From assembly GCF_011082085.1 (NCBI RefSeq), contig NZ_CP041063.1:1736001-1800000 (forward strand): 64,000 nt of DNA, written 5' to 3'. This DNA comes from Bacillus sp. Cs-700 (lineage in GTDB: Bacteria; Bacillota; Bacilli; Bacillales; Guptibacillaceae). The notes under the pieces are model-generated. The model saw only the letters and a list, made by a program, of their open reading frames with translations, did not search any database and was not told the origin of the DNA. This document shows positions 1-64,000 of the stretch, in pieces; the first letter of the stretch is position 1; every line of letters starts with the position of its first letter. Position numbers and translations under genes: made by a program.

Positions 1-224
1 TTATTTCTGGCATCATCTTAAGTTTTGCCCGCGCTTTAGGAGAATTTGGGGCAACGTTAATGTTCGCGGGCAACCTTCCTGGAAAAACACAAACAATGCC
101 AACAGCGATTTATGTGGCCATTGATTCAGGTCAAATGAACCTTGCCTGGTCATGGGTTTTGGTCACCATCTTTCTTTCAACCGTTATGCTTTTACTTTCT
201 TATCGTGTAACCGTCAAAATGTAA
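1..224 (+). CDS. modB: Molybdate ABC transporter permease, C-terminal part (5' end outside window)
   Basis: The reading frame is open from the window edge to a TAA stop and encodes about 73 residues. It contains [19 protein letters not shown], which matches the cytoplasmic EAA-type loop of ModB/CysT-type permeases; the GEFGAT and [16 protein letters not shown] stretches are typical of ModB. A final hydrophobic helix follows ([19 protein letters not shown]). The protein would be the inner-membrane channel of the molybdate importer. A gene for a molybdopterin-binding oxidoreductase lies 4 kb downstream, which fits a cell that uses molybdenum, although the two are not in one operon. Sulfate/tungstate permeases are related, so the substrate is a family-level inference. 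Confidence 0.85.
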
Positions 225-252
225 AAAACTCGCTCAGCTGAGCGAGTTTTTT
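224..252 (+). terminator. Rho-independent terminator after modB
   Basis: AAAAACTCGCTCA is followed directly by TGAGCGAGTTTTTT with almost no loop beyond the central GC step, then a T run. It begins at the modB stop codon. Confidence 0.85.
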
Positions 253-294
253 ATACCATATGAGAGGCTTCATTTATACTACTAGCGCCTATCA

Positions 295-1005
295 TTACTC
301 TTCCGCTTCGGCATCCGTATCTCCTTGCGTCGAGTAGAATTCCTTCCTCAAGTAGATTTTTTCAATCAAGGCTTCCTCTCCACCATCTTCTGTACCATAG
401 ATTGTGACGTCTGAGAAACCTTCGATAAGGTAGAGCGTAACAGGCGTTTCAAATGGATTTGAACCTTTACGTAGCTCTTCTACCTCAAACCCCAAACTAG
501 CAAGCAACAATCGATTATCTTCTAAGTATTGTAACCCTTCAGGAAAGTATGTCATGGAAATAGCGATATTATCTTTAAATAGCACTTCTCCGTTTTCAAA
601 CGTCATTTTCAGCGGGTCCTTTTCATCTACCTCAATGTTCTTAGGAAATTGAGAAACAAATTCTTCTCTGGATAAACCGAGCAAGGATTTGGCATCGACA
701 ATGAACTCAATCGAAGCAGGATCAAAGTCAATCTCTTCTTCAATCTGTGCTTCCTCTTCTTTTACTGCCTCAGGCGCTTCATCTTCATCTTTCTCAGCCT
801 GTTCTGTCGTTTTATTGTCGGCAGAGCTCGATTCACCTGATGAAGAATCGACGAAAGCCGGAATGCCCCATACAACAATGTATAAAAGAAGCCAGAAACC
901 AGCAAAAACTGCCGCTCTTTTCCTCGAAGATGTTACGAAGGGTTTCACTATGTTAGCGGCCATCAGCAAAAATGCGATAATGACCACTGCTTTCAAAAAA
1001 TCCAT
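295..1005 (-). CDS. Two-helix membrane-anchored protein with acidic linker, unknown function
   Basis: The product has 236 residues. Two hydrophobic segments (about residues 5-23 and 33-51) are separated by a short basic stretch TSSRKRA, so the N-terminus probably forms a hairpin in the membrane. A low-complexity acidic and Ser-rich linker follows (about 53-95, many E and D), then a soluble domain of about 140 residues (FIVDAKSLLGLSREEFVSQFP onwards) with no motif I recognise. The start codon is preceded by GAGGTGAAGGAAC, a good ribosome binding site. The C-terminal domain probably lies outside the membrane, but topology is inferred. It stands alone: the gene before it is convergent and the next is divergent. 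I do not assign a function. Confidence 0.7.
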   Translation of the reverse strand: MDFLKAVVIIAFLLMAANIVKPFVTSSRKRAAVFAGFWLLLYIVVWGIPAFVDSSSGESSSADNKTTEQAEKDEDEAPEAVKEEEAQIEEEIDFDPASIEFIVDAKSLLGLSREEFVSQFPKNIEVDEKDPLKMTFENGEVLFKDNIAISMTYFPEGLQYLEDNRLLLASLGFEVEELRKGSNPFETPVTLYLIEGFSDVTIYGTEDGGEEALIEKIYLRKEFYSTQGDTDAEAEE

Positions 1006-1175
1006 GTTCCTTCACCTCACTATTAACTATAGAACCAATCGTTTCCCAAATACAATAGATTCTTCTTTAACTACTAAAACTTTTTCATGAGAATGAATTA
1101 TTGGTAAAAAGAAGGAAAAGCGTTCATTCTATCTAACTACACAAAGAGTAGTTATCATGAATAAGGAGGTTAATC

Positions 1176-1760
1176 ATGACAGCCGATCGCTATGTTAACT
1201 TAACCGTTAAAAACTATCAGTCTGTTCGCAGCGCTATTCAAACGGGTGATCTACTCCTTTGTAGCGGATCTTATCCTGTTAGTAAAATCATTCAAAATGT
1301 ATCCAATTCGAAATTCAGTCACGTCGCCCTCTTATTTCATTGGATGGACCGCTTAATGTTGCTTGAAAGTGTTGAAAGCTTTGGGGTTCGAATGGTTCCT
1401 CTCTCTCATTATTTTAATGATTATCGTAATTCTGGTCAGCCTTATAAAGGAAAACTGTATCTCATTCGCCATAACCAGGTAAAAGGCTTAGACGACATCA
1501 AACGAAATGCGATGTTAAGAAGAGGCGCCGATTTAACAGGGAAATTCTATGATATTGAAGAAATTCTTAAAATACTTGCTAGCGTCGTTATTGACGACCT
1601 GGAATCTATTCCAAATGATAAATACATTTGTTCCGAGTTTATCAAAGAATGCTACCAAAAAGCAGGGATCTCGTTCCCAGACGATGGTCGTGGATTCATT
1701 TATCCAGAGCATATTGCAAGTGATCCGGATGTGCGACCACTCTTCGAACTTGTCCCTTAA
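1176..1760 (+). CDS. YiiX/YebB-like permuted NlpC/P60 cysteine hydrolase
   Basis: The product has 194 residues. Motifs fit the circularly permuted papain-fold group of the NlpC/P60 superfamily: an N-terminal QTGDLLLCSG block (about residue 25), a SKFSHVALL block carrying the presumed catalytic His (about 47), and a late KYICSEFIKECYQKAGI block whose Cys would be the nucleophile (about 151). Family members act on peptide, amide or lipid ester bonds, and the substrate here is unknown. No signal peptide is visible, so it is probably cytosolic. AAGGAGG lies at normal spacing before the ATG. The following gene is a peptidoglycan amidase 100 bp downstream on the same strand; a wall-related role is only suggested by that. 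Confidence 0.65.
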   Translation: MTADRYVNLTVKNYQSVRSAIQTGDLLLCSGSYPVSKIIQNVSNSKFSHVALLFHWMDRLMLLESVESFGVRMVPLSHYFNDYRNSGQPYKGKLYLIRHNQVKGLDDIKRNAMLRRGADLTGKFYDIEEILKILASVVIDDLESIPNDKYICSEFIKECYQKAGISFPDDGRGFIYPEHIASDPDVRPLFELVP

Positions 1761-1861
1761 AACCCATTTTCATAAATCCCCTCGCATTTCTATGGTTTGT
1801 CCAGACAAAACCATTCGGGATAAATATACTATTATTATCCAACTGTAATGGAGGGAGCATC

Positions 1862-3241
1862 ATGACATTAATTGTCATTGATCCAGGGCACGGCGGTTCA
1901 GATCCGGGTGCTACGTATAAAAACTTTCAAGAAAAAAATTTTAACCTAGCAATTTCTCGTATGGTGAGAGATCGTCTTGTTTCGAAGTACGAAGTTGATG
2001 TGGTATTAACGCGCGATAGGGATAAAACACTTTCACTAAAACAAAGAACTGATCTTTCAAATGCAATAAAGGCAGATTTCTTCCTAAGTATTCACAATAA
2101 CGCATCTGGTGGAAGTGGATTTGAAACATTTATTTTTAATGGGACTGTCCCAAATGAGACGGTGCAACTTCAAACGAGCATTCACAATCGAATCGCTAAA
2201 GATATTTTAAAGAAATACAACATACTGGACCGTGGTAAGAAACGAGCAAATTTTCACGTGTTGCGTGAAACGAAGATGAACGCTTTACTTATTGAAGTTC
2301 TCTTTATTGATAATGAAAAAGACCTTAACCTTCTAACAAATCCTGCGTTTATCATGGATGTATCGACAGTTCTTGGGGACGCTACGGCTGAAACCTTGAA
2401 ACTTCCATTAAAGGCCAAGCCGATTGAGGGTACATTGTATAAAGTGATTGCCGGATCCTTTAGTGATCGAGAAAATGCTGAAATCCATCTTGCTAAACTA
2501 ATTCAAAACGGGTTTGGTGCATTTATTTCAACAACAGTCATTAACAAGAAAACATTTTATCGCGTTCAGACAGGCGCCTTCAGTGAAAAAGAAAATGCTG
2601 AAGCCTTAGTTGAAAAACTAACGAAAGCAGGATTTGACTCCTTTATTCTCATTGAAGGAGATGCGCCTCCATCTCCACCTCCTCCTGTGCCAGACAAAGG
2701 CTACAAAATCCAGGGAGATGGTGTATTAACAGCCAAACAAATGGATGCTTACGCAAGAAGCATTAATCCAGGAGCACCTGATTTAGCTGAACTGTATTTG
2801 TCACATAGTAAAAAGTACAACATTCGAGGCGATATCGCTTATGCGCAGGCGCTTCATGAAACAAACTTTTTCCGTTTTACAGGCGACGTGAAGCCTGAGC
2901 AAAATAACTTTGCTGGAATCGGCGCAACTGGGGGAGGAGTTCGTGGCGCAACTTTTCCTAATGCATCAACTGGCGTTCTCGCTCACATTCAACACCTTTT
3001 TGCTTATGCGTCGAAGTCACCACTTCCTGCTTTTGACCAAAAAGTGGATCCGCGCTTTGACCTCGTAACACGAGGCTCCGCAACAACGTGGCAAGCATTG
3101 AATGGAAAATGGGCTGTTCCGGGAACAACCTACGGTCAACTCATTCTCTCATTGTACAAAAAAATGGTGGAATCTGCTCTAAGAGAAGTTGAAAAAGAAC
3201 GGAACACGTTGAAGACGACAGTCGAAAACTTGGAAATTTAA
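1862..3241 (+). CDS. N-acetylmuramoyl-L-alanine amidase with SPOR region and C-terminal glucosaminidase domain
   Basis: The product has 459 residues and three parts. Residues 1-180 are an Amidase_3 (zinc) domain: LIVIDPGHGGSDPGA carries the first zinc His, EKNFNLA the Glu, SIHNNA the second His, and LLIEVLFIDNEKD the catalytic Glu. Residues about 195-270 form a SPOR-type repeat pair (LYKVIAGSFSDRENAE and FYRVQTGAFSEKENAE). After a Pro-rich linker (about 272-282), residues 285-440 resemble a glucosaminidase domain (GDIAYAQALHETNFF, NNFAGIGATGGGV). It would cut both the amide bond to the stem peptide and the glycan. There is no signal peptide; the amidase starts at residue 2, as in the mother-cell lysis enzyme CwlC. 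GGAGGGAGC precedes the ATG. Probable role: sporangium lysis; inferred. Confidence 0.8.
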   Translation: MTLIVIDPGHGGSDPGATYKNFQEKNFNLAISRMVRDRLVSKYEVDVVLTRDRDKTLSLKQRTDLSNAIKADFFLSIHNNASGGSGFETFIFNGTVPNETVQLQTSIHNRIAKDILKKYNILDRGKKRANFHVLRETKMNALLIEVLFIDNEKDLNLLTNPAFIMDVSTVLGDATAETLKLPLKAKPIEGTLYKVIAGSFSDRENAEIHLAKLIQNGFGAFISTTVINKKTFYRVQTGAFSEKENAEALVEKLTKAGFDSFILIEGDAPPSPPPPVPDKGYKIQGDGVLTAKQMDAYARSINPGAPDLAELYLSHSKKYNIRGDIAYAQALHETNFFRFTGDVKPEQNNFAGIGATGGGVRGATFPNASTGVLAHIQHLFAYASKSPLPAFDQKVDPRFDLVTRGSATTWQALNGKWAVPGTTYGQLILSLYKKMVESALREVEKERNTLKTTVENLEI

Positions 3242-3251
3242 TAGCCAAAAG

Positions 3252-3284
3252 AAAGAGCGCTTCCTCTTCGGAACGCTCTTTTTA
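3252..3284. terminator. Bidirectional terminator between convergent genes
   Basis: AAAGAGCG-C-TTCC pairs with GGAACGCTCTTT around a TCTTC loop, with one unpaired base. T runs lie on the plus side and A runs on the minus side, so it can serve both the amidase gene and the PAS-STAS gene, whose stop overlaps it. Confidence 0.75.
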
Positions 3285-4016
3285 TCTACTATTTTTATAT
3301 GTCGAAAGAGCCGCCTGTACATGAGGATGATAGGTTGTTTTTATATAATCCGTACCCGAGGACACCCACCTTAGCGCAGTCTCAGGTCTAACGCCTGTGA
3401 TCATGATATCCACACCAACCAGATTTAACGCTCCACAAAGCTTTGCAATCATCTCTGTAAAGTCGTCATTTAAATATGTAATAGATGATAAGTCCATAAT
3501 AAGCGTATTGACCTTCATGTCCGCTACTTTTTGAAGTCCTATATCAAGTAGATAATGAAAGCCCACTTCTTCCACGACAGGTTGAATCGGTAACAGTCCA
3601 AGTTGATCCATGAGCGGAATAACATTCACGGCCATATCTTCCATTCGTTCAATCAACTCTTCTTGCTTTTGATAAACGTGTGTCATATCTCGAAATTCCA
3701 CCATTGCGCCATACATTATGTTCGAATCCATTAACGCCTTCGTCTGGACCGTTAAATACATATTGAACTTCCCCCATTTGTAGGGCATAGCTTCAATAAA
3801 ATATTCTTCTCCTGTTTGAACCGTTCGCTCCACATGACGCACTTCTTCTGGAGCCATGGGAAAGATATCGTACACACTTTCACCTAATATCTCGTTCCGA
3901 TTCACTTTTAAAATCTTCTCCCCCACTTCATTCACCTGAATTACACGATAATCCAGATCAATCGCCAGAACGCCACATGATAAATGATTCATTATATGAT
4001 CCTGCAATTTACTCAA
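3282..4016 (-). CDS. PAS-STAS regulatory protein (RsbR-paralogue-like)
   Basis: The product has 244 residues from a TTG start chosen because AGGAGTGATGAA places an ideal Shine-Dalgarno before it; an ATG 18 nt further upstream (4034) has only a weak site. The N-terminal half is a PAS fold (GVLAIDLDYRVIQVNEVGEKILK; GAMVEFRDMTHVYQKQEEL leads out through a helix). The C-terminal half (about 140-244) is a STAS domain that aligns without gaps to my recollection of RsbRA (LIMDLSSITYLNDDF, then MITGVRPETALRW). The position that holds the phosphorylated Thr in RsbRA is Asp here. It is likely a sensory or scaffold component of a stress signalling path; the input signal is unknown. No rsbS or rsbT lies nearby. 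Confidence 0.75.
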   Translation of the reverse strand: MSKLQDHIMNHLSCGVLAIDLDYRVIQVNEVGEKILKVNRNEILGESVYDIFPMAPEEVRHVERTVQTGEEYFIEAMPYKWGKFNMYLTVQTKALMDSNIMYGAMVEFRDMTHVYQKQEELIERMEDMAVNVIPLMDQLGLLPIQPVVEEVGFHYLLDIGLQKVADMKVNTLIMDLSSITYLNDDFTEMIAKLCGALNLVGVDIMITGVRPETALRWVSSGTDYIKTTYHPHVQAALSTYKNSR

Positions 4017-4162
4017 TTCATCACTCCTATTCATTTCTTCTCATGTTTGATAAGGAGAGTGCATCAACCTATATCCTCTTCTGGCTCTTGTTCAGCTATG
4101 TCCCTACTCTTGCATTATTCATTCTAAATTATACTTTCTACATTTAAACGCATATCCCTGTT

Positions 4163-4193
4163 TCTTCAAATGAAACATTTTTTCATTTGAAGA
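4163..4193. repeat. Perfect 13-bp inverted repeat
   Basis: TCTTCAAATGAAA is followed by a 5-base loop (CATTT) and its exact reverse complement. There is no T run on either side, so it is a poor terminator. It lies between the yuiH terminator and the start of the PAS-STAS gene and could be an operator or a leader hairpin of that gene. Confidence 0.5.
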
Positions 4194-4223
4194 TAATGCT
4201 TGACGAGGAATTTCTTCAGAACT

Positions 4224-4250
4224 AAAAAACTGCCGGAATCGGCAGTTTTT
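4224..4250 (-). terminator. Terminator after yuiH
   Basis: On the minus strand AAAAACTGCCG, loop ATT, CGGCAGTTTTTT ends in a T run immediately after the yuiH stop codon. Confidence 0.85.
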
Positions 4251-4846
4251 TAGTCCCATGCAAAGCGCTGTTCTTTCCACGGGTCTCCATACATATGATA
4301 ACCATTGCGCTCCCAAAACCCCTGCTGGTTTTCCGAACGAAATTTAATGGCCCGGATCCACTTTGCGCTTTTCCAAAAATACAGATGTGGAATAACTAGC
4401 CTAAATGGATATCCGTGTTCTGGGGTTAACAATTCTCCGTTATGTTTGTAGGCAAGTAAACTTGTTTCGGCAAGAAAGTCCTCAAGCGGAAGGTTCGTTG
4501 TCCATCCTTCTTCTGCTTCGACCATAACAAACTTTGCTTCCTTTCGAATCCCTACATGATCCGCAACAGTCCTTGTAGCAATCCCTTCCCACTCATTATC
4601 AAATTTAGACCAACCTGTTACACAATGAATGTCATTTCTTTTTGATGCTTCAGGTAAAGTAAGCAACTCCTGAAACGAAAACACAGTAGGACGATCCACT
4701 AGTCCTCCTACTCTTAAGTCCCAATTAGACAAATCTTTCTCATAATACGGAACGTTACCAACGTGAAGAACAGGCCATCCTGTCGTGACGCGCTGATTAG
4801 GCGGTGTGCGATCACTGTTCTGTTCCTTTTCTTTTCCAAAGTACAT
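4250..4846 (-). CDS. yuiH: Sulfite-oxidase-like molybdopterin-binding oxidoreductase (YuiH-like)
   Basis: The product has 198 residues. It is a compact oxidoreductase molybdopterin-binding domain: LRVGGLVDRPTVFSFQELLTLP opens the fold, IHCVTGWSKFDNEWEGI carries the conserved Cys that would ligate molybdenum, and PFRLVIPHLYFWKSAKWI is the late cofactor-binding block. No twin-arginine signal or dimerisation domain is present, unlike MsrP or sulfite oxidases, so it is probably a cytosolic single-domain member with unknown substrate. The start was moved 17 codons inward to an ATG preceded by AAGAGGTG. It lies next to yuiF as in B. subtilis but has its own terminator. Confidence 0.8.
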   Translation of the reverse strand: MYFGKEKEQNSDRTPPNQRVTTGWPVLHVGNVPYYEKDLSNWDLRVGGLVDRPTVFSFQELLTLPEASKRNDIHCVTGWSKFDNEWEGIATRTVADHVGIRKEAKFVMVEAEEGWTTNLPLEDFLAETSLLAYKHNGELLTPEHGYPFRLVIPHLYFWKSAKWIRAIKFRSENQQGFWERNGYHMYGDPWKEQRFAWD

Positions 4847-4936
4847 GCTGCACCTCTTTTCAACTTCTTTTCTATTAGTGTAACAGAATGTCTCCATTCA
4901 CTTTTTATAGAATGCACCATAATAGGGAGTATGATC

Positions 4937-4969
4937 GAAAAAAAACACGAAGATCGCTCTTCGTGTTTT
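4937..4969 (-). terminator. Terminator after yuiF
   Basis: AAAACACGAAGA, loop TCGC or its complement, TCTTCGTGTTTT; on the minus strand the hairpin is followed by TTTTTTTCG. It directly follows the yuiF stop. Confidence 0.85.
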
Positions 4970-4974
4970 CTTAC

Positions 4975-6297
4975 TTAAAATATCATCGCGGCTATCCAGC
5001 CAAATATGATGAGTGGAATGTTGTAGTGTAAAAACGTTGGCACTACTGTGTCCCATATGTGATTATGTTGGCCGTCGGCGTTTAATCCTGACGTTGGTCC
5101 AAGTGTACTATCAGATGCAGGAGAACCAGCGTCACCGAGTGCGGCAGCTGTTCCTACAAGCGCAATCGTTGCCATCGGGCTAAACCCAAGTTCCATTGCG
5201 AGTGGAACGTAAATGGCTGCGATGATTGGAATTGTGGAGAACGATGAGCCAATCCCCATTGTAATAAACAGTCCAACGATTAACATCAGAAGTGCAGCTA
5301 ATGCTTTATTGTCTCCAATTAATCCTGATGCCTGTGTCACAAGAGATTCAACTTCTCCCGTTTGTCTTAACACTTCAGCAAAACCATTCGCAGCAAGCAT
5401 AACAAATCCGATAAACGCCATCATCTTCATTCCGTCAGTTAAAATGGCCTCTGACTCGGATAAGCGGATACTCCCTGTTACGTAAAGGACGATAATTCCT
5501 GATAGCGCGCCAAGGATCATAGACTCAGTTGGTATTTGAACGGCTAGTGTCACAAGAACAGCGATAGCCGCAAAGATGATCGACCTTTTTGAATAGGTAT
5601 ACGTTTCAGGTGATTCCTCCTGAGCAATGGAAAGCTGTTTATACGTTCTAGGTTTGCGGTACGAAACGAATACAGCAATCACGAGACCTACAACAAGGCC
5701 AGATGTTGGCAAAAGCATCGCCGTTGGAATCGAAGAGAGTTCAATATCCATCCCGCTATCCGCCATATTTGACTGAAGGATTTCATGAAATATTTTCCCA
5801 AATCCAGCAGGCAAAAGAATATATGGTGCAGTTAAACCAAATGTTAGTACGGCTGCAACGGCCCGACGATCCAGTCCAAGTTCATTTAATACTTGAAGAA
5901 TGGGTGGAATCAGAATCGGGATGAAGGCAATGTGAACAGGAACAAGGTTTTGTGAGAAACAAGAAATCAAGAGAATGATAAAAAGAATAAGTACTTTTGC
6001 GAGCCCTTTCTTCCGATCGCCACCCTGACGATTAACGAGTTTTAACGCACGTTCTACGATTAATTCAGGTAGTCCGGTGCGAGTAAGACCAACGGCAAAG
6101 CTTCCAAGTAATGCATAGCTCAATGCAACTGTAGCTCCGCCTCCAAGCCCAGAACTAAACGCTGTAATGGTATCATCAAGAGATAAACCTCCAAGTAGAC
6201 CACCAGCGATTGCGCCGACAACAAGAGCGACGACAACATGTATACGAAATAGGCTAAGGCCTAGCATAATTAAAACAGCAAGAATAACGGCATTCAT
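4975..6297 (-). CDS. yuiF: YuiF-like Na+/H+ antiporter-family transporter
   Basis: The product has 440 residues with about 11-12 hydrophobic segments. It belongs to the ion-transporter superfamily group that includes B. subtilis YuiF, with Gly-rich re-entrant motifs such as [39 protein letters not shown] and [21 protein letters not shown], the last resembling the conserved loop of NhaC/DctM-type carriers. The substrate is unproven; amino acid uptake has been suggested for relatives. The start is the ATG at 6297, preceded by GAAAGGTTG, not the upstream in-frame codon. It is a single-gene unit with its own terminator. Confidence 0.75.
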
Positions 6298-6425
6298 CGT
6301 GCAACAACCTTTCAACAAATCCTTTAGTTTGGTAAATCACTAATAAGTTAACACGAAAGAGTTTTTGTGTCAATGGAAGACGTTGCCGTTTGGAGCTGAA
6401 CGCCAACTACAAATACAGTGTCATA

Positions 6426-6434
6426 TGGTATAAT
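6426..6434 (+). promoter_or_regulatory. Possible extended -10 element upstream of yuiD
   Basis: ATGGTATAAT gives a TGn-TATAAT extended -10 motif about 160 bp before yuiD. No good -35 was found, and the long leader (6435-6593) holds no structure I recognise. Confidence 0.35.
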
Positions 6435-6593
6435 AGACTGATCATTTACATATCAAAAGGCTTGTTTATCTCGCATTACACAGTCCAATTCACATCTTAG
6501 TTAGCCTCTTTTTCACCATTCGTTCGATTTAACTTCTAATTCTTCGGGTACACCATTCATAGGAATCATGTAGAAAGGAAGATGTTGTCACTC

Positions 6594-7076
6594 ATGGATA
6601 TTTTGTTAAACTTTCCGCTCTGGGCAGCGCTTTTCGGTGTTGTGTTTGCGCAGTTCTTAAAAGTACCGATCTACTTTATTGCTACAAAACAAATTAATTG
6701 GTCCTTATTTAATGCCACTGGTGGGATGCCAAGCTCTCACTCCGCTGCCACAACAGCGTTAGCGACTGGCGTTGGCCTTGAAACAGGTCTGGATTCACCT
6801 ATTTTCGCCGTTGCTGCGATGTTCAGTATTATTGTCATGTTTGATTCCACAGGCGTTCGTAGGCAAACGGGTGAACAAGCGATTGTCTTGAACCAGCTTG
6901 TGATGAATTTTAATAGATTTGTATCTGAAGCCAAAAACTGGCAGCAAAAACAGGAGCGAGAAAAGATTGAAGAATTAAAAGAACTGCTTGGCCATAAGCC
7001 TATTGAAGTTCTTGTCGGTGGTTTACTTGGAATCATCTCAACTATAATTCTCTATTACATTTTTCAACTTGCTTAA
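6594..7076 (+). CDS. yuiD: YuiD-like divergent PAP2-family membrane protein (DUF212)
   Basis: The product has about 160 residues. It has the signature of the divergent PAP2/acid phosphatase VanZ-like group (DUF212): FAQFLKVPIYF, then TGGMPSSHSAATTALATGVG, then MFDSTGVRRQTGEQA. The PSSH and late R/H-like positions recall the lipid phosphatase superfamily, but the active site is atypical and no activity is assured. Four or so membrane helices are expected. The start follows the B. subtilis protein, which begins at the equivalent of MDILLNFP; an ATG 12 nt upstream touches the AAAGGAA and is less likely. It is followed after 15 bp by the BtuF-like gene, so the two are probably co-transcribed. Confidence 0.8.
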   Translation: MDILLNFPLWAALFGVVFAQFLKVPIYFIATKQINWSLFNATGGMPSSHSAATTALATGVGLETGLDSPIFAVAAMFSIIVMFDSTGVRRQTGEQAIVLNQLVMNFNRFVSEAKNWQQKQEREKIEELKELLGHKPIEVLVGGLLGIISTIILYYIFQLA

Positions 7077-7091
7077 AGAAGGAGGACTTTG

Positions 7092-7895
7092 ATGCGCATT
7101 GTTTCGTTATGTCCTAGCAATACTGAATTGTGTGCCTATCTCGGCTTAACCCATCAGCTCGTAGGAGTTGATGACTTTTCGGACTGGCCCGAGCAAGTAA
7201 CAAGCCTTCCAAGACTTGGCCCAGATCTTTCAATAGATTTGAATCGTGTGAAAGAGCTCGAGCCAGATCTGATCCTTGCTTCTCTAAGCGTACCAGGGAT
7301 GGAAAAAAACATTGAAGGTCTCGACGAACTTGGGCTTTCATACACCATCTTAAATCCTAATTCGCTTGAAGACATTTGCAATGATATTGTTACCCTTGGG
7401 GAACTTACGAATAAGACGCCCGAAGCCGCTTCTCTTTCCAATCGTTTTAGAGAAGTGATACAACAGTACAAAAAAATTAGTGAGCAAATTCCGGACAAAC
7501 CAGAAATTTATTGGGAATGGTGGCCAAAACCAATTTTTACCCCAGGGAAAACAAACTGGCTAACTGAAATAAGCGAGCTATCGGGTGCGAAGAACCTATT
7601 TCGAGATGTAGAGCTCGCTTCTGTGCAAACAGACTGGGCAGACGTCGTGAATCGTAAACCTGATCATATTTGTCTTGCATGGGTGGGTGTTCGACAAAAC
7701 AAAGTGAATCCAGCTATCGTAAAAAAACGACCAGACTGGGAGCAGCTTCAGGACCGGCCAATTCATGTCCTTGAAGAATGGTTATATTGTCGTCCATCTC
7801 CTCGTTTATTGACTGGACTTGTGAAACTAGCTGCGATCCTTCATCCTGAACGCTATCCTGCTTTTGAAGGTGAAGACATGTTTCTAGAAAAATAG
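7092..7895 (+). CDS. BtuF-like cobalamin-binding-family protein without signal peptide
   Basis: The product has 267 residues and a type III periplasmic-binding fold (TroA/BtuF): RIVSLCPSNTELCAYLGLTHQLVGVDDFSDWP at the start, DLNRVKELEPDLILAS next, and a C-terminal lobe with KPDHICLAWVG and RPSPRLLTGLVKLA. It matches the group annotated as cobalamin-binding or ABC substrate-binding proteins, but it has no signal peptide or lipobox, so it should stay in the cytosol and is not a normal importer receptor. Its ligand is unknown. AAGGAGG sits 8 bp before the ATG; a TTG one codon earlier is possible. Likely co-transcribed with yuiD and ended by a strong terminator. Confidence 0.75.
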   Translation: MRIVSLCPSNTELCAYLGLTHQLVGVDDFSDWPEQVTSLPRLGPDLSIDLNRVKELEPDLILASLSVPGMEKNIEGLDELGLSYTILNPNSLEDICNDIVTLGELTNKTPEAASLSNRFREVIQQYKKISEQIPDKPEIYWEWWPKPIFTPGKTNWLTEISELSGAKNLFRDVELASVQTDWADVVNRKPDHICLAWVGVRQNKVNPAIVKKRPDWEQLQDRPIHVLEEWLYCRPSPRLLTGLVKLAAILHPERYPAFEGEDMFLEK

Positions 7896-7903
7896 CACGA
7901 TAC

Positions 7904-7935
7904 AAAACGTCGGAGAAGCGCTTCTCCGACGTTTT
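7904..7935. terminator. Bidirectional terminator between convergent genes
   Basis: A perfect inverted repeat AAAACGTCGGAGAAGC / GCTTCTCCGACGTTTT lies between the BtuF-like gene and yuiC stops. The arms meet without a separate loop, so a few central bases must open. Confidence 0.85.
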
Positions 7936-7942
7936 GCTTTTC

Positions 7943-8542
7943 CTATTCTTTTTCGCTCATTAACTCTTGTCTAAACACTTGCATCGATTCTTCTTCATTC
8001 AAGGTTTGGAGCATTTCTTCTGTTAACGTCCCCTCTCCTTTTTGAATGAGATAAACGTCCAGTTTTTTCTTTCCCCATTCCGTATAAACATCATGAACGG
8101 TGTCGTAATATAGATCAATACGATCCCCTATAATAGCACTTCCTGTATCCGCGACCACACCAAATCCGTATTCTGGAATAAATAGAACACTTCCAATTGG
8201 AAATACAGACGTATCAGCTGCAATCGTGGAATAAAGATCACGTTTCACTTTTACCCCTGAAAAGGTAATTCCATAAGCAGGATGATCAGGCGTTTTCCCC
8301 GTTGACTCTTCTCCCGCAGTATAACCAGTTGCCGTTACTGTGTGAACGGGATACTGCGACCAATCCTGGGACTTCGCAAGCGTCAAGCGATCCTCTTTAC
8401 TGAATACGACCTGTTCAGGAAACAGCCATTTTGAGACATCATTAATCGAAAGACCAGATAATAATAAATAAGTTGATAGCAAAGCTGCTGCAAAAAGTCC
8501 GGTAAACGCGACACCTTTTGCGATCAGCAGAATGACTCGCAC
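7943..8542 (-). CDS. yuiC: YuiC-like 3D-domain cell-wall protein (Sps/MltA-like fold)
   Basis: The product has about 199 residues. A single N-terminal membrane helix or uncleaved signal ([20 protein letters not shown]) is followed by a C-terminal 3D domain: [61 protein letters not shown]. The three Asp positions that name the domain are visible ([17 protein letters not shown]). YuiC of B. subtilis is a muralytic transglycosylase-like stationary-phase protein, so an extracytoplasmic wall role is expected. The GTG at 8542 was chosen because AGAGGAG lies 8 nt upstream; an ATG at 8560 overlaps that site and is unlikely. Convergent with the preceding gene. Confidence 0.8.
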
Positions 8543-8621
8543 ATCTTCCACTCCTCTCATGGTCTATTCATTTCCAGAGAAGTGAAAAGCTATTCATTCC
8601 GTTACTCGGATTCTATGACGC

Positions 8622-8657
8622 AAAAAAAGCTTCTGCCAACAAATGGCGAAGCTTTTA
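8622..8657 (-). terminator. Terminator after yuiB
   Basis: On the minus strand AAAAGCTTCGCCA pairs with TGGCAGAAGCTTTTTTT with one mismatch. It starts at the yuiB stop. Confidence 0.8.
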
Positions 8658-8972
8658 GAACATTTGATATCCTCTTACACGAAGCATTCGAATTGCAACA
8701 CCTGCAAAGACTGCTCCAACAAGGCCAGCGGATAAAATAATGGCATCAGCACTTCCAAGAGAAAGTAGGTCAGTTCCTAACGCTTTAAAAGAAGAACTGG
8801 GTGACGAGAAATATTGAAAGAACGAAACGTTATCAATGATCATGATAACGATTACAGGATAAGCAACTGCCATGATCCAAGTTGAACGAAGGAGCATATT
8901 AAGCAGAAATCCAATCCCAAAGAAAAGAACAATAAACAACAGCATCGAAATAATCAGCTGTGGAATAGCCAT
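8655..8972 (-). CDS. yuiB: YuiB-like small membrane protein
   Basis: The product has 105 residues, the same length I recall for B. subtilis YuiB, and ends in a very similar GYQMF tail. It has three hydrophobic stretches (about 8-27, 31-50 and 77-95) and no charged catalytic motif. Function is unknown. The ATG is preceded by TGGGGGTGAAAC, a good ribosome binding site. It is placed between yuiC and yuiA as in B. subtilis, but here a 0.8-kb repeat block separates it from yuiA. Confidence 0.8.
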   Translation of the reverse strand: MAIPQLIISMLLFIVLFFGIGFLLNMLLRSTWIMAVAYPVIVIMIIDNVSFFQYFSSPSSSFKALGTDLLSLGSADAIILSAGLVGAVFAGVAIRMLRVRGYQMF

Positions 8973-9050
8973 TGTTTCACCCCCAAGTAATCATTGTTAG
9001 TTTACTGGATTGTCCGTTTATAGTCAATGAACGGAGAGTGAACAAAGAAA

Positions 9051-9225
9051 GCGGAAGCGACCTGGTAGGTCCGATAATGAAAAGCGAAGACGAGCGTTTA
9101 GAAACGTAGATATTGGAACGCTTGAACTAGAACACGCTTTTTGTGTTCTGGTGAAAGAGTGAAATATCGGAGTTTCTGCGAGTCGTAGCTGGATCTTAAA
9201 AAGCGGAAGGCTTTCAATTGAACAC
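9051..9225. repeat. Repeat unit C, copy 1
   Basis: A stretch of about 175 bp beginning GCGGAAGCGACCTGGTAGG recurs in the same orientation at 9535-9708 with only a few substitutions and one indel. It contains AGAACAC-N7-GTGTTCT and GATATT/AATATC pairings, so it can fold into a hairpin. No coding function was found. Immediately after it (to 9286), TTTCAATTGAACAC pairs with GTGTTCAACTGAAA, and a short GCGCTGAAGCTAGATC tail follows. Confidence 0.75.
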
Positions 9226-9288
9226 GTCCTTTGTGTTCAACTGAAAGACTGAAGCGACTCGAGGACCTGGGCGCTGAAGCTAGATCAT

Positions 9289-9543
9289 AGAAAAGCGGAA
9301 GCGCCTGGTTCACCTGCGACAAGCTTAAGACGAGTCACAATGTGGCGCTCTTTGCCACAATGAGACTTGGCTTAAGACCTCGAGCAGGTAGGCGCTGAAG
9401 CTAGATCAAGAAAAGCGGAAGCGCCTGGTTCACCTGCGACAAGCTTAAGACGAGTCACAATGTGGCGCTCTTTGCCACAATGAGACTTGGCTTAAGACCT
9501 CGAGCAGGTAGGCGCTGAAGCTAGATCAAGAAAAGCGGAAGCG
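9289..9543. repeat. Exact tandem duplication of a 120-bp hairpin element (unit B)
   Basis: Positions 9301-9420 and 9421-9540 are identical, with identity extending from 9289 to 9543 at period 120. Each unit is one long imperfect hairpin: GCGCCTGGTTCACCTGC pairs loosely with GCAGGTAGGCGC, CTTAAG with CTTAAG, GAGTCACAATGTGGC with GCCACAATGAGACT, around a GCTCTTT loop. Units open with AAAAGCGGAAGCG and close with GAAGCTAGATCAAG. This resembles the REP/MITE-like intergenic repeats seen in bacilli; no transposase is present. Confidence 0.85.
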
Positions 9544-9708
9544 ACCTGGTAGGTCCGACAATGAAAAGCGAAGACGAGCGTTTAGAAAAGGAGATATTGG
9601 AACTCTTGAACTAGAACACGCTTTTGTGTTCTGGTGAAAGAGTGAAATATCGGAGTTTCTGCGAGTCGTAGCTGGATCTTAAAAAGCGGAAGGCTTTCAA
9701 TTGAACAC
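9535..9708. repeat. Repeat unit C, copy 2
   Basis: Nearly identical to 9051-9225 in the same orientation; differences include ACGTAG versus AAGGAG after TTTAGAA and one T fewer in the AGAACACGCTTTT loop. The two C copies flank the tandem B units, giving an order C-tail-B-B-C. Confidence 0.75.
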
Positions 9709-9751
9709 TGAATTTAGACTTCCATGAGTGATATACTTTCTTATGTTGAAC

Positions 9752-9787
9752 AAAAAGAAAAGCTAAGCGCATTTAAGCGCTTAGCTT
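9752..9787 (-). terminator. Terminator after yuiA
   Basis: On the minus strand AAGCTAAGCGC, loop TTAAAT, GCGCTTAGCTT is followed by TTCTTTTTG. The yuiA stop codon lies within the first arm. Confidence 0.8.
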
Positions 9788-9921
9788 GTTGGATTTTGTT
9801 TAGCTCCACTACCACCACAATTATCACATGTTTCCGATCCACCAAGAAGCAGTTGAAAGTACCCCTTCCCCTGGCAATAAGGACAGTCTGTAGCTTTCGC
9901 CTTATTTTGTTGTCTTCTCAC
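9781..9921 (-). CDS. yuiA: YuiA-like small zinc-ribbon protein, 46 residues
   Basis: This gene is too short for ordinary ORF cut-offs. From a GTG start with AAAGGAG 9 nt upstream it encodes 46 residues. The core is two DnaJ-type zinc motifs: DCPYCQGKGYF, then LLLGGSETCDNCGGSGA, so four Cys in two CxxC pairs are ready to bind one zinc. This matches the cysteine-rich small protein YuiA, which sits next to yuiB in B. subtilis. Function is unknown; related CxxCxGxG motifs bind unfolded protein in DnaJ, but nothing here proves that. A terminator overlaps the stop, supporting a real transcription unit. Confidence 0.8.
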   Translation of the reverse strand: MRRQQNKAKATDCPYCQGKGYFQLLLGGSETCDNCGGSGAKQNPTS

Positions 9922-10109
9922 ATCAACCACTCCTTTGTTGTAATTTTCTGATAATATATCAAGAATCGTTGAAAAAGAAAAACCCCAAATTTCTGCCTGA
10001 CAGCCTGTGTAAGCGGATACATCTATTATTATCAGATTATTTCGTTAATTATCAAATCATTTCAGCTATTATGATAGAATCCTATTTTGCCCATTCTTGT
10101 TCACCTACG

Positions 10110-10619
10110 CTACTTAGGCGTATGATACATCAATTTATATGTGGTGTACTGAAACTGATTACCGGGGTTCATTTCTGTCATAAACTGTTCCATTCCATTT
10201 AAGAAAGAGGGGATCATCGAAGAGGTTCGTGGATCTGCAAGAAGCTCTTCCTTTGTTAAAAAGGCACAAGTTGCAATTTCTGCCGTCTCCGCTATTTCGG
10301 TCCCTCCCGTTCTTTTCATATGAAAAACAACTAAATTATCACTTATATCGTGATTAATCACACCTGAACGAATACCGGCAATTCCAATCGTTTCGGCTAC
10401 GATGCCTGTTTCTTCGTAAACTTCCCTCACAGCGGCTTCGTCCACTGTTTCTCCTGGATCAACAAACCCAGCCGGAAAGGACCACTTTCCTTTTAAGCCA
10501 CCATATTTCTTCATCACAACAAGATACTTTCCTTCATACTCAACGATGCCTGCAGCAGCAAGCCATACTTTCCCTCGTTTATTCAAGACAACATCCTCCC
10601 AGGTATAAATAAAGTCCAT
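10110..10619 (-). CDS. Nudix hydrolase
   Basis: The product has 169 residues. The Nudix box is complete: GFVDPGETVDEAAVREVYEETGI matches GX5EX7REUXEEXGU (about residues 51-73), so it should bind Mg2+ and hydrolyse a nucleoside diphosphate linked to another moiety. The preceding KWSFPAG stretch is typical of NADH pyrophosphatase and ADP-ribose-like members, but the substrate cannot be told from the sequence. The ribosome binding site is weak. It sits between yuiA and yumB and is not part of the B. subtilis order that I recall, so it may be a local insertion. Confidence 0.8.
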   Translation of the reverse strand: MDFIYTWEDVVLNKRGKVWLAAAGIVEYEGKYLVVMKKYGGLKGKWSFPAGFVDPGETVDEAAVREVYEETGIVAETIGIAGIRSGVINHDISDNLVVFHMKRTGGTEIAETAEIATCAFLTKEELLADPRTSSMIPSFLNGMEQFMTEMNPGNQFQYTTYKLMYHTPK

Positions 10620-10762
10620 CGCTCATAAGCTTTACCATAGCCCCTATTCGATTGAATAGATTAGAAAAACGTGGCTAGTCGTCCATTCCTTTAAGACGGC
10701 AGCCATCGTTTTTCTTCTAAACAATGATTCATGCTAGCGTTTAAAAAACACTTAATGATACG

Positions 10763-10793
10763 AAAAAAAGGCAAAGACATCATGTCTTTGCCC
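10763..10793 (-). terminator. Terminator after yumB
   Basis: GGCAAAGAC, loop ATCAT, GTCTTTGCC; on the minus strand followed by TTTTTTTTCG. Confidence 0.85.
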
Positions 10794-10809
10794 TCTTTAT
10801 CTGATGATC

Positions 10810-12012
10810 TTAAAATAACTTAAGCTTTCCTTTTTTCCAGACAAGCCCTGGTCCACCAAGCATGAACAGGTAACGATTATCAATCACTTTTTTCATAGCA
10901 GACGCTGTGCTACCATAAAGTTTCTTGTTTCCAACTTTACCAATTGCTTCGCCTTTTCCAAGTGATGCCACTGTCCCTTTGATGTCCGGTGTAAAGCTTT
11001 CAAGCTCTTTACCGCGTACAAGGTTTAATAAGTTCTTAGAAACAGCTCCAGCAGCTTGGATCGCAACTTGAGCCGTTGGAGGAAACGGACGATCAATTTC
11101 TTCGTTAATGAGAAGCGCACAGTCTCCAACAACGAAAACATTATCGTAATCCGGTGTACGCTGATCTTTACGAACAGGTACGCGACCACGGTTTGTTTCG
11201 AAACCAGAATTAGCAACGATCGAATTTCCTTGAACACCACCAGTCCAAACAACTGTAGCAGCTTTCACTTCTTCGTTCTCACCGAGGATCACACCGTCTT
11301 CTGTAACTTCTTTAATCATCGTACTCGTACGGAACTCTACTCCTTTTCGTTCAAGAAGGTTCATGCCGTATTCCACAAGCTCTTCGTCGAATCCTGGAAG
11401 AACAGTTGGAGAGGCTTCCACATTAATAATCTTAACGCGATCACGTGGGATATCGAACTCTTTACAAAGTTCAGGTACACGCTCGGCTAATTCACCGACA
11501 AACTCGATTCCAGTGAATCCAGCGCCACCAACGATAATGGTTAGAAGATCATCACGACGATCTGACTCATTGTTGTAGCTCGCAAACTGATACTCTATAT
11601 GCTCACGAATTTTACGAACAGAGTTTACGCTGCGAATACTGAAGGCGTTTTCTTTCAAGCCTTTAATACCAAATGTAGCTGGCTCAAAGCCTAGAGCTAA
11701 CACAAGATAATCGTACTCAAGTTCACCATTTGAAAGGATAACGCGTTTTTCGTCCGGCTTCACTTCTACAACCGTGTCTTTAATAAATTTAATTTTGTTC
11801 ATATCAATAACGTCTTTAATCATAATACGCGTTTTGTCATGATGCATTGTGCCTGCAGCTGGCTCATGAAGCCACGTCGTTTGATAGTGATAGTCATGCT
11901 TATTCACTAGCGTTACTTCCACTTCATTTGATCCCATCTCTTTTTGAAGACGAGCTGCTGTCATAATTCCGCCGTAACCTGCACCTAGAATTGCTATTTT
12001 TGGCCTACTCAC
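10810..12012 (-). CDS. yumB: Type II NADH dehydrogenase (YumB-like)
   Basis: The product has 400 residues and would pass electrons from NADH to quinone without pumping protons. Two Rossmann dinucleotide folds are visible: [20 protein letters not shown] for FAD at the N-terminus and [20 protein letters not shown] for NADH near residue 165. [11 protein letters not shown] (about 295) is the FAD-contacting block, followed by [11 protein letters not shown], the quinone-side motif of NDH-2. The C-terminal helix region anchors it at the membrane surface. The GTG at 12012 (VSRPKIAIL) was chosen by comparison with relatives; GTG codons at 12021 and 12027 lie against the AAAGGTGG site. Divergent from yumC as in B. 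subtilis. Confidence 0.85.
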
Positions 12013-12380
12013 TTGAATCACATCCACCTTTTATCGGTATTTTTTTGGACATATTGTTAATTTCCCTGCATAGTCCTATCGTGAAACGTCAATAAACGCT
12101 GATTATAAGAAATCTCTTGGTTTAAAATAAACAATCCTTCATATGTTCAAAAGAGATTGTTAAGTATTTCACGTTCTAGACCAAAAAAATGTTAGTCCAG
12201 CACGCACTTTGTCATAAAATTTTCAAATCTGACGCTCCATTCTAATCATATTCTTTTTTATTTCCTTTTTCAACCTTTATAATGAAAGTTCTAGAGGTGT
12301 TTTCACCTTAGGGGTTTAGTTCCGTTTTCATTATGATTATAATAATGAAAGCACAGTATTAAATTTTAGGGGGACTGACT
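12013..12380. other. Divergent yumB-yumC intergenic region (368 bp)
   Basis: No ORF of note. It holds a TATAAT at 12340-12345 and a TTTATAATGAAAG at about 12275, both candidate -10 elements toward yumC without a clear -35. An AATCTCTT...AAGAGATT inverted repeat spans about 12110-12155, and AGGTGTTTTCACCT forms a small hairpin near 12296. None of these is a recognised riboswitch. Confidence 0.4.
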
Positions 12381-13388
12381 ATGACAGACCAACAAGAACT
12401 TTATGATATAACGATTATTGGTGGAGGTCCTGTTGGCTTATTCACCGCATTCTACGGTGGTATGCGCCAACTTAAGGTTAAAATAATTGAAAGTATGCCT
12501 CAACTTGGAGGGCAGCTCTCTGCGCTCTATCCTGAAAAATACATTTATGACGTTGCCGGTTTTCCAAAGGTACTCGCACAAGACCTTGTGGACAATCTTG
12601 TTGAACAGGCTAATCAATTTAATCCAGACGTTGTGTTGGAACAGTCTGTTGAAGAAGTGTCTACGCAAGAAGACGGCACACTCTACCTTCGTTCAAATAC
12701 GGGTGATGAGCATTATACGCGCGCAGTGATCATTACTGCCGGTGTTGGCGCATTCCAACCAAGACGTCTTAAAGTAGAAGGCGCCGATCTTTATGAAGGG
12801 AAAAACCTTCACTATTTCGTGAATGATCTTACTGCGTTTGCTGGTCAAAAGGTTCTGATTGCCGGTGGTGGAGATTCTGCTGTTGATTGGGCGAACATGC
12901 TTGAGCCAATTGCTGAAGAAGTAACGCTTATTCACCGTCGCGATAAATTCAGAGCACATGAGCATAGTGTGGAACAGCTTATGAACTCCTCTGTCAACGT
13001 TCAAACGCCATATAACATTACCGAGTTTATTGGGGACGGAAACCGTATTAATCAAGTCGTTCTCGAGCAGGTTAAAGGCGAAGGGTCAATTACGAAAGAC
13101 GTTGACGCAGTTATTGTAAATTACGGCTTCATCTCTTCTCTTGGACCAATTAAAGAGTGGGGTCTAGAGATCGAAAAGAATTCAATTGTGGTTAATTCCA
13201 AGATGGAAACAAACGTACCCGGCATTTACGCTGCTGGTGATGTGGCTACATACGATGGGAAAGTAAAGCTCATCGCCTCTGGATTTGGTGAAGCACCAAC
13301 AGCTGTTAACAATGCCAAATCCTATATGGACCCTGATGCTAAGGTACAGCCGCTTCACAGCACAAGCCTCTTCGATAAGAAAAAGTAA
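12381..13388 (+). CDS. yumC: Ferredoxin/flavodoxin-NADP+ reductase (YumC-like)
   Basis: The product has 335 residues and the thioredoxin-reductase-like fold of bacillar [23 protein letters not shown] binds [21 protein letters not shown] binds NADPH, and [14 protein letters not shown] closes the FAD site. The redox CxxC of thioredoxin reductase is absent at the corresponding place, which separates it from TrxB and supports FNR type 2. It supplies reduced ferredoxin or flavodoxin, for example for desaturases or Fe-S assembly. The ATG is preceded by AGGGGGACTGACT. A short membrane-peptide gene follows after 23 bp. Confidence 0.9.
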
Positions 13389-13411
13389 GTCCTACGAAAA
13401 GGAGGATACAC

Positions 13412-13540
13412 ATGGATCAAATTCTTTTTATCATCGTTATGGTCGCAGGTCTTGGTTATTCTCTTTATAACAGTTTAAAAGAAACGCCAAAACCGAATTG
13501 GAAAACGGTTAAACAGAACCTCTTTCATTCTTCTCACTAA
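13412..13540 (+). CDS. Small single-pass membrane protein, 42 residues
   Basis: AAAAGGAGGATACAC gives a near-perfect ribosome binding site before ATG. The product is MDQILFIIVMVAGLGYSLYN followed by a short polar tail rich in Lys and Pro, that is, one N-terminal membrane helix (about 3-20) and a cytosolic tail. It is followed directly by a strong terminator, so it is the last gene of the yumC unit. B. subtilis has a similarly short gene (yuzG) just after yumC; I believe this is the counterpart but cannot confirm it. Function unknown. Confidence 0.75.
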   Translation: MDQILFIIVMVAGLGYSLYNSLKETPKPNWKTVKQNLFHSSH

Positions 13541-13546
13541 AACGTT

Positions 13547-13577
13547 AAAAACCCCGTACAAAGCGTACGGGGTTTTT
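13547..13577. terminator. Bidirectional terminator after the yumC unit
   Basis: AAAAACCCCGTAC, loop AAAGC, GTACGGGGTTTTT. It lies between two convergent genes. Confidence 0.9.
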
Positions 13578-13592
13578 AATATGTATGCGTTT

Positions 13593-13787
13593 TTACCATC
13601 CAAGCCCAACTTTAGTAGTCAAAATTTCTTCACCTGAATCTTCTTTTAACGAAATTTCGTAACGACCTGTTTGGTTTGAGTAAGCGAGCGTTTTTTCTTT
13701 AAAAGCGACATTTGCCTGGTAGCGAACATCAAACGTTTCGGCCTCCAGATCTCCAGCTCCCTCTTCATGTATCTTTACTGTAAACAA
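13593..13787 (-). CDS. Small hypothetical protein, 64 residues
   Basis: The product starts with TTG, preceded by GAAGGAGGGG at 6 nt. Residues MFTVKIHEEGAGDLEAETFD and KEKTLAYSNQTGRYEISLKEDSGEEIL alternate hydrophobic and charged positions like a small all-beta protein; there is no membrane segment and no Cys. I do not recognise a family. The good ribosome binding site and a shared downstream terminator support a real gene. Confidence 0.6.
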   Translation of the reverse strand: MFTVKIHEEGAGDLEAETFDVRYQANVAFKEKTLAYSNQTGRYEISLKEDSGEEILTTKVGLGW

Positions 13788-13975
13788 TCCAATCCCCTCC
13801 TTCTACAGTCATTTTATCACTGCTAGAAATCATGAGATATGACAAATAGTTTACACAATAACCATTTTTTTCCACGAAAATTATTTTCGTATTTACACAT
13901 TTCAAATGATTATTTTCTTCTAGAAATGGGTAAACCCGAAGTAGACTTAAAATACAAGTGCAGGAGGATTTACTC

Positions 13976-14797
13976 ATGAATCGATTACAAAATAAAACAG
14001 CCGTGATCACAGGAGCTGCGACTGGCATAGGACAAGCAACAGTCGAACTTTTCGCAAAAGAAGGTGCAACCGTATTATGTGCGGACGTGAATACGGAAGA
14101 AATGAACAAAACGGCTGATAAGCTGAATAGTGACGGGGCTAACGTAAAAACCTACCATGTTGACGTTTCAAGTGAGGATAGCGTGACAAGCTTCGCTAAC
14201 AAAGTAAAAGAAGAGTATGGCACGATCGATGTACTCTTTAATAACGCAGGAGTGGATCAAGAAGGCGGTAAAGTACACGAATATCCGGTTGAATTGTTTG
14301 ATCGTATTATTTCTGTTGATCTACGAGGTACGTTCTTAACAAGCAAATACTTACTCCCGCTAATGATGGATAATGGCGGTTCAATTATTAACACGTCATC
14401 GATGTCGGGTCGAGCGGCTGACCTTGATCGTTCAGGCTATAATGCGGCTAAAGGCGGAATTACGAACTTTACAAAAGCCATGGCAATCGACTATGCAAGA
14501 CAGGGAATTCGTGTGAACTCGCTCTCTCCTGGTACGATTGAAACGCCTTTAATCGACGAACTTGCAGGTACCAAAGAAGAAGAAATGGGTCAGAAATTTA
14601 GAGATGCCAACAAGTGGATTACACCGCTTGGAAGACTTGGACGTCCTGATGAAATGGCAAAGGTTGCTCTTTTCTTAGCATCAGACGATAGCTCATATGT
14701 AACAGGTGAAGATATTACAGCTGATGGCGGCATTATGGCTTATACTTGGCCTGGTAAAATGCTGATTGATGAGCAGTGGAAAAAAGAAACGGAATAA
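13976..14797 (+). CDS. Short-chain dehydrogenase/reductase (SDR)
   Basis: The product has 273 residues and is a classical SDR: cofactor motif TAVITGAATGIGQATVELFA (TGxxxGIG), acidic residue ADVN after beta 2 suggesting NAD(H) preference, LFNNAGVD, catalytic Ser in IINTSSMSGR, and YNAAKGG with the catalytic Tyr and Lys; VNSLSPGTIETPL and the closing ITADGGIMAYTWPG follow. The substrate is an unknown alcohol or sugar. CAGGAGG precedes the ATG. It is transcribed toward the carbohydrate cluster and separated from it by a shared terminator, so it may or may not belong functionally. The cofactor preference is an inference. Confidence 0.85.
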   Translation: MNRLQNKTAVITGAATGIGQATVELFAKEGATVLCADVNTEEMNKTADKLNSDGANVKTYHVDVSSEDSVTSFANKVKEEYGTIDVLFNNAGVDQEGGKVHEYPVELFDRIISVDLRGTFLTSKYLLPLMMDNGGSIINTSSMSGRAADLDRSGYNAAKGGITNFTKAMAIDYARQGIRVNSLSPGTIETPLIDELAGTKEEEMGQKFRDANKWITPLGRLGRPDEMAKVALFLASDDSSYVTGEDITADGGIMAYTWPGKMLIDEQWKKETE

Positions 14798-14803
14798 GTG
14801 AGC

Positions 14804-14835
14804 AAAACCCCGATGCTGGTTGCATCGGGGTTTCT
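14804..14835. terminator. Bidirectional terminator between SDR gene and carbohydrate operon
   Basis: AAAACCCCGATGC, loop TGGTT, GCATCGGGGTTTC. It ends the SDR unit on the plus strand and the sugar operon on the minus strand. Confidence 0.85.
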
Positions 14836-14841
14836 TTGTAG

Positions 14842-15810
14842 TTAAGCCCACCACATCTCCGTTGGCTGTTCAACAATTAAGACAGACTGAAGGTTCTTAA
14901 CTGCCGTTTGAAATCCTTCGTTAATCGACATGAGTGGATCTTCGTGTTCAATGCTAACGACATGGTCATAGCCATATGTGCGGAGTGCACTCATCATATG
15001 GGACCATTCTTGATTGCTATGTCCGCAGCCGACAGAACGGAACGTCCATGCGCGCGTTTTCACTTCGCCATAAGGCTGCATGTCGGTTAAGCCGTGCATA
15101 TTTACATTATCCTGATCAATATACGTATCTTTCGCATGGAAATGATGGATGGCGTTTTCTTTTCCAAGAATTTTAATGGCTGCGACTGGATCGATTCCCT
15201 GCCACCACATATGACTTGGATCGAGGTTTGCACCAACAGCATCGCACGTTAACTCACGAAGCTTGAGCATTGTGTATGGCGTATGAACCAGGAAACCTCC
15301 GTGAAGTTCAAGACCAATTTTCACATTATGATCCTTCGCGAATTGCCCCCACTCTTTCCAATAAGGCACTAGCTTCTCTTCCCATTGCCACTTCAATATA
15401 TCTGAGTACTCAGCTGGCCATGGTGTAACAGGCCAGTTTGGATTTTTCGCGTCTTCACTATCTCCGGGCGTTCCCGAGAATGTATTCACAACTGGAACGT
15501 TCATGGCCGATGCTAATTTCACAGTCTTAACGAACGTATCATGGCACTCCTTAGCAAATTTCTTATCAGGAGAAATCGGGTTTCCGTGACAGCTAAACGC
15601 ACTAATCTCAAGTCCTCTTGAATGAACTTTATCAAGATATTCCGAGCGCTTTTCTTCACTTTCGAGCAATTCATCTAGATTGCAATGCGCATCACCTGGA
15701 TAGCCCCCCGTACCAATTTCGACCGCTTTCAGTCCAGACGCTTTCGCATGATCGAGCATTTCTTCAAATGACTTATCTGAGAATAGAACGGTAAATACAC
15801 CTAGTTTCAT
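14842..15810 (-). CDS. Sugar isomerase/epimerase-like TIM-barrel protein (AP_endonuc_2 family)
   Basis: The product has 322 residues. It has the xylose-isomerase-like TIM barrel: MKLGVFTVLFSDKSFEEML, GLKAVEIGTGGYPG at strand 2, VGANLDPSHMWWQGIDP, HHFHAKDT and SIEHEDPLMS. Metal ligands expected for the family are visible as E in GLELHGG, D and H in NLDPSHM, H in HFHAKDT, and E in SIEHED, so a divalent-metal enzyme is likely. Relatives catalyse isomerisation, epimerisation, dehydration or beta-elimination on sugars, so the exact reaction is open. It is the last gene of the operon and is preceded by AAGAGGAGTGATCC. Confidence 0.75.
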   Translation of the reverse strand: MKLGVFTVLFSDKSFEEMLDHAKASGLKAVEIGTGGYPGDAHCNLDELLESEEKRSEYLDKVHSRGLEISAFSCHGNPISPDKKFAKECHDTFVKTVKLASAMNVPVVNTFSGTPGDSEDAKNPNWPVTPWPAEYSDILKWQWEEKLVPYWKEWGQFAKDHNVKIGLELHGGFLVHTPYTMLKLRELTCDAVGANLDPSHMWWQGIDPVAAIKILGKENAIHHFHAKDTYIDQDNVNMHGLTDMQPYGEVKTRAWTFRSVGCGHSNQEWSHMMSALRTYGYDHVVSIEHEDPLMSINEGFQTAVKNLQSVLIVEQPTEMWWA

Positions 15811-15831
15811 AGGATCACTCCTCTTAAGTTA

Positions 15832-16872
15832 TTAATCAAGTCGAATGCTTCTACCAGTGGAACAGCTTTCATAGATCGCTTCAATTACTTGCGAGACGCG
15901 TCTCGCTTCTTCTGATTTCACGATCGGTTGTTCGAGTCCAAGGCAGCTGTTAACGAAGTTTGCTGCTTGAGGCAATCCTGGATCTTCATCTCCAGGTGTC
16001 CACTGGCTACTCGTGTTTAATAGCATGCCGTGCTGTGCTTTATTTAATTGAAATGGAAAGACATCAATTCCTCCATCGCTTCCCGAAATACTCACCGCTT
16101 CTTTGTCCTCTGCGATGTTAGCGGACCAGGATGTTTCAAAAAGCATGGAAACATTATTATCAAATCGAATGTATGCCGTTACATGATCATCTACATTAAA
16201 TGTCTCATGATCAAACGTCCCCCACTGATTTACTTGTGAAGGCGTTTTGCTAAGACGATTATAGGTAGTGCCAGTCACTTCAACCGGTTTCGCATTCCCC
16301 ATCAACCACATGCTTAAATCGAGGAAATGACAACCGTAGTCTATTAAACTACCTCCGCCTTGAAGCTGTTTATTCGTAAACACGCCCCACCCTGGTACTT
16401 TTCGACGACGGAGAGCTTGTACTCTTGCGACCATTGGATCACCGATTTCATTCTCTTGAATGAGTTGACGTGCAGCACGCGGTTCTTTCATAAACCGATA
16501 ATGATACGCAATGGATAGTATTTTGCCCGAGGTTTTCTCAGCTGCGATCATGCGATCACATTCTTCTACAGTCATAGCCATTGGTTTCTCACAGAGAACA
16601 TGAACACCTGCAATAAGAGCCTGTTCAGCAAGGTCAGCATGAAATTTATTCGGTGTGCAAATCGTTACAGCATCTACTTCTTTAAATAGAGCTTGAACGT
16701 CATCATAGACATTCGGAATCCCAAACACGAGCGCGGCTTGCTTCGCTTTCTCATAATCGACATCATAAACACCAAACAACTCTACTTGTTCAGAGAGCTG
16801 TTGGTACGCTGGAATATGACGGGACTGAGCGATACCGCCAGACCCGATAATCCCCATACGTAATTTATTCAC
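15832..16872 (-). CDS. Gfo/Idh/MocA-family dehydrogenase (second of pair)
   Basis: The product has 346 residues. The N-terminal Rossmann fold shows MGIIGSGGIAQSRHIPAY, the family hallmark HVLCEKPMAMTVEECD (the EKP loop with the active-site Lys) near residue 95, and the C-terminal alpha/beta sheet domain begins after VARVQALRRRKVPGWG; LIDYGCHFLDLSMWL carries the conserved Asp and His of the catalytic face. It would oxidise or reduce a sugar, inositol or glycoside hydroxyl with NAD(P). GTG start with GAGGTGATCAA upstream; the gap to the previous gene is 4 bp, implying translational coupling. Paired with 16877-17905, it could run the reverse step of a two-dehydrogenase pathway. Confidence 0.85.
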   Translation of the reverse strand: MNKLRMGIIGSGGIAQSRHIPAYQQLSEQVELFGVYDVDYEKAKQAALVFGIPNVYDDVQALFKEVDAVTICTPNKFHADLAEQALIAGVHVLCEKPMAMTVEECDRMIAAEKTSGKILSIAYHYRFMKEPRAARQLIQENEIGDPMVARVQALRRRKVPGWGVFTNKQLQGGGSLIDYGCHFLDLSMWLMGNAKPVEVTGTTYNRLSKTPSQVNQWGTFDHETFNVDDHVTAYIRFDNNVSMLFETSWSANIAEDKEAVSISGSDGGIDVFPFQLNKAQHGMLLNTSSQWTPGDEDPGLPQAANFVNSCLGLEQPIVKSEEARRVSQVIEAIYESCSTGRSIRLD

Positions 16873-16876
16873 TTGA

Positions 16877-17905
16877 TCACCTCAGGTTAATGATTTGCTT
16901 CGTTTCATTTGATTCTAGTGCTGCGAGAACAACTTGTAGTGAATTCATTCCTTCCGTACCATTTACAGGAACTTCTTTATCAACTAGAATGCTGTCTACA
17001 AATTGATCGATAACCTTGGAACTCGATTGTCCTCCGCTATCATTCGTTTGAATGCCACCAAGTTCATATTTCACCACTTCACCTGTCTGATACTGCACAA
17101 CTAGTGAATTCACCGGATCGTCTTCAAGTCTTAGAATCGCTTTCTCAGCATAGATAATCGTTGAGTTATCTTCACTTGCTGTGTAAGCCCAGCTTGCAGC
17201 TAACGTTCCAATAATACCGCTCTCAGACTTTAAGATACAGACCGCATTATCATCAACCGTTGCAAACTCCTTCGCGCTTGTTTCAACAAAAGAACCGACT
17301 TCTACGATTTCTTCATTTAACAAATAGCGAATAAGGTCTGTCTTATGGACACCAAGATCTCCCATTGCTCCAATAAATGCTTTATCTTTCTCAAAGAACC
17401 AGCTCTCTTTGCCATCCACGCTCCATCCTTCAGGTCCAGGATGGCCAAAAGCAGTTCGGAAGCTATACACTTTGCCTATCTCACCGCTGGCTAATATCTC
17501 CCTTGCTTTGGCATGAGACGGGACGAATCGTTGATTGTGCGCAATCATTAACTTCTTCCCACTCGTGCTAGCCGCTTCGATCATCTCTTCAGCATCTGCC
17601 CGTGACGTTGCCATTGGTTTTTCGCAAAGCACATGCTTTCCTGCTTTTAATGCAGCAATAGAAACCGGGGCATGCAGGTAGTTTGGCGTACAAACACTTA
17701 CTGCATCAACCTCACTATTTTGAAGCAACTCCTCATAGCTTTCATAGGATTTCGCACCATAAAGGACGGCCGTTTCATCCGCTCTTGATTTAACAATGTC
17801 GCATACCGCAACAATTTTTATTTGTTTATTTGCTGCGTATTCTGGTAAATGACGGTGTTTCGCAATACTCCCACATCCGATAACACCAATTTTCAATTCA
17901 TTCAT
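16877..17905 (-). CDS. Gfo/Idh/MocA-family dehydrogenase (first of pair)
   Basis: The product has 342 residues. The cofactor motif is IGVIGCGSIAKHRHLPEY; HVLCEKPMATSRADAEEMI carries the EKP motif near residue 94; GAMGDLGVHKTDLIRYLL gives the conserved Asp and His. The C-terminal domain has the usual open beta sheet. The two dehydrogenases of this operon are clearly related but differ throughout, so they are old paralogues and not a recent duplication. Likely an NAD(P)-dependent sugar or glycoside oxidoreductase. GGAGGAGAAACC precedes the ATG. Substrate unknown. Confidence 0.85.
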   Translation of the reverse strand: MNELKIGVIGCGSIAKHRHLPEYAANKQIKIVAVCDIVKSRADETAVLYGAKSYESYEELLQNSEVDAVSVCTPNYLHAPVSIAALKAGKHVLCEKPMATSRADAEEMIEAASTSGKKLMIAHNQRFVPSHAKAREILASGEIGKVYSFRTAFGHPGPEGWSVDGKESWFFEKDKAFIGAMGDLGVHKTDLIRYLLNEEIVEVGSFVETSAKEFATVDDNAVCILKSESGIIGTLAASWAYTASEDNSTIIYAEKAILRLEDDPVNSLVVQYQTGEVVKYELGGIQTNDSGGQSSSKVIDQFVDSILVDKEVPVNGTEGMNSLQVVLAALESNETKQIINLR

Positions 17906-17929
17906 GGTTTCTCCTCCTCAATTCATTTC

Positions 17930-18649
17930 TTATTTAGACGCGATGGTTTCAAGCGGTTTTGCGTTTCCATAGACTGGCTTTGGTATCGTTGTAGGCTTAG
18001 CCCACGCAACCGCATTTTTCATGACGCGTTGAATATCTTTGTGGTAATAGGTTGGGTACGTTTCGTGCCCTGGTCTGAAATAGAAGACCTTCCCTTGACC
18101 ACGCTTATATGTACAGCCACTTCTGAAAACCTCTCCGCCTTCAAACCAGCTTACAAACACAAGCTCATCTGGTGCTGGGATATCAAAATGCTCGCCATAC
18201 ATTTCTTCTCGTTCAAGTTCAATTTTTTCCCCTAGACCTTCTGCAATCGGATGCGTGGGATCTACAATCCACATTCTTTCTTTCTCATCTGCTTCACGCC
18301 ATTTCAAATCACAGCCGGTTCCCATTAATTTCTTGAAGATTTTCGAAAAGTGACCGGAATGAAGTACGATAAGGCCCATGCCATCTAGAACTCGCTGATG
18401 AACGCGATTCACGATTTCATCTGATACTTCTTCATGGGCGATATGACCCCACCAGAGAAGAACGTCCGTGTTGTTTAGCACCTCTTCAGATAAGCCATGT
18501 TCAGGCTCGTCCAAAGTTGCTGTTTTCACTTCAAAATCCTCTTTGAGAAATTCTGCAATCGCACCGTGAATTCCGTTTGGATACACGCTTCTTACTTCTT
18601 CACTACTCTGTTCATGACGATTTTCATTCCATACAGTAACGTTAAGCAT
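17930..18649 (-). CDS. ThuA-domain protein
   Basis: The product has 239 residues and matches the ThuA (trehalose utilisation) fold, a class I glutamine amidotransferase-like flavodoxin topology: [11 protein letters not shown] at the start, [14 protein letters not shown] (about 62-75), [19 protein letters not shown] at the nucleophile-elbow position, [13 protein letters not shown], then [19 protein letters not shown]. The elbow has HSGH with no Cys, so it is not an amidotransferase. ThuA proteins co-occur with Gfo/Idh/MocA enzymes in disaccharide and glycoside oxidation loci, but a firm biochemical role is lacking. Preceded by GGAGTGGATTTGA. Confidence 0.85.
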
Positions 18650-18670
18650 TCAAATCCACTCCTATTTTAT

Positions 18671-19498
18671 CTATTCTTTTACTGAACCTGATGTTAAACC
18701 TGATACAATTCTTCTTTGGAAAATCAGTACCATAATGACAAGCGGCACCGTTACAACAACTGTCGCTGCAGAAATCTCGCCCCATGGGATCGTATACTGT
18801 CCCTGGAAAAGCGCAATTCCGACTGGTACGGTTTTAAACTTATCTGCCGTGTTAATTGTAAGAGCAAACAAGAACTCATTCCATGCGGCAATAAAGACAA
18901 GAATCGCGGTTGTGAAAATACCTGGCACGGCAAGTGGCATGATCACTTTCCAATACGTTTGCCATAATGAAGCGCCATCAATTTTCGCTGCTTCTTCCAG
19001 ATCGAACGGAATTTTGCGGAAGAACGTAACGAGAAGCCAGATCGATAATGGTAGCGTGATCGTCGTATACGGGATAATTAGCCCAAGATAACTATTTGTA
19101 AGACCTAAGTTCTTTAGAAAAATGTAAATTGGTGAAATCGTCGCCACTTGTGGAAACATCGAAACAGATAGCACCACACCTAGAATAATCGGTTTCCCTT
19201 TAAAATTCAGACGCGCGATGGAATACGCCGCAAATGAGGCAACTAGCACGGTGTAAACGGTTGTGATCGTCGCAACAACGGTACTATTCCATAGATAGCG
19301 AGGAAACGGATAGTCTACGAAAACGGATACATAGTTTTGTAGAGTAGGGTTATTCGTAAACGGATTGAACGCTTTTTCACCAAAGAGCTCTGTTAGCGGT
19401 TTAATCGAACTTGCAAGCATCCATAAGAACGGAAACATGACAACAAAGACAAACACAACGAGGAAAACGTAAAACATCGGTCCCGCTTTCTTATTCAT
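18671..19498 (-). CDS. Carbohydrate ABC transporter permease, MalG type
   Basis: The product has 275 residues and six expected membrane helices. It begins MFYVFLVVFVFVVMFPFLWMLASSIKP, standard for MalG-like CUT1 permeases. The cytoplasmic EAA loop is EEAAKIDGASLWQTYWKVIMPLAVPG (about 186-211), which docks with the ATPase. The closing GLTSGSVKE tail is also typical. It is partner of the upstream MalF-type gene and needs an ATPase encoded elsewhere, since none lies in this operon. AGGAGGGCC precedes the ATG. Confidence 0.9.
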   Translation of the reverse strand: MNKKAGPMFYVFLVVFVFVVMFPFLWMLASSIKPLTELFGEKAFNPFTNNPTLQNYVSVFVDYPFPRYLWNSTVVATITTVYTVLVASFAAYSIARLNFKGKPIILGVVLSVSMFPQVATISPIYIFLKNLGLTNSYLGLIIPYTTITLPLSIWLLVTFFRKIPFDLEEAAKIDGASLWQTYWKVIMPLAVPGIFTTAILVFIAAWNEFLFALTINTADKFKTVPVGIALFQGQYTIPWGEISAATVVVTVPLVIMVLIFQRRIVSGLTSGSVKE

Positions 19499-19534
19499 CT
19501 GGCTGGCCCTCCTTCTTCATGATAAAATACATTC

Positions 19535-20881
19535 TCATTTCTTTCCAGTTCCGTCGTTTATTAATTCAGCACCGAGTAGTTTGATAAAGATTCCAGATAT
19601 GATCGCCACACAGATGAACACTACCACTGAAATCGCTGAACCTTCACCAAAATTAGTCTGGGTAAACATCAACGTATAAGCGAGCATTGAGATTGTTTCG
19701 GTTGAGTTCGCTGGACCTCCACCAGTTAATACGTAAATTAAATCAAACACACGGAACGCATCTAGCGTTCGGAATAAGAGGGCAACAAGAAGACTAGTTT
19801 TCAAAAGTGGTAAGGTAATCGTTACGAACTGCTTCCACTTATTCGCCCCATCAATCGATGCCGCTTCATAAAGAGAAGATGGAATCGTTTGCAGACCAGC
19901 TAATAAAAGTAGCGCCATGTATGGTGTCGTTTTCCATACGTCAGCAAAGATAACAGAGAACATGGCACCAGTATCAGTTGTAAGAAGCATGGCCATGCGA
20001 TCAATTAAACCTACATCTTCAAACAGCTTCGCTACGATACCGTTTTGACCATCATATAGAAACTTCCACATGAGGGCCGCAACAGCGGTTGGAATTGCCC
20101 ATGGGATTAGGATACTTGCTCGAATCAATCCTCGCCCTAAGAAAGCTTTGTTAATAAGGAGGGCAATCGCTAGACCGAGAATGAGCTCAGCTAGAACAGA
20201 AATAAATGTAAACACAGTCGTGTTCCAAAGAGACTTCCACATCCGCTGATCAGTTAAATTTTCTTTGTAATGTTCAAATCCAATAAAGTTCGGTTCAACA
20301 ACAATTTCTGTTAGTGCGGAAGATAAACCAACAATTTTATCTCCTTTTTCCAAACTTCCATTTTCGTTGATTGCCATTAAGTCGTTGTTAATTGCTTTTA
20401 CCGAAGTCGTGAAATCTTTTGCGACATTTTCATCAATTTCTACATACTTCATGTCATCAGGAACGTTTTCAAAGCTATCAAGTTTCTCATTAATCACATC
20501 GTAATTTTCTTCTGCCTTCGGATTCTCTCGAATACTTGCATCAAGCTCTTCAAGCGTTACCTTCATTTCTGTAAGCTCTTCGCTTGAGTTTCCTTTATCA
20601 ATTTCAGAATTAATTGCTCCGACAAGGAAAGGGTAGTTTTGTAAGTAGCGATCCAGGTCAATTTGATAATCGAGATGGACTTCTGATTTTGTTGGTTCAT
20701 TAAGACGAAGGTCGAAAAGACTAAAATAAAATGACTGGAAAACTGGCCAAATAGAAATCGCTAGAATTAGAATCAGTGCTGGGGCAAGAAGTAAATAACC
20801 GACAACCGCATCGTTTTTTTTCTTCTTTTTTGGCTGTTTCTCCACTTTAATAGGCTCTTTTGGATCGATATCTGTTTGCAT
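19535..20881 (-). CDS. Carbohydrate ABC transporter permease, MalF type, with large extracytoplasmic insertion
   Basis: The product has 448 residues, about 130-150 more than usual CUT1 MalF-type permeases. After a Lys-rich N-terminus (KQPKKKKKND) and helix 1 (about 26-48), a hydrophilic insertion of about 130 residues (62-195) precedes the normal entry into the second helix block, IGFEHYKENLTDQRMWKSLWNT (200-220). The insertion is rich in Glu, Asp, Leu and Asn and could form helices; topology places it outside the cell, where the E. coli MalF P2 loop contacts the binding protein. The EAA loop is YEAASIDGANKWKQF. Preceded by AGAGGAGCG. Confidence 0.85.
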   Translation of the reverse strand: MQTDIDPKEPIKVEKQPKKKKKNDAVVGYLLLAPALILILAISIWPVFQSFYFSLFDLRLNEPTKSEVHLDYQIDLDRYLQNYPFLVGAINSEIDKGNSSEELTEMKVTLEELDASIRENPKAEENYDVINEKLDSFENVPDDMKYVEIDENVAKDFTTSVKAINNDLMAINENGSLEKGDKIVGLSSALTEIVVEPNFIGFEHYKENLTDQRMWKSLWNTTVFTFISVLAELILGLAIALLINKAFLGRGLIRASILIPWAIPTAVAALMWKFLYDGQNGIVAKLFEDVGLIDRMAMLLTTDTGAMFSVIFADVWKTTPYMALLLLAGLQTIPSSLYEAASIDGANKWKQFVTITLPLLKTSLLVALLFRTLDAFRVFDLIYVLTGGGPANSTETISMLAYTLMFTQTNFGEGSAISVVVFICVAIISGIFIKLLGAELINDGTGKK

Positions 20882-20906
20882 ACCAACGCTCCTCTCTTAA
20901 GAAAAA

Positions 20907-20944
20907 GGTGTCTTATTGTTCCGTTACATTGCTACAAGACACCG
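20907..20944. other. Hairpin in the binding protein-permease gap
   Basis: GGTGTCTT pairs with AAGACACC across a loop of about 20 bases. It lacks a T run and lies between the solute-binding protein gene and the MalF-type gene. Confidence 0.4.
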
Positions 20945-20999
20945 CTTTTGATAATTCAAATTTTCTTATAGCCCTCTTCTCAAAAATATGTAGGAAAGA

Positions 21000-21026
21000 C
21001 ATTAGCCTTCGTGTGGAAGGCTAATG
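21000..21026 (-). terminator. Intra-operon hairpin after the solute-binding protein gene
   Basis: CATTAGCCTT, 7-base loop, AAGGCTAATG lies 11 bp beyond the binding-protein stop. On the minus strand only GTCTTTCC follows, so it is a weak terminator or an mRNA-stabilising end. Such hairpins commonly raise binding-protein expression over the permeases. Confidence 0.55.
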
Positions 21027-21036
21027 AACTTTTCTA

Positions 21037-22353
21037 TTATTTTTCTAACTTTTCATTCATTTCTTTTTCCATCGCAGCTGCTGCTTCTTCAGGAGTTTCT
21101 TCTCCTGCAATGGCTTTAGAAATGTGGATTTGAATGATTTCAGAGATTTCAGGGTAGTTTGGAGCTACAGGACGGGAAACAGCTGCTTCAAGTGCTGTTT
21201 GGAATCCTTCTTCCCCAAAGAATGGGTTTGCTTCGATAATTTCTTCATCTTCAAAAAGAGCTGGTAGCGTTGGAGCATGTGAGCCTTCAATCGCATCGAT
21301 CTTCTGTCCTTCTTCACCAGTCATAAACTTCAAGAACTCCCACGCTTCTTGAGGATGTTCAGAGAAATTATTGATGGCTGCCATCCAACCGCCTAGCGCT
21401 GATGCTGATCCTGCATCACCTTCAGGAAGTGGAGCGACTTCAACATTCCCTACAATTTTAGACTGTTCTTCATCATTAGCTAGAGAGTACTGATATGGCC
21501 AGTTACGAATAAACGGAGACTGTCCTTCAATAAAAGCGGTGTGAGATTCTACTTCAGTGAACGTATTGATGTTACCTGGAACAAAATCAGAGTTTGCGAT
21601 TTCAACCATTTTTGAAATACCTTTGATTGCTTCAGGGCTATTGATGACAACTTCTCCATTCTCATCAATAAATGCACCACCGTAAGAACCGACAAATTCA
21701 ACTGCATTTGTCACGAGACCTTCATATTGCTTCGCTTGCATAAGGTAACCAAACTTCGTACCGTCTTCACCTTTTAGCTCAGAAGCTTGTGTCATTAAGT
21801 CATCCCATGTTTTTGGAGCTTCAGAAACCATGTCCGAGCGGTAGAAAAGCATTCCAGTATCAATGAATTTTGGCATTGCCCACTGCTTACCATTAAATGT
21901 TGCTGCCGTAACCGGTCCCTGATTATAGTCATCCATGTTGATGCCGTCTTTTTCAATAAAGCGGTCTAGAGGAAGAACATACCCTGCTTGAGCAAATTCG
22001 GCAGGCCAGATCACATCGATATCAAACACATCGATTTCAGATGATTCTGCGTTCAGCATTGTAACATATGCGTCATGCTGTGCACCCGTATCTGTTGGCA
22101 TTTCACGGAACTCAATTTCAATATTCGGGTTTTGCTTTTCGAATTCCTCAACCATTACATCGGTTGCACCTGTTGCATCTTTACCTCGTGCATAAACGAG
22201 CGTTACTTTTTCTTCATCACCGGAACTCGCCTTTTCATCGCCAGAATTGTTGCTAGAATTACTTGAAGAATTATTTGAAGAACTACATGCTGAAAGAACA
22301 AGGATAAGGGCCAAAACGATAAAAAGTAGTTTACTATTCTTCACTATTCGCAT
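21037..22353 (-). CDS. Extracellular sugar-binding lipoprotein (family 1 solute-binding protein)
   Basis: The product has 438 residues. The signal is LLFIVLALILVLSACSSSNNS, with lipobox LSAC, so the Cys near residue 23 is lipidated and the protein is held on the outer face of the membrane. A Ser/Asn-rich linker follows. The body is a family 1 (MalE/UgpB-type) binding protein: VTLVYARGKDATGATDVMVEEFEK, VDVFDIDVIWPAEFAQAGYVLPL, and ALGGWMAAINNFSEHPQEAWEFLKFM. It delivers a sugar or oligosaccharide to the two permeases. The ATG is preceded by AAGGGGGATTTCG. The promoter region upstream carries two ATCGAT palindromic boxes. Confidence 0.9.
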   Translation of the reverse strand: MRIVKNSKLLFIVLALILVLSACSSSNNSSSNSSNNSGDEKASSGDEEKVTLVYARGKDATGATDVMVEEFEKQNPNIEIEFREMPTDTGAQHDAYVTMLNAESSEIDVFDIDVIWPAEFAQAGYVLPLDRFIEKDGINMDDYNQGPVTAATFNGKQWAMPKFIDTGMLFYRSDMVSEAPKTWDDLMTQASELKGEDGTKFGYLMQAKQYEGLVTNAVEFVGSYGGAFIDENGEVVINSPEAIKGISKMVEIANSDFVPGNINTFTEVESHTAFIEGQSPFIRNWPYQYSLANDEEQSKIVGNVEVAPLPEGDAGSASALGGWMAAINNFSEHPQEAWEFLKFMTGEEGQKIDAIEGSHAPTLPALFEDEEIIEANPFFGEEGFQTALEAAVSRPVAPNYPEISEIIQIHISKAIAGEETPEEAAAAMEKEMNEKLEK

Positions 22354-22379
22354 AATACGAAATCCCCCTTAAGTTTTGT

Positions 22380-22412
22380 TGAAATCGATACCAATTTTGA
22401 AATCGATTTCAA
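22380..22412. promoter_or_regulatory. Operator pair upstream of the sugar operon (LacI- or CcpA-type boxes)
   Basis: TTGAAATCGATTTCAA at 22397-22412 is a perfect 16-bp palindrome. TGAAATCGATACCA at 22380-22393 is an imperfect second box. The core of the first, TGAAATCGATTTCA, fits the catabolite-responsive element consensus TGWNANCGNTNWCA. On the minus strand TTGAAA from the palindrome and TATCGA 16 bp later could be the -35 and -10. They lie 27-59 bp before the binding-protein ATG. Confidence 0.65.
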
Positions 22413-22440
22413 TAAAGATAGCGCTTACAACATTTGCGAG

Positions 22441-23430
22441 TTAAGTAGACTTACGAATCACGAGTGATAACGGTAACTCCATCACACTCTGACTAACACG
22501 ATCGCGCTTTCCTTTTAAACAATCCATAAAAATAGTCATCGCACGACCGCCAATTTCAGCACCAGGTTGATAAATTGTCGTTAGCTCTGGTTCAATCATA
22601 CTTGCAATCGGCTGATCATCAAATCCGAGAATCGCCATATCTCCCGGAACATCCAGCCCATTTCGCTTCGCTTCTTTCACCATTGCAGCTGCTACTTCGT
22701 CTCCACCAGTAAAAATGGCCGTTGGTCGTTCTGTTAACGTTAGAATTTTGTTAAATGTTTTTACACCGTCTTCCATCGTATATGTATCATGGAAGATCCA
22801 TTCTGATTTCACTTCAAGACCAGCTTCATCCACTGCTTGAAAGAATCCTTTGCGGCGATCATTGGATAATCCACTTGTTGATCCCATACAGTAAGCGAGT
22901 TTTTGATGACCTCGTTCAATCAGATGCTTTGTCCCTAAATAACTCCCCTGAACTTGATTCAATCGAACCATCGGTACTGTCGCATCGTGATGATACTCGT
23001 TGCATAGAATAATCGGTCCATGATCGGTATATGGCTGAATTTGCTCCCAATCATTTTCTATTGAAGTGAAGATCACACCATCAACCTGCTTCGTTTGCAA
23101 GAGATTGAGGAATTCAAGTTCCTTCTTCTTACTTGATTTTGTCTGACAAATAATAAGCTGAAAGCCATTTTCCTCTGCAACTTTCTCAATGCCATCTAAT
23201 ATCAACGTGAAGAAGGGATTGGTTAACCTTGGGATCAAAACCGCTACAAGATTTGTTCTACGATTGCGTAGATTTCGAGCAGACGTGTTTGGAAAATACC
23301 CGAGTTCCTTCATCGCCTCATGAACTAATTGACGCTTGTCTTTCGATACGTGCGGATAATCATTAATAACACGTGACACAGTCGCTCGTGATAATCCGGT
23401 ATAGTCTGCGACGTCAGCAATTGTTGCCAT
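22441..23430 (-). CDS. LacI-family transcriptional regulator of the sugar operon
   Basis: The product has 329 residues. The helix-turn-helix is TIADVADYTGLSRATVSRV at residues 3-21, with the hinge helix NTSARNLRNRRTNLVAVLIP. The remainder is the periplasmic-binding-like effector domain (LIICQTKSSKKKELEFLNLL, VDGVIF, GFDDQPIASMIEPELTTI). The start was moved 26 codons inward to the ATG preceded by AGAGGAGG, which places the HTH correctly. It would bind the ATCGAT palindromes that lie both upstream of itself and upstream of the binding-protein gene, and release them on binding the pathway sugar. Autoregulation is an inference from those sites. Confidence 0.9.
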   Translation of the reverse strand: MATIADVADYTGLSRATVSRVINDYPHVSKDKRQLVHEAMKELGYFPNTSARNLRNRRTNLVAVLIPRLTNPFFTLILDGIEKVAEENGFQLIICQTKSSKKKELEFLNLLQTKQVDGVIFTSIENDWEQIQPYTDHGPIILCNEYHHDATVPMVRLNQVQGSYLGTKHLIERGHQKLAYCMGSTSGLSNDRRKGFFQAVDEAGLEVKSEWIFHDTYTMEDGVKTFNKILTLTERPTAIFTGGDEVAAAMVKEAKRNGLDVPGDMAILGFDDQPIASMIEPELTTIYQPGAEIGGRAMTIFMDCLKGKRDRVSQSVMELPLSLVIRKST

Positions 23431-23470
23431 GTTACATCCTCCTCTGAAAGTACAAAAGACCCTCCCTTCT

Positions 23471-23502
23471 TTTGTAATCGATTTCATGAAATCGATTACA
23501 AA
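23471..23502. promoter_or_regulatory. Perfect 32-bp palindrome upstream of the lacI-type gene
   Basis: The left half TTTGTAATCGATTTCA is followed directly by its exact reverse complement. Each half contains an ATCGAT core, so two 14-bp boxes (TGTAATCGATTTCA and TGAAATCGATTACA) lie side by side, both fitting the cre consensus. It sits 41 bp before the regulator start codon, where an autoregulatory operator is expected. Confidence 0.7.
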
Positions 23503-23559
23503 CATCATAACGCAAGTTCACAGAATGTTCAACTTTATTTTCGGAATATTTTTACGCTT

Positions 23560-24312
23560 TTATTTTTTTAGCTGAATTTCACGTAAGTATTTGTAACTCT
23601 GTGTCACACTTTCAATCGGATCGAAGTCACAGTCATCTTGTTCAACAACCCACCACTGCACACCGCATGCTTGTCCCTGCTCAATCACTTCTTCAATTGC
23701 GATGTTTCCTGTACCAAGGATAACCGTTGCTTCTCTTTCATCATCTGACCGATCCTTCAAATGGATGATTGGTGTTCTTCCTGCAAATTTTTGCATCCAT
23801 TCAACAGGATCATGCCCAACTTGATTGAGCCAATAAATATCAAATTCAGCCTGGATAGCATCATGTGCATCTAAAATGCGATATAGGTCACTACCTTCAA
23901 TGCTACGACCAAGTTCAAAATCATGATGATGATAGGCAATTTCCATTCCCTGTTTACTACAAACGAGCGCTGCATATTTCATGATCTCTGCTACATTCTT
24001 ATAGTCTTCAGGACTTCTTCTTTCAGGAGGTAACCATGGGCAAACAATCCTCGTATTCCCTAACACTTTTTGTTCCTCAATAACCGCTTCTAACTCATTT
24101 TCAATTCGTTCAATTGGCACATGGTGTGCGATGACAGACAGACCAAGCTCATCTAACTTGTTCTTCACTTCTTGCGGTTTGTGACCATGAAGTCCAGCAA
24201 GCTCAACACCTTCATAACCGATGCCTTCTACCCTTACTAACGTTTCAAAAAAATCTTTTTCACATTCGTTTCGTAGCGTGTAAAGTTGTAATCCAACGCC
24301 AATTTCATTCAT
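23560..24312 (-). CDS. Sugar isomerase/epimerase-like TIM-barrel protein (second AP_endonuc_2 member)
   Basis: The product has 250 residues, shorter than the other barrel in the cluster. IGVGLQLYTLRNECEKDFFETL starts the barrel; GYEGVELAGLHGHKPQEVKN, EIAYHHHDFELGR, QAEFDIYWLNQVGHDP, PIIHLKDRSDDE and WWVVEQDDCDFDPIES follow. Glu, Asp and His at strand ends match the metal-binding sites of the IolE/IolI and xylose isomerase-like family. Reaction unknown: isomerisation, dehydration or cleavage of an oxidised sugar are all possible. It precedes the regulator gene in the same direction and is preceded by AGGAGTGGC. Confidence 0.75.
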   Translation of the reverse strand: MNEIGVGLQLYTLRNECEKDFFETLVRVEGIGYEGVELAGLHGHKPQEVKNKLDELGLSVIAHHVPIERIENELEAVIEEQKVLGNTRIVCPWLPPERRSPEDYKNVAEIMKYAALVCSKQGMEIAYHHHDFELGRSIEGSDLYRILDAHDAIQAEFDIYWLNQVGHDPVEWMQKFAGRTPIIHLKDRSDDEREATVILGTGNIAIEEVIEQGQACGVQWWVVEQDDCDFDPIESVTQSYKYLREIQLKK

Positions 24313-24384
24313 TTTATGCCACTCCTTTTTTTTATAAAGCTCTTTTCGTAGATATTGTTGGTTTTAGATAAGTGGTTAATTTCC

Positions 24385-24495
24385 GCTCCTACCCGCTTTC
24401 CGCGGGGCGGGCGGTGAGCCTCCTCGTCGCTTTTTGCGGGGTCTCACCTGTCCCGCTAGTCCCGCAGGAGTCGAGCATCCTTCCGCTACAATTAG
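24385..24495. repeat. GC-rich intergenic repeat of the bacillar Pro/Gly-like hairpin type
   Basis: A GC-rich block (CCGCTTTCCGCGGGGCGGGC through AGTCCCGCAGGAGTCGAGC) in an AT-rich gap, with GGTGAG/CTCACC and GCGGG/CCCGC pairings. I have seen close variants of this string scattered between genes in many Bacillaceae genomes, so it is probably a mobile or REP-like element. It has no coding potential. The rest of the 24313-24945 gap is AT-rich; nothing else was recognised there except the erpA terminator. Confidence 0.65.
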
Positions 24496-24886
24496 CGAAG
24501 TGTGGTTTTTTATTCAATAATTAATTCAAAAGCAACAATCTATTAGAAAAGAGCCTTTTATAAAGACTAAATCAGAAGTTTAACCCCATCGTTATATTAA
24601 AAAACAACTGGTTCACTTTCTCAAAAACCTTTAGAGATAAAACTTCTCCATCATTCACTAATTTTCGATAAAACGACGGAAAACCCTTTTTTGTGACAAA
24701 AAACAATTTCTGTTATCTTTCTTGAAAATTCAATTACTCACTCAATTCTTGACCGAGTAAATGCTAGACCTTTTGTGATCCATATGTCCCGTGACTCACA
24801 TTGTTTACATCTCGTCTCTTCCCGTGGTGGTAAAGAAGACAACATTTCAGCTGTTTTCATTAAAAGATTAATTAAAATATATCATA

Positions 24887-24934
24887 AAAAAACTTCTCTA
24901 TTTGTTCTATAAAAACAGAACAATAGAGAAGTTT
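24887..24934 (-). terminator. Terminator after the HesB/ErpA-type gene
   Basis: AAAACTTCTCTATTTGTTCT pairs with AGAACAATAGAGAAGTTT with one bulge. On the minus strand it runs into TTTTTTATG. Confidence 0.8.
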
Positions 24935-24945
24935 CAAATTCATTC

Positions 24946-25302
24946 TTAACAATTCTCCGGCGTACCAGCATTCGTCGCTGTCTTAAACGAAGAACCGCAG
25001 CCACATGATGCGATCGCGTTCGGATTATCGATTGTAAACCCGCCGCCCATCATGTTTTGTTTATAATCAATCTTCACACCGTCTAAAACCGGTGCGCTTT
25101 CGTTATCCATAATAATCGTGACGCCATGCTGAGGATCTAGCGCTTGATCATCGGCTTTCATTTCAGTATCAAAACCCATACCGTAACTTAAACCAGTACA
25201 GCCGCCACCTTTTACACCGACACGCAAGTAAAGGTTGTCACCTTCTTCTTGCTTCATCATTTCTTTTACCTGTGCTGCTGCAGCTTCAGATAAATGGATC
25301 AT
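24946..25302 (-). CDS. yutM: Fe-S cluster carrier, HesB/IscA/ErpA family (YutM-like)
   Basis: The product has 118 residues. The three cluster-binding Cys are present: GGGCTGLSY (about residue 37) and the C-terminal ASCGCGSSF pair (about 102-104). YLRVGVKGGGCTGLSYGMGF and DNPNAIASCGCGSSF are diagnostic for A-type carriers. It accepts Fe-S clusters from the SufBCD scaffold and passes them to apo-enzymes, plausible clients here being LipA and LeuC. The start was moved to the ATG preceded by GGAGGGATTTTA. It is transcribed alone downstream of dapF with a 142-bp gap. Confidence 0.9.
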   Translation of the reverse strand: MIHLSEAAAAQVKEMMKQEEGDNLYLRVGVKGGGCTGLSYGMGFDTEMKADDQALDPQHGVTIIMDNESAPVLDGVKIDYKQNMMGGGFTIDNPNAIASCGCGSSFKTATNAGTPENC

Positions 25303-25444
25303 TAAAATCCCTCCAATCACCGTAATGCTACTTCTAGTATACCGCGTGAGCGAACGAAGCTCAACAATTGAACCTCAGGTGCTCTCCCTATATCTGAATT
25401 TAGTATCATATGCTTCTCATCAAGCTTTTGACTATAAGCAAACT

Positions 25445-26311
25445 CTATTTCACGAAGTATACCCCTGTAGAAATGGTAACAGCCGGTCCCGTCATCCACA
25501 CGTGGTCATCACTATCCCAAGTTATATCCAGGTCACCACCAGCAAGATGAACCGTTACCTTTGTTCCTTTAGGTGTTTTATTATTTAATACACCTGCAAC
25601 GACTGCGGCGCACGCCCCCGTTCCGCATGCTTGTGTGATACCTGAACCTCGTTCCCATACACGAAAATGATACTCACTGCTTGATACGACCTCAACGAAC
25701 TCCACGTTAATACTTTCTGGAAATAGCTCATGATCTGTAAAATAAGGTCCTGCCGTCGTAAGAGGTACAGAATGAATATCTTCGACAAACATCACCATAT
25801 GAGGATTTCCCATCGAAACTCCCGTCATACATAGGGATTGACTTTCAAAATCAATCGGTTCATTAATTACTTTTTCTTCCGCATTCCCTTTCATCGGAAG
25901 ACTCCCTCTTGTCCATTGAGGTTTTCCCATATCAATTGTTACCGTTTCAACCACATCGTTAACGAGATGAACTTCTGCTTGCACGAGCCCTGCTAGCGTT
26001 TCAATCGAAAATTTCGTTTCAGAAACAAGCTTATTTTCATAAGCGTATTTGGCTACACAGCGTAAGCCATTCCCACAGTTTTTACCTTCTGATCCATCTT
26101 TATTAAAAATCCTCATTTTCACTTCAGCTTTATCTGATGGACAAATCAAGATCATGCCGTCTGATCCGATGCCCGTGTAAACATCAGACACTTCTTTTGC
26201 ATATTGAGGAAGGTTACATTCGTTTAATGGTTGCTCGAATGTGTTGATGTAAATGTAGTTATTGCCAAGGCCATGCATTTTTGTATACGTAATTTCCTGC
26301 AATGCTGTCAC
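25445..26311 (-). CDS. dapF: Diaminopimelate epimerase
   Basis: The product has about 288 residues and converts LL- to meso-diaminopimelate for lysine and peptidoglycan synthesis in the cytosol. Both catalytic Cys are in place: KNCGNGLRCVAKYAY (about 86) and SGITQACGTGACAAVVAG (about 230). KMHGLGNNYIYINTFE and GIGSDGMILICPS are typical N-terminal blocks. The start is uncertain: the GTG at 26311 gives MTALQEITYTKMHGLG; a TTG at 26302 is also possible and the ribosome binding site is weak (GAGAGAAAGA). The upstream neighbour is a 79-residue Cys-containing protein 13 bp away. Confidence 0.9.
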   Translation of the reverse strand: MTALQEITYTKMHGLGNNYIYINTFEQPLNECNLPQYAKEVSDVYTGIGSDGMILICPSDKAEVKMRIFNKDGSEGKNCGNGLRCVAKYAYENKLVSETKFSIETLAGLVQAEVHLVNDVVETVTIDMGKPQWTRGSLPMKGNAEEKVINEPIDFESQSLCMTGVSMGNPHMVMFVEDIHSVPLTTAGPYFTDHELFPESINVEFVEVVSSSEYHFRVWERGSGITQACGTGACAAVVAGVLNNKTPKGTKVTVHLAGGDLDITWDSDDHVWMTGPAVTISTGVYFVK

Positions 26312-26324
26312 TCTTTCTCTCTTT

Positions 26325-26564
26325 TTATTGGTTTTTCCGAACGGCTTCTGTCGTCCAGAAATAGTCGCTATCGATTTTTTCAATCACGAGCTTGCCGTTA
26401 CAACAAGGCATCACGAGTCTTGTTTTTATTTCTTCACAGCCTTGCTGATAATCTCGTTCTGTCATCGGTGTTAATACATTCTCCGTCTGACAAAATGGGC
26501 ATTCTGGAACGTAAACGTCGCCCATCATACGATCATACGGCAATGTATGTTCAAAGCTACTCAT
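26325..26564 (-). CDS. Small Cys-rich (CPFC...CC) protein, 79 residues
   Basis: The ATG preceded by GGCAGGAGGGATCACTG defines a 79-residue product; the longer open frame upstream runs through a terminator and is not coding. It has VPECPFCQTENVLTPM and RLVMPCCNGKLVIEK, a CxxC plus CC arrangement that could bind a metal or be redox active, and a Tyr/Trp tail (SDYFWTTEAVRK). It lies between the nucleoside transporter gene and dapF. I do not recognise the family. Confidence 0.7.
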   Translation of the reverse strand: MSSFEHTLPYDRMMGDVYVPECPFCQTENVLTPMTERDYQQGCEEIKTRLVMPCCNGKLVIEKIDSDYFWTTEAVRKNQ

Positions 26565-26665
26565 CAGTGATCCCTCCTGCCTTTTAATTAAACAAGTATA
26601 TCGTAAAATTATAAAAATACAACAATGCTTTGCTTGAATGATCATCACAAAAGGATAAAACAACC

Positions 26666-26699
26666 ATAAAAAAAAAGCCCCTTTAAAAGAGGCTTTCAA
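26666..26699 (-). terminator. Terminator after the nucleoside transporter gene
   Basis: AAGCCTCTTTTAAAGGGGCTT hairpin on the minus strand followed by a run of nine T. Confidence 0.85.
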
Positions 26700-26700
26700 C

Positions 26701-27924
26701 TTAGAAAATAAGCATACCCGCAATTGCTGCGTTTAACAGGTTTGCAAGGGTACCCGCTAAGATCGCGCGCATTCCAAACTTTGCAATTTCCGGACGACGT
26801 TTCGGTGCGAGACCGCCTAGTCCACCTAATAGGATTGCAAGAGATGAGAAGTTTGCAAATCCACATAGAGCGAAGCTGATAATCGCAACTGATTTATCAG
26901 ATAGGTTCCCAGCACTGATTTCCGGACCGAAAGAAGAGAAAGCCACAAATTCGTTCAGAATTAACTTCTGTCCAATGTAGTTACCTGCTTGGACAGCATC
27001 TTGCCATGGAACACCAATTACAAACGCAAGTGGTGAGAAGATATACCCAAGAATTTGCTGAATGGTTAAGCCACCAGCACCAAACCAACCGCCAACTGCA
27101 CCAAGCAAGCCATTTAAAAGCGCAATTAAAGCAATAAATGCAAGAAGCATAGCTCCAACGTTTAAAGCAAGTTTCAGTCCGTCTGATGCACCGTGTGCCG
27201 CAGCGTCAATCACGTTAACGTGATCTTCATTTCTTTCCATTTTAATTTCTTTAGCTGTTTCTGGTGTTTCTGTTTCAGGCATAATCAGCTTCGCCATTAA
27301 TAGACCACCTGGCGCTGCCATGAAACTTGCCGCTAGGAGATACTCAAGCGGTACACCGAGCAGAGAATAACCAATTAATACAGAACCGGCAACGGAAGCA
27401 AGTCCACCTGTCATAACGGCAAATAACTCAGATTTTGTCATTTTATCCAAGTAAGGTTTAATGACAAGCGGTGCTTCTGTTTGACCAACAAAGATATTTG
27501 CTGTTGCTGATAAAGATTCTGCTTTACTTGTTCCAAGTGCCCATGAAATCGCTCCACCAAGGATACGAATTACCCATTGCATAATACCAAGGTAATAAAG
27601 AACAGAAATTAGAGATGAGAAGAAGATAATAATGGTTAGAACTTGAAAAGCAAAGATCATCCCAATATCTTCATTTCCAATTAAGCCACCGAATAGGAAG
27701 CCAATTCCTTCATTGGCGTATCCAATAATATCTTGAACGAATAAGGATAGTTGTTTTAAAGCTGCCTTACCCGCTTCCCATTTAAGTACCACAAATGCAA
27801 ATGCGACCTGTATCGCAAGTGCTCCTAACACCGTACGAAGGTTAATCGCTTTGCGGTTTGTTGAAAAGATTAAGGCAATGGCAAAAAGTACAGCCATACC
27901 ACCAAATCCCCATAGTATTTGCAT
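26701..27924 (-). CDS. yutK: Concentrative nucleoside transporter, NupC family (YutK-like)
   Basis: The product has 407 residues. It follows the CNT/NupC plan: an N-terminal gate region with [15 protein letters not shown], a nucleoside recognition core beginning [31 protein letters not shown], and the later [26 protein letters not shown] block. About eight transmembrane helices and two re-entrant loops are expected. It imports nucleosides with H+ or Na+; purine versus pyrimidine preference cannot be read. GAGGGGTG precedes the ATG. I see no purine riboswitch in the 27925-28084 leader. Confidence 0.9.
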
Positions 27925-28083
27925 ATTTTACACCCCTCGTTAAATATTGTATCCGTTTATAAGCATAGGCTACCCCATTACCAGATTTAAAATAGAAATA
28001 TTATAGCATTGAGCTAAATACAGCGCTTACAAACAGTGTTTTTCGTCGTCTGAAAATTCGACATTTTTCGCAGTTAAGCGGAA

Positions 28084-28115
28084 AATAAAAAGTCTGCTCT
28101 CTCTCTATCAGACTT
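28084..28115 (-). terminator. Terminator after yuzB
   Basis: GAAGTCTG and CAGACTTTTTATTTTCC on the minus strand form a stem of about 7 bp with a purine-rich loop. Confidence 0.65.
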
Positions 28116-28162
28116 CAATGAACCTTTGTCATTATAACACAGAATATGAGCAATGAAAGCCC

Positions 28163-28393
28163 TTAATTGTCTTCATTTAATTTTTGCGTGATTTTTTTTA
28201 TTAGCGATTCAGACGTTTCAGCATTGATTAAGCGACCCTCAACAATCGCAAACGCCTCACTATAGCAGTTCCCACAATAACCAAGACAACCATAATCGAT
28301 CAACTCAACTCCTGGTTCCTTTTCGAATACTTCCCATACCTTTTTGTTATCCCTTAAATTTCCTGCACAAAATTCAATTGTTTTCATTTTCAT
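28163..28393 (-). CDS. yuzB: YuzB family CGxCY protein (DUF1450)
   Basis: The product has 76 residues and the YuzB signature IEFCAGNL...LIDYGCLGYCGNCYSEAFAIVEG. Four Cys (residues about 9, 36, 40 and 43) suggest a metal- or cluster-binding or redox role; the fold may be thioredoxin-like, but no function has been established that I know of. GGGGGAGTGAC precedes the ATG. It lies between the nucleoside transporter and the oxidoreductase YutJ as in B. subtilis. Confidence 0.85.
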   Translation of the reverse strand: MKMKTIEFCAGNLRDNKKVWEVFEKEPGVELIDYGCLGYCGNCYSEAFAIVEGRLINAETSESLIKKITQKLNEDN

Positions 28394-28605
28394 GTCACTC
28401 CCCCAGTTACGCTTTTAAGAAATGTTATTGTACATAAGTCTCAGTTTCGCTATACTTTTAACTGTCATAAAAAATTCAAATGTATAAGTATAGTATAGCG
28501 CGTGTCGCTTCCTTATTTCTTCCTAAATCTTAACTTCTTCTTTTGCTTCTCTACATTATATAGGAAGACGGCGTTATTGAATTTTATCAAAGGGGACCTC
28601 TTATC

Positions 28606-29670
28606 ATGAAAAGGCTAGTGCTATTAGGCGGCGGATACGGTGGTATGCGCATTCTACAGAAATTATTTTCATCTGATTTACCAGAAGACCTCACGATTAC
28701 GCTTGTTGACCGAAACCCTTATCATAGTATGAAAACGGAATATTACGCGCTTGCTGCCGGAACAGCAAGTGATCACCACATACGCGTTCAATTTCCAGTT
28801 CATCAAAAACTTGAAATCAAATATGGTGAAATTAATGGCATCGATCTAAACTCAAATGTGATTCACTTAAAAGATGATGACGACCTTGCTTACGACACCC
28901 TGGTCATTGGTCTTGGTTGTGAAGACAAATATCATAATGTGCCAGGCGCTGATCTTCATACATTAAGCATCCAAACCATTGATTCTTCAAGAAGAACGTA
29001 TGAAACTTTGAACAACCTTGGTGCTAACTCAATCGTTGGAATCGTTGGAGCTGGTCTGAGTGGCGTTGAACTCGCCAGTGAACTACACGAAAGCAGACCA
29101 GACCTTCAAGTCAAACTATTTGATCGTGGTCATACAATCCTCTCAGCCTTTCCTGAAAGACTCGGAAAATATGTACAGTCTTGGTTTGAAGAGCGTGATG
29201 TTGAGGTTGTAAGTGAGTCCAACATCACAAAAGTAGAACCGAATACCCTTTTTAATCATGGAGAACCCGTTCACTGTGACTCAATTGTTTGGACGGCCGG
29301 CATTCAGCCAAACAAAATCGTTCGTGAGCTAGACGTAGATAAAGATCCACAGCAGCGGATTATCCTGAATGAATACCACTCTATTCCAAATCACGACAAT
29401 GCATTTGTTGTTGGCGACTGCGCAAGTTTGCCACATGCACCAAGTGCTCAGCTTGCTGAAGAACAGGCTGAACAAATTGCCCTTGTGCTACAAAAGCAAT
29501 GGAAAAACGAAACACCACCAGCACTCCCACCGATTAAGATCAAAGGAACACTTGGCTCACTTGGAAGCAAACATGGCTTTGGCGTCATGGCGAATCGACC
29601 ACTCACTGGGCGAGTACCGCGTCTACTTAAGTCAGGGATCTTATGGATGTATAAGAATCATAATGGTTAA
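28606..29670 (+). CDS. yutJ: NADH dehydrogenase-like flavoprotein (YutJ-like)
   Basis: The product has 354 residues with two dinucleotide folds: RLVLLGGGYGGMRILQKL for FAD and SIVGIVGAGLSGVELASELHE for NAD(P)H (about 146-166). NAFVVGDCASLPHAPSAQLAEEQA is the second FAD contact with the NDH-2-like quinone motif. It is about 45 residues shorter than YumB and lacks the clear C-terminal amphipathic membrane helix, so membrane attachment is doubtful and its electron acceptor is unknown. AAAGGGGACC precedes the ATG. Divergent from yuzB. Confidence 0.85.
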   Translation: MKRLVLLGGGYGGMRILQKLFSSDLPEDLTITLVDRNPYHSMKTEYYALAAGTASDHHIRVQFPVHQKLEIKYGEINGIDLNSNVIHLKDDDDLAYDTLVIGLGCEDKYHNVPGADLHTLSIQTIDSSRRTYETLNNLGANSIVGIVGAGLSGVELASELHESRPDLQVKLFDRGHTILSAFPERLGKYVQSWFEERDVEVVSESNITKVEPNTLFNHGEPVHCDSIVWTAGIQPNKIVRELDVDKDPQQRIILNEYHSIPNHDNAFVVGDCASLPHAPSAQLAEEQAEQIALVLQKQWKNETPPALPPIKIKGTLGSLGSKHGFGVMANRPLTGRVPRLLKSGILWMYKNHNG

Positions 29671-29677
29671 AAAAATA

Positions 29678-29715
29678 AAAAGGAACCCAGCGCACATCGT
29701 CGCGGGTTCCTTTTA
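29678..29715. terminator. Bidirectional terminator between yutJ and yuzD
   Basis: AAAAGGAACCC and GGGTTCCTTTT are separated by a 16-base loop that can itself pair partly (GCG/CGC). Confidence 0.75.
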
Positions 29716-30024
29716 TTATGCCGTAGCTGATTGATCTTCCAATACAGCATAGAGATCTTTCAACCTTGGATTTCCTTCTGAAACAATTTCATTTTGAACG
29801 ACGATGACGGGATAAAATAGATCTTCATCAATTACTTTAGCGGCAAAAATCGCTTCTGCTCCTGAAAGTTGACTATGAATATCAATATATCGAACGGTAA
29901 TTTGTCGATCCGGGTATTTCCGATCAAGAGCAGCTTTTAGCCATTCAGCCGTTTCTTCCGAAGAAGGCAGGTTCACACAGCTTGCACAACGTTCGCCCGC
30001 TCCATAGACGAGTACTTCCTCCAT
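29716..30024 (-). CDS. yuzD: YuzD family disulfide oxidoreductase-like protein (DUF1462)
   Basis: The product has 102 residues. VLVYGAGERCASCVNLPSSEET shows a thioredoxin-like CxxC (CASC) after the first strand, and YIDIHSQLSGAEAIFAAKV, then FYPVIVVQNEIVSEGNPRLKDLY, match the YuzD family. The YPVIVV segment is at the cis-Pro position of thioredoxin folds. A thiol-disulfide role is likely but unproven. Start chosen at ATG 30024, with AAAGGACG upstream. It is convergent with yutJ and divergent from the Nfu gene, an arrangement kept in B. subtilis. Confidence 0.8.
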   Translation of the reverse strand: MEEVLVYGAGERCASCVNLPSSEETAEWLKAALDRKYPDRQITVRYIDIHSQLSGAEAIFAAKVIDEDLFYPVIVVQNEIVSEGNPRLKDLYAVLEDQSATA

Positions 30025-30257
30025 GATGAAAAACGTCCTTTCCATTCAATCCATTTACCTTTATTGTACCTTATTCCATTGAGACAGAAAAGAAACATTC
30101 GCCTTTTTTAGTACAAGCAATCATTTCCCTAGATGTTCCATCTTGAATCTGTTTTCATACCATGATAAAGTAAGATGAGAATAATAATCATTCCACAATA
30201 ACACATAGATTTTTCACATCATCATTAGTATAATGGAAGTATGAAGGGAGTCGATGA

Positions 30258-30482
30258 ATGATGCAAGAGCAAGTACAAGATGTATTGAATAAACTGCGTC
30301 CATTCCTCCTGCGTGACGGCGGAGACGTAGAGCTTGTAGACATCGAAGACGGCGTAGTTAAAGTACGTCTAATGGGAGCGTGCGGCAGCTGCCCAAGTTC
30401 CACAATTACACTTAAAGCAGGAATCGAACGTGCACTACTTGAAGAAGTTCCTGGTGTAACAGAACTCGAGCAAGTATTTTAA
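30258..30482 (+). CDS. yutI: NifU-like (Nfu) Fe-S carrier (YutI-like)
   Basis: The product has 74 residues and is a stand-alone Nfu C-terminal domain: [19 protein letters not shown] followed by [22 protein letters not shown], with the CxxC (CGSC, about 43-46) that holds a 4Fe-4S cluster at the dimer interface. It serves as a carrier between the Suf scaffold and target enzymes. GAAGGGAG lies 7 nt before the ATG. It is a single-gene unit with a strong terminator. Confidence 0.9.
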
Positions 30483-30493
30483 ACCAAACACAT

Positions 30494-30524
30494 CCATCCC
30501 CTCAAGACTAGAGGGGATTTTTTT
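30494..30524 (+). terminator. Terminator after the Nfu gene
   Basis: ATCCCCTC, loop AAGAC, with TA, GAGGGGAT then seven T. Confidence 0.9.
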
Positions 30525-30529
30525 ATGTT

Positions 30530-31525
30530 TTAACTTAACCAATCCACTCTTCTCATTTGGCTCCCGTAATCCCCCATTAACTCTTGAAATAACAAACGAT
30601 AAATTTCCTCTCGCTCGCCTTCTCTTCTCACAAATTTCTTTAAGTTTAGGAAGCTCCGTTCTTTCTCTTTCAAATTGCCATCACTATAATAATGCTCAAC
30701 CGTCTCCACGTAAGGTAGCGGAAAAAGCAAACGTGCATATAAGAGATTCCAGTCCATTTGATTCAGCGACCGACGTTCATGATAATCCCACAAGAACTGC
30801 CTGATTGTTTCAAAGTTCCCTTCTCCTTCTACTAACTCATATCGAATCCATTCGGCAAGATCTCTAGCTGGATGGTCTAATATAAAATCATTTGGAAACA
30901 GTCCTTCTGAATTCCGACGATATTTCGCTGTATACCGGTTAAAAGCGAGCGTTCTAACTTGAAATGGATTTGTTCCTGTGTCAATCCCGCAGTCTACGAT
31001 GTACTGAATCGCATTTTCTGCTAAGCCAGAGTAATAAGGAAACGTTTCAATAAACCATGTATCAAATTCTCGATGAGGCTGCGCCTGATTTTTCAATTCT
31101 TCTCGAAAGGATTCAAGTTGATCCATTCTGAACTGCCATCTCATTTGCCATGGTTGGATTTCCGGTAAATCATTGTAAGCCACTAGAAGATTACCTGCTT
31201 TTCGATGAAACAGTGCTAGCCGATTGCCATCACTATGATGAGTGTGACGTTGATACGGTTTTTGATAAAGAACATGTGCTTCATTTTGTATCGTCTCAAT
31301 ATACTTTCCTCTCCTTGAAGCAATTGGCAACATCGTCGGTTCATTCTGCTGATTAAAATAATTTGCCACCATAACATACCAAGGGAATTCACTTTCCTGC
31401 TCCAATTGCGCCCGTTTCAATATAAATTCTGATTGATCTGAACCCCTAAGTAAGTAGCCACCTTTTTCCTCATTCTGCTTCTCCACAACAATCCCATATT
31501 GATGAAAAATCTCCCGCTCTAGCAT
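30530..31525 (-). CDS. yutH: Spore coat-associated kinase-like protein (YutH-like)
   Basis: The product has 331 residues. It has the CotS/YutH aminoglycoside-phosphotransferase-like plan: FILKRAQLEQESEFPWYVMVANYFNQ in the N-lobe, RLALFHRKAGNLL in the middle, and PNDFILDHPARDLAEWIRYEL in the C-lobe. The catalytic HGD/DxD loop of active kinases is not evident; LDHPARDLAEW occupies that region, so it is probably a degenerate kinase fold. It is expected in the spore coat. In B. subtilis hom-thrCB lies between yutH and yutG; here those genes are absent. Confidence 0.8.
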   Translation of the reverse strand: MLEREIFHQYGIVVEKQNEEKGGYLLRGSDQSEFILKRAQLEQESEFPWYVMVANYFNQQNEPTMLPIASRRGKYIETIQNEAHVLYQKPYQRHTHHSDGNRLALFHRKAGNLLVAYNDLPEIQPWQMRWQFRMDQLESFREELKNQAQPHREFDTWFIETFPYYSGLAENAIQYIVDCGIDTGTNPFQVRTLAFNRYTAKYRRNSEGLFPNDFILDHPARDLAEWIRYELVEGEGNFETIRQFLWDYHERRSLNQMDWNLLYARLLFPLPYVETVEHYYSDGNLKEKERSFLNLKKFVRREGEREEIYRLLFQELMGDYGSQMRRVDWLS

Positions 31526-31694
31526 GCTAACCCTCCGACATTTCGTCTTTGTATTTGTACTATATGCCTAAAGCGCCCAATCGGTGTAATCAATTCAACT
31601 CAACATCATTGTCATATTTCTCTGCCCTTCACCATATACTAATATAATCAACTCTATCCAATACCAATTTACTATAAAGTTAGGTGGGACAAGA

Positions 31695-32192
31695 ATGGGC
31701 CAAGAACATATGGACCTTGTAGAAAAAGCAGCGAGAAGTAAATTAAAAGAACGTGGAGTCGAGATCAAAGATATCGCAGACCTCGTTTTTTACCTTCAAG
31801 AAAAATATCACCCTAACCTTAAGATAGAAACATGTATCCAGAACGTAGAACGCGTGTTATCAAAAAGAGAAGTTCAAAATGCAGTATTAACCGGCATCCA
31901 GCTTGATGAATTAACGGAGAAAAAACTTCTTGATCAACCACTCCAAGATATTTTAATGAAAGATGAAGGTTTATATGGTGTCGACGAAATTATTGCTTTA
32001 TCAATCGTCAACGTGTATGGTTCGATTGGTTTTACGAACTATGGCTTTATCGATAAGCAAAAGCCAGGTATTCTAGAACGATTAAATGATAAGACGACAG
32101 GAGAATGTCACACGTACCTCGATGATATTGTTGGAGCGATTGCAGCAGCAGCCTCAAGTCGTCTGGCACATCGAGCACAAAAAACGGAATAA
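31695..32192 (+). CDS. yutG: Phosphatidylglycerophosphatase A-related protein (YutG-like)
   Basis: The product has 165 residues. It matches the YutG/PgpA-related family: KAARSKLKERGVEIKDIADLVFYLQ at the start, GLYGVDEIIALSIVNVYGSIG, and a C-terminal TYLDDIVGAIAAAASSRLAHRA. PgpA removes phosphate from phosphatidylglycerophosphate, but this soluble variant lacks obvious membrane helices, so the activity is uncertain. AGGTGGGACAAGA precedes the ATG. Confidence 0.8.
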   Translation: MGQEHMDLVEKAARSKLKERGVEIKDIADLVFYLQEKYHPNLKIETCIQNVERVLSKREVQNAVLTGIQLDELTEKKLLDQPLQDILMKDEGLYGVDEIIALSIVNVYGSIGFTNYGFIDKQKPGILERLNDKTTGECHTYLDDIVGAIAAAASSRLAHRAQKTE

Positions 32193-32200
32193 GACAATAT

Positions 32201-32227
32201 AAAAACGCCCTCTGAGGGCGTTTTTAT
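32201..32227. terminator. Bidirectional terminator between yutG and yutF
   Basis: AAAAACGCCCT, loop CTG, AGGGCGTTTTT. Confidence 0.9.
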
Positions 32228-32988
32228 ATGTTCCATTCATCTAATGTTTGAACGGTATACGTTGGGAGCTTTTCCACTGACTCCAAGTGTTCTTTCGTCG
32301 TGACACCTGTATGCACAAGCAGGGTATCTAATCCTGCATTAATACCTGCAAGGATATCTGTCCGATAGTTATCCCCTACCATTAACGTCGCTTCCATAGA
32401 TGTGCCGAGTTGCGCCAAAGCTTGTTCCATAATAATCGGTTCAGGCTTTCCAATAAAAATCGGATCCGTTTCAGTGGAAACAGAAACCACTGAAGTTAAT
32501 GAACCATTACCAGGTAGCAATCCACGTTCTGTTGGAATCGCAATATCGCCATTAGTCGATATAAACGTAGCCCCGTTTCGAACAGCAATACAAGCTTTAG
32601 CAAATTTTTCATAAGTAATTGAACGGTCAATGCCAACGACAACGTAATCTGGATGATCATCTTGAAGGGTTAGCCCCTGATCCGTTAAGGCATCACGAAT
32701 CCCTTCTTCACCGATTACATATATCGATGCATCACTCTTCTCATGTGAGATATAGCTTGCTGTCGCCATACTTGTTGTAAACACGTGATTTGGCGTACAA
32801 GGAACACCAAATGCCTCAAGCTTTTCAGACACTTGCTCTTTCCGTTTTGATGAATTGTTCGTCACAAATAAATAAGGAATATTCGCTTCATTTAGACGCT
32901 TCACGAATTCAACTGCCTCATGAATCTTTTCAGTGCCTCGGTACATGGTACCATCTAGATCAATTAAATATCCTTTATAGTTTTTCAT
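32224..32988 (-). CDS. yutF: HAD-family phosphatase (YutF, p-nitrophenyl phosphatase type)
   Basis: The product has 254 residues, a class IIA HAD (NagD-like) enzyme. Motif I is GYLIDLDGTMYRG (nucleophile Asp about residue 10), motif II is PYLFVTNNSSKR, the cap domain follows (VVGIDRSITYEKFAKACIAV), and motif IV is LMVGDNYRTDILAGINAG with GKPEPIIMEQAL as the Lys site. It hydrolyses small phosphate esters; the physiological substrate is unknown. AGGAGGAAGC precedes the ATG. Confidence 0.9.
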   Translation of the reverse strand: MKNYKGYLIDLDGTMYRGTEKIHEAVEFVKRLNEANIPYLFVTNNSSKRKEQVSEKLEAFGVPCTPNHVFTTSMATASYISHEKSDASIYVIGEEGIRDALTDQGLTLQDDHPDYVVVGIDRSITYEKFAKACIAVRNGATFISTNGDIAIPTERGLLPGNGSLTSVVSVSTETDPIFIGKPEPIIMEQALAQLGTSMEATLMVGDNYRTDILAGINAGLDTLLVHTGVTTKEHLESVEKLPTYTVQTLDEWNI

Positions 32989-33023
32989 TTTTGCTTCCTC
33001 CTTCTATTTATCCAACCCACAAG

Positions 33024-33053
33024 AAAACCGCTTTCATTTATCGAAAGCGGTTC
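33024..33053 (-). terminator. Hairpin that may end the yutE transcript
   Basis: ACCGCTTTC, loop, GAAAGCGGT; on the minus strand followed by TTTTCTTG. It lies just after the stop of the tiny ORF at 33055-33114 and 100 bp after yutE. Confidence 0.55.
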
Positions 33054-33054
33054 C

Positions 33055-33114
33055 TTAGTCGTGTTTTTGAAAGGATAACATTAACTGCTTTTCACGTTTT
33101 TTACTACCTCTCAT
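33055..33114 (-). CDS. Possible tiny basic peptide, 19 residues
   Basis: GAAAGAAGGGTGTTTTTA stands as a ribosome binding site before ATG, and a 19-residue basic product follows (MRGSKKREKQLMLSFQKHD). The stop codon touches a hairpin with a T run, the position expected of the last gene in a unit. Length is too short for statistics, so this is a candidate only; no family recognised. Confidence 0.35.
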   Translation of the reverse strand: MRGSKKREKQLMLSFQKHD

Positions 33115-33157
33115 TAAAAACACCCTTCTTTCATTTCATGCTTCGATTATTACAGAT

Positions 33158-33604
33158 TTAACGATGATTGTCTGGAAGAAATGCTGAGACTGCGCCCAAT
33201 TCTTGCGTTAAGTACTTTCTGATATCAGCAGGAAATTGCTCAAGTGCACCGAGATTTTTACGTAGGTTTTGCTCCAAAGCTCCATGTTGAAGGTTAACAT
33301 ACTCCTGCATAAGCGGTTTTCTCATACCCACAACTTCTTTTAACCGCAAAGCATTCTCAGAGGAAATCACTTTTTCATCAGATAAAATTTCAATAATATC
33401 CTCATAACTACCCGGATCTCGCATAATAAAACCATCGATCATGCTGTTTCCCACATCGATCATGCTTTCAATAAAAACATGATGAAGTCTCTCTAATCCA
33501 AGCATTTGAAGTTCCGTCTGAAAAGAACTTTCTTTCAATATCTTAATCATTTTATCAAAATAAATGAGCTGTTCTTCAATTTTCTTACGATCCACAAAGT
33601 ACAT
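33158..33604 (-). CDS. yutE: HEPN/DUF86 family protein (YutE-like)
   Basis: The product has 148 residues and follows the YutE/HepT plan: MYFVDRKKIEEQLIYFDKMI, GLERLHHVFIESMIDVGNSMIDGFIMRDPGSYEDII, and RKPLMQEYVNL. HepT toxins carry an RNase motif R-x4-6-H/Y; here R..MQEY keeps R and Y, but Asn after Arg is replaced by Lys. No partner minimal nucleotidyltransferase (MntA) gene lies beside it, so it is probably not a working toxin. The start is the ATG with AGGCAGGTG upstream. Confidence 0.8.
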   Translation of the reverse strand: MYFVDRKKIEEQLIYFDKMIKILKESSFQTELQMLGLERLHHVFIESMIDVGNSMIDGFIMRDPGSYEDIIEILSDEKVISSENALRLKEVVGMRKPLMQEYVNLQHGALEQNLRKNLGALEQFPADIRKYLTQELGAVSAFLPDNHR

Positions 33605-33756
33605 AGAAATACACCTGCCTCTAATCCAATCGATATAAATACTTTTCTTTAGTGTATCATATCCTAAAATGCAATAGCTTACATTTTCTATCGAAAGCTT
33701 GTATGACAACGCTTCATAAGATGGTATGATAGCGTTAATTAGAAAAGGAGGGTGCT

Positions 33757-34032
33757 ATGATGGAAGATGAACGACTCATCTATGACGAACAGGAGGCTAC
33801 TGAAGCCAGGTTCGTGTGCTTTATGGGAAGCAATCATCGGTTTGACCTTTGTATTGTAAAATCAGATCGCTTTTATGGAAAATCCTTAGTCCTCGATATT
33901 CAAGGAGGCAAATTTGCAATTATCGGCCACGATGATCTAAATGAGCCAGGAAACCTCGAGCATGCCTACTCTCTCAATGAGGAAGATGCCGAAGAACTTC
34001 GCAACTTCTTGAGAGAAGTTCTGAGTCACTAA
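33757..34032 (+). CDS. DUF3055-family protein
   Basis: The product has 91 residues. FVCFMGSNHRFDLCIVKSDRFYGKSLVLDIQGGKFAIIGHDDL and AYSLNEEDAEELRNFLREVL match the DUF3055 family, a small soluble protein of unknown function found in bacilli. AAAGGAGGGTGCT precedes the first of two adjacent ATG codons. Divergent from yutE and followed after 48 bp by another small acidic protein gene. Confidence 0.75.
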   Translation: MMEDERLIYDEQEATEARFVCFMGSNHRFDLCIVKSDRFYGKSLVLDIQGGKFAIIGHDDLNEPGNLEHAYSLNEEDAEELRNFLREVLSH

Positions 34033-34080
34033 TATTTTAGTTAGCAATGAATACACTACCTCCTAAGGTGGTGTTTATTC

Positions 34081-34350
34081 ATGTTTGATGATGAAGATTA
34101 TCAAGACTTTGCTAACGTAGAAAAAGGAAGAAATTACGTCCTGCCGGAAGATACACCGGAGGGTCCATATGGTTCACCAGTAAATAAAAAGCTGGGTAAA
34201 ACGACTCCATGGCGAGAAGGCCAGCGATCTTACAGTGCGTTTAACTACGAGAATAAAAACCTTCACCAACACTTACCTCGTCAGGACCCTGGTTCCCATC
34301 CACCTCATGATGATCCAGACAAGGACTCTGAAAAACCATACAAAGCATAA
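34081..34350 (+). CDS. Small hydrophilic protein with His/Pro/Asp-rich tail, 89 residues
   Basis: The product has no membrane segment and few hydrophobic residues. It starts MFDDEDYQDFANVEKGRNYVL, contains EGPYGSPVNKKLGKTTPW, and ends in a disordered tail rich in His, Pro and Asp (QDPGSHPPHDDPDKDSEK). AAGGTGGTG lies at good spacing before the ATG. Similar cytosolic proteins of unknown function occur next to DUF3055 genes in bacilli; I do not know a role. A terminator covers the stop codon. Confidence 0.7.
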   Translation: MFDDEDYQDFANVEKGRNYVLPEDTPEGPYGSPVNKKLGKTTPWREGQRSYSAFNYENKNLHQHLPRQDPGSHPPHDDPDKDSEKPYKA

Positions 34351-34369
34351 GCCTACTCGGCTTATGCTT
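34343..34369. terminator. Bidirectional terminator overlapping the stops of convergent genes
   Basis: AAGCATAAGCC, loop TACT, GGCTTATGCTT; covers the stop codon of the preceding gene and the end of yutD. Confidence 0.75.
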
Positions 34370-34667
34370 CTTGTTGTTGCTTCTTAGGATTTTCTTTTTT
34401 TTGCTTTCTTAATACAAAGTAAGGACAGCCAAAATTGCAGTATTCATATAAATAATCCAGCACCGTGCTGAATTTTGTATCAAATGTCGCTTTCTGATTG
34501 CGATCATCAAAAAATCCTTTTAATCGAAGCTGACCGTATCCCCAGTCTCCGACAATATAGTCGTATTTATCTAGAATCTCACTATATCGAGCAAGAAAAG
34601 CTTCTTCGTTCCAGCCTTCTCTTTCATCTTTCATCAACTCAAATGTATGTTGATTCACTTTTATCAT
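34362..34667 (-). CDS. yutD: YutD family protein (DUF1027)
   Basis: The product has 101 residues. It carries the YutD signature YDYIVGDWGYGQLRLKGFFDD followed by LDYLYEYCNFGCPYFVLRK, in which two Cys (CNFGC) are conserved. Small cytosolic protein of unknown function. The tail is Lys/Gln rich (KQKKENPKKQQQEA) and probably disordered. Confidence 0.85.
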   Translation of the reverse strand: MIKVNQHTFELMKDEREGWNEEAFLARYSEILDKYDYIVGDWGYGQLRLKGFFDDRNQKATFDTKFSTVLDYLYEYCNFGCPYFVLRKQKKENPKKQQQEA

Positions 34668-34792
34668 GCTACTTCCCTCATTTCAAATGGGCTCATTAGT
34701 CTAATGATACCTTTTTTATTGGAATTGTCCAAGTAATACCAGGAAAAAAGAAGCTTAGTTCGGTCATGATAACAGTATGGAGGTGAAGACAT

Positions 34793-35452
34793 TTGAAAAA
34801 ACACATACTGCTTATCCTGCCACTTGCAATCGGAATTACGGCATGTCAGGGAGAAAATGCGACTGACTCCTTCGATCATGCAGATTTAACACCGGTCAAA
34901 ACCGATCCAGAAGAGTATGGAATGAATACTGCAAACTCTCAGGAAAAAGCCAAAAAAGGCGGATTTGGTTACATTCGCCACACACGAAATACAAACAACA
35001 TGAATTCTCAAAAGCAACCTGAAAACATTGCTTACCTCGATCGTGATCGTATGTCTGATATGATCGGTTCGATGGCCATTGTGCTTCCTTATGTGAATGA
35101 TGTGGCAACGCTAGTGACAGATGAAGAAGTGTTAATCGCCTATAAATCCACTTCGAAAGACCGTGATGCAACCGCTGATCAAGTTAAGAAAACAGCTCTC
35201 TCCGTTATCCCAAGATATTACCATGTGTATGTTTCAGACGAAGAAGGAATGATTGCGGAAGTCGAACGGTACCAAAATGCCTCTGCGGCAACAGGGGATT
35301 TAGATAAAAGCATTGAAGAAACCATTGCCAAAATGAAAAAAGCACCTCAGGGCAAAAAAGTGAGTGATGGAGAGAATGAAAACGGTGAAATGAAAGGTGA
35401 AATGAATGAGGATTTAAACGATACAGGCGGAAAAGAAATGATGTCGAAGTAA
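34793..35452 (+). CDS. yutC: YhcN/YlaJ-family sporulation lipoprotein (YutC-like)
   Basis: The product has 219 residues from a TTG start preceded by GGAGGTGAAGACA. A lipoprotein signal is present (HILLILPLAIGITACQG, lipobox ITAC). The mature part matches the YhcN/YlaJ family: DRMSDMIGSMAIVLPYVNDVATLVTDEEVLIAYKS, and IPRYYHVYVSDEEGMIAEVERY. Such lipoproteins are made in the forespore and affect germination. The C-terminal tail is rich in Glu, Met and Gly and looks disordered. Confidence 0.85.
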   Translation: MKKHILLILPLAIGITACQGENATDSFDHADLTPVKTDPEEYGMNTANSQEKAKKGGFGYIRHTRNTNNMNSQKQPENIAYLDRDRMSDMIGSMAIVLPYVNDVATLVTDEEVLIAYKSTSKDRDATADQVKKTALSVIPRYYHVYVSDEEGMIAEVERYQNASAATGDLDKSIEETIAKMKKAPQGKKVSDGENENGEMKGEMNEDLNDTGGKEMMSK

Positions 35453-35453
35453 A

Positions 35454-35481
35454 AAAATCGGCCCTCAGCAGGCCGATTTTC
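35454..35481. terminator. Bidirectional terminator between yutC and lipA
   Basis: AAAATCGGCC, loop CTCAGCA, GGCCGATTTT. Confidence 0.85.
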
Positions 35482-35498
35482 ATTTATTTAAGAGTAGC

Positions 35499-36386
35499 TT
35501 AGTTAGTTGCTTGTTTTGCAGCATTGACTTGTTCATCAGCATGATATGAAGAACGTACCATTGGACCTGATTCACAGTGCTTAAATCCTTTTTCCAATGC
35601 GATATCCTTTAACTCAAGAAATTCTTGAGGTGTCCAATATTTTTCAACTTTTAAATGTTTTTTCGAAGGTTGTAAGTATTGTCCAAGCGTAACAATATCA
35701 ACGTCGTGTGCGCGAAGATCGTCCAATGTTTGAATAATTTCTTCTTTTGTTTCACCTAGTCCCAACATAATGCTTGATTTTGTCGGAATCTCAGGGTTCA
35801 TTTCCTTGGCACGCTGAAGAAACTCAAGAGTACGACGATATTTTGCACGTGCACGCACTCTTGGCGTTAAACGCTCCACTGTTTCAATATTGTGATTCAT
35901 GATATCCGGTTTTGCATCCATAAGGGTTTCAAGCGCTTCGTATTGACCACCCATGTCAGAAGGAAGAACTTCAATTGAGCAGAATGGATTTTTTCTACGA
36001 ATAGCTCGAACCGTTTCAGCAAATACAGCTGCACCGCCATCTTTCAAATCATCTCGCGCTACTGCCGTGATAACGACGTGCTTTAAGCCCATTTGTTCAA
36101 CCGAATCAGCAACACGCTCTGGTTCAGCCCAATCTAGTTCTGTTGGAAGACCTGTTTTAACGGCACAGAAACGGCACGCGCGCGTACAAACATCACCAAG
36201 AATCATAAATGTCGCTGTTTTACGTACAGCCCAGCACTCATGAATATTAGGGCAACGCGCTTCTTCACAGACCGTATGTAGTTTCTTCTCACGCATCATC
36301 TTCTTAAGACCTTTATAGTTCTCGTTCGTATTTAATTTTATTTTCAACCATTCGGGTTTTCTTAGATACTCTTCTTTCTTACTCAA
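35499..36386 (-). CDS. lipA: Lipoyl synthase
   Basis: The product has about 295 residues, a radical SAM enzyme inserting two sulfurs into octanoyl-protein. It has both Fe-S sites: the auxiliary cluster [12 protein letters not shown] and the SAM cluster [23 protein letters not shown] and RSSYHADEQ (the C-terminal Ser ligand) are further hallmarks. The TTG at 36386 ([13 protein letters not shown]) was preferred to a GTG at 36395 because GAGGTGAATGTA spaces well and relatives begin at MxKKxE. Divergent from lytH. Depends on the Suf and carrier proteins in this window. Confidence 0.95.
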
Positions 36387-36569
36387 TACATTCACCTCAC
36401 CTATCGCTTTTCTGTATTAAAGAATACCATAGATACCACTTGGATTTCCATAAAAAGTGTGAATCTCGTGACGATTAAGACTTTAGACCTTCCATTATTT
36501 AGATCTAATGATTTGCGATTTGAAATGCAAACTAAGTGTAATGACAAATAACGAAAGGAGAAGAAACGA

Positions 36570-37556
36570 TTGATAAAATACAGTTTTCTTATCCTTGTTC
36601 TTTTCTTTCTCATACCAGCTTCTGTTTTCTCTGCTGAAGTAGATGAAGATAAATTAAGGAACGAACGCATGATGCTGTTTCATAAGATGGAAGCCGTTAC
36701 CCAAGTTCCTTGGTATCTTTACGCCGGAATTGATCAATATGAACGAAGCATTAGACGATCTCAAAAAGATATTCCTCGTGAAAAAGGAGCTGTAGCCATT
36801 TACATTGCCCCAGAAAAATGGACGGGCGCAGCAAATCCGAATAAAGAAGATACAAGCACAGAGTCGATTTCGTTTTTTGGCGGCATTGGACTGGATGGGA
36901 ACGGAGACGGAAAAGCAGAACAAACGAATGATGAAGATCTTCTATATACGATTGGTGACTTCTTGCAAAAATACGGAACTTCATTCGAAGACCTACAAAT
37001 TGGGTTATGGGACTTTTATCACCGTGATCAGGCGGTACGAACCATTACAAGCAATAGTGCTGTTTACAAACGATTCGAAACGCTAAAGCTTGATAAACAT
37101 GCCTTTCCAGTCCCTCTGCACGCTAACTACAGCTACAGAAGCACGTGGGGTGACCGACGTGGTTGGGGAGGCCTTCGTATTCATGAAGGAACAGATATTT
37201 TTGCTTCTTATGGTGTTGGCGTTAAAGCCACAAGTTATGGAACCGTTGAAACTAAAGGATGGAATGAATACGGTGGTTGGCGTATTGGGATCCGGGACAT
37301 TGATGGGAATTACCACTACTATGCACACCTAAACGGTTTTGAAAAAGGGATTGAGGAGGGAAGCGTTGTTCAGCCTGGTGAAATCATTGGCTACGTTGGT
37401 AGCTCAGGATATGGACCTAAAGGAACAGCCGGGAAATTTCCACCGCACCTGCATTATGGCATTTATAAAGATAATGGAAGGACAGAATGGTCATATGATC
37501 CATATCCTTCTTTACGACTTTGGGAACGCCAGGAAAGAGCACGAAAGAAATCCTAA
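36570..37556 (+). CDS. lytH: Sporulation-specific M23 endopeptidase (LytH-like)
   Basis: The product has 328 residues. A signal peptide is present (YSFLILVLFFLIPASVFSA). The N-terminal region is shared with LytH (VPWYLYAGIDQYERSIRR). The C-terminal LytM/M23 domain starts near residue 200: RIHEGTDIFASYGVGV carries the first zinc His and Asp, and NYHYYAHL and PPHLHYGIYK give the catalytic and second zinc His. LytH cuts the L-Ala-D-Glu bond to leave single-Ala side chains in spore cortex. TTG start with GAAAGGAG. Gene order (lipA next to lytH) agrees with B. subtilis yutB-yunA. Confidence 0.9.
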   Translation: MIKYSFLILVLFFLIPASVFSAEVDEDKLRNERMMLFHKMEAVTQVPWYLYAGIDQYERSIRRSQKDIPREKGAVAIYIAPEKWTGAANPNKEDTSTESISFFGGIGLDGNGDGKAEQTNDEDLLYTIGDFLQKYGTSFEDLQIGLWDFYHRDQAVRTITSNSAVYKRFETLKLDKHAFPVPLHANYSYRSTWGDRRGWGGLRIHEGTDIFASYGVGVKATSYGTVETKGWNEYGGWRIGIRDIDGNYHYYAHLNGFEKGIEEGSVVQPGEIIGYVGSSGYGPKGTAGKFPPHLHYGIYKDNGRTEWSYDPYPSLRLWERQERARKKS

Positions 37557-37557
37557 A

Positions 37558-37588
37558 AAAAGAAGAACTAGCGCGCTAGTTCTTCTCT
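37558..37588. terminator. Bidirectional terminator between lytH and the NSS small-subunit gene
   Basis: AAGAAGAACTAGC / GCTAGTTCTTCT is an almost perfect inverted repeat around a GCGC centre. Confidence 0.75.
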
Positions 37589-37598
37589 TCTTTTGATT

Positions 37599-37703
37599 TT
37601 ATTGTTTTTTCGAGACTCTAACAGCATTAAGAATACTTGCTGCAAGACCACCCCAGATAATAACCATTCCAAGAATCATCATAAAGATCGCGCTACCACC
37701 CAT
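37599..37703 (-). CDS. MetS-like small subunit of NSS transporter, 34 residues
   Basis: This very short gene starts 1 bp after the transporter stop, and its Shine-Dalgarno (AAGGAGG) lies inside the transporter's last codons. The product, MGGSAIFMMILGMVIIWGGLAAS and a short basic tail, is one membrane helix. It matches the family annotated as methionine/alanine import NSS transporter small subunit, which is required with MetP in Corynebacterium. Position and sequence together make the call strong despite the size. Confidence 0.85.
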   Translation of the reverse strand: MGGSAIFMMILGMVIIWGGLAASILNAVRVSKKQ

Positions 37704-37704
37704 A

Positions 37705-39231
37705 TTAGCTTACCTCCTTATACTTTTGCTGCTCTACTTTCGCATCCCATTTCTTTAGGCTGAATAGAATTCCAACCAGAATGGCGAATCCTGCGACAGC
37801 CCAGCCGCTATAAAGGATAAAGCCGTTTGAGTAACCTTCATAGTTTCCAGTAGGCGTATCAAATTGACGAAGAAGATTCGTTTTAAACAGATCAAACATC
37901 ATGTATCCAAGTACTAGCGGAGTAATGACGCCAAGACAAGCTTTCCACCAGTACTTCAGCGAAATATCTGAAATGCCGTTAGCATGTGTTTCAAGCGTAT
38001 TAAGCTCACGAAGCACCCAAGCAACTACGACTACTTCTACAAGACCAACAAACGCAATACCGAACTGGTTAATGAAGTAATCTGCTGCATCTAGGAAGAA
38101 CAACCCACCTTGAGTCGCAAATAAAATCGAGATAATGGAAGAAATTCCTCCACCGATTAATACAGCTTTTGTACGAGAAATTCCGAACTTCTCAGAAACT
38201 CCTGCAACGTACGTTTCTGAAATGGAAATAAGTGAAGACAATCCAGCAAGAACAAGTGATGCAAAGAACAAGAATCCAAATAAACCGTTCAATGCTGGGA
38301 ACTCATTAATAATTTGTGGGAAGACGACGAAAGCTAGTCCTACGCCACCGCTCACTACTTCACCTACGCTAAGTCCTTGCTGTTGCGCCATAAAACCTAG
38401 TGCAGAGAATACACCAATACCAGCAAGAAGTTCGAATGCCGAGTTACCGAAACCAGTAATAAAGGCGTTATTCGTAATATCTGACTTCTTAGGTAAGTAA
38501 CTAGAATAAGTAATCATAATAGCAAAAGCAATCGATAAACTGAAGAAGATTTGTCCATAAGCAGCAACCCAAACACTACCAGATGTAATGCTGTCAAAAT
38601 TCGGTGTGAAGAAAGCATTTAGCCCTTCAGCAGCACCAGGAAGCGTCACTGCTCGGATTACAATAATTAAGAAAAGAACAATTAAAGTAGGAATGAAAAT
38701 TTTGTTTGCACGTTCAATTCCTTTTTTAACACCGGCAAGAAGAACGCCTAATGTGATAATCCATACAGCAATTAACGGAAGAAACACGCCTGGTACGATA
38801 CTACCTGTTTGTCCAGGGTCAACCGTCAATTTCAAATAGTCATTAAAAAGGAACGCTTCTGTATCTGAGCCCCAACTCTGGTTAAAAGCAAAGTAGCTAT
38901 ACGAGATCGCCCACGCAATAATAACGGCGTAGTATGTCGAGATAACAAAGGCAACAATAACACCCCACCAGCCAAGCCATTCCATCTTTTTATTCATTCT
39001 AAAGAACGAAAGTGGCGCTGATCCACGGAACTTATGCCCAATTGTAAATTCAAGAATTAAAATTGGAATTCCAGCTGTTAGTAATGCAAATAAATAAGGT
39101 ATAAAAAATGCCCCACCACCATTGTCATAAGCAACAGCCGGAAATCTCCAAATGTTTCCTAGACCTATTGCGGATCCAACTGCGGCTAAAATGAATCCAG
39201 CCCTCGTTCCCCATTGCGCACGATTTTCCAA
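37705..39231 (-). CDS. Neurotransmitter:sodium symporter family transporter (MetP/YocR/YhdH-like)
   Basis: The product has 508 residues and 11-12 helices. The NSS hallmark RAGFILAAVGSAIGLGNIWRFPAVAYDNGGGAF sits at the N-terminus (helix 1 unwound sodium site), followed by FTIGHKFRGSAPLSFF. It moves an amino acid with Na+; the small MetS-like partner suggests methionine or alanine, but the NSS family is broad. The TTG at 39231 gives MENRAQWGTRAG and is preceded by AAGGGGG; an upstream codon at 39252 lies before the ribosome binding site. A TTGACA-N17-TATACT promoter is found 100 bp upstream. Confidence 0.9.
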   Translation of the reverse strand: MENRAQWGTRAGFILAAVGSAIGLGNIWRFPAVAYDNGGGAFFIPYLFALLTAGIPILILEFTIGHKFRGSAPLSFFRMNKKMEWLGWWGVIVAFVISTYYAVIIAWAISYSYFAFNQSWGSDTEAFLFNDYLKLTVDPGQTGSIVPGVFLPLIAVWIITLGVLLAGVKKGIERANKIFIPTLIVLFLIIVIRAVTLPGAAEGLNAFFTPNFDSITSGSVWVAAYGQIFFSLSIAFAIMITYSSYLPKKSDITNNAFITGFGNSAFELLAGIGVFSALGFMAQQQGLSVGEVVSGGVGLAFVVFPQIINEFPALNGLFGFLFFASLVLAGLSSLISISETYVAGVSEKFGISRTKAVLIGGGISSIISILFATQGGLFFLDAADYFINQFGIAFVGLVEVVVVAWVLRELNTLETHANGISDISLKYWWKACLGVITPLVLGYMMFDLFKTNLLRQFDTPTGNYEGYSNGFILYSGWAVAGFAILVGILFSLKKWDAKVEQQKYKEVS

Positions 39232-39329
39232 ATGAATTACCCCCTTAAACAAATTAAACCCTTTTCACTATAAGCCCCCTTCCAGAAAAAGGTTAAGACT
39301 TTTAAGTAAATTCAGATTATTTTGTTTAT

Positions 39330-39358
39330 AGTATATCTAGTACGTATGGCCTTGTCAA
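39330..39358 (-). promoter_or_regulatory. Sigma-A-type promoter of the NSS transporter unit
   Basis: On the minus strand TTGACA, a 17-bp spacer (39336-39352) and TATACT. It is about 100 bp upstream of the transporter start. Confidence 0.75.
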
Positions 39359-39432
39359 AACAATCTTTTTTCTTTTTTGGTATGATTCGTTCAATTTTTC
39401 ATGGAAATCTCTCTATTTTTGTGTAAAAACAT

Positions 39433-39463
39433 AAAAAAAACAGGAGAAAATACCTCCTGTTTC
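39433..39463 (-). terminator. Terminator after the NhaC-family gene
   Basis: AAACAGGAGG, loop, CCTCCTGTTT type hairpin; on the minus strand AACAGGAGGTATTTTCTCCTG then eight T. Confidence 0.85.
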
Positions 39464-39479
39464 ATTATTATTTTGCCGC

Positions 39480-41042
39480 TTAAACCGGTCTGTTGGCATA
39501 TTTTGTTTTCAGGATAAAAGCGAGAATTCCAAAGAAAATAGCTGTTACAATGAATCCAATAATCGCACTACCTGTAAATCCTAAAACAAGGTAACCAAGC
39601 AACGATATTCCTGCTACGAGCAAGGCATATGGCAACTGAGTCATCACATGATCGATATGGTGACTTCCTGCCCCTGTGGAAGAAAGAATGGTTGTATCTG
39701 AGATCGGTGAACAATGATCACCGAATACAGCTCCAGCAAGGACAGCTGCAAGAACTGGCAGCATGTAAGTAGGATCGGTTGCCGCAGCAATCTCCCCAGC
39801 GATTGGAAGCATGATGCCAAACGTTCCCCATGATGTACCTGTTGCAAAGGCCATTACTCCTGCAAGCAAGAATAAAATGGCAGGCAAGAAGCCAATCATA
39901 ATGTGGTCATTTACTAGTCCTGCAAGATACTTTCCTGTTCCAAGACTTCCAATAATCTCAATTAGCGTCCAAGCAAAGAAAAGAATGTATACCGCCGGAA
40001 GCATTGACTTAATTCCTTCCCATATTCCTTTACCAAGCACGGCACCGCCCATTCGTTTCATAAAGAAGAAAATGAGAGATGTTGCAAGCCCAATTAATCC
40101 ACCATATAGAAGCGATGCGGCAACATCCGTGTTTTCAAAAATCGACAAAGCCGTTACTGCTGTATCTGTTCCGCTCACCGCCTGAATTCCTGTGATAACC
40201 ATAAACGTCACAGTTCCTGCAATCAGCATGATGATCGGCCATGCAAGATCTCCTACTTTACCTTTTTCACTTTCAGGAAGACCTGTTGTTTGACCAGGTA
40301 CGGCACCTTGATCGGGATCAAGAACCTCTCCAGTTTTCTGGGCACGATCTTCATGAACCTTCATGGCTTTTAAGTTGATATCAAAATAACTCACAAAGAA
40401 AACCATGGCTAGAGCAAAGAGAGCGTATAAGTTCATTGGAATCATTCTGATAAACGCTTCTAATGCGCCTACGCCTGTAATGCTATGCGTCGCTAGTACG
40501 CCACCAATCAGCGCAATAATATAAGCACCCCAGCTTGAAATCGGGGAGATAATACACATTGGTGCTGCTGTGGAGTCAATGATATAGGCAAGCTTGGCAC
40601 GTGATACTTTATGCCTGTCCGTAATAGGTCGACTCACATTACCAACGGCTAGCGAATTAAAGTAATCATCAATAAAAATAATAATACCAAATACGGCTGT
40701 TACAAGCTGTGCGCCAACTCTTGTTTTAACGCGTTTCATCGCCCATTCACCAAAGGCACGACTTCCACCTGAGATCGAGATAAAGGCTGTCATCATTCCT
40801 AATAAAAGTAAGAAGAAAATAATGTACATGTTCCAAGTATTTAAGCCACCGCTCTCGGAATCAATAAAAATCCCTTTAACGATTGTATAAATTTCATTTA
40901 ACGATCCTGGCACGCTCCAATTGTTGATCATAAGTGCACCAAGAATAATGCCCACTCCCAGTGAAGGAAGCACTTTCCTTGTCACCACTACCATTAGCAA
41001 AGCTATGAGCGGTGGAATAATGGATAAAATTGAATTCTCCAT
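39480..41042 (-). CDS. NhaC-family transporter under lysine riboswitch control; probable lysine transporter
   Basis: The product has 520 residues with about 12 helices and clear NhaC/ArsB-NhaD-type motifs: FGIIIFIDDYFNSLAVGNVSRPITD, STAAPMCIISPISSWGAYI, ATGTSWGTFGIMLPIAGEIA, and FGDHCSPISDTTILSSTGAGSHHIDHV. Sequence alone would give a Na+/H+ antiporter name. The leader holds a lysine (L-box) riboswitch with its own terminator, and NhaC-superfamily genes under such control have been proposed as lysine transporters. I therefore infer lysine uptake, probably coupled to Na+ or H+. TAGGAGGATATTC precedes the ATG. Confidence 0.8.
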   Translation of the reverse strand: MENSILSIIPPLIALLMVVVTRKVLPSLGVGIILGALMINNWSVPGSLNEIYTIVKGIFIDSESGGLNTWNMYIIFFLLLLGMMTAFISISGGSRAFGEWAMKRVKTRVGAQLVTAVFGIIIFIDDYFNSLAVGNVSRPITDRHKVSRAKLAYIIDSTAAPMCIISPISSWGAYIIALIGGVLATHSITGVGALEAFIRMIPMNLYALFALAMVFFVSYFDINLKAMKVHEDRAQKTGEVLDPDQGAVPGQTTGLPESEKGKVGDLAWPIIMLIAGTVTFMVITGIQAVSGTDTAVTALSIFENTDVAASLLYGGLIGLATSLIFFFMKRMGGAVLGKGIWEGIKSMLPAVYILFFAWTLIEIIGSLGTGKYLAGLVNDHIMIGFLPAILFLLAGVMAFATGTSWGTFGIMLPIAGEIAAATDPTYMLPVLAAVLAGAVFGDHCSPISDTTILSSTGAGSHHIDHVMTQLPYALLVAGISLLGYLVLGFTGSAIIGFIVTAIFFGILAFILKTKYANRPV

Positions 41043-41116
41043 GAATATCCTCCTAATAAATGATTGTCATGCATAATCGGAATGGACACCAATCCTCAGC
41101 CGCTTGTTTCTGAACG

Positions 41117-41163
41117 CAAAAAAGCGAGCAATGATAGGATTGGTCCTATCATTGCTCGCTTCA
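41117..41163 (-). terminator. Riboswitch-controlled terminator
   Basis: AAGCGAGCAATGATAGGA, loop of four, and its exact complement, followed on the minus strand by TTTTTTGCG. It lies between the lysine aptamer and the NhaC-family gene. Confidence 0.9.
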
Positions 41164-41184
41164 CCGAGTCAATGTTAAGTGTCC

Positions 41185-41375
41185 ACCCCGATCAGTAGTT
41201 CTCCATTACAAGTTAGACTCATAATGACAGTTCGACACTTTTTCAATGCCGCCCCAACATAAATAATGTGACCGTTATTTATGCTTCGGCAGATCTCCCT
41301 TTCGATGCTGATCATTGGTGTCATTCTCCCAACACGTACTCATGAGGATCTGCTCCTCTACCTCATCGTATAAGA
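41185..41375 (-). ncRNA. Lysine riboswitch (L-box)
   Basis: On the minus strand the conserved blocks occur in order: GATGAGGTAGAGGAGC, AAAGGGAGATCTGCCGAAGC, a TTTATGTTGGGGCGGC arm, GTCGAACTGTCAT and GGAGAACTACTGATC, which closes P1 with the first block. These are the diagnostic elements of the lysine aptamer. With the downstream terminator it should end transcription when lysine is plentiful and allow the transporter to be made when lysine is scarce. Confidence 0.9.
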
Positions 41376-41439
41376 TAAGGAACAATATTAAGTTCAGTTT
41401 TAAAGTATACCTTACTTTCTCTCATCCTGCAATTGTAGA

Positions 41440-42222
41440 TTATTCCATATCATCAATTTGAATGGATGGAGTAGGTAACCCACCTTCTGAACCATTGTTA
41501 TAGAAATTTGGTACTTCACCTGGAATAATCGTTAACAAAACAGGGATATCTGTCGTCACCACATCAGAATCCGTAGCAAATGGGATAACGATTTTTACTT
41601 TCACTTCAATGTGAACCCGAATGTCGACAGAAATATTATTAATGCCAACTGGTTCAATTGTACTTTTATAATCAGATTTCACTTCACCGATCGCTGTGAA
41701 ACGGACAGGAACTTTTGGTCCCATATTGGCAAGTAACGTGTTATCAAACGCCTGACCAATTGGAATATAATGAATGATCCCATTATCCAACGATGTTTGA
41801 TCATCCACTTCAAGCTCCACACCATTTTGTTCCGCCCAGTAATCTAACGTTCCGTCTTCCACACTTTTTAGAAATCGCTGTACTTTCTCCGTTGATTGAG
41901 CAAGCACCTGAGTAACAGCTCTTTGATTAATTTGAACTCGCACCAATTTCCCTTCATTGTCAGTCACTTCTTTTATTAACGAATCTTGATAATTATCTAC
42001 TTCTTCAGCCATCTTCTGATTAATGGCTTCGTTAATCGCTATTGTTGCGATGCGATTCGTCTCTGTACGGGCAATTTCAATCAGTGTAGGCTTTATTCCT
42101 TTTTCAACGATCCATAGTCCCTGGACCGTCATAAAAATGAATAGTAGGAAGGAGATGACAAACACATAACGAAAGGGAAGCGGCCCCTTTCTAAAGAATT
42201 TTCTACGAGTTCGAAACAACAT
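41440..42222 (-). CDS. yunB: Sporulation protein YunB
   Basis: The product has 260 residues. An N-terminal membrane helix (FRYVFVISFLLFIFMTVQGLW, about 17-37) is followed by a soluble domain: IARTETNRIATIAINEAINQKM, VRINQRAVTQVLAQSTEKVQRFL, and IPIGQAFDNTLLANMGPKVPVRF. This is the YunB family, made in the mother cell and needed for efficient spore formation in B. subtilis. The domain should face the space outside the membrane. Ends in an acidic IQIDDME tail. Confidence 0.9.
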   Translation of the reverse strand: MLFRTRRKFFRKGPLPFRYVFVISFLLFIFMTVQGLWIVEKGIKPTLIEIARTETNRIATIAINEAINQKMAEEVDNYQDSLIKEVTDNEGKLVRVQINQRAVTQVLAQSTEKVQRFLKSVEDGTLDYWAEQNGVELEVDDQTSLDNGIIHYIPIGQAFDNTLLANMGPKVPVRFTAIGEVKSDYKSTIEPVGINNISVDIRVHIEVKVKIVIPFATDSDVVTTDIPVLLTIIPGEVPNFYNNGSEGGLPTPSIQIDDME

Positions 42223-42324
42223 GAACCCTCCCTTCTCTTCCTCATGTATATGCCATGAAAGAGAGAAGTATGGACAATTTCTCCAGAATGCTGCTTCCCT
42301 AGTAATGTGATCTTCTTAATACAA

Positions 42325-42361
42325 AAGAAAAAAGCCTAAGCAAGGATGCCACGGCTTTTTT
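42325..42361 (-). terminator. Terminator after yunC
   Basis: AAAAAAGCC and GGCTTTTTT around a 16-base loop; minus-strand T run. Confidence 0.7.
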
Positions 42362-42663
42362 CACATCATCTTAAGCATGGCATCTCTGCCCTTTGTGCCG
42401 ACCTTAATGCCTCGTGCTTCTGCTTCAAGCGTAACAGATTCAAGTGGGGCATCAAGCAGCTGATCAATCGATCTTACGCCTACAGCTCTTCCTGCAATAA
42501 TCTTCCGGTCACTTAACTTCTCATTAAGCAAGGCAACATCCAGTGCGCCGCACATGATATAGCCATTTTCATTCATGACCGCTAGAAAATTTGTTTTTGG
42601 AAGCTGCATACTAACTGCTGTAAACGGATGACCATCAATCATGATTGGTGTCATAGTGATCAC
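42361..42663 (-). CDS. yunC: YunC family protein (DUF1805)
   Basis: The product has 100 residues and is highly similar, from memory, to B. subtilis YunC: TPIMIDGHPFTAVSMQLPKTNFLAV, GYIMCGALDVALLNEKL, GRAVGVRSIDQLLDAPLESVT. Function unknown; relatives form compact dimers. GTG start preceded by AGGAGGCGGGAATGAC. It is the neighbour of yunD with an 83-bp gap. Confidence 0.85.
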   Translation of the reverse strand: MITMTPIMIDGHPFTAVSMQLPKTNFLAVMNENGYIMCGALDVALLNEKLSDRKIIAGRAVGVRSIDQLLDAPLESVTLEAEARGIKVGTKGRDAMLKMM

Positions 42664-42746
42664 GTCATTCCCGCCTCCTGACCTGAATGAATATCACTAT
42701 ATCTATATGAAACCAACAGCATGTTTGACATCATACGTACAAAGTT

Positions 42747-44135
42747 TTAATGCCTATTCTCAAGACGCCAGGCAAGAAGATCACGAAGCATTTCAGGAAG
42801 ATAATACTTCTTCTTTGCGTGCTTCATCTGTGGATAGAATTTACCAAACGTGAACATATCAGCTGTGGCCACGGCATATTCTTGCTCAGATATGAGTGGA
42901 TGACCATTGTGAAGAACGTCCGTGACATGACGAAGTCCGTCTTCCATCTCAACCGTCGTCACTTCAAGACCGTCGAATGCCATGATGCCCATCACTTCTC
43001 CTCTGAATCCTAGTCCTTTAAAACTTAAGTTCACGATTTCATCTGACATGGCGTGGGAAATGATTTCGCGTAACTCACTTCCTCTAAGGATCACTTTACA
43101 AGGATTTACAGGATGAGGACAAATACGATGGAGATCTTCTCGTGAGACGTGACCTTCTGATAATCCATCAAGGAGCATACCGGCATTAATCATGCCAATA
43201 TCTGCATGACACCATTCTCGAAGGGCAGCGGCTAATTCATCCGCTAAAACCGAACGTTGAAACCACTCAGATTCAAGAGGCTGCTCAAGTCGACAGACAA
43301 CTTCTTCTAGCATCGATTGCGCTTCTATACTTAATCGTTGAATCATTTCAAAAGTTAGGCGATCTTCTTTCCGATTTCGAACCGAAATCGCATAAGCCTC
43401 TTTATCCGTAATCTCCCTAGTGTCCATATCGATGCAAACGGTCACTTCTCCAACGTAATTCCCGTTTTTCCCTGCCTGGGTAATGAGCGTGTCCTCTACA
43501 AGCATCCCATGCTTCAATACATGATGGGTATGAGCACCGATAATAATATCAATGCCATTCATCTCTCGTGCCATTTGTTCGTCATTGCCTAGTCCCATAT
43601 GAGACATCAGCACGACAACATCTGATTGTTGACGAACTTCATCAATCATAGCTTGTAGAAAATCATATGGCGAATCGATTTTCCAACCTAATAGAGAGTA
43701 AAATTGCTCATACGGAATCGTAACGCCAATGATCCCCACTTTCACACCATTTAACTCATGAATTTTATAAGGGGCCGCCCATGCGGGCCTTGTGCCATCT
43801 TGATGATAGAGATTCGACACAAGTACCTCAAAACTAGCTTCCGTATACAGCGCTTCTAGCTCTTTTTTTGAAAACGTAATGCCCTCATTATTGCCAATTG
43901 TAGCGTAGTCGTATTGAAGATCATTCAACAGCTGAACGTTGCCCTTTCCAACCATTCCCTCAGTCATTGGATGCACCTTGTCAGAATGGTCTCCTAAATC
44001 GAGAAGGAGGTAGGGTGTGCCTTGAAGCTCGTGCATGCGCTTCTTCTCTTTGAGATAAGACGACACCTTGGACCAGTTTTCGAAATGACTGTGAAGATCG
44101 TTCGTATAATAAAATTGTAATGTTCTAGAAGTCAA
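42747..44135 (-). CDS. yunD: YunD-like metallophosphatase/5'-nucleotidase
   Basis: The product has 462 residues. The N-terminal metallophosphoesterase domain has YYTNDLHSHFENW (first Asp and His), LLLDLGDHSD, TIGNNEG, and VVLMSHMGLGND with DIIIGAHTHHV for the two-metal site. The C-terminal 5'-nucleotidase domain includes DIGMINAGMLLDGLSEGHVSREDLHRICPHPVNP. It has no signal peptide, unlike exported UshA-type enzymes, so it should be cytosolic. TTG start preceded by GAAAGGAAGAG. Transcribed just after yunE. Confidence 0.85.
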   Translation of the reverse strand: MTSRTLQFYYTNDLHSHFENWSKVSSYLKEKKRMHELQGTPYLLLDLGDHSDKVHPMTEGMVGKGNVQLLNDLQYDYATIGNNEGITFSKKELEALYTEASFEVLVSNLYHQDGTRPAWAAPYKIHELNGVKVGIIGVTIPYEQFYSLLGWKIDSPYDFLQAMIDEVRQQSDVVVLMSHMGLGNDEQMAREMNGIDIIIGAHTHHVLKHGMLVEDTLITQAGKNGNYVGEVTVCIDMDTREITDKEAYAISVRNRKEDRLTFEMIQRLSIEAQSMLEEVVCRLEQPLESEWFQRSVLADELAAALREWCHADIGMINAGMLLDGLSEGHVSREDLHRICPHPVNPCKVILRGSELREIISHAMSDEIVNLSFKGLGFRGEVMGIMAFDGLEVTTVEMEDGLRHVTDVLHNGHPLISEQEYAVATADMFTFGKFYPQMKHAKKKYYLPEMLRDLLAWRLENRH

Positions 44136-44150
44136 GACACTCTTCCTTTC

Positions 44151-44972
44151 TTACCCCATCGTTCCCTGCCAGATAAGACGGACACCGACAATAATTAACA
44201 TCCATCTTAAAATCACAACGATGGTTTTGTCCGAAAGTTTCTGGTTAATAAACGAGCCGCACTTTGCTCCAATCCAGGCCCCTGGAATTAATCCGAGTAG
44301 TAAAAACCACTGAATGTTACCAAGCGCTAAATGCGTCAGGGTACCTGTTATACTTGAAAGAAATATCATAAACATCGAGGTCGCAACCGCAACTGTTGTC
44401 GGAAATCCAAATAAGAGAATCATCGCCGGTACCATGAGAGACCCGCCACCTATTCCAAAAAGACCGGAAATGACGCCAACAACGAATGAAACGATCACAG
44501 CTGCAAGAGCAGAAAAGGTATAGTTTACTTGCACTCCATCTGAATCCGTATACGAGCGTTGAAATTTCCCATTCAACTCCATCGGACGTAAACGGTTCCT
44601 TACCATTAATAATATGGAAACAAGCACCATAAATACCCCGAAATAAATAGAAAAATAATCAACCTGTATAAATTTATTCAGCCATGCCCCCAGAATTGCT
44701 CCTGGACCACTGCCTAGAAAAAAAAGAGCGCCACTTTTATAATCCACGCTTTTCTTTTTCATATATGCGAGGGTAGAAGAGAGACCAATGGCGACAAGGA
44801 CAACGATTGAACTTCCGACAATTTTTTGTGGTGATAAGACTGGAAGCCAGTTTGTGTACTGGTCAATAATCAGAAGCACAGGGACGATAATAATGCCCCC
44901 GCCAAGACCTACAAGGCTACCAATCGTACCAGCAGCTAGACCAATGATAAATAACAGTATCCACATCAGCAT
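44151..44972 (-). CDS. yunE: TauE/SafE-family anion permease (YunE-like)
   Basis: The product has 273 residues with about eight membrane helices. The TauE/SafE signature GTIGSLVGLGGGIIIVPVLL occurs near the start and its internal repeat VVGVISGLFGIGGGSLMVPAM in the second half. Members are thought to export sulfite, sulfonates or other small anions; the substrate is not fixed. AAGGAGC precedes the ATG. It sits 12 bp after yunF and 15 bp before yunD, forming one operon. Confidence 0.85.
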   Translation of the reverse strand: MLMWILLFIIGLAAGTIGSLVGLGGGIIIVPVLLIIDQYTNWLPVLSPQKIVGSSIVVLVAIGLSSTLAYMKKKSVDYKSGALFFLGSGPGAILGAWLNKFIQVDYFSIYFGVFMVLVSILLMVRNRLRPMELNGKFQRSYTDSDGVQVNYTFSALAAVIVSFVVGVISGLFGIGGGSLMVPAMILLFGFPTTVAVATSMFMIFLSSITGTLTHLALGNIQWFLLLGLIPGAWIGAKCGSFINQKLSDKTIVVILRWMLIIVGVRLIWQGTMG

Positions 44973-44983
44973 TGTATAGCTCC

Positions 44984-45838
44984 TTAGAGGTCAAAAAGAT
45001 CAAGTTGCTTTGGATTTAAATTCGTATACTCAATTCCAAGCATTTGAATCATCCACTTTGCATTATTAGCAGCGTGACCACCCGAGTTATTGTTAAATAA
45101 AATAAACACATCTTTGCATTCTTTTTCTAATTCTAGGATTCGCTCTTTCCATTCAAGCAATTCTTCTTCATTATAATCATACAGGTAACGCACTTCTCGC
45201 CAGTTATGTCGATTCCCTGGGTTCGTCCATCCATTCGTATTTCGGCCATGTAGACGCACAAGAACGTGATCCTTATGTATGGTTTCCATCACTAATGGAA
45301 CGGATCCTTCTCCTGCCTGAGGTTCATCACATATGGTATGAATAAATCCTTGCGCTTCTAGAAAGCTCAGCGTCTTCTTACGGAATGCTTCATGATACCA
45401 AGACTGATGCCGAAATTCGACAGCACATGGAATGTCTCCCATCCGCTCTTTGCAGTCTCTCAAGATGTTCACATTTTCTTTGTTCACGTCAAACCATGGT
45501 GGAAATTGAAATAGCACCATCGCAAGCTTTCCTGCATTTTGAAGCGGGCGAAGCGATTCCTTATACGCTTGAAACATTTCATCACGCGACTCAAAAGGAA
45601 TATCTCCTCTTTGATGACCCGTCATTCCCTGATAAGCTTTCACAACAAAACGAAAGCCCTCTGGTGTTTCATCAGCCCATTTTTGAAAGTTTCGAGCCGG
45701 TTGCACAGCATAAAAAGACGAATCGACTTCAACAGTAGGAAAGTGTGAACCATATATCGAAAGTTTTTCATTGCTTTTTACACCTGGTGGGTATAGATCA
45801 TCATGATCGCCCCATCCTGTTACACCTATGTAAATCAT
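44984..45838 (-). CDS. yunF: DUF72 family protein (YunF-like)
   Basis: The product has 284 residues and the DUF72 TIM-barrel pattern: IYIGVTGWGDHDDLYP, TVEVDSSFYAVQPARNFQKWA, RFVVKAYQGMTGH, AMVLFQFPPWF, CAVEFRHQSWY, and DVFILFNNNSGGHAANNAKWM. Biochemical function unknown; some relatives are thought to act in nucleic acid repair but this is not established. First gene of the yunF-yunE-yunD run. Confidence 0.85.
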   Translation of the reverse strand: MIYIGVTGWGDHDDLYPPGVKSNEKLSIYGSHFPTVEVDSSFYAVQPARNFQKWADETPEGFRFVVKAYQGMTGHQRGDIPFESRDEMFQAYKESLRPLQNAGKLAMVLFQFPPWFDVNKENVNILRDCKERMGDIPCAVEFRHQSWYHEAFRKKTLSFLEAQGFIHTICDEPQAGEGSVPLVMETIHKDHVLVRLHGRNTNGWTNPGNRHNWREVRYLYDYNEEELLEWKERILELEKECKDVFILFNNNSGGHAANNAKWMIQMLGIEYTNLNPKQLDLFDL

Positions 45839-45966
45839 GCAATACTTCCTCTCTTCATTGATTCTCTTACTTTATTCTCATATCATTACCCGAAAATAGC
45901 AAGGAAAAATCCCCTCTACTATTTCAAGATAACGTCAATCGTGCCCACTTTGAAGCCGTTCTAATA

Positions 45967-45997
45967 GAAAAAAACGAACCGGAAAATCCGGTTCGTT
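45967..45997 (-). terminator. Terminator after the suf operon
   Basis: AACGAACCGG, loop, CCGGTTCGTT; on the minus strand followed by seven T. Confidence 0.9.
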
Positions 45998-46009
45998 GGG
46001 AATGGAATT

Positions 46010-47407
46010 TTAACCGATTGAACCTTCCATCTCAAATTTAATGAGACGGTTCATTTCAACAGCATATTCCATAGGTAGTTCTTTCGTAAATGGCTCGATG
46101 AAGCCCATTACAATCATTTCAGTTGCTTCTTCTTCAGATACACCACGACTCATAAGATAGAAGAGCTGCTCTTCAGAAACCTTCGATACTTTCGCTTCGT
46201 GTTCAAGTGAAATGTTATCGTTTAGGATTTCATTGTAAGGAATTGTATCAGAAGTCGACTCGTTATCCATGATGAGCGTATCACACTCAACGTTTGAACG
46301 AGCGCCTTCAGCTTTACGGCCAAAGTGTACGATACCACGGTACGTAACTTTACCACCCTGCTTCGAAATCGACTTTGAAACGATTGTTGAAGACGTGTTT
46401 GGTGCTAAATGAATCATTTTAGCGCCTGCATCCTGATGCTGCCCTTTACCTGCAAGAGCAATGGAAAGTGTCATACCGCGAGCACCTTCACCCTTCAAGA
46501 TAACAGCTGGATACTTCATTGTAAGCTTAGATCCGATGTTACCATCGATCCATTCCATTGTTGCATTTTCTTCCGCAACTGCACGCTTCGTTACTAGGTT
46601 AAACACGTTATTCGCCCAGTTTTGAATTGTAGTATAACGGCAGTATGCATCTTTCTTAACGATAATCTCAACAACCGCACTGTGAAGAGAGTTTGTTGTA
46701 TAAACAGGTGCTGTACACCCTTCAACGTAATGCACAGAAGAGCCTTCATCCGCAATAATAAGCGTACGCTCAAACTGTCCCATGTTCTCAGAGTTAATAC
46801 GGAAATAGGCTTGTAGTGGTGTATCAACTTTCACGCCTTTTGGTACGTAAATAAATGATCCACCTGACCATACAGCCGAGTTAAGTGCAGAGAACTTGTT
46901 ATCCGTTGGAGGAATTGTTTTCGCAAAGTATTCTCTGAAAAGATCTTCGTTTTCTTTAAGAGCCGTATCGGTATCTTTAAAGACAATCCCCATGTTCTCA
47001 AGGTCTTCTTGCATATTGTGATACACAACTTCAGATTCGTACTGTGCAGAAACACCTGCAAGGTATTTTTGCTCAGCTTCAGGAATACCAAGCTTATCAA
47101 ATGTTGCTTTGATTTCTTCTGGTACTTCATCCCATGAACGTTCAGACTTCTCAGAAGGCTTTACGTAGTACGTAATTTCATCAAAATCAAGATCAGCAAG
47201 GTTTCCGCCCCATTGAGGCATTGGCATGCTGTAGAAATGCTCAAGTGATTTCAAGCGGAAATCAAGCATCCACTGCGGTTCATCCTTCATGCGAGAAATT
47301 TCTTTCACAATTTCAGGAGTCAGCCCGCGCTCTGAGCGGAAAATCGAAACGTCTTTATCACTAAAACCATATTGGTATTCGCCAACTTCAGGCATTTTTT
47401 TAGCCAT
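46010..47407 (-). CDS. sufB: Fe-S assembly scaffold subunit SufB
   Basis: The product has 465 residues. It contains [41 protein letters not shown] (the Cys in EGC is involved in cluster building), [20 protein letters not shown], and [25 protein letters not shown]. It forms the SufBC2D complex that builds Fe-S clusters. The start is the ATG with AAGGAGGGAAATAGA; the open frame extends 30 codons further upstream without support. Last gene of sufC-sufD-sufS-sufU-sufB. Confidence 0.95.
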
Positions 47408-47508
47408 TCTATTTCCCTCCTTGACATTACACATGTCAGTGTTTGGCTGTTGTTCTCTTTCCATCATTCTAGTATGAAAAAGAAGCGGTGACAACACCTG
47501 GAAGTGGG

Positions 47509-49165
<1,657 letters not shown>

Positions 49166-50473
49166 TTAATTAACTTTCCCTTCAGTTACCTCAACCGCAC
49201 GTTTACGAACGCCTTCGATCGGAAGTTCGTTAATAACTGGAGCGAGGAAACCGTGGATGATCAAACGTTCAGCTTCATGACGGGAAATCCCGCGGCTTTG
49301 CAAGTAATAAAGCTGAATTGGATCAACTTTACCAACAGATGCAGCGTGGCCTGCCATAACATCATCTTCGTCAATAAGAAGGATCGGGTTTGCATCTCCA
49401 CGTGCTTTCTCATTCATCATAAGAACACGCTGTGTTTGCTCACCGTTTGATTTCTTAGCACCGTGTTCAATCTTTGTAACACCATTAAAGATGGCACTAG
49501 CACTATCTTTTTGAACACCGTGTACAAGAAGAACACCCTCAGAGTTTTGACCGTGATGGAAAATCTGATTCGTGAAGTTCTGACTCTGGCTTCCGCGACC
49601 GATCGTTACGGTCTTAGAATCCGCATAAGAACCATCACCAATAAGGTGCGTTGTATTTGTAGAAACCGTGTTACCATCGTTCATTTGAGCAAGAGCCCAA
49701 TCAACTTTACCGTCGCGTGCCACATTCGCACGGCGGTTCACGTAAGTTGTGACACCTTTTGCCAGGTTATCAACAGAACCGAACGTAACGCGCGCATTCT
49801 GTCCAACATGAACTTCAGCAATAATATTCGCAACAGAGTCCACATCGTGACCATAAGATAAGAAGTTCTCAACATATGTTACTGAGCTATTATCTTCGGC
49901 AACGATGATCACGTGGTTGAACAAACCAGCTTCTGGGTCTTCTTGCCAATAGAGAGCTTGGATCGGCACTTCAACTTCTACATTACGAGGGACATACAAG
50001 AAAGTACCGCTATTTAGAAGAGCTGCGTGAACGGCAGTTAGGCGGTTCTCATCAACCTTCATAACGTCCTTCATGAAATACTTTTCTACAAGATCCCCGT
50101 GATTTTGAAGAGCTGTTTGAATATCTGTGAAAATCACACCTTGTTCTTTTAGCTCATTCGATAGCTGACTAAAAACAGGCGTTGTATTACGGTGCACAAG
50201 AAGATTTCCTGACTCTTGATCTTTAGCAACAAGATCGCGCACGTCTTCAGGAAGATCATCAAGTGATGAAATCGCTTCTCCAGCTACATCATGTTTAAAT
50301 GAAGTGAAGTTCCACTTATCGATTTTTGTTTTATCAGGCTTTGGCATTGGAAGGTTTTCAGACTTCTCTAATGCCTTCAAACGTAGGGCAGCCATCCATT
50401 TCGGCTCCTGACGCTTTTCTGAATAAGCTTTAATATATTCTTGATCGAATGCAATTTTCGTATCCACTGACAT
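49166..50473 (-). CDS. sufD: Fe-S assembly protein SufD
   Basis: The product has 435 residues. It is the SufB-like partner: NSGTFLYVPRNVEVEVPIQALYW, NHVIIVAEDNSSVTYVENF, QIFHHGQNSEGVLLVHGVQKD, GEQTQRVLMMNEKARGDANPILLIDEDDVMAGHAASVGKVDPIQLYYL. The DEDDVMAGHAAS block has the conserved His of SufD. The start is the ATG preceded by AAGGAGGATGACA; an ATG inside that site (50479) is unlikely. Confidence 0.95.
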   Translation of the reverse strand: MSVDTKIAFDQEYIKAYSEKRQEPKWMAALRLKALEKSENLPMPKPDKTKIDKWNFTSFKHDVAGEAISSLDDLPEDVRDLVAKDQESGNLLVHRNTTPVFSQLSNELKEQGVIFTDIQTALQNHGDLVEKYFMKDVMKVDENRLTAVHAALLNSGTFLYVPRNVEVEVPIQALYWQEDPEAGLFNHVIIVAEDNSSVTYVENFLSYGHDVDSVANIIAEVHVGQNARVTFGSVDNLAKGVTTYVNRRANVARDGKVDWALAQMNDGNTVSTNTTHLIGDGSYADSKTVTIGRGSQSQNFTNQIFHHGQNSEGVLLVHGVQKDSASAIFNGVTKIEHGAKKSNGEQTQRVLMMNEKARGDANPILLIDEDDVMAGHAASVGKVDPIQLYYLQSRGISRHEAERLIIHGFLAPVINELPIEGVRKRAVEVTEGKVN

Positions 50474-50491
50474 TGTCATCCTCCTTACTGC

Positions 50492-51277
50492 TTACGCTTC
50501 TTGACCAACTGTTTCGTCTTTAATTCCTAGTTCTTCTTTAATCCAATCATAACCTTCTGCTTCAAGGCGCTGTGCTAGTTCTGCGCCGCCAGATTTCACA
50601 ATACGGCCTTGCATCATAACGTGTACTTTGTCAGGCGTAATGTAGTTCAATAGACGCTGATAGTGAGTGATAATCAAGCAACCGAAGTTCTCATTGCGCA
50701 TTGCGTTAACACCTTTAGAAACAACTTTAAGTGCATCGATATCAAGACCAGAGTCAATTTCATCTAAAACAGCGATTTTTGGTTCAAGCATCATAAGCTG
50801 AAGAATTTCGTTACGTTTCTTCTCACCACCAGAGAAACCTTCGTTCAGGTAACGCTGTGCGAATTCTTCACCCATATCAAGTTCAGCCATTTTGCCGTCT
50901 AGTTTTTTGATGAATTTCATTAGAGAAATTTCATCGCCTTCTTCACGACGAGCATTAATTGCAGAGCGAAGGAAATCAGCGTTTGTTACGCCGCTTACTT
51001 CACTTGGGTACTGCATTGCAAGGAAGAGTCCAGCTTTTGCACGCTCATCAACTTCCATTTCAAGTACATCTTCATTATCAAGGAAGACACTGCCTTCAGT
51101 GATTTCATACTTCGGATGGCCCATAATTGCTGAAGCGAGGGTAGATTTACCTGTACCGTTCGGCCCCATTACTGCGTGAATTTCTCCACCATTTATTTCA
51201 AGGTTTAATCCTTTGATAATCTCTTTTCCCTCAATGGAAACATGAAGATTCTCAATCTTTAGAGTTGATGCTGCCAT
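50492..51277 (-). CDS. sufC: Suf ABC-type ATPase SufC
   Basis: The product has 261 residues. Walker [21 protein letters not shown] (about 36-45), signature [20 protein letters not shown], Walker [20 protein letters not shown]. It energises SufBD during cluster assembly and is not a transporter. GGAGGTATTCACAA precedes the ATG. First gene of the operon, behind a strong promoter. Confidence 0.95.
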
Positions 51278-51317
51278 TTGTGAATACCTCCAATAACGTT
51301 TATACTATTCCTTCCTT

Positions 51318-51345
51318 ATTGTAGTACCTATAAGGTGTATGTCAA
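51318..51345 (-). promoter_or_regulatory. Promoter of the suf operon
   Basis: On the minus strand TTGACA, 16-bp spacer (51324-51339), TACAAT, about 40 bp before sufC. The remaining gap to 51555 is AT-rich and contains AATGAGAATGA near 51469, which is too weak to call as a Fur box. Confidence 0.75.
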
Positions 51346-51555
51346 GGAATGTGTGCTGAGTCATTCTCAATCTATTTTCATTCTTATTTTATAACAAATC
51401 CAAACTAATATCAAGGAACGCAGGGATCATACTTTATAGCGTTCGCTACGAATTCGATTGCTATTCAAAATGAGAATGAATCGTTGATTTTTTCGTTTCA
51501 TACCCTTCTTAGCCTACCATTTAATCCGTACACCTACAACGGAATCCTCATACAA

Positions 51556-51582
51556 AAAACCAGTCACAATGGACTGGTTTTC
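51556..51582 (-). terminator. Terminator after the 58-residue gene
   Basis: AAAACCAGTC, loop ATTGT or its complement, GACTGGTTTTTTG on the minus strand. It lies 28 bp beyond the stop of the small gene at 51611. Confidence 0.8.
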
Positions 51583-51610
51583 ATTATATCTGGTTATTTT
51601 GGATGCTGAT

Positions 51611-51787
51611 TCATCTAGATAGTTTACGGTCGAATTCACTAACCATTTTGAGACTCCGACGGTGGTCCATCTCACGCTCTTTTTCTACTTGCATACGCTT
51701 GTTGAAATTTTGGCTATATTCTGCATAACCTACTCCGTGAGACTGGTACATCGCCTTTTCCATTTCAGGTGTGTGGTTTAACCGCAT
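51611..51787 (-). CDS. Small hydrophilic protein, 58 residues, unknown family
   Basis: The product begins MRLNHTPEMEKAMYQSHGVG and is rich in charged residues and Met, ending EFDRKLSR; a long amphipathic helix is likely (NKRMQVEKEREMDHRRSLKMV). It is cut off by a normal stop and followed by a terminator, as a real gene would be. The ATG has no nearby Shine-Dalgarno; GAAAGGAT lies 7 nt before an in-frame ATT (51799), so the true start may be ATT, giving a few extra residues. I do not recognise the protein. Confidence 0.65.
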   Translation of the reverse strand: MRLNHTPEMEKAMYQSHGVGYAEYSQNFNKRMQVEKEREMDHRRSLKMVSEFDRKLSR

Positions 51788-52015
51788 GGGGCTAATAATG
51801 AATCAATCCTTTCAATATCGTTTTACTTACAAGAAATACTTTACCACGTTACATCAACAGTCCACAAACAGCATATGAAGGGATGAGAGCGAGTGAAAGA
51901 GGATGAACCTTGTTCTGAATAGTTAAAAAACATCGATTCTTATCTTTACTTCCAAATCCACCCTCATTCACTAGAATAAAAAACAGCCTATAATATAGGA
52001 AGAAACTTAATTTAC

Positions 52016-52387
52016 TTAGTGCTTTGGTTGATCCAAATCTTTTATGCATTCTTGCACAAGTGTAACAGCCTGACTCATGGCAGCTCCACCGCCGAAAGCT
52101 GCTGTTACCCCTATCGTTTCAAGAATTTCCTGTTCGGAACAGCCTTGATCAAGGCAACCTTTTGTATGATAAATAATGCAGTATTCATCCTGTGAAAAAA
52201 TCGAAATCCCAAGCGCAATCATCTGCTTCTCTTTTTGACTAACTTTCCCCTCTTTAAAGCATGCTTCTGTAAATGCCGAATACTTTTTAGCAAGCTGGGG
52301 CATTTTCTCGGTAAATGTGCCTAATCCTTCTTTATAATCATGTAATGCTGCTTCTGCGAAATTGTTAAATTCCTGTTCCTGTTTCAA
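52016..52387 (-). CDS. Carboxymuconolactone decarboxylase/AhpD-like protein
   Basis: The product has 123 residues. It shows the AhpD-type helical fold with [57 protein letters not shown] replaces the usual E-x-x-C-x-x-C-x-x-x-H, so only one Cys of the pair stands in place, with two more Cys nearby (GCLDQGC). Peroxidase or reductase activity is therefore uncertain. TTG start preceded by GGAGGCCTG. Divergent from ldh. Confidence 0.8.
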
Positions 52388-52488
52388 AACACAGGCCTCC
52401 TTTTATCTTAATTGTCCATACTAGTATGAGAAGCGGTTAAGCTTGCTATCCATTCTTTTCTATAGAAATGTTTTTTGTATCGCTTACA

Positions 52489-52504
52489 TGTGATGTATGT
52501 CACA
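52489..52504. promoter_or_regulatory. Rex- or Fnr-type operator upstream of ldh
   Basis: TGTGATGTATGTCACA is a TGTGA-N6-TCACA dyad, a pattern shared by Rex and by Fnr/CRP boxes. It is about 20 bp upstream of a TATGAT that could be the ldh -10. Lactate dehydrogenase genes are classic Rex targets, so NADH-linked derepression is likely. Confidence 0.6.
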
Positions 52505-52539
52505 CTAATAACGATCGGGATACGTTATGATGCTTGTGA

Positions 52540-53515
<976 letters not shown>

Positions 53516-53517
<2 letters not shown>

Positions 53518-53552
53518 AAAAAGGTTCTCCGTCAAATGACGGAGAACCTTTT
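53516..53552. terminator. Bidirectional terminator between ldh and metQ
   Basis: AAAAGGTTCTCCGTC, loop AAAT, GACGGAGAACCTTTTTT. Confidence 0.9.
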
Positions 53553-53555
53553 TTC

Positions 53556-54395
53556 TTATTCGTCTACTGGTACGACAGCACCATCATATTCTTCTTCAAT
53601 AAAGCTCTGAATTTCATCAGAATGTAGAACCTCAACTAATGCTTGAATCGCTTCGTTATCTTCATCACCTTTGTTTACAGTAATCACGTTCACGTAAGGT
53701 GAGTCGGAATCTTCAAGAGCAATCGCATCTTCTTGAGGGTTTAGACCCGCATCGATCGCATAGTTTGTGTTGATCATAACCGCATCACCTTCACCTTGCT
53801 GGTAGATCTGCGGAAGAAGGGAAGCTTCTACGTCTGTTTTAAAATCAATGTTTTTAGGATTCTCTGCAATATCTTCTACTGTTGCATCAGAAGCCTTCAC
53901 GCCTTCTTTTAGTGTGATAAGTCCTTGAGCTTCAAGTAAAGAAAGCATACGTCCATGGTCAGAAACAGAGTTACTCATAATGATCTGAGCACCATCCGGA
54001 AGCTCATCTAAGCTCTTATAATCTTGTGAATAAACACCGATTGGTTCAATGTGAATGCCTCCAGCGTTAACAAAATCATAATTATCGTTTTCTTCCATTT
54101 GCAACTCCATATAAGGAATGGTTTGGAAGTAGTTTGCATCTAATTCACCATTCGCTAGCGTCTTATTCGGTAGAATGTAGTCCTGGAACGTTTTAACTTC
54201 TAACTCCACGCCTTTTTCTTCAAGCATTGGCTTTGCTTCTTCAAGAATTTCAGCATGCGGAATGTTTGAAGCACCTACTACGATTTTCTTCGAATCTTCA
54301 CCTTCTCCAGATCCTTCACTGTTCCCACCATTGTTGCCACAAGCTGCAAGTACTGCAAGAGTAAGTACTGCAAATAGGGATAAAAATTTCTTCAT
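53556..54395 (-). CDS. metQ: D-methionine-binding lipoprotein MetQ
   Basis: The product has 279 residues. Lipoprotein signal with lipobox LAAC (LFAVLTLAVLAACGNNGG) followed by a Gly/Ser/Glu linker. The NlpA-type body shows VVGASNIPHAEILEEAKPMLEEKG, NYFQTIPYMELQMEENDNYDF, GGIHIEPIGVYS, and DPVVINTNYA-like AVMINTNYAIDAGLNP. It captures methionine at the cell surface for MetNI. Last gene of the unit, 17 bp after metI. Confidence 0.9.
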   Translation of the reverse strand: MKKFLSLFAVLTLAVLAACGNNGGNSEGSGEGEDSKKIVVGASNIPHAEILEEAKPMLEEKGVELEVKTFQDYILPNKTLANGELDANYFQTIPYMELQMEENDNYDFVNAGGIHIEPIGVYSQDYKSLDELPDGAQIIMSNSVSDHGRMLSLLEAQGLITLKEGVKASDATVEDIAENPKNIDFKTDVEASLLPQIYQQGEGDAVMINTNYAIDAGLNPQEDAIALEDSDSPYVNVITVNKGDEDNEAIQALVEVLHSDEIQSFIEEEYDGAVVPVDE

Positions 54396-54412
54396 GTTAT
54401 CTCTCCTTTTCC

Positions 54413-55081
54413 TTATCGTTTATCTATCACTCTCGTTGCTAAATCTCCAGCAATTTGAAGAATCGCAACTATAACCAATATTAAAACTGTCGCAACGAGC
54501 GTCACGTCAGGATTATTTCTTTGGAAACCTTCAAGGTAAGCGAGGTTACCAAGTCCACCTGCACCAACCACACCAGCCATTGCGGTGTAACTTACTAGCG
54601 CAATCGCCGTTACCGTAATACCTGAAATAAGGGCTGGCATTGCTTCAGGTAGAAGTACTTTAAATATAATCTCCCCGTTCGATGCCCCCATAGATTGAGA
54701 AGCTTCAATAACGCCTTTGTCCACTTCGCGAAGAGCAATTTCTACCATTCGTGCATAAAATGGAGCAGCACCTGCAATAAGTGCTGGAAGAGCTGCATTC
54801 GCTCCAAGCATCGTTCCAATAATGTAAACAGAAAGCGGAATGAGTAGAATGATTAAAATGATAAACGGGATCGAGCGGAATAAGTTTACGATTCCAGCAA
54901 TAATGCTATTAACAAACTTGTTCTCCCATATGTTTCCCCTTCCGGTTAGAAACAATAGGAGGCCAAGCAGAATACCGAGAATAAACGTTGCTAGTACAGA
55001 GATCGCGGTCATATAAGCCGTTTGAATAGTAGCTTCCCACATCGATTCCCAGTTCACATTCGGAAATAGTGATTCAACCAT
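54413..55081 (-). CDS. metI: Methionine ABC transporter permease MetI
   Basis: The product has 222 residues with five helices. IQTAYMTAISVLATFILGILLG at the start, NLFRSIPFIILIILLIPL, and the EAA-type loop KGVIEASQSMGASNGEIIFKVLLPEAMPALISG before VVGAGGLGNLAYLEGFQRN. It forms the membrane pore with MetN. The start overlaps the metN end by 8 bp. Confidence 0.9.
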   Translation of the reverse strand: MVESLFPNVNWESMWEATIQTAYMTAISVLATFILGILLGLLLFLTGRGNIWENKFVNSIIAGIVNLFRSIPFIILIILLIPLSVYIIGTMLGANAALPALIAGAAPFYARMVEIALREVDKGVIEASQSMGASNGEIIFKVLLPEAMPALISGITVTAIALVSYTAMAGVVGAGGLGNLAYLEGFQRNNPDVTLVATVLILVIVAILQIAGDLATRVIDKR

Positions 55082-56096
55082 TCGAAATCACCTCCGCTTC
55101 TACTCCTTGCTCACGAACATACGTTAGCGCACTTTCAACGACAGTCGGTTCACCTTTAAGAAAGACAGATAACTTACCATAAGGGCCATCTTGCGTATGA
55201 GAGATTTTCCCCTGAATAATGTTTACTTCAATATCAAACTGACGAATTAACTCTGTTACAAGCGGTGATCCCGTTTTACCTTTGAGGAACGTAAACTGGA
55301 CAAGTTCCCCCTCCTGGCTTTCTGCTAAATGTGCAATCGATTCCTTCATTTCTTCAGGCTCACTTAACTGATTCACGAAATCTTTTGTTATTTCTTCTTG
55401 CGGATGATGAAAGACTTCAAGTACTGAACCGTTCTCAACTACTCTACCGTTCTCCATCACTGCCACTCGGTGACAAATTTTGCGGATAACGTGCATTTCA
55501 TGGGTAATCAAGACAATAGTTAAACCAAGTTTCTGATTAATTTCTGTCAGAAGTTCGAGAATGCTATCCGTTGTTTTAGGATCTAGAGCAGATGTTGCTT
55601 CATCACAAAGCAATACCTTAGGGTTATTCGCAAGCGCTCGCGCGATACCAACACGCTGCTTTTGTCCCCCGCTTAACTGTGATGGATAAGCGGCTTCTCG
55701 CCCTTCAAGTCCAACAAGCTTAATTAATTCATCGACACGCTTCATTCGTTTCTCTTTGGAAACACCTGATATTTCAAGTGGAAACGCGATGTTGTCACGT
55801 ACCGTTCTTGACCAGAGAATATTAAAGTGTTGGAAGATCATTCCGATTTCCTGTCTTGCCGCACGTAGATCTTTTCCTTTTAGAGAGGATAAATTATTTC
55901 CTGCCACCGTAACCGTACCGTCCGTCGGTCTCTCAAGCAGGTTGAGCATCCGAATTAGCGTGCTTTTTCCGGCACCGCTGTATCCGATAACGCCGAATAT
56001 TTCCCCTTTTTTAACTGAAAGGTTAACATCCTTAACGGCCTCTACCTTTCCAGACTTCGAAAAGAAGGTTTTATTAATGCCTTTAAGCTCAATCAC
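55074..56096 (-). CDS. metN: Methionine ABC transporter ATPase MetN
   Basis: The product has 340 residues. Walker A GVIGYSGAGKSTLIRMLNLL, Q-loop MIFQHFNILWSRTV, signature YPSQLSGGQKQRVGIARAL, Walker B KVLLCDEATSALDP, H-loop LITHEMHVI. The C-terminal NIL/ACT-like domain (about 255-340; VTELIRQFDIEVNIIQGKISHTQDGPYGKLSVFL) binds methionine for trans-inhibition in relatives. GTG at 56096 (VIELKGINKTF) was chosen; a GTG three codons upstream lies too near the AAAGGAT. Confidence 0.95.
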   Translation of the reverse strand: MIELKGINKTFFSKSGKVEAVKDVNLSVKKGEIFGVIGYSGAGKSTLIRMLNLLERPTDGTVTVAGNNLSSLKGKDLRAARQEIGMIFQHFNILWSRTVRDNIAFPLEISGVSKEKRMKRVDELIKLVGLEGREAAYPSQLSGGQKQRVGIARALANNPKVLLCDEATSALDPKTTDSILELLTEINQKLGLTIVLITHEMHVIRKICHRVAVMENGRVVENGSVLEVFHHPQEEITKDFVNQLSEPEEMKESIAHLAESQEGELVQFTFLKGKTGSPLVTELIRQFDIEVNIIQGKISHTQDGPYGKLSVFLKGEPTVVESALTYVREQGVEAEVISNG

Positions 56097-56201
56097 ATGT
56101 CTCACATCCTTTATGCATTTGCATGTTGTACCAGCTTCCTGAAAAAGGACTTCAGTCCCATGCTGTTATTCTTTACCTTTAAGCACTTAAAAAAAGTGGT
56201 A

Positions 56202-56239
56202 TAAAAAATGCCCTTCTACTTTGAGTAGAAAGGCATTTC
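56202..56239 (-). terminator. S-box-controlled terminator
   Basis: AAATGCCTTTCTAC, loop TCAAA, GTAGAAGGGCATTTTTT on the minus strand, between the SAM aptamer and metN. Confidence 0.9.
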
Positions 56240-56255
56240 ATCAATCAATGTCTTC

Positions 56256-56366
56256 CTCTCATTTCTCAAAGCAATCGCTTTGCAGGAATTGGCACCTTTT
56301 CAAACGAGTCGTTTGACGGTTGCCGGGCTTCATAGGGCCAGTCCCTCCACCTCTCTGAATAAGAGA
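56256..56366 (-). ncRNA. SAM-I riboswitch (S-box)
   Basis: On the minus strand all hallmark blocks occur: CTCTTATTCAGAGAGG, TGGAGGGACTGGCCCTATGA, AGCCCGGCAACC, AAAGGTGCCAATTCCTGCAAAGC, and GAGAAATGAGAG closing P1. With the terminator that follows, it switches metNIQ off when S-adenosylmethionine is high. Confidence 0.95.
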
Positions 56367-56493
56367 TTATAAAATTAAAATTACTTTACTGTGGTTAAGT
56401 GCTAAATTGAATTCTAGCATGGTACTTTATGAGTGTCAATTACTGAGCAAAAAGTCACAATAATCAAACATATACACGATCATTAGCCAAGAG

Positions 56494-56526
56494 AAAACCA
56501 TCAGCTGATTCGCCTGATGGTTTTTG
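56494..56526 (-). terminator. Terminator at the end of the ilv-leu operon
   Basis: AAAACCATCAG, loop, CTGATGGTTTTT; overlaps the last codons of ilvA. T run on the minus strand is short (TTTTCTC). Confidence 0.75.
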
Positions 56527-57511
56527 CTCGCTCAGAAAGTTGTTTGTAGAGAGCTAATTTCTCAAGATCAGCATTTCCTCCACTCACAACAGCCCCAATT
56601 TTGCTACCTTCCAACCGGCTTGATTTACACAAGACAGCAGCGACAGATGCCGCACCAGCGCCTTCAACAAGTGTCTTATGTCTTTCAAGCATAAAGACGA
56701 TTGCAGCAGCGATTTCTTCTTCAGAAACAGTCATCATATCGTCAACGAGTTCTTCGATAATCGGATACGTTCGTTTTCCTGCTTCCTTCACAGAGATACC
56801 ATCAGCAATCGATTTCACTGATTGAAGAACGAGAGGACCAGTACCTTTAAATCGATTCCATGTCGCAGATGCTTCCGAAGCCTGGATTCCAATGATTTTG
56901 ACGTGAGGAAAGAACGACTTTATTGCTAGCGCCATTCCTGCTAATAATCCTCCACCTCCAACGGGAACAAGAATCGTCTCTAAGTCAGGACATTGTTGCA
57001 TCATTTCAAGTGCAACGGTTCCTTGTCCTGCCATCACAACAGGATCGTCAAACGCATGAACAAATGTTGCCCCTTTTTCAACACGCTCTCGATCGGCTCC
57101 ACTAAACGCTTCGTTATAGGATTCGCCTTCAAGGACAACCTCTGCGCCATAAGATCGAGTCGCTTCAATTTTACTTGTTGGCGTATGAATCGGCATATAA
57201 ATCTTTGCCTTGATGCCTCGCTCCTTCGCAGATAGCGCTACTCCCTGAGCATGGTTACCTGCTGAAGCGGCAACGATTCCTCTAGCGGCTTCGATTTCCG
57301 TTAGAGAGGCAACCTTATTGTAAGCACCGCGTAATTTAAACGACCCCGTTCGCTGGAGGTTCTCCATCTTTAAGAAGACATCTTTATTTGTAAATCCATT
57401 GAGCGTTGTAGATTGCTGAAGCGGGGTACGATGAACCGCCTCCAGCAAATTCTCCATTGCTTCTACGACATGAACGTTATATTTCTCCTGGTAATTCCCA
57501 ACGTCATTCAC
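56501..57511 (-). CDS. ilvA: Threonine ammonia-lyase without C-terminal regulatory domain
   Basis: The product has 336 residues, a fold type II PLP enzyme making 2-oxobutanoate from threonine. The PLP Lys is in GSFKLRGAYNK (about 60), with SAGNHAQGVALSA and the Gly loop VPVGGGGLLAGMA. It ends soon after the catalytic domain (VVSGGNADLEKLALYKQL), so the ACT-like allosteric domain of the usual biosynthetic IlvA (about 420 residues in B. subtilis, as I recall) is missing. The GTG start overlaps the leuD stop by 4 bp (GTGA), a coupled arrangement in an anabolic operon. TdcB-type catabolic enzymes have the same length. Confidence 0.85.
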   Translation of the reverse strand: MNDVGNYQEKYNVHVVEAMENLLEAVHRTPLQQSTTLNGFTNKDVFLKMENLQRTGSFKLRGAYNKVASLTEIEAARGIVAASAGNHAQGVALSAKERGIKAKIYMPIHTPTSKIEATRSYGAEVVLEGESYNEAFSGADRERVEKGATFVHAFDDPVVMAGQGTVALEMMQQCPDLETILVPVGGGGLLAGMALAIKSFFPHVKIIGIQASEASATWNRFKGTGPLVLQSVKSIADGISVKEAGKRTYPIIEELVDDMMTVSEEEIAAAIVFMLERHKTLVEGAGAASVAAVLCKSSRLEGSKIGAVVSGGNADLEKLALYKQLSERAKTIRRIS

Positions 57512-58098
57512 TCTCCTACAAGTTGTTTTTCTTCATACAATTTAATCTTTTCTTCAAGGGACAACGTACGAGATACTTCATCCCAACCATTTAGCAGCAT
57601 TTCTTTCCAATAAGGATCAATTTTGAAAGAAGCATGAATGCTATCTCCATCACGAACTTCTTGTTTTCGCAAGTCGACTTGAAGTTCGTATCCGTCTTTT
57701 GCCTTTTGAAAAAGCTCAGCGATAACTTCTTGATCAAGCGCAATCGGAAGAATACCATTTTTTACACAGTTATTATAAAAAATGTCAGCAAAACTTGTCG
57801 CAATGATGACGCGAAAACCATAATCAAGCAGAGCCCATGGCGCGTGTTCTCTTGATGATCCACACCCAAAGTTTTTACCAGCTACGAGAATAGAGGCATG
57901 CTGATATTGCGCCTCATTTAAGCTGAAATCTTCACGAGGCTTTCCATCATCATCAAAGCGCCAGTTATAGAAAAGAAATTGGCCAAAGCCTTTTCGCTCA
58001 ATTCTTTTCAAAAACTGCTTTGGAATAATTTGATCGGTATCGACGTTCACTTGTTCAAGGGGATAAACAATCCCTTTGTATTCATTAATCGGTTCCAG
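57508..58098 (-). CDS. leuD: 3-isopropylmalate dehydratase small subunit LeuD, apparent CTG start
   Basis: The product has 196 residues. NVDTDQIIPKQFLKRIERKGFG is the family hallmark, followed by NFGCGSSREHAPWALLDYGFRVIIA for the substrate loop. Initiating at the first in-frame GTG (58050) would cut off the conserved N-terminus. Upstream, CTG GAA CCG ATT AAT encodes (M)EPINEYKGIVYPLEQ, the expected beginning, with AAGGAGTG 7 nt before the CTG; no ATG, GTG or TTG is available between an in-frame TGA and GTG 58050. With LeuC it isomerises 2- to 3-isopropylmalate. Confidence 0.85.
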   Translation of the reverse strand: MEPINEYKGIVYPLEQVNVDTDQIIPKQFLKRIERKGFGQFLFYNWRFDDDGKPREDFSLNEAQYQHASILVAGKNFGCGSSREHAPWALLDYGFRVIIATSFADIFYNNCVKNGILPIALDQEVIAELFQKAKDGYELQVDLRKQEVRDGDSIHASFKIDPYWKEMLLNGWDEVSRTLSLEEKIKLYEEKQLVGE

Positions 58099-58114
58099 GG
58101 CGTCTCACTCCTTC

Positions 58115-59527
58115 TTACATCACAAGTGGTTTTATTTTTCTAGCATCAGTAAATCGTCCTTCAATAGCTGCAGCTGCAGCCATCGCTGGGCTTACAAGGT
58201 GTGTTCGGGAACCGTTGCCCTGGCGACCTTCAAAATTCCGATTAGAGGTCGACGCGCAGCGCTCTCCCGGAGGAACAATATCATCATTCATCGCAAGACA
58301 CATGCTACATCCTGCTTCTCGCCACTCAAATCCAGCTTCTTTGAAAATCGTATCTAACCCTTCTGCTTCAGCCGCATCCTTCACTGATTTAGAACCAGGT
58401 ACTACGAGCGCCGTTACACCTTCATGAACTTTTCGACCGCGAACAATTTCAGCCGCAGCTCGCAAATCACTTAATCGTGAATTCGTACAAGATCCGATAA
58501 AGACATATTGAATCGCAATGTTTTGAATCTGCGTACCTGGTTTAAGATCCATGTAAGCAAGGGCCTGTTTGATCGCTTTTTGATCACCTGGATCTTCATA
58601 ATCTTCTGGGAAAGGAACTCGAGCATAGACAGAAGAGCCCATCGAAGGATTCGTTCCCCATGTCACTTGTGGTTCAATTTCTTCAGCGCCAATTTCAAGC
58701 ACTTCATCATATGTTGCACCTGGATCAGTTGCAAGCTCTTTCCACTCAGCGACTGCTTCATTGAACGCTTCGTTTGCTGGAACATGTCTCTTCCCTTTTA
58801 AATAGGAGAAAGTCGTTTCATCAGGACTAATAAGTCCTGCTTTTGCACCAGCTTCAATGGACATATTACAAACGGTCATCCGCTCTTCCATTGACATGTT
58901 TCGAATCGCTTCACCCGTATACTCAACAACTGCACCCGTCCCTGCATTCACACCAAACTTGGCAATAACGGCAAGAATTAAGTCTTTAGCTGTTACTCCA
59001 GCACCAAGACGGCCGTTCACGCGTATTTCAATGGTTTTCGGACGCGATTGCCAGAGCGTTTGTGTTGAAAGAACATGCTCTACTTCGCTTGTTCCGATTC
59101 CAAAGGCTAGAGCACCAAACGCACCATGTGTTGAAGTATGGCTATCTCCACAAACAATTGTTTTTCCTGGCTGAGTTAACCCAAGCTCAGGACCGATGAC
59201 GTGAACAATTCCCTGATCTGGATGATTTATATCTGCAATTTCTACACCGAACTCGTTGCAATTCTCTTCTAACTTCTCCATTTGCACCTTAGATACTGGG
59301 TCATTAATAATGTGGCGTGCAATCGTAGGCACGTTATGATCCATCGTAGCAAAGGTTAAATCCGGTCTTCTGACACGTCTATTGTTCATCCGCAGACCTT
59401 CAAAGGCCTGCGGAGAAGTAACTTCATGTACAAGATGTAAATCTATATACAGGAGATCCGGGCTACCCTCTTCTTCATGCACAACATGTTTATCCCAAAT
59501 TTTCTCAATAATTGTTTTTGGCTCCAC
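58115..59527 (-). CDS. leuC: 3-isopropylmalate dehydratase large subunit LeuC
   Basis: The product has 470 residues of aconitase family. Cluster ligands: [13 protein letters not shown] (first Cys, about 347) and GCSMCLAMN (second and third, about 407 and 410). [29 protein letters not shown] is a substrate-site block. It needs a 4Fe-4S cluster made by the Suf system. GTG start preceded by AAAGGGGGATCAGT. Followed by leuD after 16 bp. Confidence 0.95.
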
Positions 59528-59554
59528 ACTGATCCCCCTTTTACCTATTTGTCA

Positions 59555-60661
59555 TTAAGCGTACGCTTCCATGATGCCTGCCGTAGCACCGGCTTCTTCT
59601 AATTGATAAATCACTTTCTTAATCATTGCATCTGTTCCAAGTGCTTTTGTTGGGTTACTTGTTAAATCACTTGTGTAGTAGCCGGCATCAAGAACTTCCT
59701 TCACTGCCTTTTCAATCGCATCGGCTTCTTCATTCATATCAAATGAATATTTGAGCATCATCGCTCCCGATAGCATCATCGCAAGTGGATTCGCAATGTT
59801 CTTTCCAGCGATATCTGGTGCTGAACCGTGAACGGGCTCATACATGCCAAATCCATCACTGCGAAGACTTGCTGACGGTAGCATGCCAAGTGATCCTGTA
59901 ATCATGGATGCTTCATCGCTTAAAATGTCGCCAAAAAGATTTTCAGTTACAATCACATCAAAATGGGCCGGGTTTTGAACCATCTTCATTGCAGCTGCAT
60001 CGACAAGCATGTGTTCCACTTCAACATCCGGATAAGCGAGTGCTTTCTCTTCCACAACTTCTCGCCACATTCGGCTTGATTCGAGAACGTTCGCCTTATC
60101 GACGCTTGTTAGCTTCTTATTTCGCTTCTGGGCTGCTTCAAAGCCCTGATCAACAATTCGCTCAATTTCATCCCTTGTATAATGAAGGGTATCGACGACT
60201 TCTTTCCCATCATTTCGACGCTCGCTTGGCGTACCAAAATACAATCCACCTGTTAATTCACGAACAATCAGCATATCTACGCCTTTGATTCGGTCGGGTT
60301 TAAGAGGAGAAGCATCAATTAAACTGTCAAATGCCGTTACAGGACGAAGGTTTGCAAACAAGCCTAGCTCTTTACGAATTCCAAGAAGACCTCGTTCAGG
60401 ACGAAGGTGACCAGCAAGGTTTTCCCATTTCGGCCCACCGACTGCACCAAGAAGAACCGCATCACTTTTCTTACAGATGTTTACAGTCTCTTCAGGTAAT
60501 GGCATCCCCTCTTGATCAATGGCCGCCCCTCCGATTCTTGCAAAGTGAAATTCAAACGTATGGCCAAATCGATCTGCCACGGCATTCAGAACTTTCATCG
60601 TTCCTTCCATTACTTCTTTACCAATCCCGTCACCTGGTAATACCGCAACTTTTCTCTTCAT
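59555..60661 (-). CDS. leuB: 3-isopropylmalate dehydrogenase LeuB
   Basis: The product has 368 residues. KVAVLPGDGIGKEVMEGTMKVL, GAVGGPKWENL, RPERGLLGIRKELGLFANLRPV, and IVRELTGGLYFG hold the substrate-binding Arg residues, and DILSDEASMITGSLGMLPSAS gives the metal-binding Asp residues. It oxidises and decarboxylates 3-isopropylmalate with NAD. The ATG preceded by GGGAGG was chosen; the open frame runs 20 codons further upstream without support. Confidence 0.95.
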   Translation of the reverse strand: MKRKVAVLPGDGIGKEVMEGTMKVLNAVADRFGHTFEFHFARIGGAAIDQEGMPLPEETVNICKKSDAVLLGAVGGPKWENLAGHLRPERGLLGIRKELGLFANLRPVTAFDSLIDASPLKPDRIKGVDMLIVRELTGGLYFGTPSERRNDGKEVVDTLHYTRDEIERIVDQGFEAAQKRNKKLTSVDKANVLESSRMWREVVEEKALAYPDVEVEHMLVDAAAMKMVQNPAHFDVIVTENLFGDILSDEASMITGSLGMLPSASLRSDGFGMYEPVHGSAPDIAGKNIANPLAMMLSGAMMLKYSFDMNEEADAIEKAVKEVLDAGYYTSDLTSNPTKALGTDAMIKKVIYQLEEAGATAGIMEAYA

Positions 60662-60677
60662 CCTACTAACCTCCCTG

Positions 60678-63237
<2,560 letters not shown>

Positions 63238-63265
63238 TCATCCCTTCATTATTAGGTTTATTTTT

Positions 63266-63787
63266 TTAATTTAAGATGGAATATTGCTTCAAATCTGTTA
63301 CAGATTTTTGACTTCCGCGAGGGAAAGCCGTGATGCCTGTTCGAACCATTTCCTTTATGCCATATGGCCTGAGAAGATCTAAGATTGCTTCAATCTTATC
63401 GGAATTACCTGTTACCTGAACCGTGATGCTTTCACGACTTACATCAATAATCGAAGCCCGAAACGGTTCAATTATGCCGGAAATTTCACTTCGTATTTGA
63501 GCATTACTAATGACCTTAATTAAGGCTAACTCCCGGACCACAATCGCCTGGTCCGTTATATCAGTTACTTTCAACACATCGACTTGCTTATTGAGCTGCT
63601 TGATGAGCTGCTCAATTTTGGCATTGTCGTCGACATTAACGACAAAGGTCATTTTTGAAACTCCTTCTTTTTCGGTATGACCAACCGTAATGCTTTCAAT
63701 GTTAAATTGCCGCTTTGTCATGAGTCCTGTGATGCGATTTAGCACCCCACTTTGGTTAATGACCGTTGCGGTTACAATTCGTTTCAT
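63266..63787 (-). CDS. ilvH: Acetolactate synthase small subunit
   Basis: The product has 173 residues. An N-terminal ACT domain ([34 protein letters not shown]) binds valine for feedback, followed by the second ACT-like half ([32 protein letters not shown] and [12 protein letters not shown]). It activates and regulates IlvB. ATG overlaps the ilvB stop by 4 bp. Confidence 0.95.
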
Positions 63788-64000
63788 GGTTTCACCCCAA
63801 TCATCTGATGCAGCCCTTTACCAGGGGCAATCATTGGATAGACATTTTCCTTTCCACTGACGCGACAATCGATTAAGACCGGCTCGCGGTGAGAAAAGGC
63901 TTCTTCAAAAACAGCTTTCGCTTCTTCTTCATTCGTAACTTTAAATGATTTAATTCCATACGCCTCACCTAGCTTTACAAAATCAGGCTGTACAGGGATT
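63784..64000 (-). CDS. ilvB: Acetolactate synthase large subunit, C-terminal part (5' end outside window)
   Basis: About 72 residues are visible. [61 protein letters not shown] is the usual end of the TPP-dependent IlvB subunit. The gene continues past the window edge; the stop overlaps the ilvH start (ATGA). Confidence 0.95.

Follow-up and report, generated by a model that had tools for sequence, protein, structure and literature searches.

A putative 3-keto glycoside operon in Pseudalkalibacillus combines ThuA with dehydrogenases, TIM-barrel lyase and hydratase candidates and a thu-type importer

The breakdown of sugar-containing molecules by oxidation, elimination, hydration and reduction is known from few bacteria. 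In the Agrobacterium OGE/HYD glucoside pathway, the first oxidation is carried out by GlycDH, a flavin GMC-type enzyme. In rhizobia, the thuA and thuB genes are reportedly credited jointly with keto sugar formation. The rhizobial thu operon is reported to serve the assimilation of trehalose, maltitol and sucrose isomers via their 3-keto derivatives (Ampomah 2013, cited in PMC4765114). In the levoglucosan pathway encoded by lgdA-B1-B2-C in Bacillus smithii, LgdB2 is described as the experimentally assigned hydratase that also performs elimination, with low affinity (PMC7676230). Here, we describe an operon that shares components with these systems and with the dgpABC system of C-glycoside degradation, its distinguishing feature being, as judged by homology, their combination with ThuA at the core of a cassette that is common in related bacteria.

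The operon consists of nine minus-strand genes in a Pseudalkalibacillus genome and lies at positions 14842-24312 of the window, the 64,000-nucleotide stretch that was analysed (Table 1). ORF coordinates were checked, and Pfam assigns the nine ORFs to AP_endonuc_2 and GFO_IDH_MocA (two each), ThuA, BPD_transp_1 (two), SBP_bac_1 and LacI, in agreement with an earlier note that had placed an importer, ThuA, two dehydrogenases, two barrels and a LacI regulator on one strand. The same note had claimed the absence of glycoside hydrolases, phosphorylases and sugar kinases, and indeed none of these families, nor any ABC ATPase family, has a Pfam match among the nine genes. Gaps between the genes from PermF to the last gene are 4-36 bp, calculated from the coordinates. 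Three relatives (L001-L003) possess the identical nine-gene order at 75-98% identity, indicating that the arrangement is not due to chance.

Table 1. Genes and putative regulatory elements of the operon, in window coordinates.
Feature	Position	Strand	Basis or detail
SPIb, 322 aa, metal-site TIM barrel, LgdB2/AtHYD-type hydratase candidate	14842..15810	-	
DH1, 346 aa, DgpA-like Gfo/Idh/MocA glycoside 3-dehydrogenase candidate	15832..16872	-	
DH2, 342 aa, Gfo/Idh/MocA, candidate 3-ketoglucose reductase	16877..17905	-	
ThuA, 239 aa, GATase1-like fold	17930..18649	-	
ABC permease, ThuG-like	18671..19498	-	identity to rhizobial ThuG
ABC permease (PermF), ThuF-like, 448 aa, long extra stretch ahead of BPD domain	19535..20881	-	
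Solute-binding protein (SBP), ThuE-like	21037..22353	-	
LacI-family repressor, 329 aa, start corrected	22441..23430	-	Pfam LacI + Peripla_BP
SPIa, 250 aa, metal-site TIM barrel, AtOGE-type O-glycoside beta-eliminase candidate	23560..24312	-	
LacI operator TGAAATCGATTTCA ahead of SBP gene	22398..22411		
Double operator ahead of lacI, perfect 32-nt palindrome	23471..23502		16-nt arms 100% complementary
Terminator-like hairpin, interval between operon end and convergent SDR gene	14805..14833	+ (as listed by the scan)	
Hairpin between SBP and PermF genes, 11 pairs	21000..21026		

The importer and ThuA resemble their rhizobial counterparts. The ThuG-like permease shows 44-47% identity to rhizobial ThuG and scores highest among the 14 genome matches for S. 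meliloti ThuG (239 bits, 121 for the next). The ThuF-like permease shares 44-45% identity with ThuF, with 58-60% of its length aligned, and its BPD_transp_1 domain is confined to residues 233-436. The solute-binding protein is 31-33% identical to ThuE and the top of five genome matches (182 versus 80 bits), and ThuA shows 61-63% identity to rhizobial ThuA proteins, with 63% for S. meliloti. Similar to thuEFGKAB of S. meliloti (L196) and Agrobacterium (L199), a ThuA orthologue adjoins a Gfo/Idh/MocA dehydrogenase and follows an SBP and two permeases. In contrast to the rhizobial operons, the nine genes contain neither an ATPase gene nor a ThuR orthologue; the LacI regulator was rejected as ThuR orthologue at 29% identity and as only the eighth of 12 genome matches. 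The operon further differs in its two dehydrogenases and two TIM barrels, barrels being annotated in neither rhizobial stretch. Both dehydrogenases are only 25-30% identical to ThuB, whose best matches in the genome are DH2 (93 bits, 32% over part of the length) followed by DH1 (78 bits, 31%), both weak. Gene order and sequence similarity of the importer and of ThuA suggest a substrate of the thu type, either a glycoside or a disaccharide.

DgpA, a glycoside 3-dehydrogenase, is the nearest solved relative of DH1, with near full-length matches to DgpA1 (9m3d, E 2.4e-70) and DgpA (7xr9, E 6.9e-62), and DH2 is DgpA/GFOR-like. The K/D/H triad is present in all aligned sequences of both proteins (K96/D178/H182 in 81/81 for DH1, K96/D183/H187 in 102/102 for DH2). 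By homology, DH1 is a glycoside 3-dehydrogenase candidate and most likely the C3 oxidiser, an assignment that the preference of ThuB for DH2 over DH1 fits poorly. The likeness to dgpABC extends to SPIb, which carries the residue pattern of the C-glycoside eliminase (CGE), but no second-subunit (DgpB-like) gene is found among the nine genes.

The two barrels match the two solved barrel enzymes of the Agrobacterium pathway, AtOGE (8bvk) and AtHYD (8ro4). SPIa aligns with AtOGE at E 1.2e-29 with 73/229 aligned residues identical. The AtOGE Mn ligands H132, D163, H189 and E233 and the catalytic base H134, as given in PMC10628242, correspond to H128, D158, H184, E224 and H130 of SPIa, all invariant in 17 aligned rows. 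Asn52 of AtOGE, said in the same source to activate the catalytic histidine, is not kept, and Lys50 occupies the aligned position in SPIa. SPIa is thus a candidate 3-keto-O-glucoside beta-eliminase on sequence grounds. Both profile and structural model of SPIb match AtHYD, a solved 2-hydroxy-3-keto-glucal hydratase, and SPIb is 51-55% identical over its full length to the protein at the LgdB2 position, assigned by position and size, in 7 of 10 levoglucosan stretches from Bacilli (L091-L100). In five of these seven the SPIb homologue directly adjoins the dehydrogenase at the LgdC position. The relation to both AtHYD and LgdB2 in sequence and fold makes SPIb a candidate 2-hydroxy-3-keto-glucal hydratase. 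That the barrels instead act as 3-keto epimerases, in a 3-keto-sugar epimerisation pathway of the E. coli YcjRS type, is quite unlikely. GMC genes are found beside OGE relatives; unlike the Agrobacterium pathway with its GlycDH, the operon encodes only NAD-type Gfo/Idh/MocA oxidoreductases, and it contains ThuA.

Homology, fold and active-site residues uphold the oxidise-eliminate-hydrate-reduce cycle proposed in the earlier note, with the exception of its anhydrosugar branch. A strict levoglucosan or other anhydrosugar pathway would explain the LgdB2-like SPIb, the shared enzyme classes and the common four-step logic, but the genome contains no levoglucosan dehydrogenase (LGDH) match at E <= 1e-150, and DH1 and DH2 score 107.1 and 145.9 bits against the LGDH family cut-off of 650 (NF052479). 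Moreover, SPIa shares only 23% identity (46 bits) with a protein at the LgdB1 position, and the importer is thu-like without an ATPase gene of its own, whereas one is described for the B. smithii cluster (PMC7676230). The presence of ThuA also sets the operon apart from the levoglucosan clusters. With LGDH and LgdB1 missing, levoglucosan as sole substrate was rejected, and a strict pathway for levoglucosan or another anhydrosugar appears very unlikely. Inositol-type dehydrogenases and barrels had been named as the finding that would speak against the cycle. Gfo/Idh/MocA and AP_endonuc_2 proteins do occur in iol operons as well, and weak IolG and IolE profile scores are obtained, but all four proteins fall far below the NCBIfam equivalog cut-offs (dehydrogenases 114.9 and 170.2 against 355 bits for IolG; barrels 36.4 and 52.4 against 290 bits for IolE) and their closest solved relatives are DgpA, AtOGE and SCO6571 or AtHYD. 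Catabolism of inositol or a similar compound with isomerase barrels was rejected on these cut-offs and is highly improbable.

The operon probably serves to take up a sugar-containing compound and to cleave it not by ordinary hydrolysis but through successive oxidation, elimination, hydration and reduction. Under LacI control, an O-glucoside or a disaccharide of glucose would enter through the thu-type ABC importer, which would have to borrow an ATPase encoded elsewhere. The glucosyl C3 of the substrate would be oxidised with NAD+ by one of the two Gfo/Idh/MocA enzymes, most likely DH1, and since the 3-keto group acidifies H2, a lyase could then expel the aglycone. This step would be carried out by a Mn-dependent SPIa on beta-linked substrates and perhaps by ThuA on alpha-linked ones. 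SPIb would hydrate the resulting 2-hydroxy-3-keto-D-glucal to 3-keto-D-glucose, which DH2 would reduce to glucose with NADH, balancing the first oxidation and making the cycle redox-neutral.

The proposed control is based on three exact copies of the operator motif, the only ones in the 4.3 Mb genome and all within the operon, two of which (23473-23486 and 23487-23500) lie within the double operator. By eye, the listed lacI ORF (22441-23508) begins too early, with a LacI-type start and ribosome-site-like stretch at 23430, and the double operator falls within this over-long call. A promoter-like TTGAAC-17-TATGAT (23532-23504) lies immediately upstream of the double operator, although promoter-like matches as a class fall below the shuffle mean (17 versus 22.2). 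Terminator-like matches, among them the hairpin at the operon end, exceed it as a class (12 versus 7.9). The hairpin between the SBP and PermF genes is a possible processing or attenuation site. SPIa may have its own promoter; the repeat upstream of it shows no sign of a regulatory role in the operon.

ThuA-DH2-DH1-hydratase is a common cassette among relatives and occurs with different importers. ThuA lies within 8 kb in 34 of 91 SPIb neighbourhoods (35 with the L145 ThuA, missed by the ORF call), SPIa being present in five of the 34; SPIa or LgdB1 occurs in 11 of the 57 without ThuA, and all three are absent from 46 (45 counting L145). These counts, together with the elimination activity of LgdB2, suggest that SPIb alone may suffice. 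A bifunctional SPIb eliminase/hydratase and DH2 would then do everything, with DH1, ThuA and SPIa widening the substrate range or salvaging side products. The CGE-type pattern of SPIb (E-x-H, D, H-x-K, E-x-E, assigned by eye) is that of the eliminase alpha subunit given in PMC8563793, LgdB2 alone is reported to have turned over 3-keto-levoglucosan (PMC7676230), and in loci L114 and L115 a window-type importer (SBP 52%) is accompanied by DH2 and SPIb only. However, all 36 loci with SPIb at 600 bits or more belong to genomes encoding ThuA, within 8 kb in 32 and elsewhere in four, L114 and L115 among them, and the solved relative AtHYD is inactive on 3-keto-phlorizin. We regard a self-sufficient SPIb as possible but lean against it.

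For ThuA, no assigned reaction was found in the open literature searched. Fold comparison returns unassigned ThuA-like structures followed mostly by amidotransferase-type domains and suggests no function, and the ThuA profile matches only 1t0b among solved structures, the next match being at chance level (E 0.73). In split cassettes, the hydratase keeps DH2 (DH2 in all six of the 24 ThuA-less SPIb loci that have a dehydrogenase above cut-off), while ThuA more often keeps DH1 (30 SPIb-less ThuA loci: DH1 in six, DH2 in three, both in three, neither in 18). By analogy, ThuA may therefore take the position of LgdB1, the C-O lyase of the levoglucosan pathway. That ThuA cleaves the glycosidic bond of 3-keto-alpha-glucosides, either as a lyase yielding 2-hydroxy-3-keto-glucal or as a hydrolase, is nevertheless a tentative and rather doubtful proposal. 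Mutual exclusion of ThuA with SPIa or LgdB1, as proof of a ThuA lyase, did not hold up as such in the neighbourhood counts. SPIa is found in 18 of 80 ThuA loci and missing from most, which speaks against the proposed scheme. Nearby GH13 alpha-glucosidases (12/80 ThuA-chosen and 9/93 SPIb-chosen stretches) are a weak substrate clue, and two GH13/GH3 probes matched nothing in the window.

Alternatively, ThuA might be no lyase but help to form or handle the 3-keto sugar, either as a partner of the dehydrogenase or through isomerase or repair activity on such sugars. It adjoins DH2 or DH1 in 65 of 77 ThuA ORFs (L001-L080) and a Gfo/Idh/MocA gene in both S. meliloti and Agrobacterium. The joint credit that thuA and thuB are said to receive would place it at the oxidation step. 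Standalone copies also exist: 17 of the 30 SPIb-less ThuA loci have no partner above cut-offs, and 12 remain after setting aside five near a distant SPIb or DH1 relative (L145, L158, L159, L215 and L216). Such loci, like a possible lyase activity of the hydratase, may count against ThuA as the cleaving enzyme. On the other hand, the Gfo/Idh/MocA enzymes DgpA and LgdA oxidise C3 without ThuA. A non-lyase role is conceivable, at somewhat less than an even chance.

If ThuA does cleave 3-keto-alpha-glucosides, it would be a glycoside-cleaving enzyme of the GATase1 fold with no relation to the TIM-barrel eliminases, and its gene would be a candidate for that of the Agrobacterium alpha-3-ketoglucosidase, reported in 1970 according to the reference list of PMC9007349. 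Cassettes with both ThuA and SPIa would then process alpha-linked substrates alongside beta-linked ones. The cassette supplies ThuA, a common protein, with concrete partner enzymes and a specific candidate reaction. Close and distant SPIb relatives are found in 277 of the 397 genomes searched in the taxonomic order of the window, so that 3-keto sugar chemistry is perhaps a routine route for glycosides, one that would escape annotation looking for glycoside hydrolases.

The genome is a single 4.30 Mb contig, with the window at G000:C1:1736001-1800000. The nine minus-strand genes run in the order SPIa (candidate AtOGE-type beta-eliminase barrel), lacI, SBP, PermF and PermG (thu-type ABC importer), ThuA, DH2 and DH1 (Gfo/Idh/MocA dehydrogenases) and SPIb (candidate LgdB2/AtHYD-type hydratase barrel). 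Pseudalkalibacillus spartinae (L001), the nearest named relative fetched, has all nine in unchanged order, 93-98% identical. The ORF and family calls of the cluster described in the earlier note were correct, with the LacI start moved from 23508 to 23430 because the longer ORF takes in an operator. PermF relatives near other cassettes (ThuA-DH2-DH1-SPIb) have a median length of 313 aa in their main cluster versus 448 aa in the window, and the long form is shared with the L114 and L115 relatives. The SDR dehydrogenase beyond the operon has copies at the equivalent position in L001-L003 (89-97% identity).

Coordinates of features in and next to the operon
Feature	Position	Location	Details
Repeat element	24329-24564	directly upstream of SPIa	37-nt imperfect inverted ends, 78% complementary
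PermF	19535-20881		long additional segment N-terminal to BPD domain
SDR dehydrogenase	13958-14797	convergent, past the last operon gene; by strand outside the operon	NF006366, 494 bits

TGWAATCGATTWCA occurs twice at the centre of a perfect 32-nt palindrome before lacI, and a third copy precedes the SBP gene. These three sites, each reading on both strands, are the only exact matches genome-wide; 20 sites are found with at most one mismatch, and the window holds 7 matches with at most two mismatches against a shuffle mean of 1.88. Operator-like motifs also precede lacI or SBP in all seven loci with a window-type importer, using a slightly relaxed pattern. Operator copies confined to lacI and SBP, together with these similar motifs, argue that LacI is most likely a local repressor that controls its own gene as well. 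SPIa, upstream of lacI and behind the repeat element, may be transcribed separately. Elsewhere in the genome, the 162-nt core of the repeat recurs in two near-full copies (90 and 94%) and, in part, at several more sites; the element is MITE-like.

The cassette is common among relatives and occurs with different importers. Among the best 80 of 512 confirmed ThuA loci, with gene clusters defined by single linkage at ≥45% identity, 64 have DH2, 62 SPIb and 56 DH1, and just 7 the window-type importer. The gene following ThuA is DH2 in 61 and DH1 in 4 of the 77 ThuA ORFs called in this set. Of 397 genomes searched in the order, 277 have SPIb relatives (E ≤ 1e-40). A second set, picked by SPIb instead of ThuA, comprised 93 stretches: 20 were selected from the top places of an order-wide search, and another search with 75 places supplied the other 73. 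Leaving out L164 and L175, for which the ORF caller gave no SPIb scoring over 200 bits, 91 remained. By ORF call, ThuA lies within 8 kb in 34 (5 also with SPIa), SPIa alone in 5, the levoglucosan eliminase LgdB1 in 6 and none of these in 46; tblastn adds a ThuA missed by the ORF caller in L145 (ThuA 35, none 45), leaving about half of SPIb loci (45-46 of 91) with none of the three nearby. All 36 stretches with SPIb at ≥600 bits come from ThuA-bearing genomes (ThuA nearby in 32, elsewhere in 4); of the 21 genomes in the 500-600 bit band, 2 have ThuA. This association is a strong lead, its Fisher p of 3e-13 ignoring kinship between genomes and not to be read as a probability.

The 500-600 bit neighbourhoods (L119-L139) are a candidate separate pathway type: a LacI-type gene adjoins the SPIb relative on the opposite strand in 19/21, and 19/21 are without ThuA, SPIa or LgdB1 nearby. 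By eye, the SPIb relative in L119, L123 and L139 is followed by a ribose-type importer and a DH2-like gene. Elsewhere, a diacylglycerol-kinase-like gene (labelled by eye) adjoins thuA in L040, L069 and L210, with pathway partners absent nearby, and a GH13 alpha-glucosidase lies directly downstream of thuA in L028 and L042 and of the cassette in L046. In a Listeria stretch (L197, 5442-10041) a compact cassette runs DH-SPIa-ThuA-SPIb-DH, preceded by an AraC-type regulator gene; identity to the window is 73% for its SPIb and 67% for its ThuA. The record is labelled plasmid, yet contains ribonucleotide reductase genes.

Where the cassette is incomplete, DH2 tends to stay with SPIb, and DH1 more often with ThuA. 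Thirty ThuA loci lack SPIb (cut-off ≥60% identity, same strand, up to 7 kb away), nine of them (L208-L216) fetched after the pattern was noticed. Of the thirty, 6 have DH1 and no other partner, 3 have DH2 with or without SPIa (one, L059, ending at a contig edge), 3 have both dehydrogenases, 1 has SPIa only and 17 have none. Profile scores add a DH1 relative in L213, L215 and L216, and a more distant SPIb lies near ThuA in L145, L158 and L159; 12/30 have no partner in view once distant relatives are counted. Conversely, 24 SPIb loci without ThuA contain DH2 in 6 (3 with SPIa), DH1 in none and neither above the cut-offs in 18. The DH1/DH2 split gives a two-sided Fisher p of 0.028, or 0.009 with L213, L215 and L216 added, both ignoring kinship. 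The simplest reading is two modules, a lower hydratase and reductase and an upper 3-dehydrogenase and lyase. SPIb and DH2 would form the lower module, where the levoglucosan pathway has LgdB2 and LgdC; DH1 and ThuA, with or without SPIa, would form the upper one in place of LgdA and LgdB1.

DH1 is closest to DgpA (solved glycoside 3-dehydrogenase) proteins (E 2.4e-70 and 6.9e-62; 92 solved sequences matched), and DH2 is DgpA/GFOR-like (97 matched). The K, D and H residues that are catalytic in the Gfo/Idh/MocA family are invariant in 81/81 DH1 and 102/102 DH2 sequences, counting the window proteins and matches above 450 bits. Sinorhizobium meliloti ThuB, the thu operon dehydrogenase, scores 93 bits to DH2 and 78 to DH1, DH2 being slightly ahead and both matches weak. 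According to PMC11239390, DgpA can use 3-oxo-glucose as oxidant; one dehydrogenase might therefore both oxidise and reduce.

In the two-module reading ThuA would be a lyase, although the original thu paper reportedly credited thuA and thuB jointly with keto-disaccharide formation, which counts against it. A 2024 paper is said to describe broad 3-keto glycan breakdown, and another reportedly covers the Agrobacterium pathway. Among the open-access papers searched, none turned up that assigns a reaction to ThuA by itself. SPIb itself is a possible lyase because LgdB2 has a side activity. For Paenibacillus JDR-2, a thuAB-like pair is discussed with other genes whose expression rises on maltose, with conversion to 3-keto-maltose as the suggestion of the authors (PMC4765114). 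The sugars reported for the thu operon are alpha-glucosides, to judge from a title cited there (PMC4765114), and AtOGE (Agrobacterium 3-keto-O-glucoside beta-eliminase) is described as cleaving 3'-keto-cellobiose and not 3'-keto-maltose. Together these suggest that ThuA and SPIa may divide alpha- and beta-linked substrates between them.
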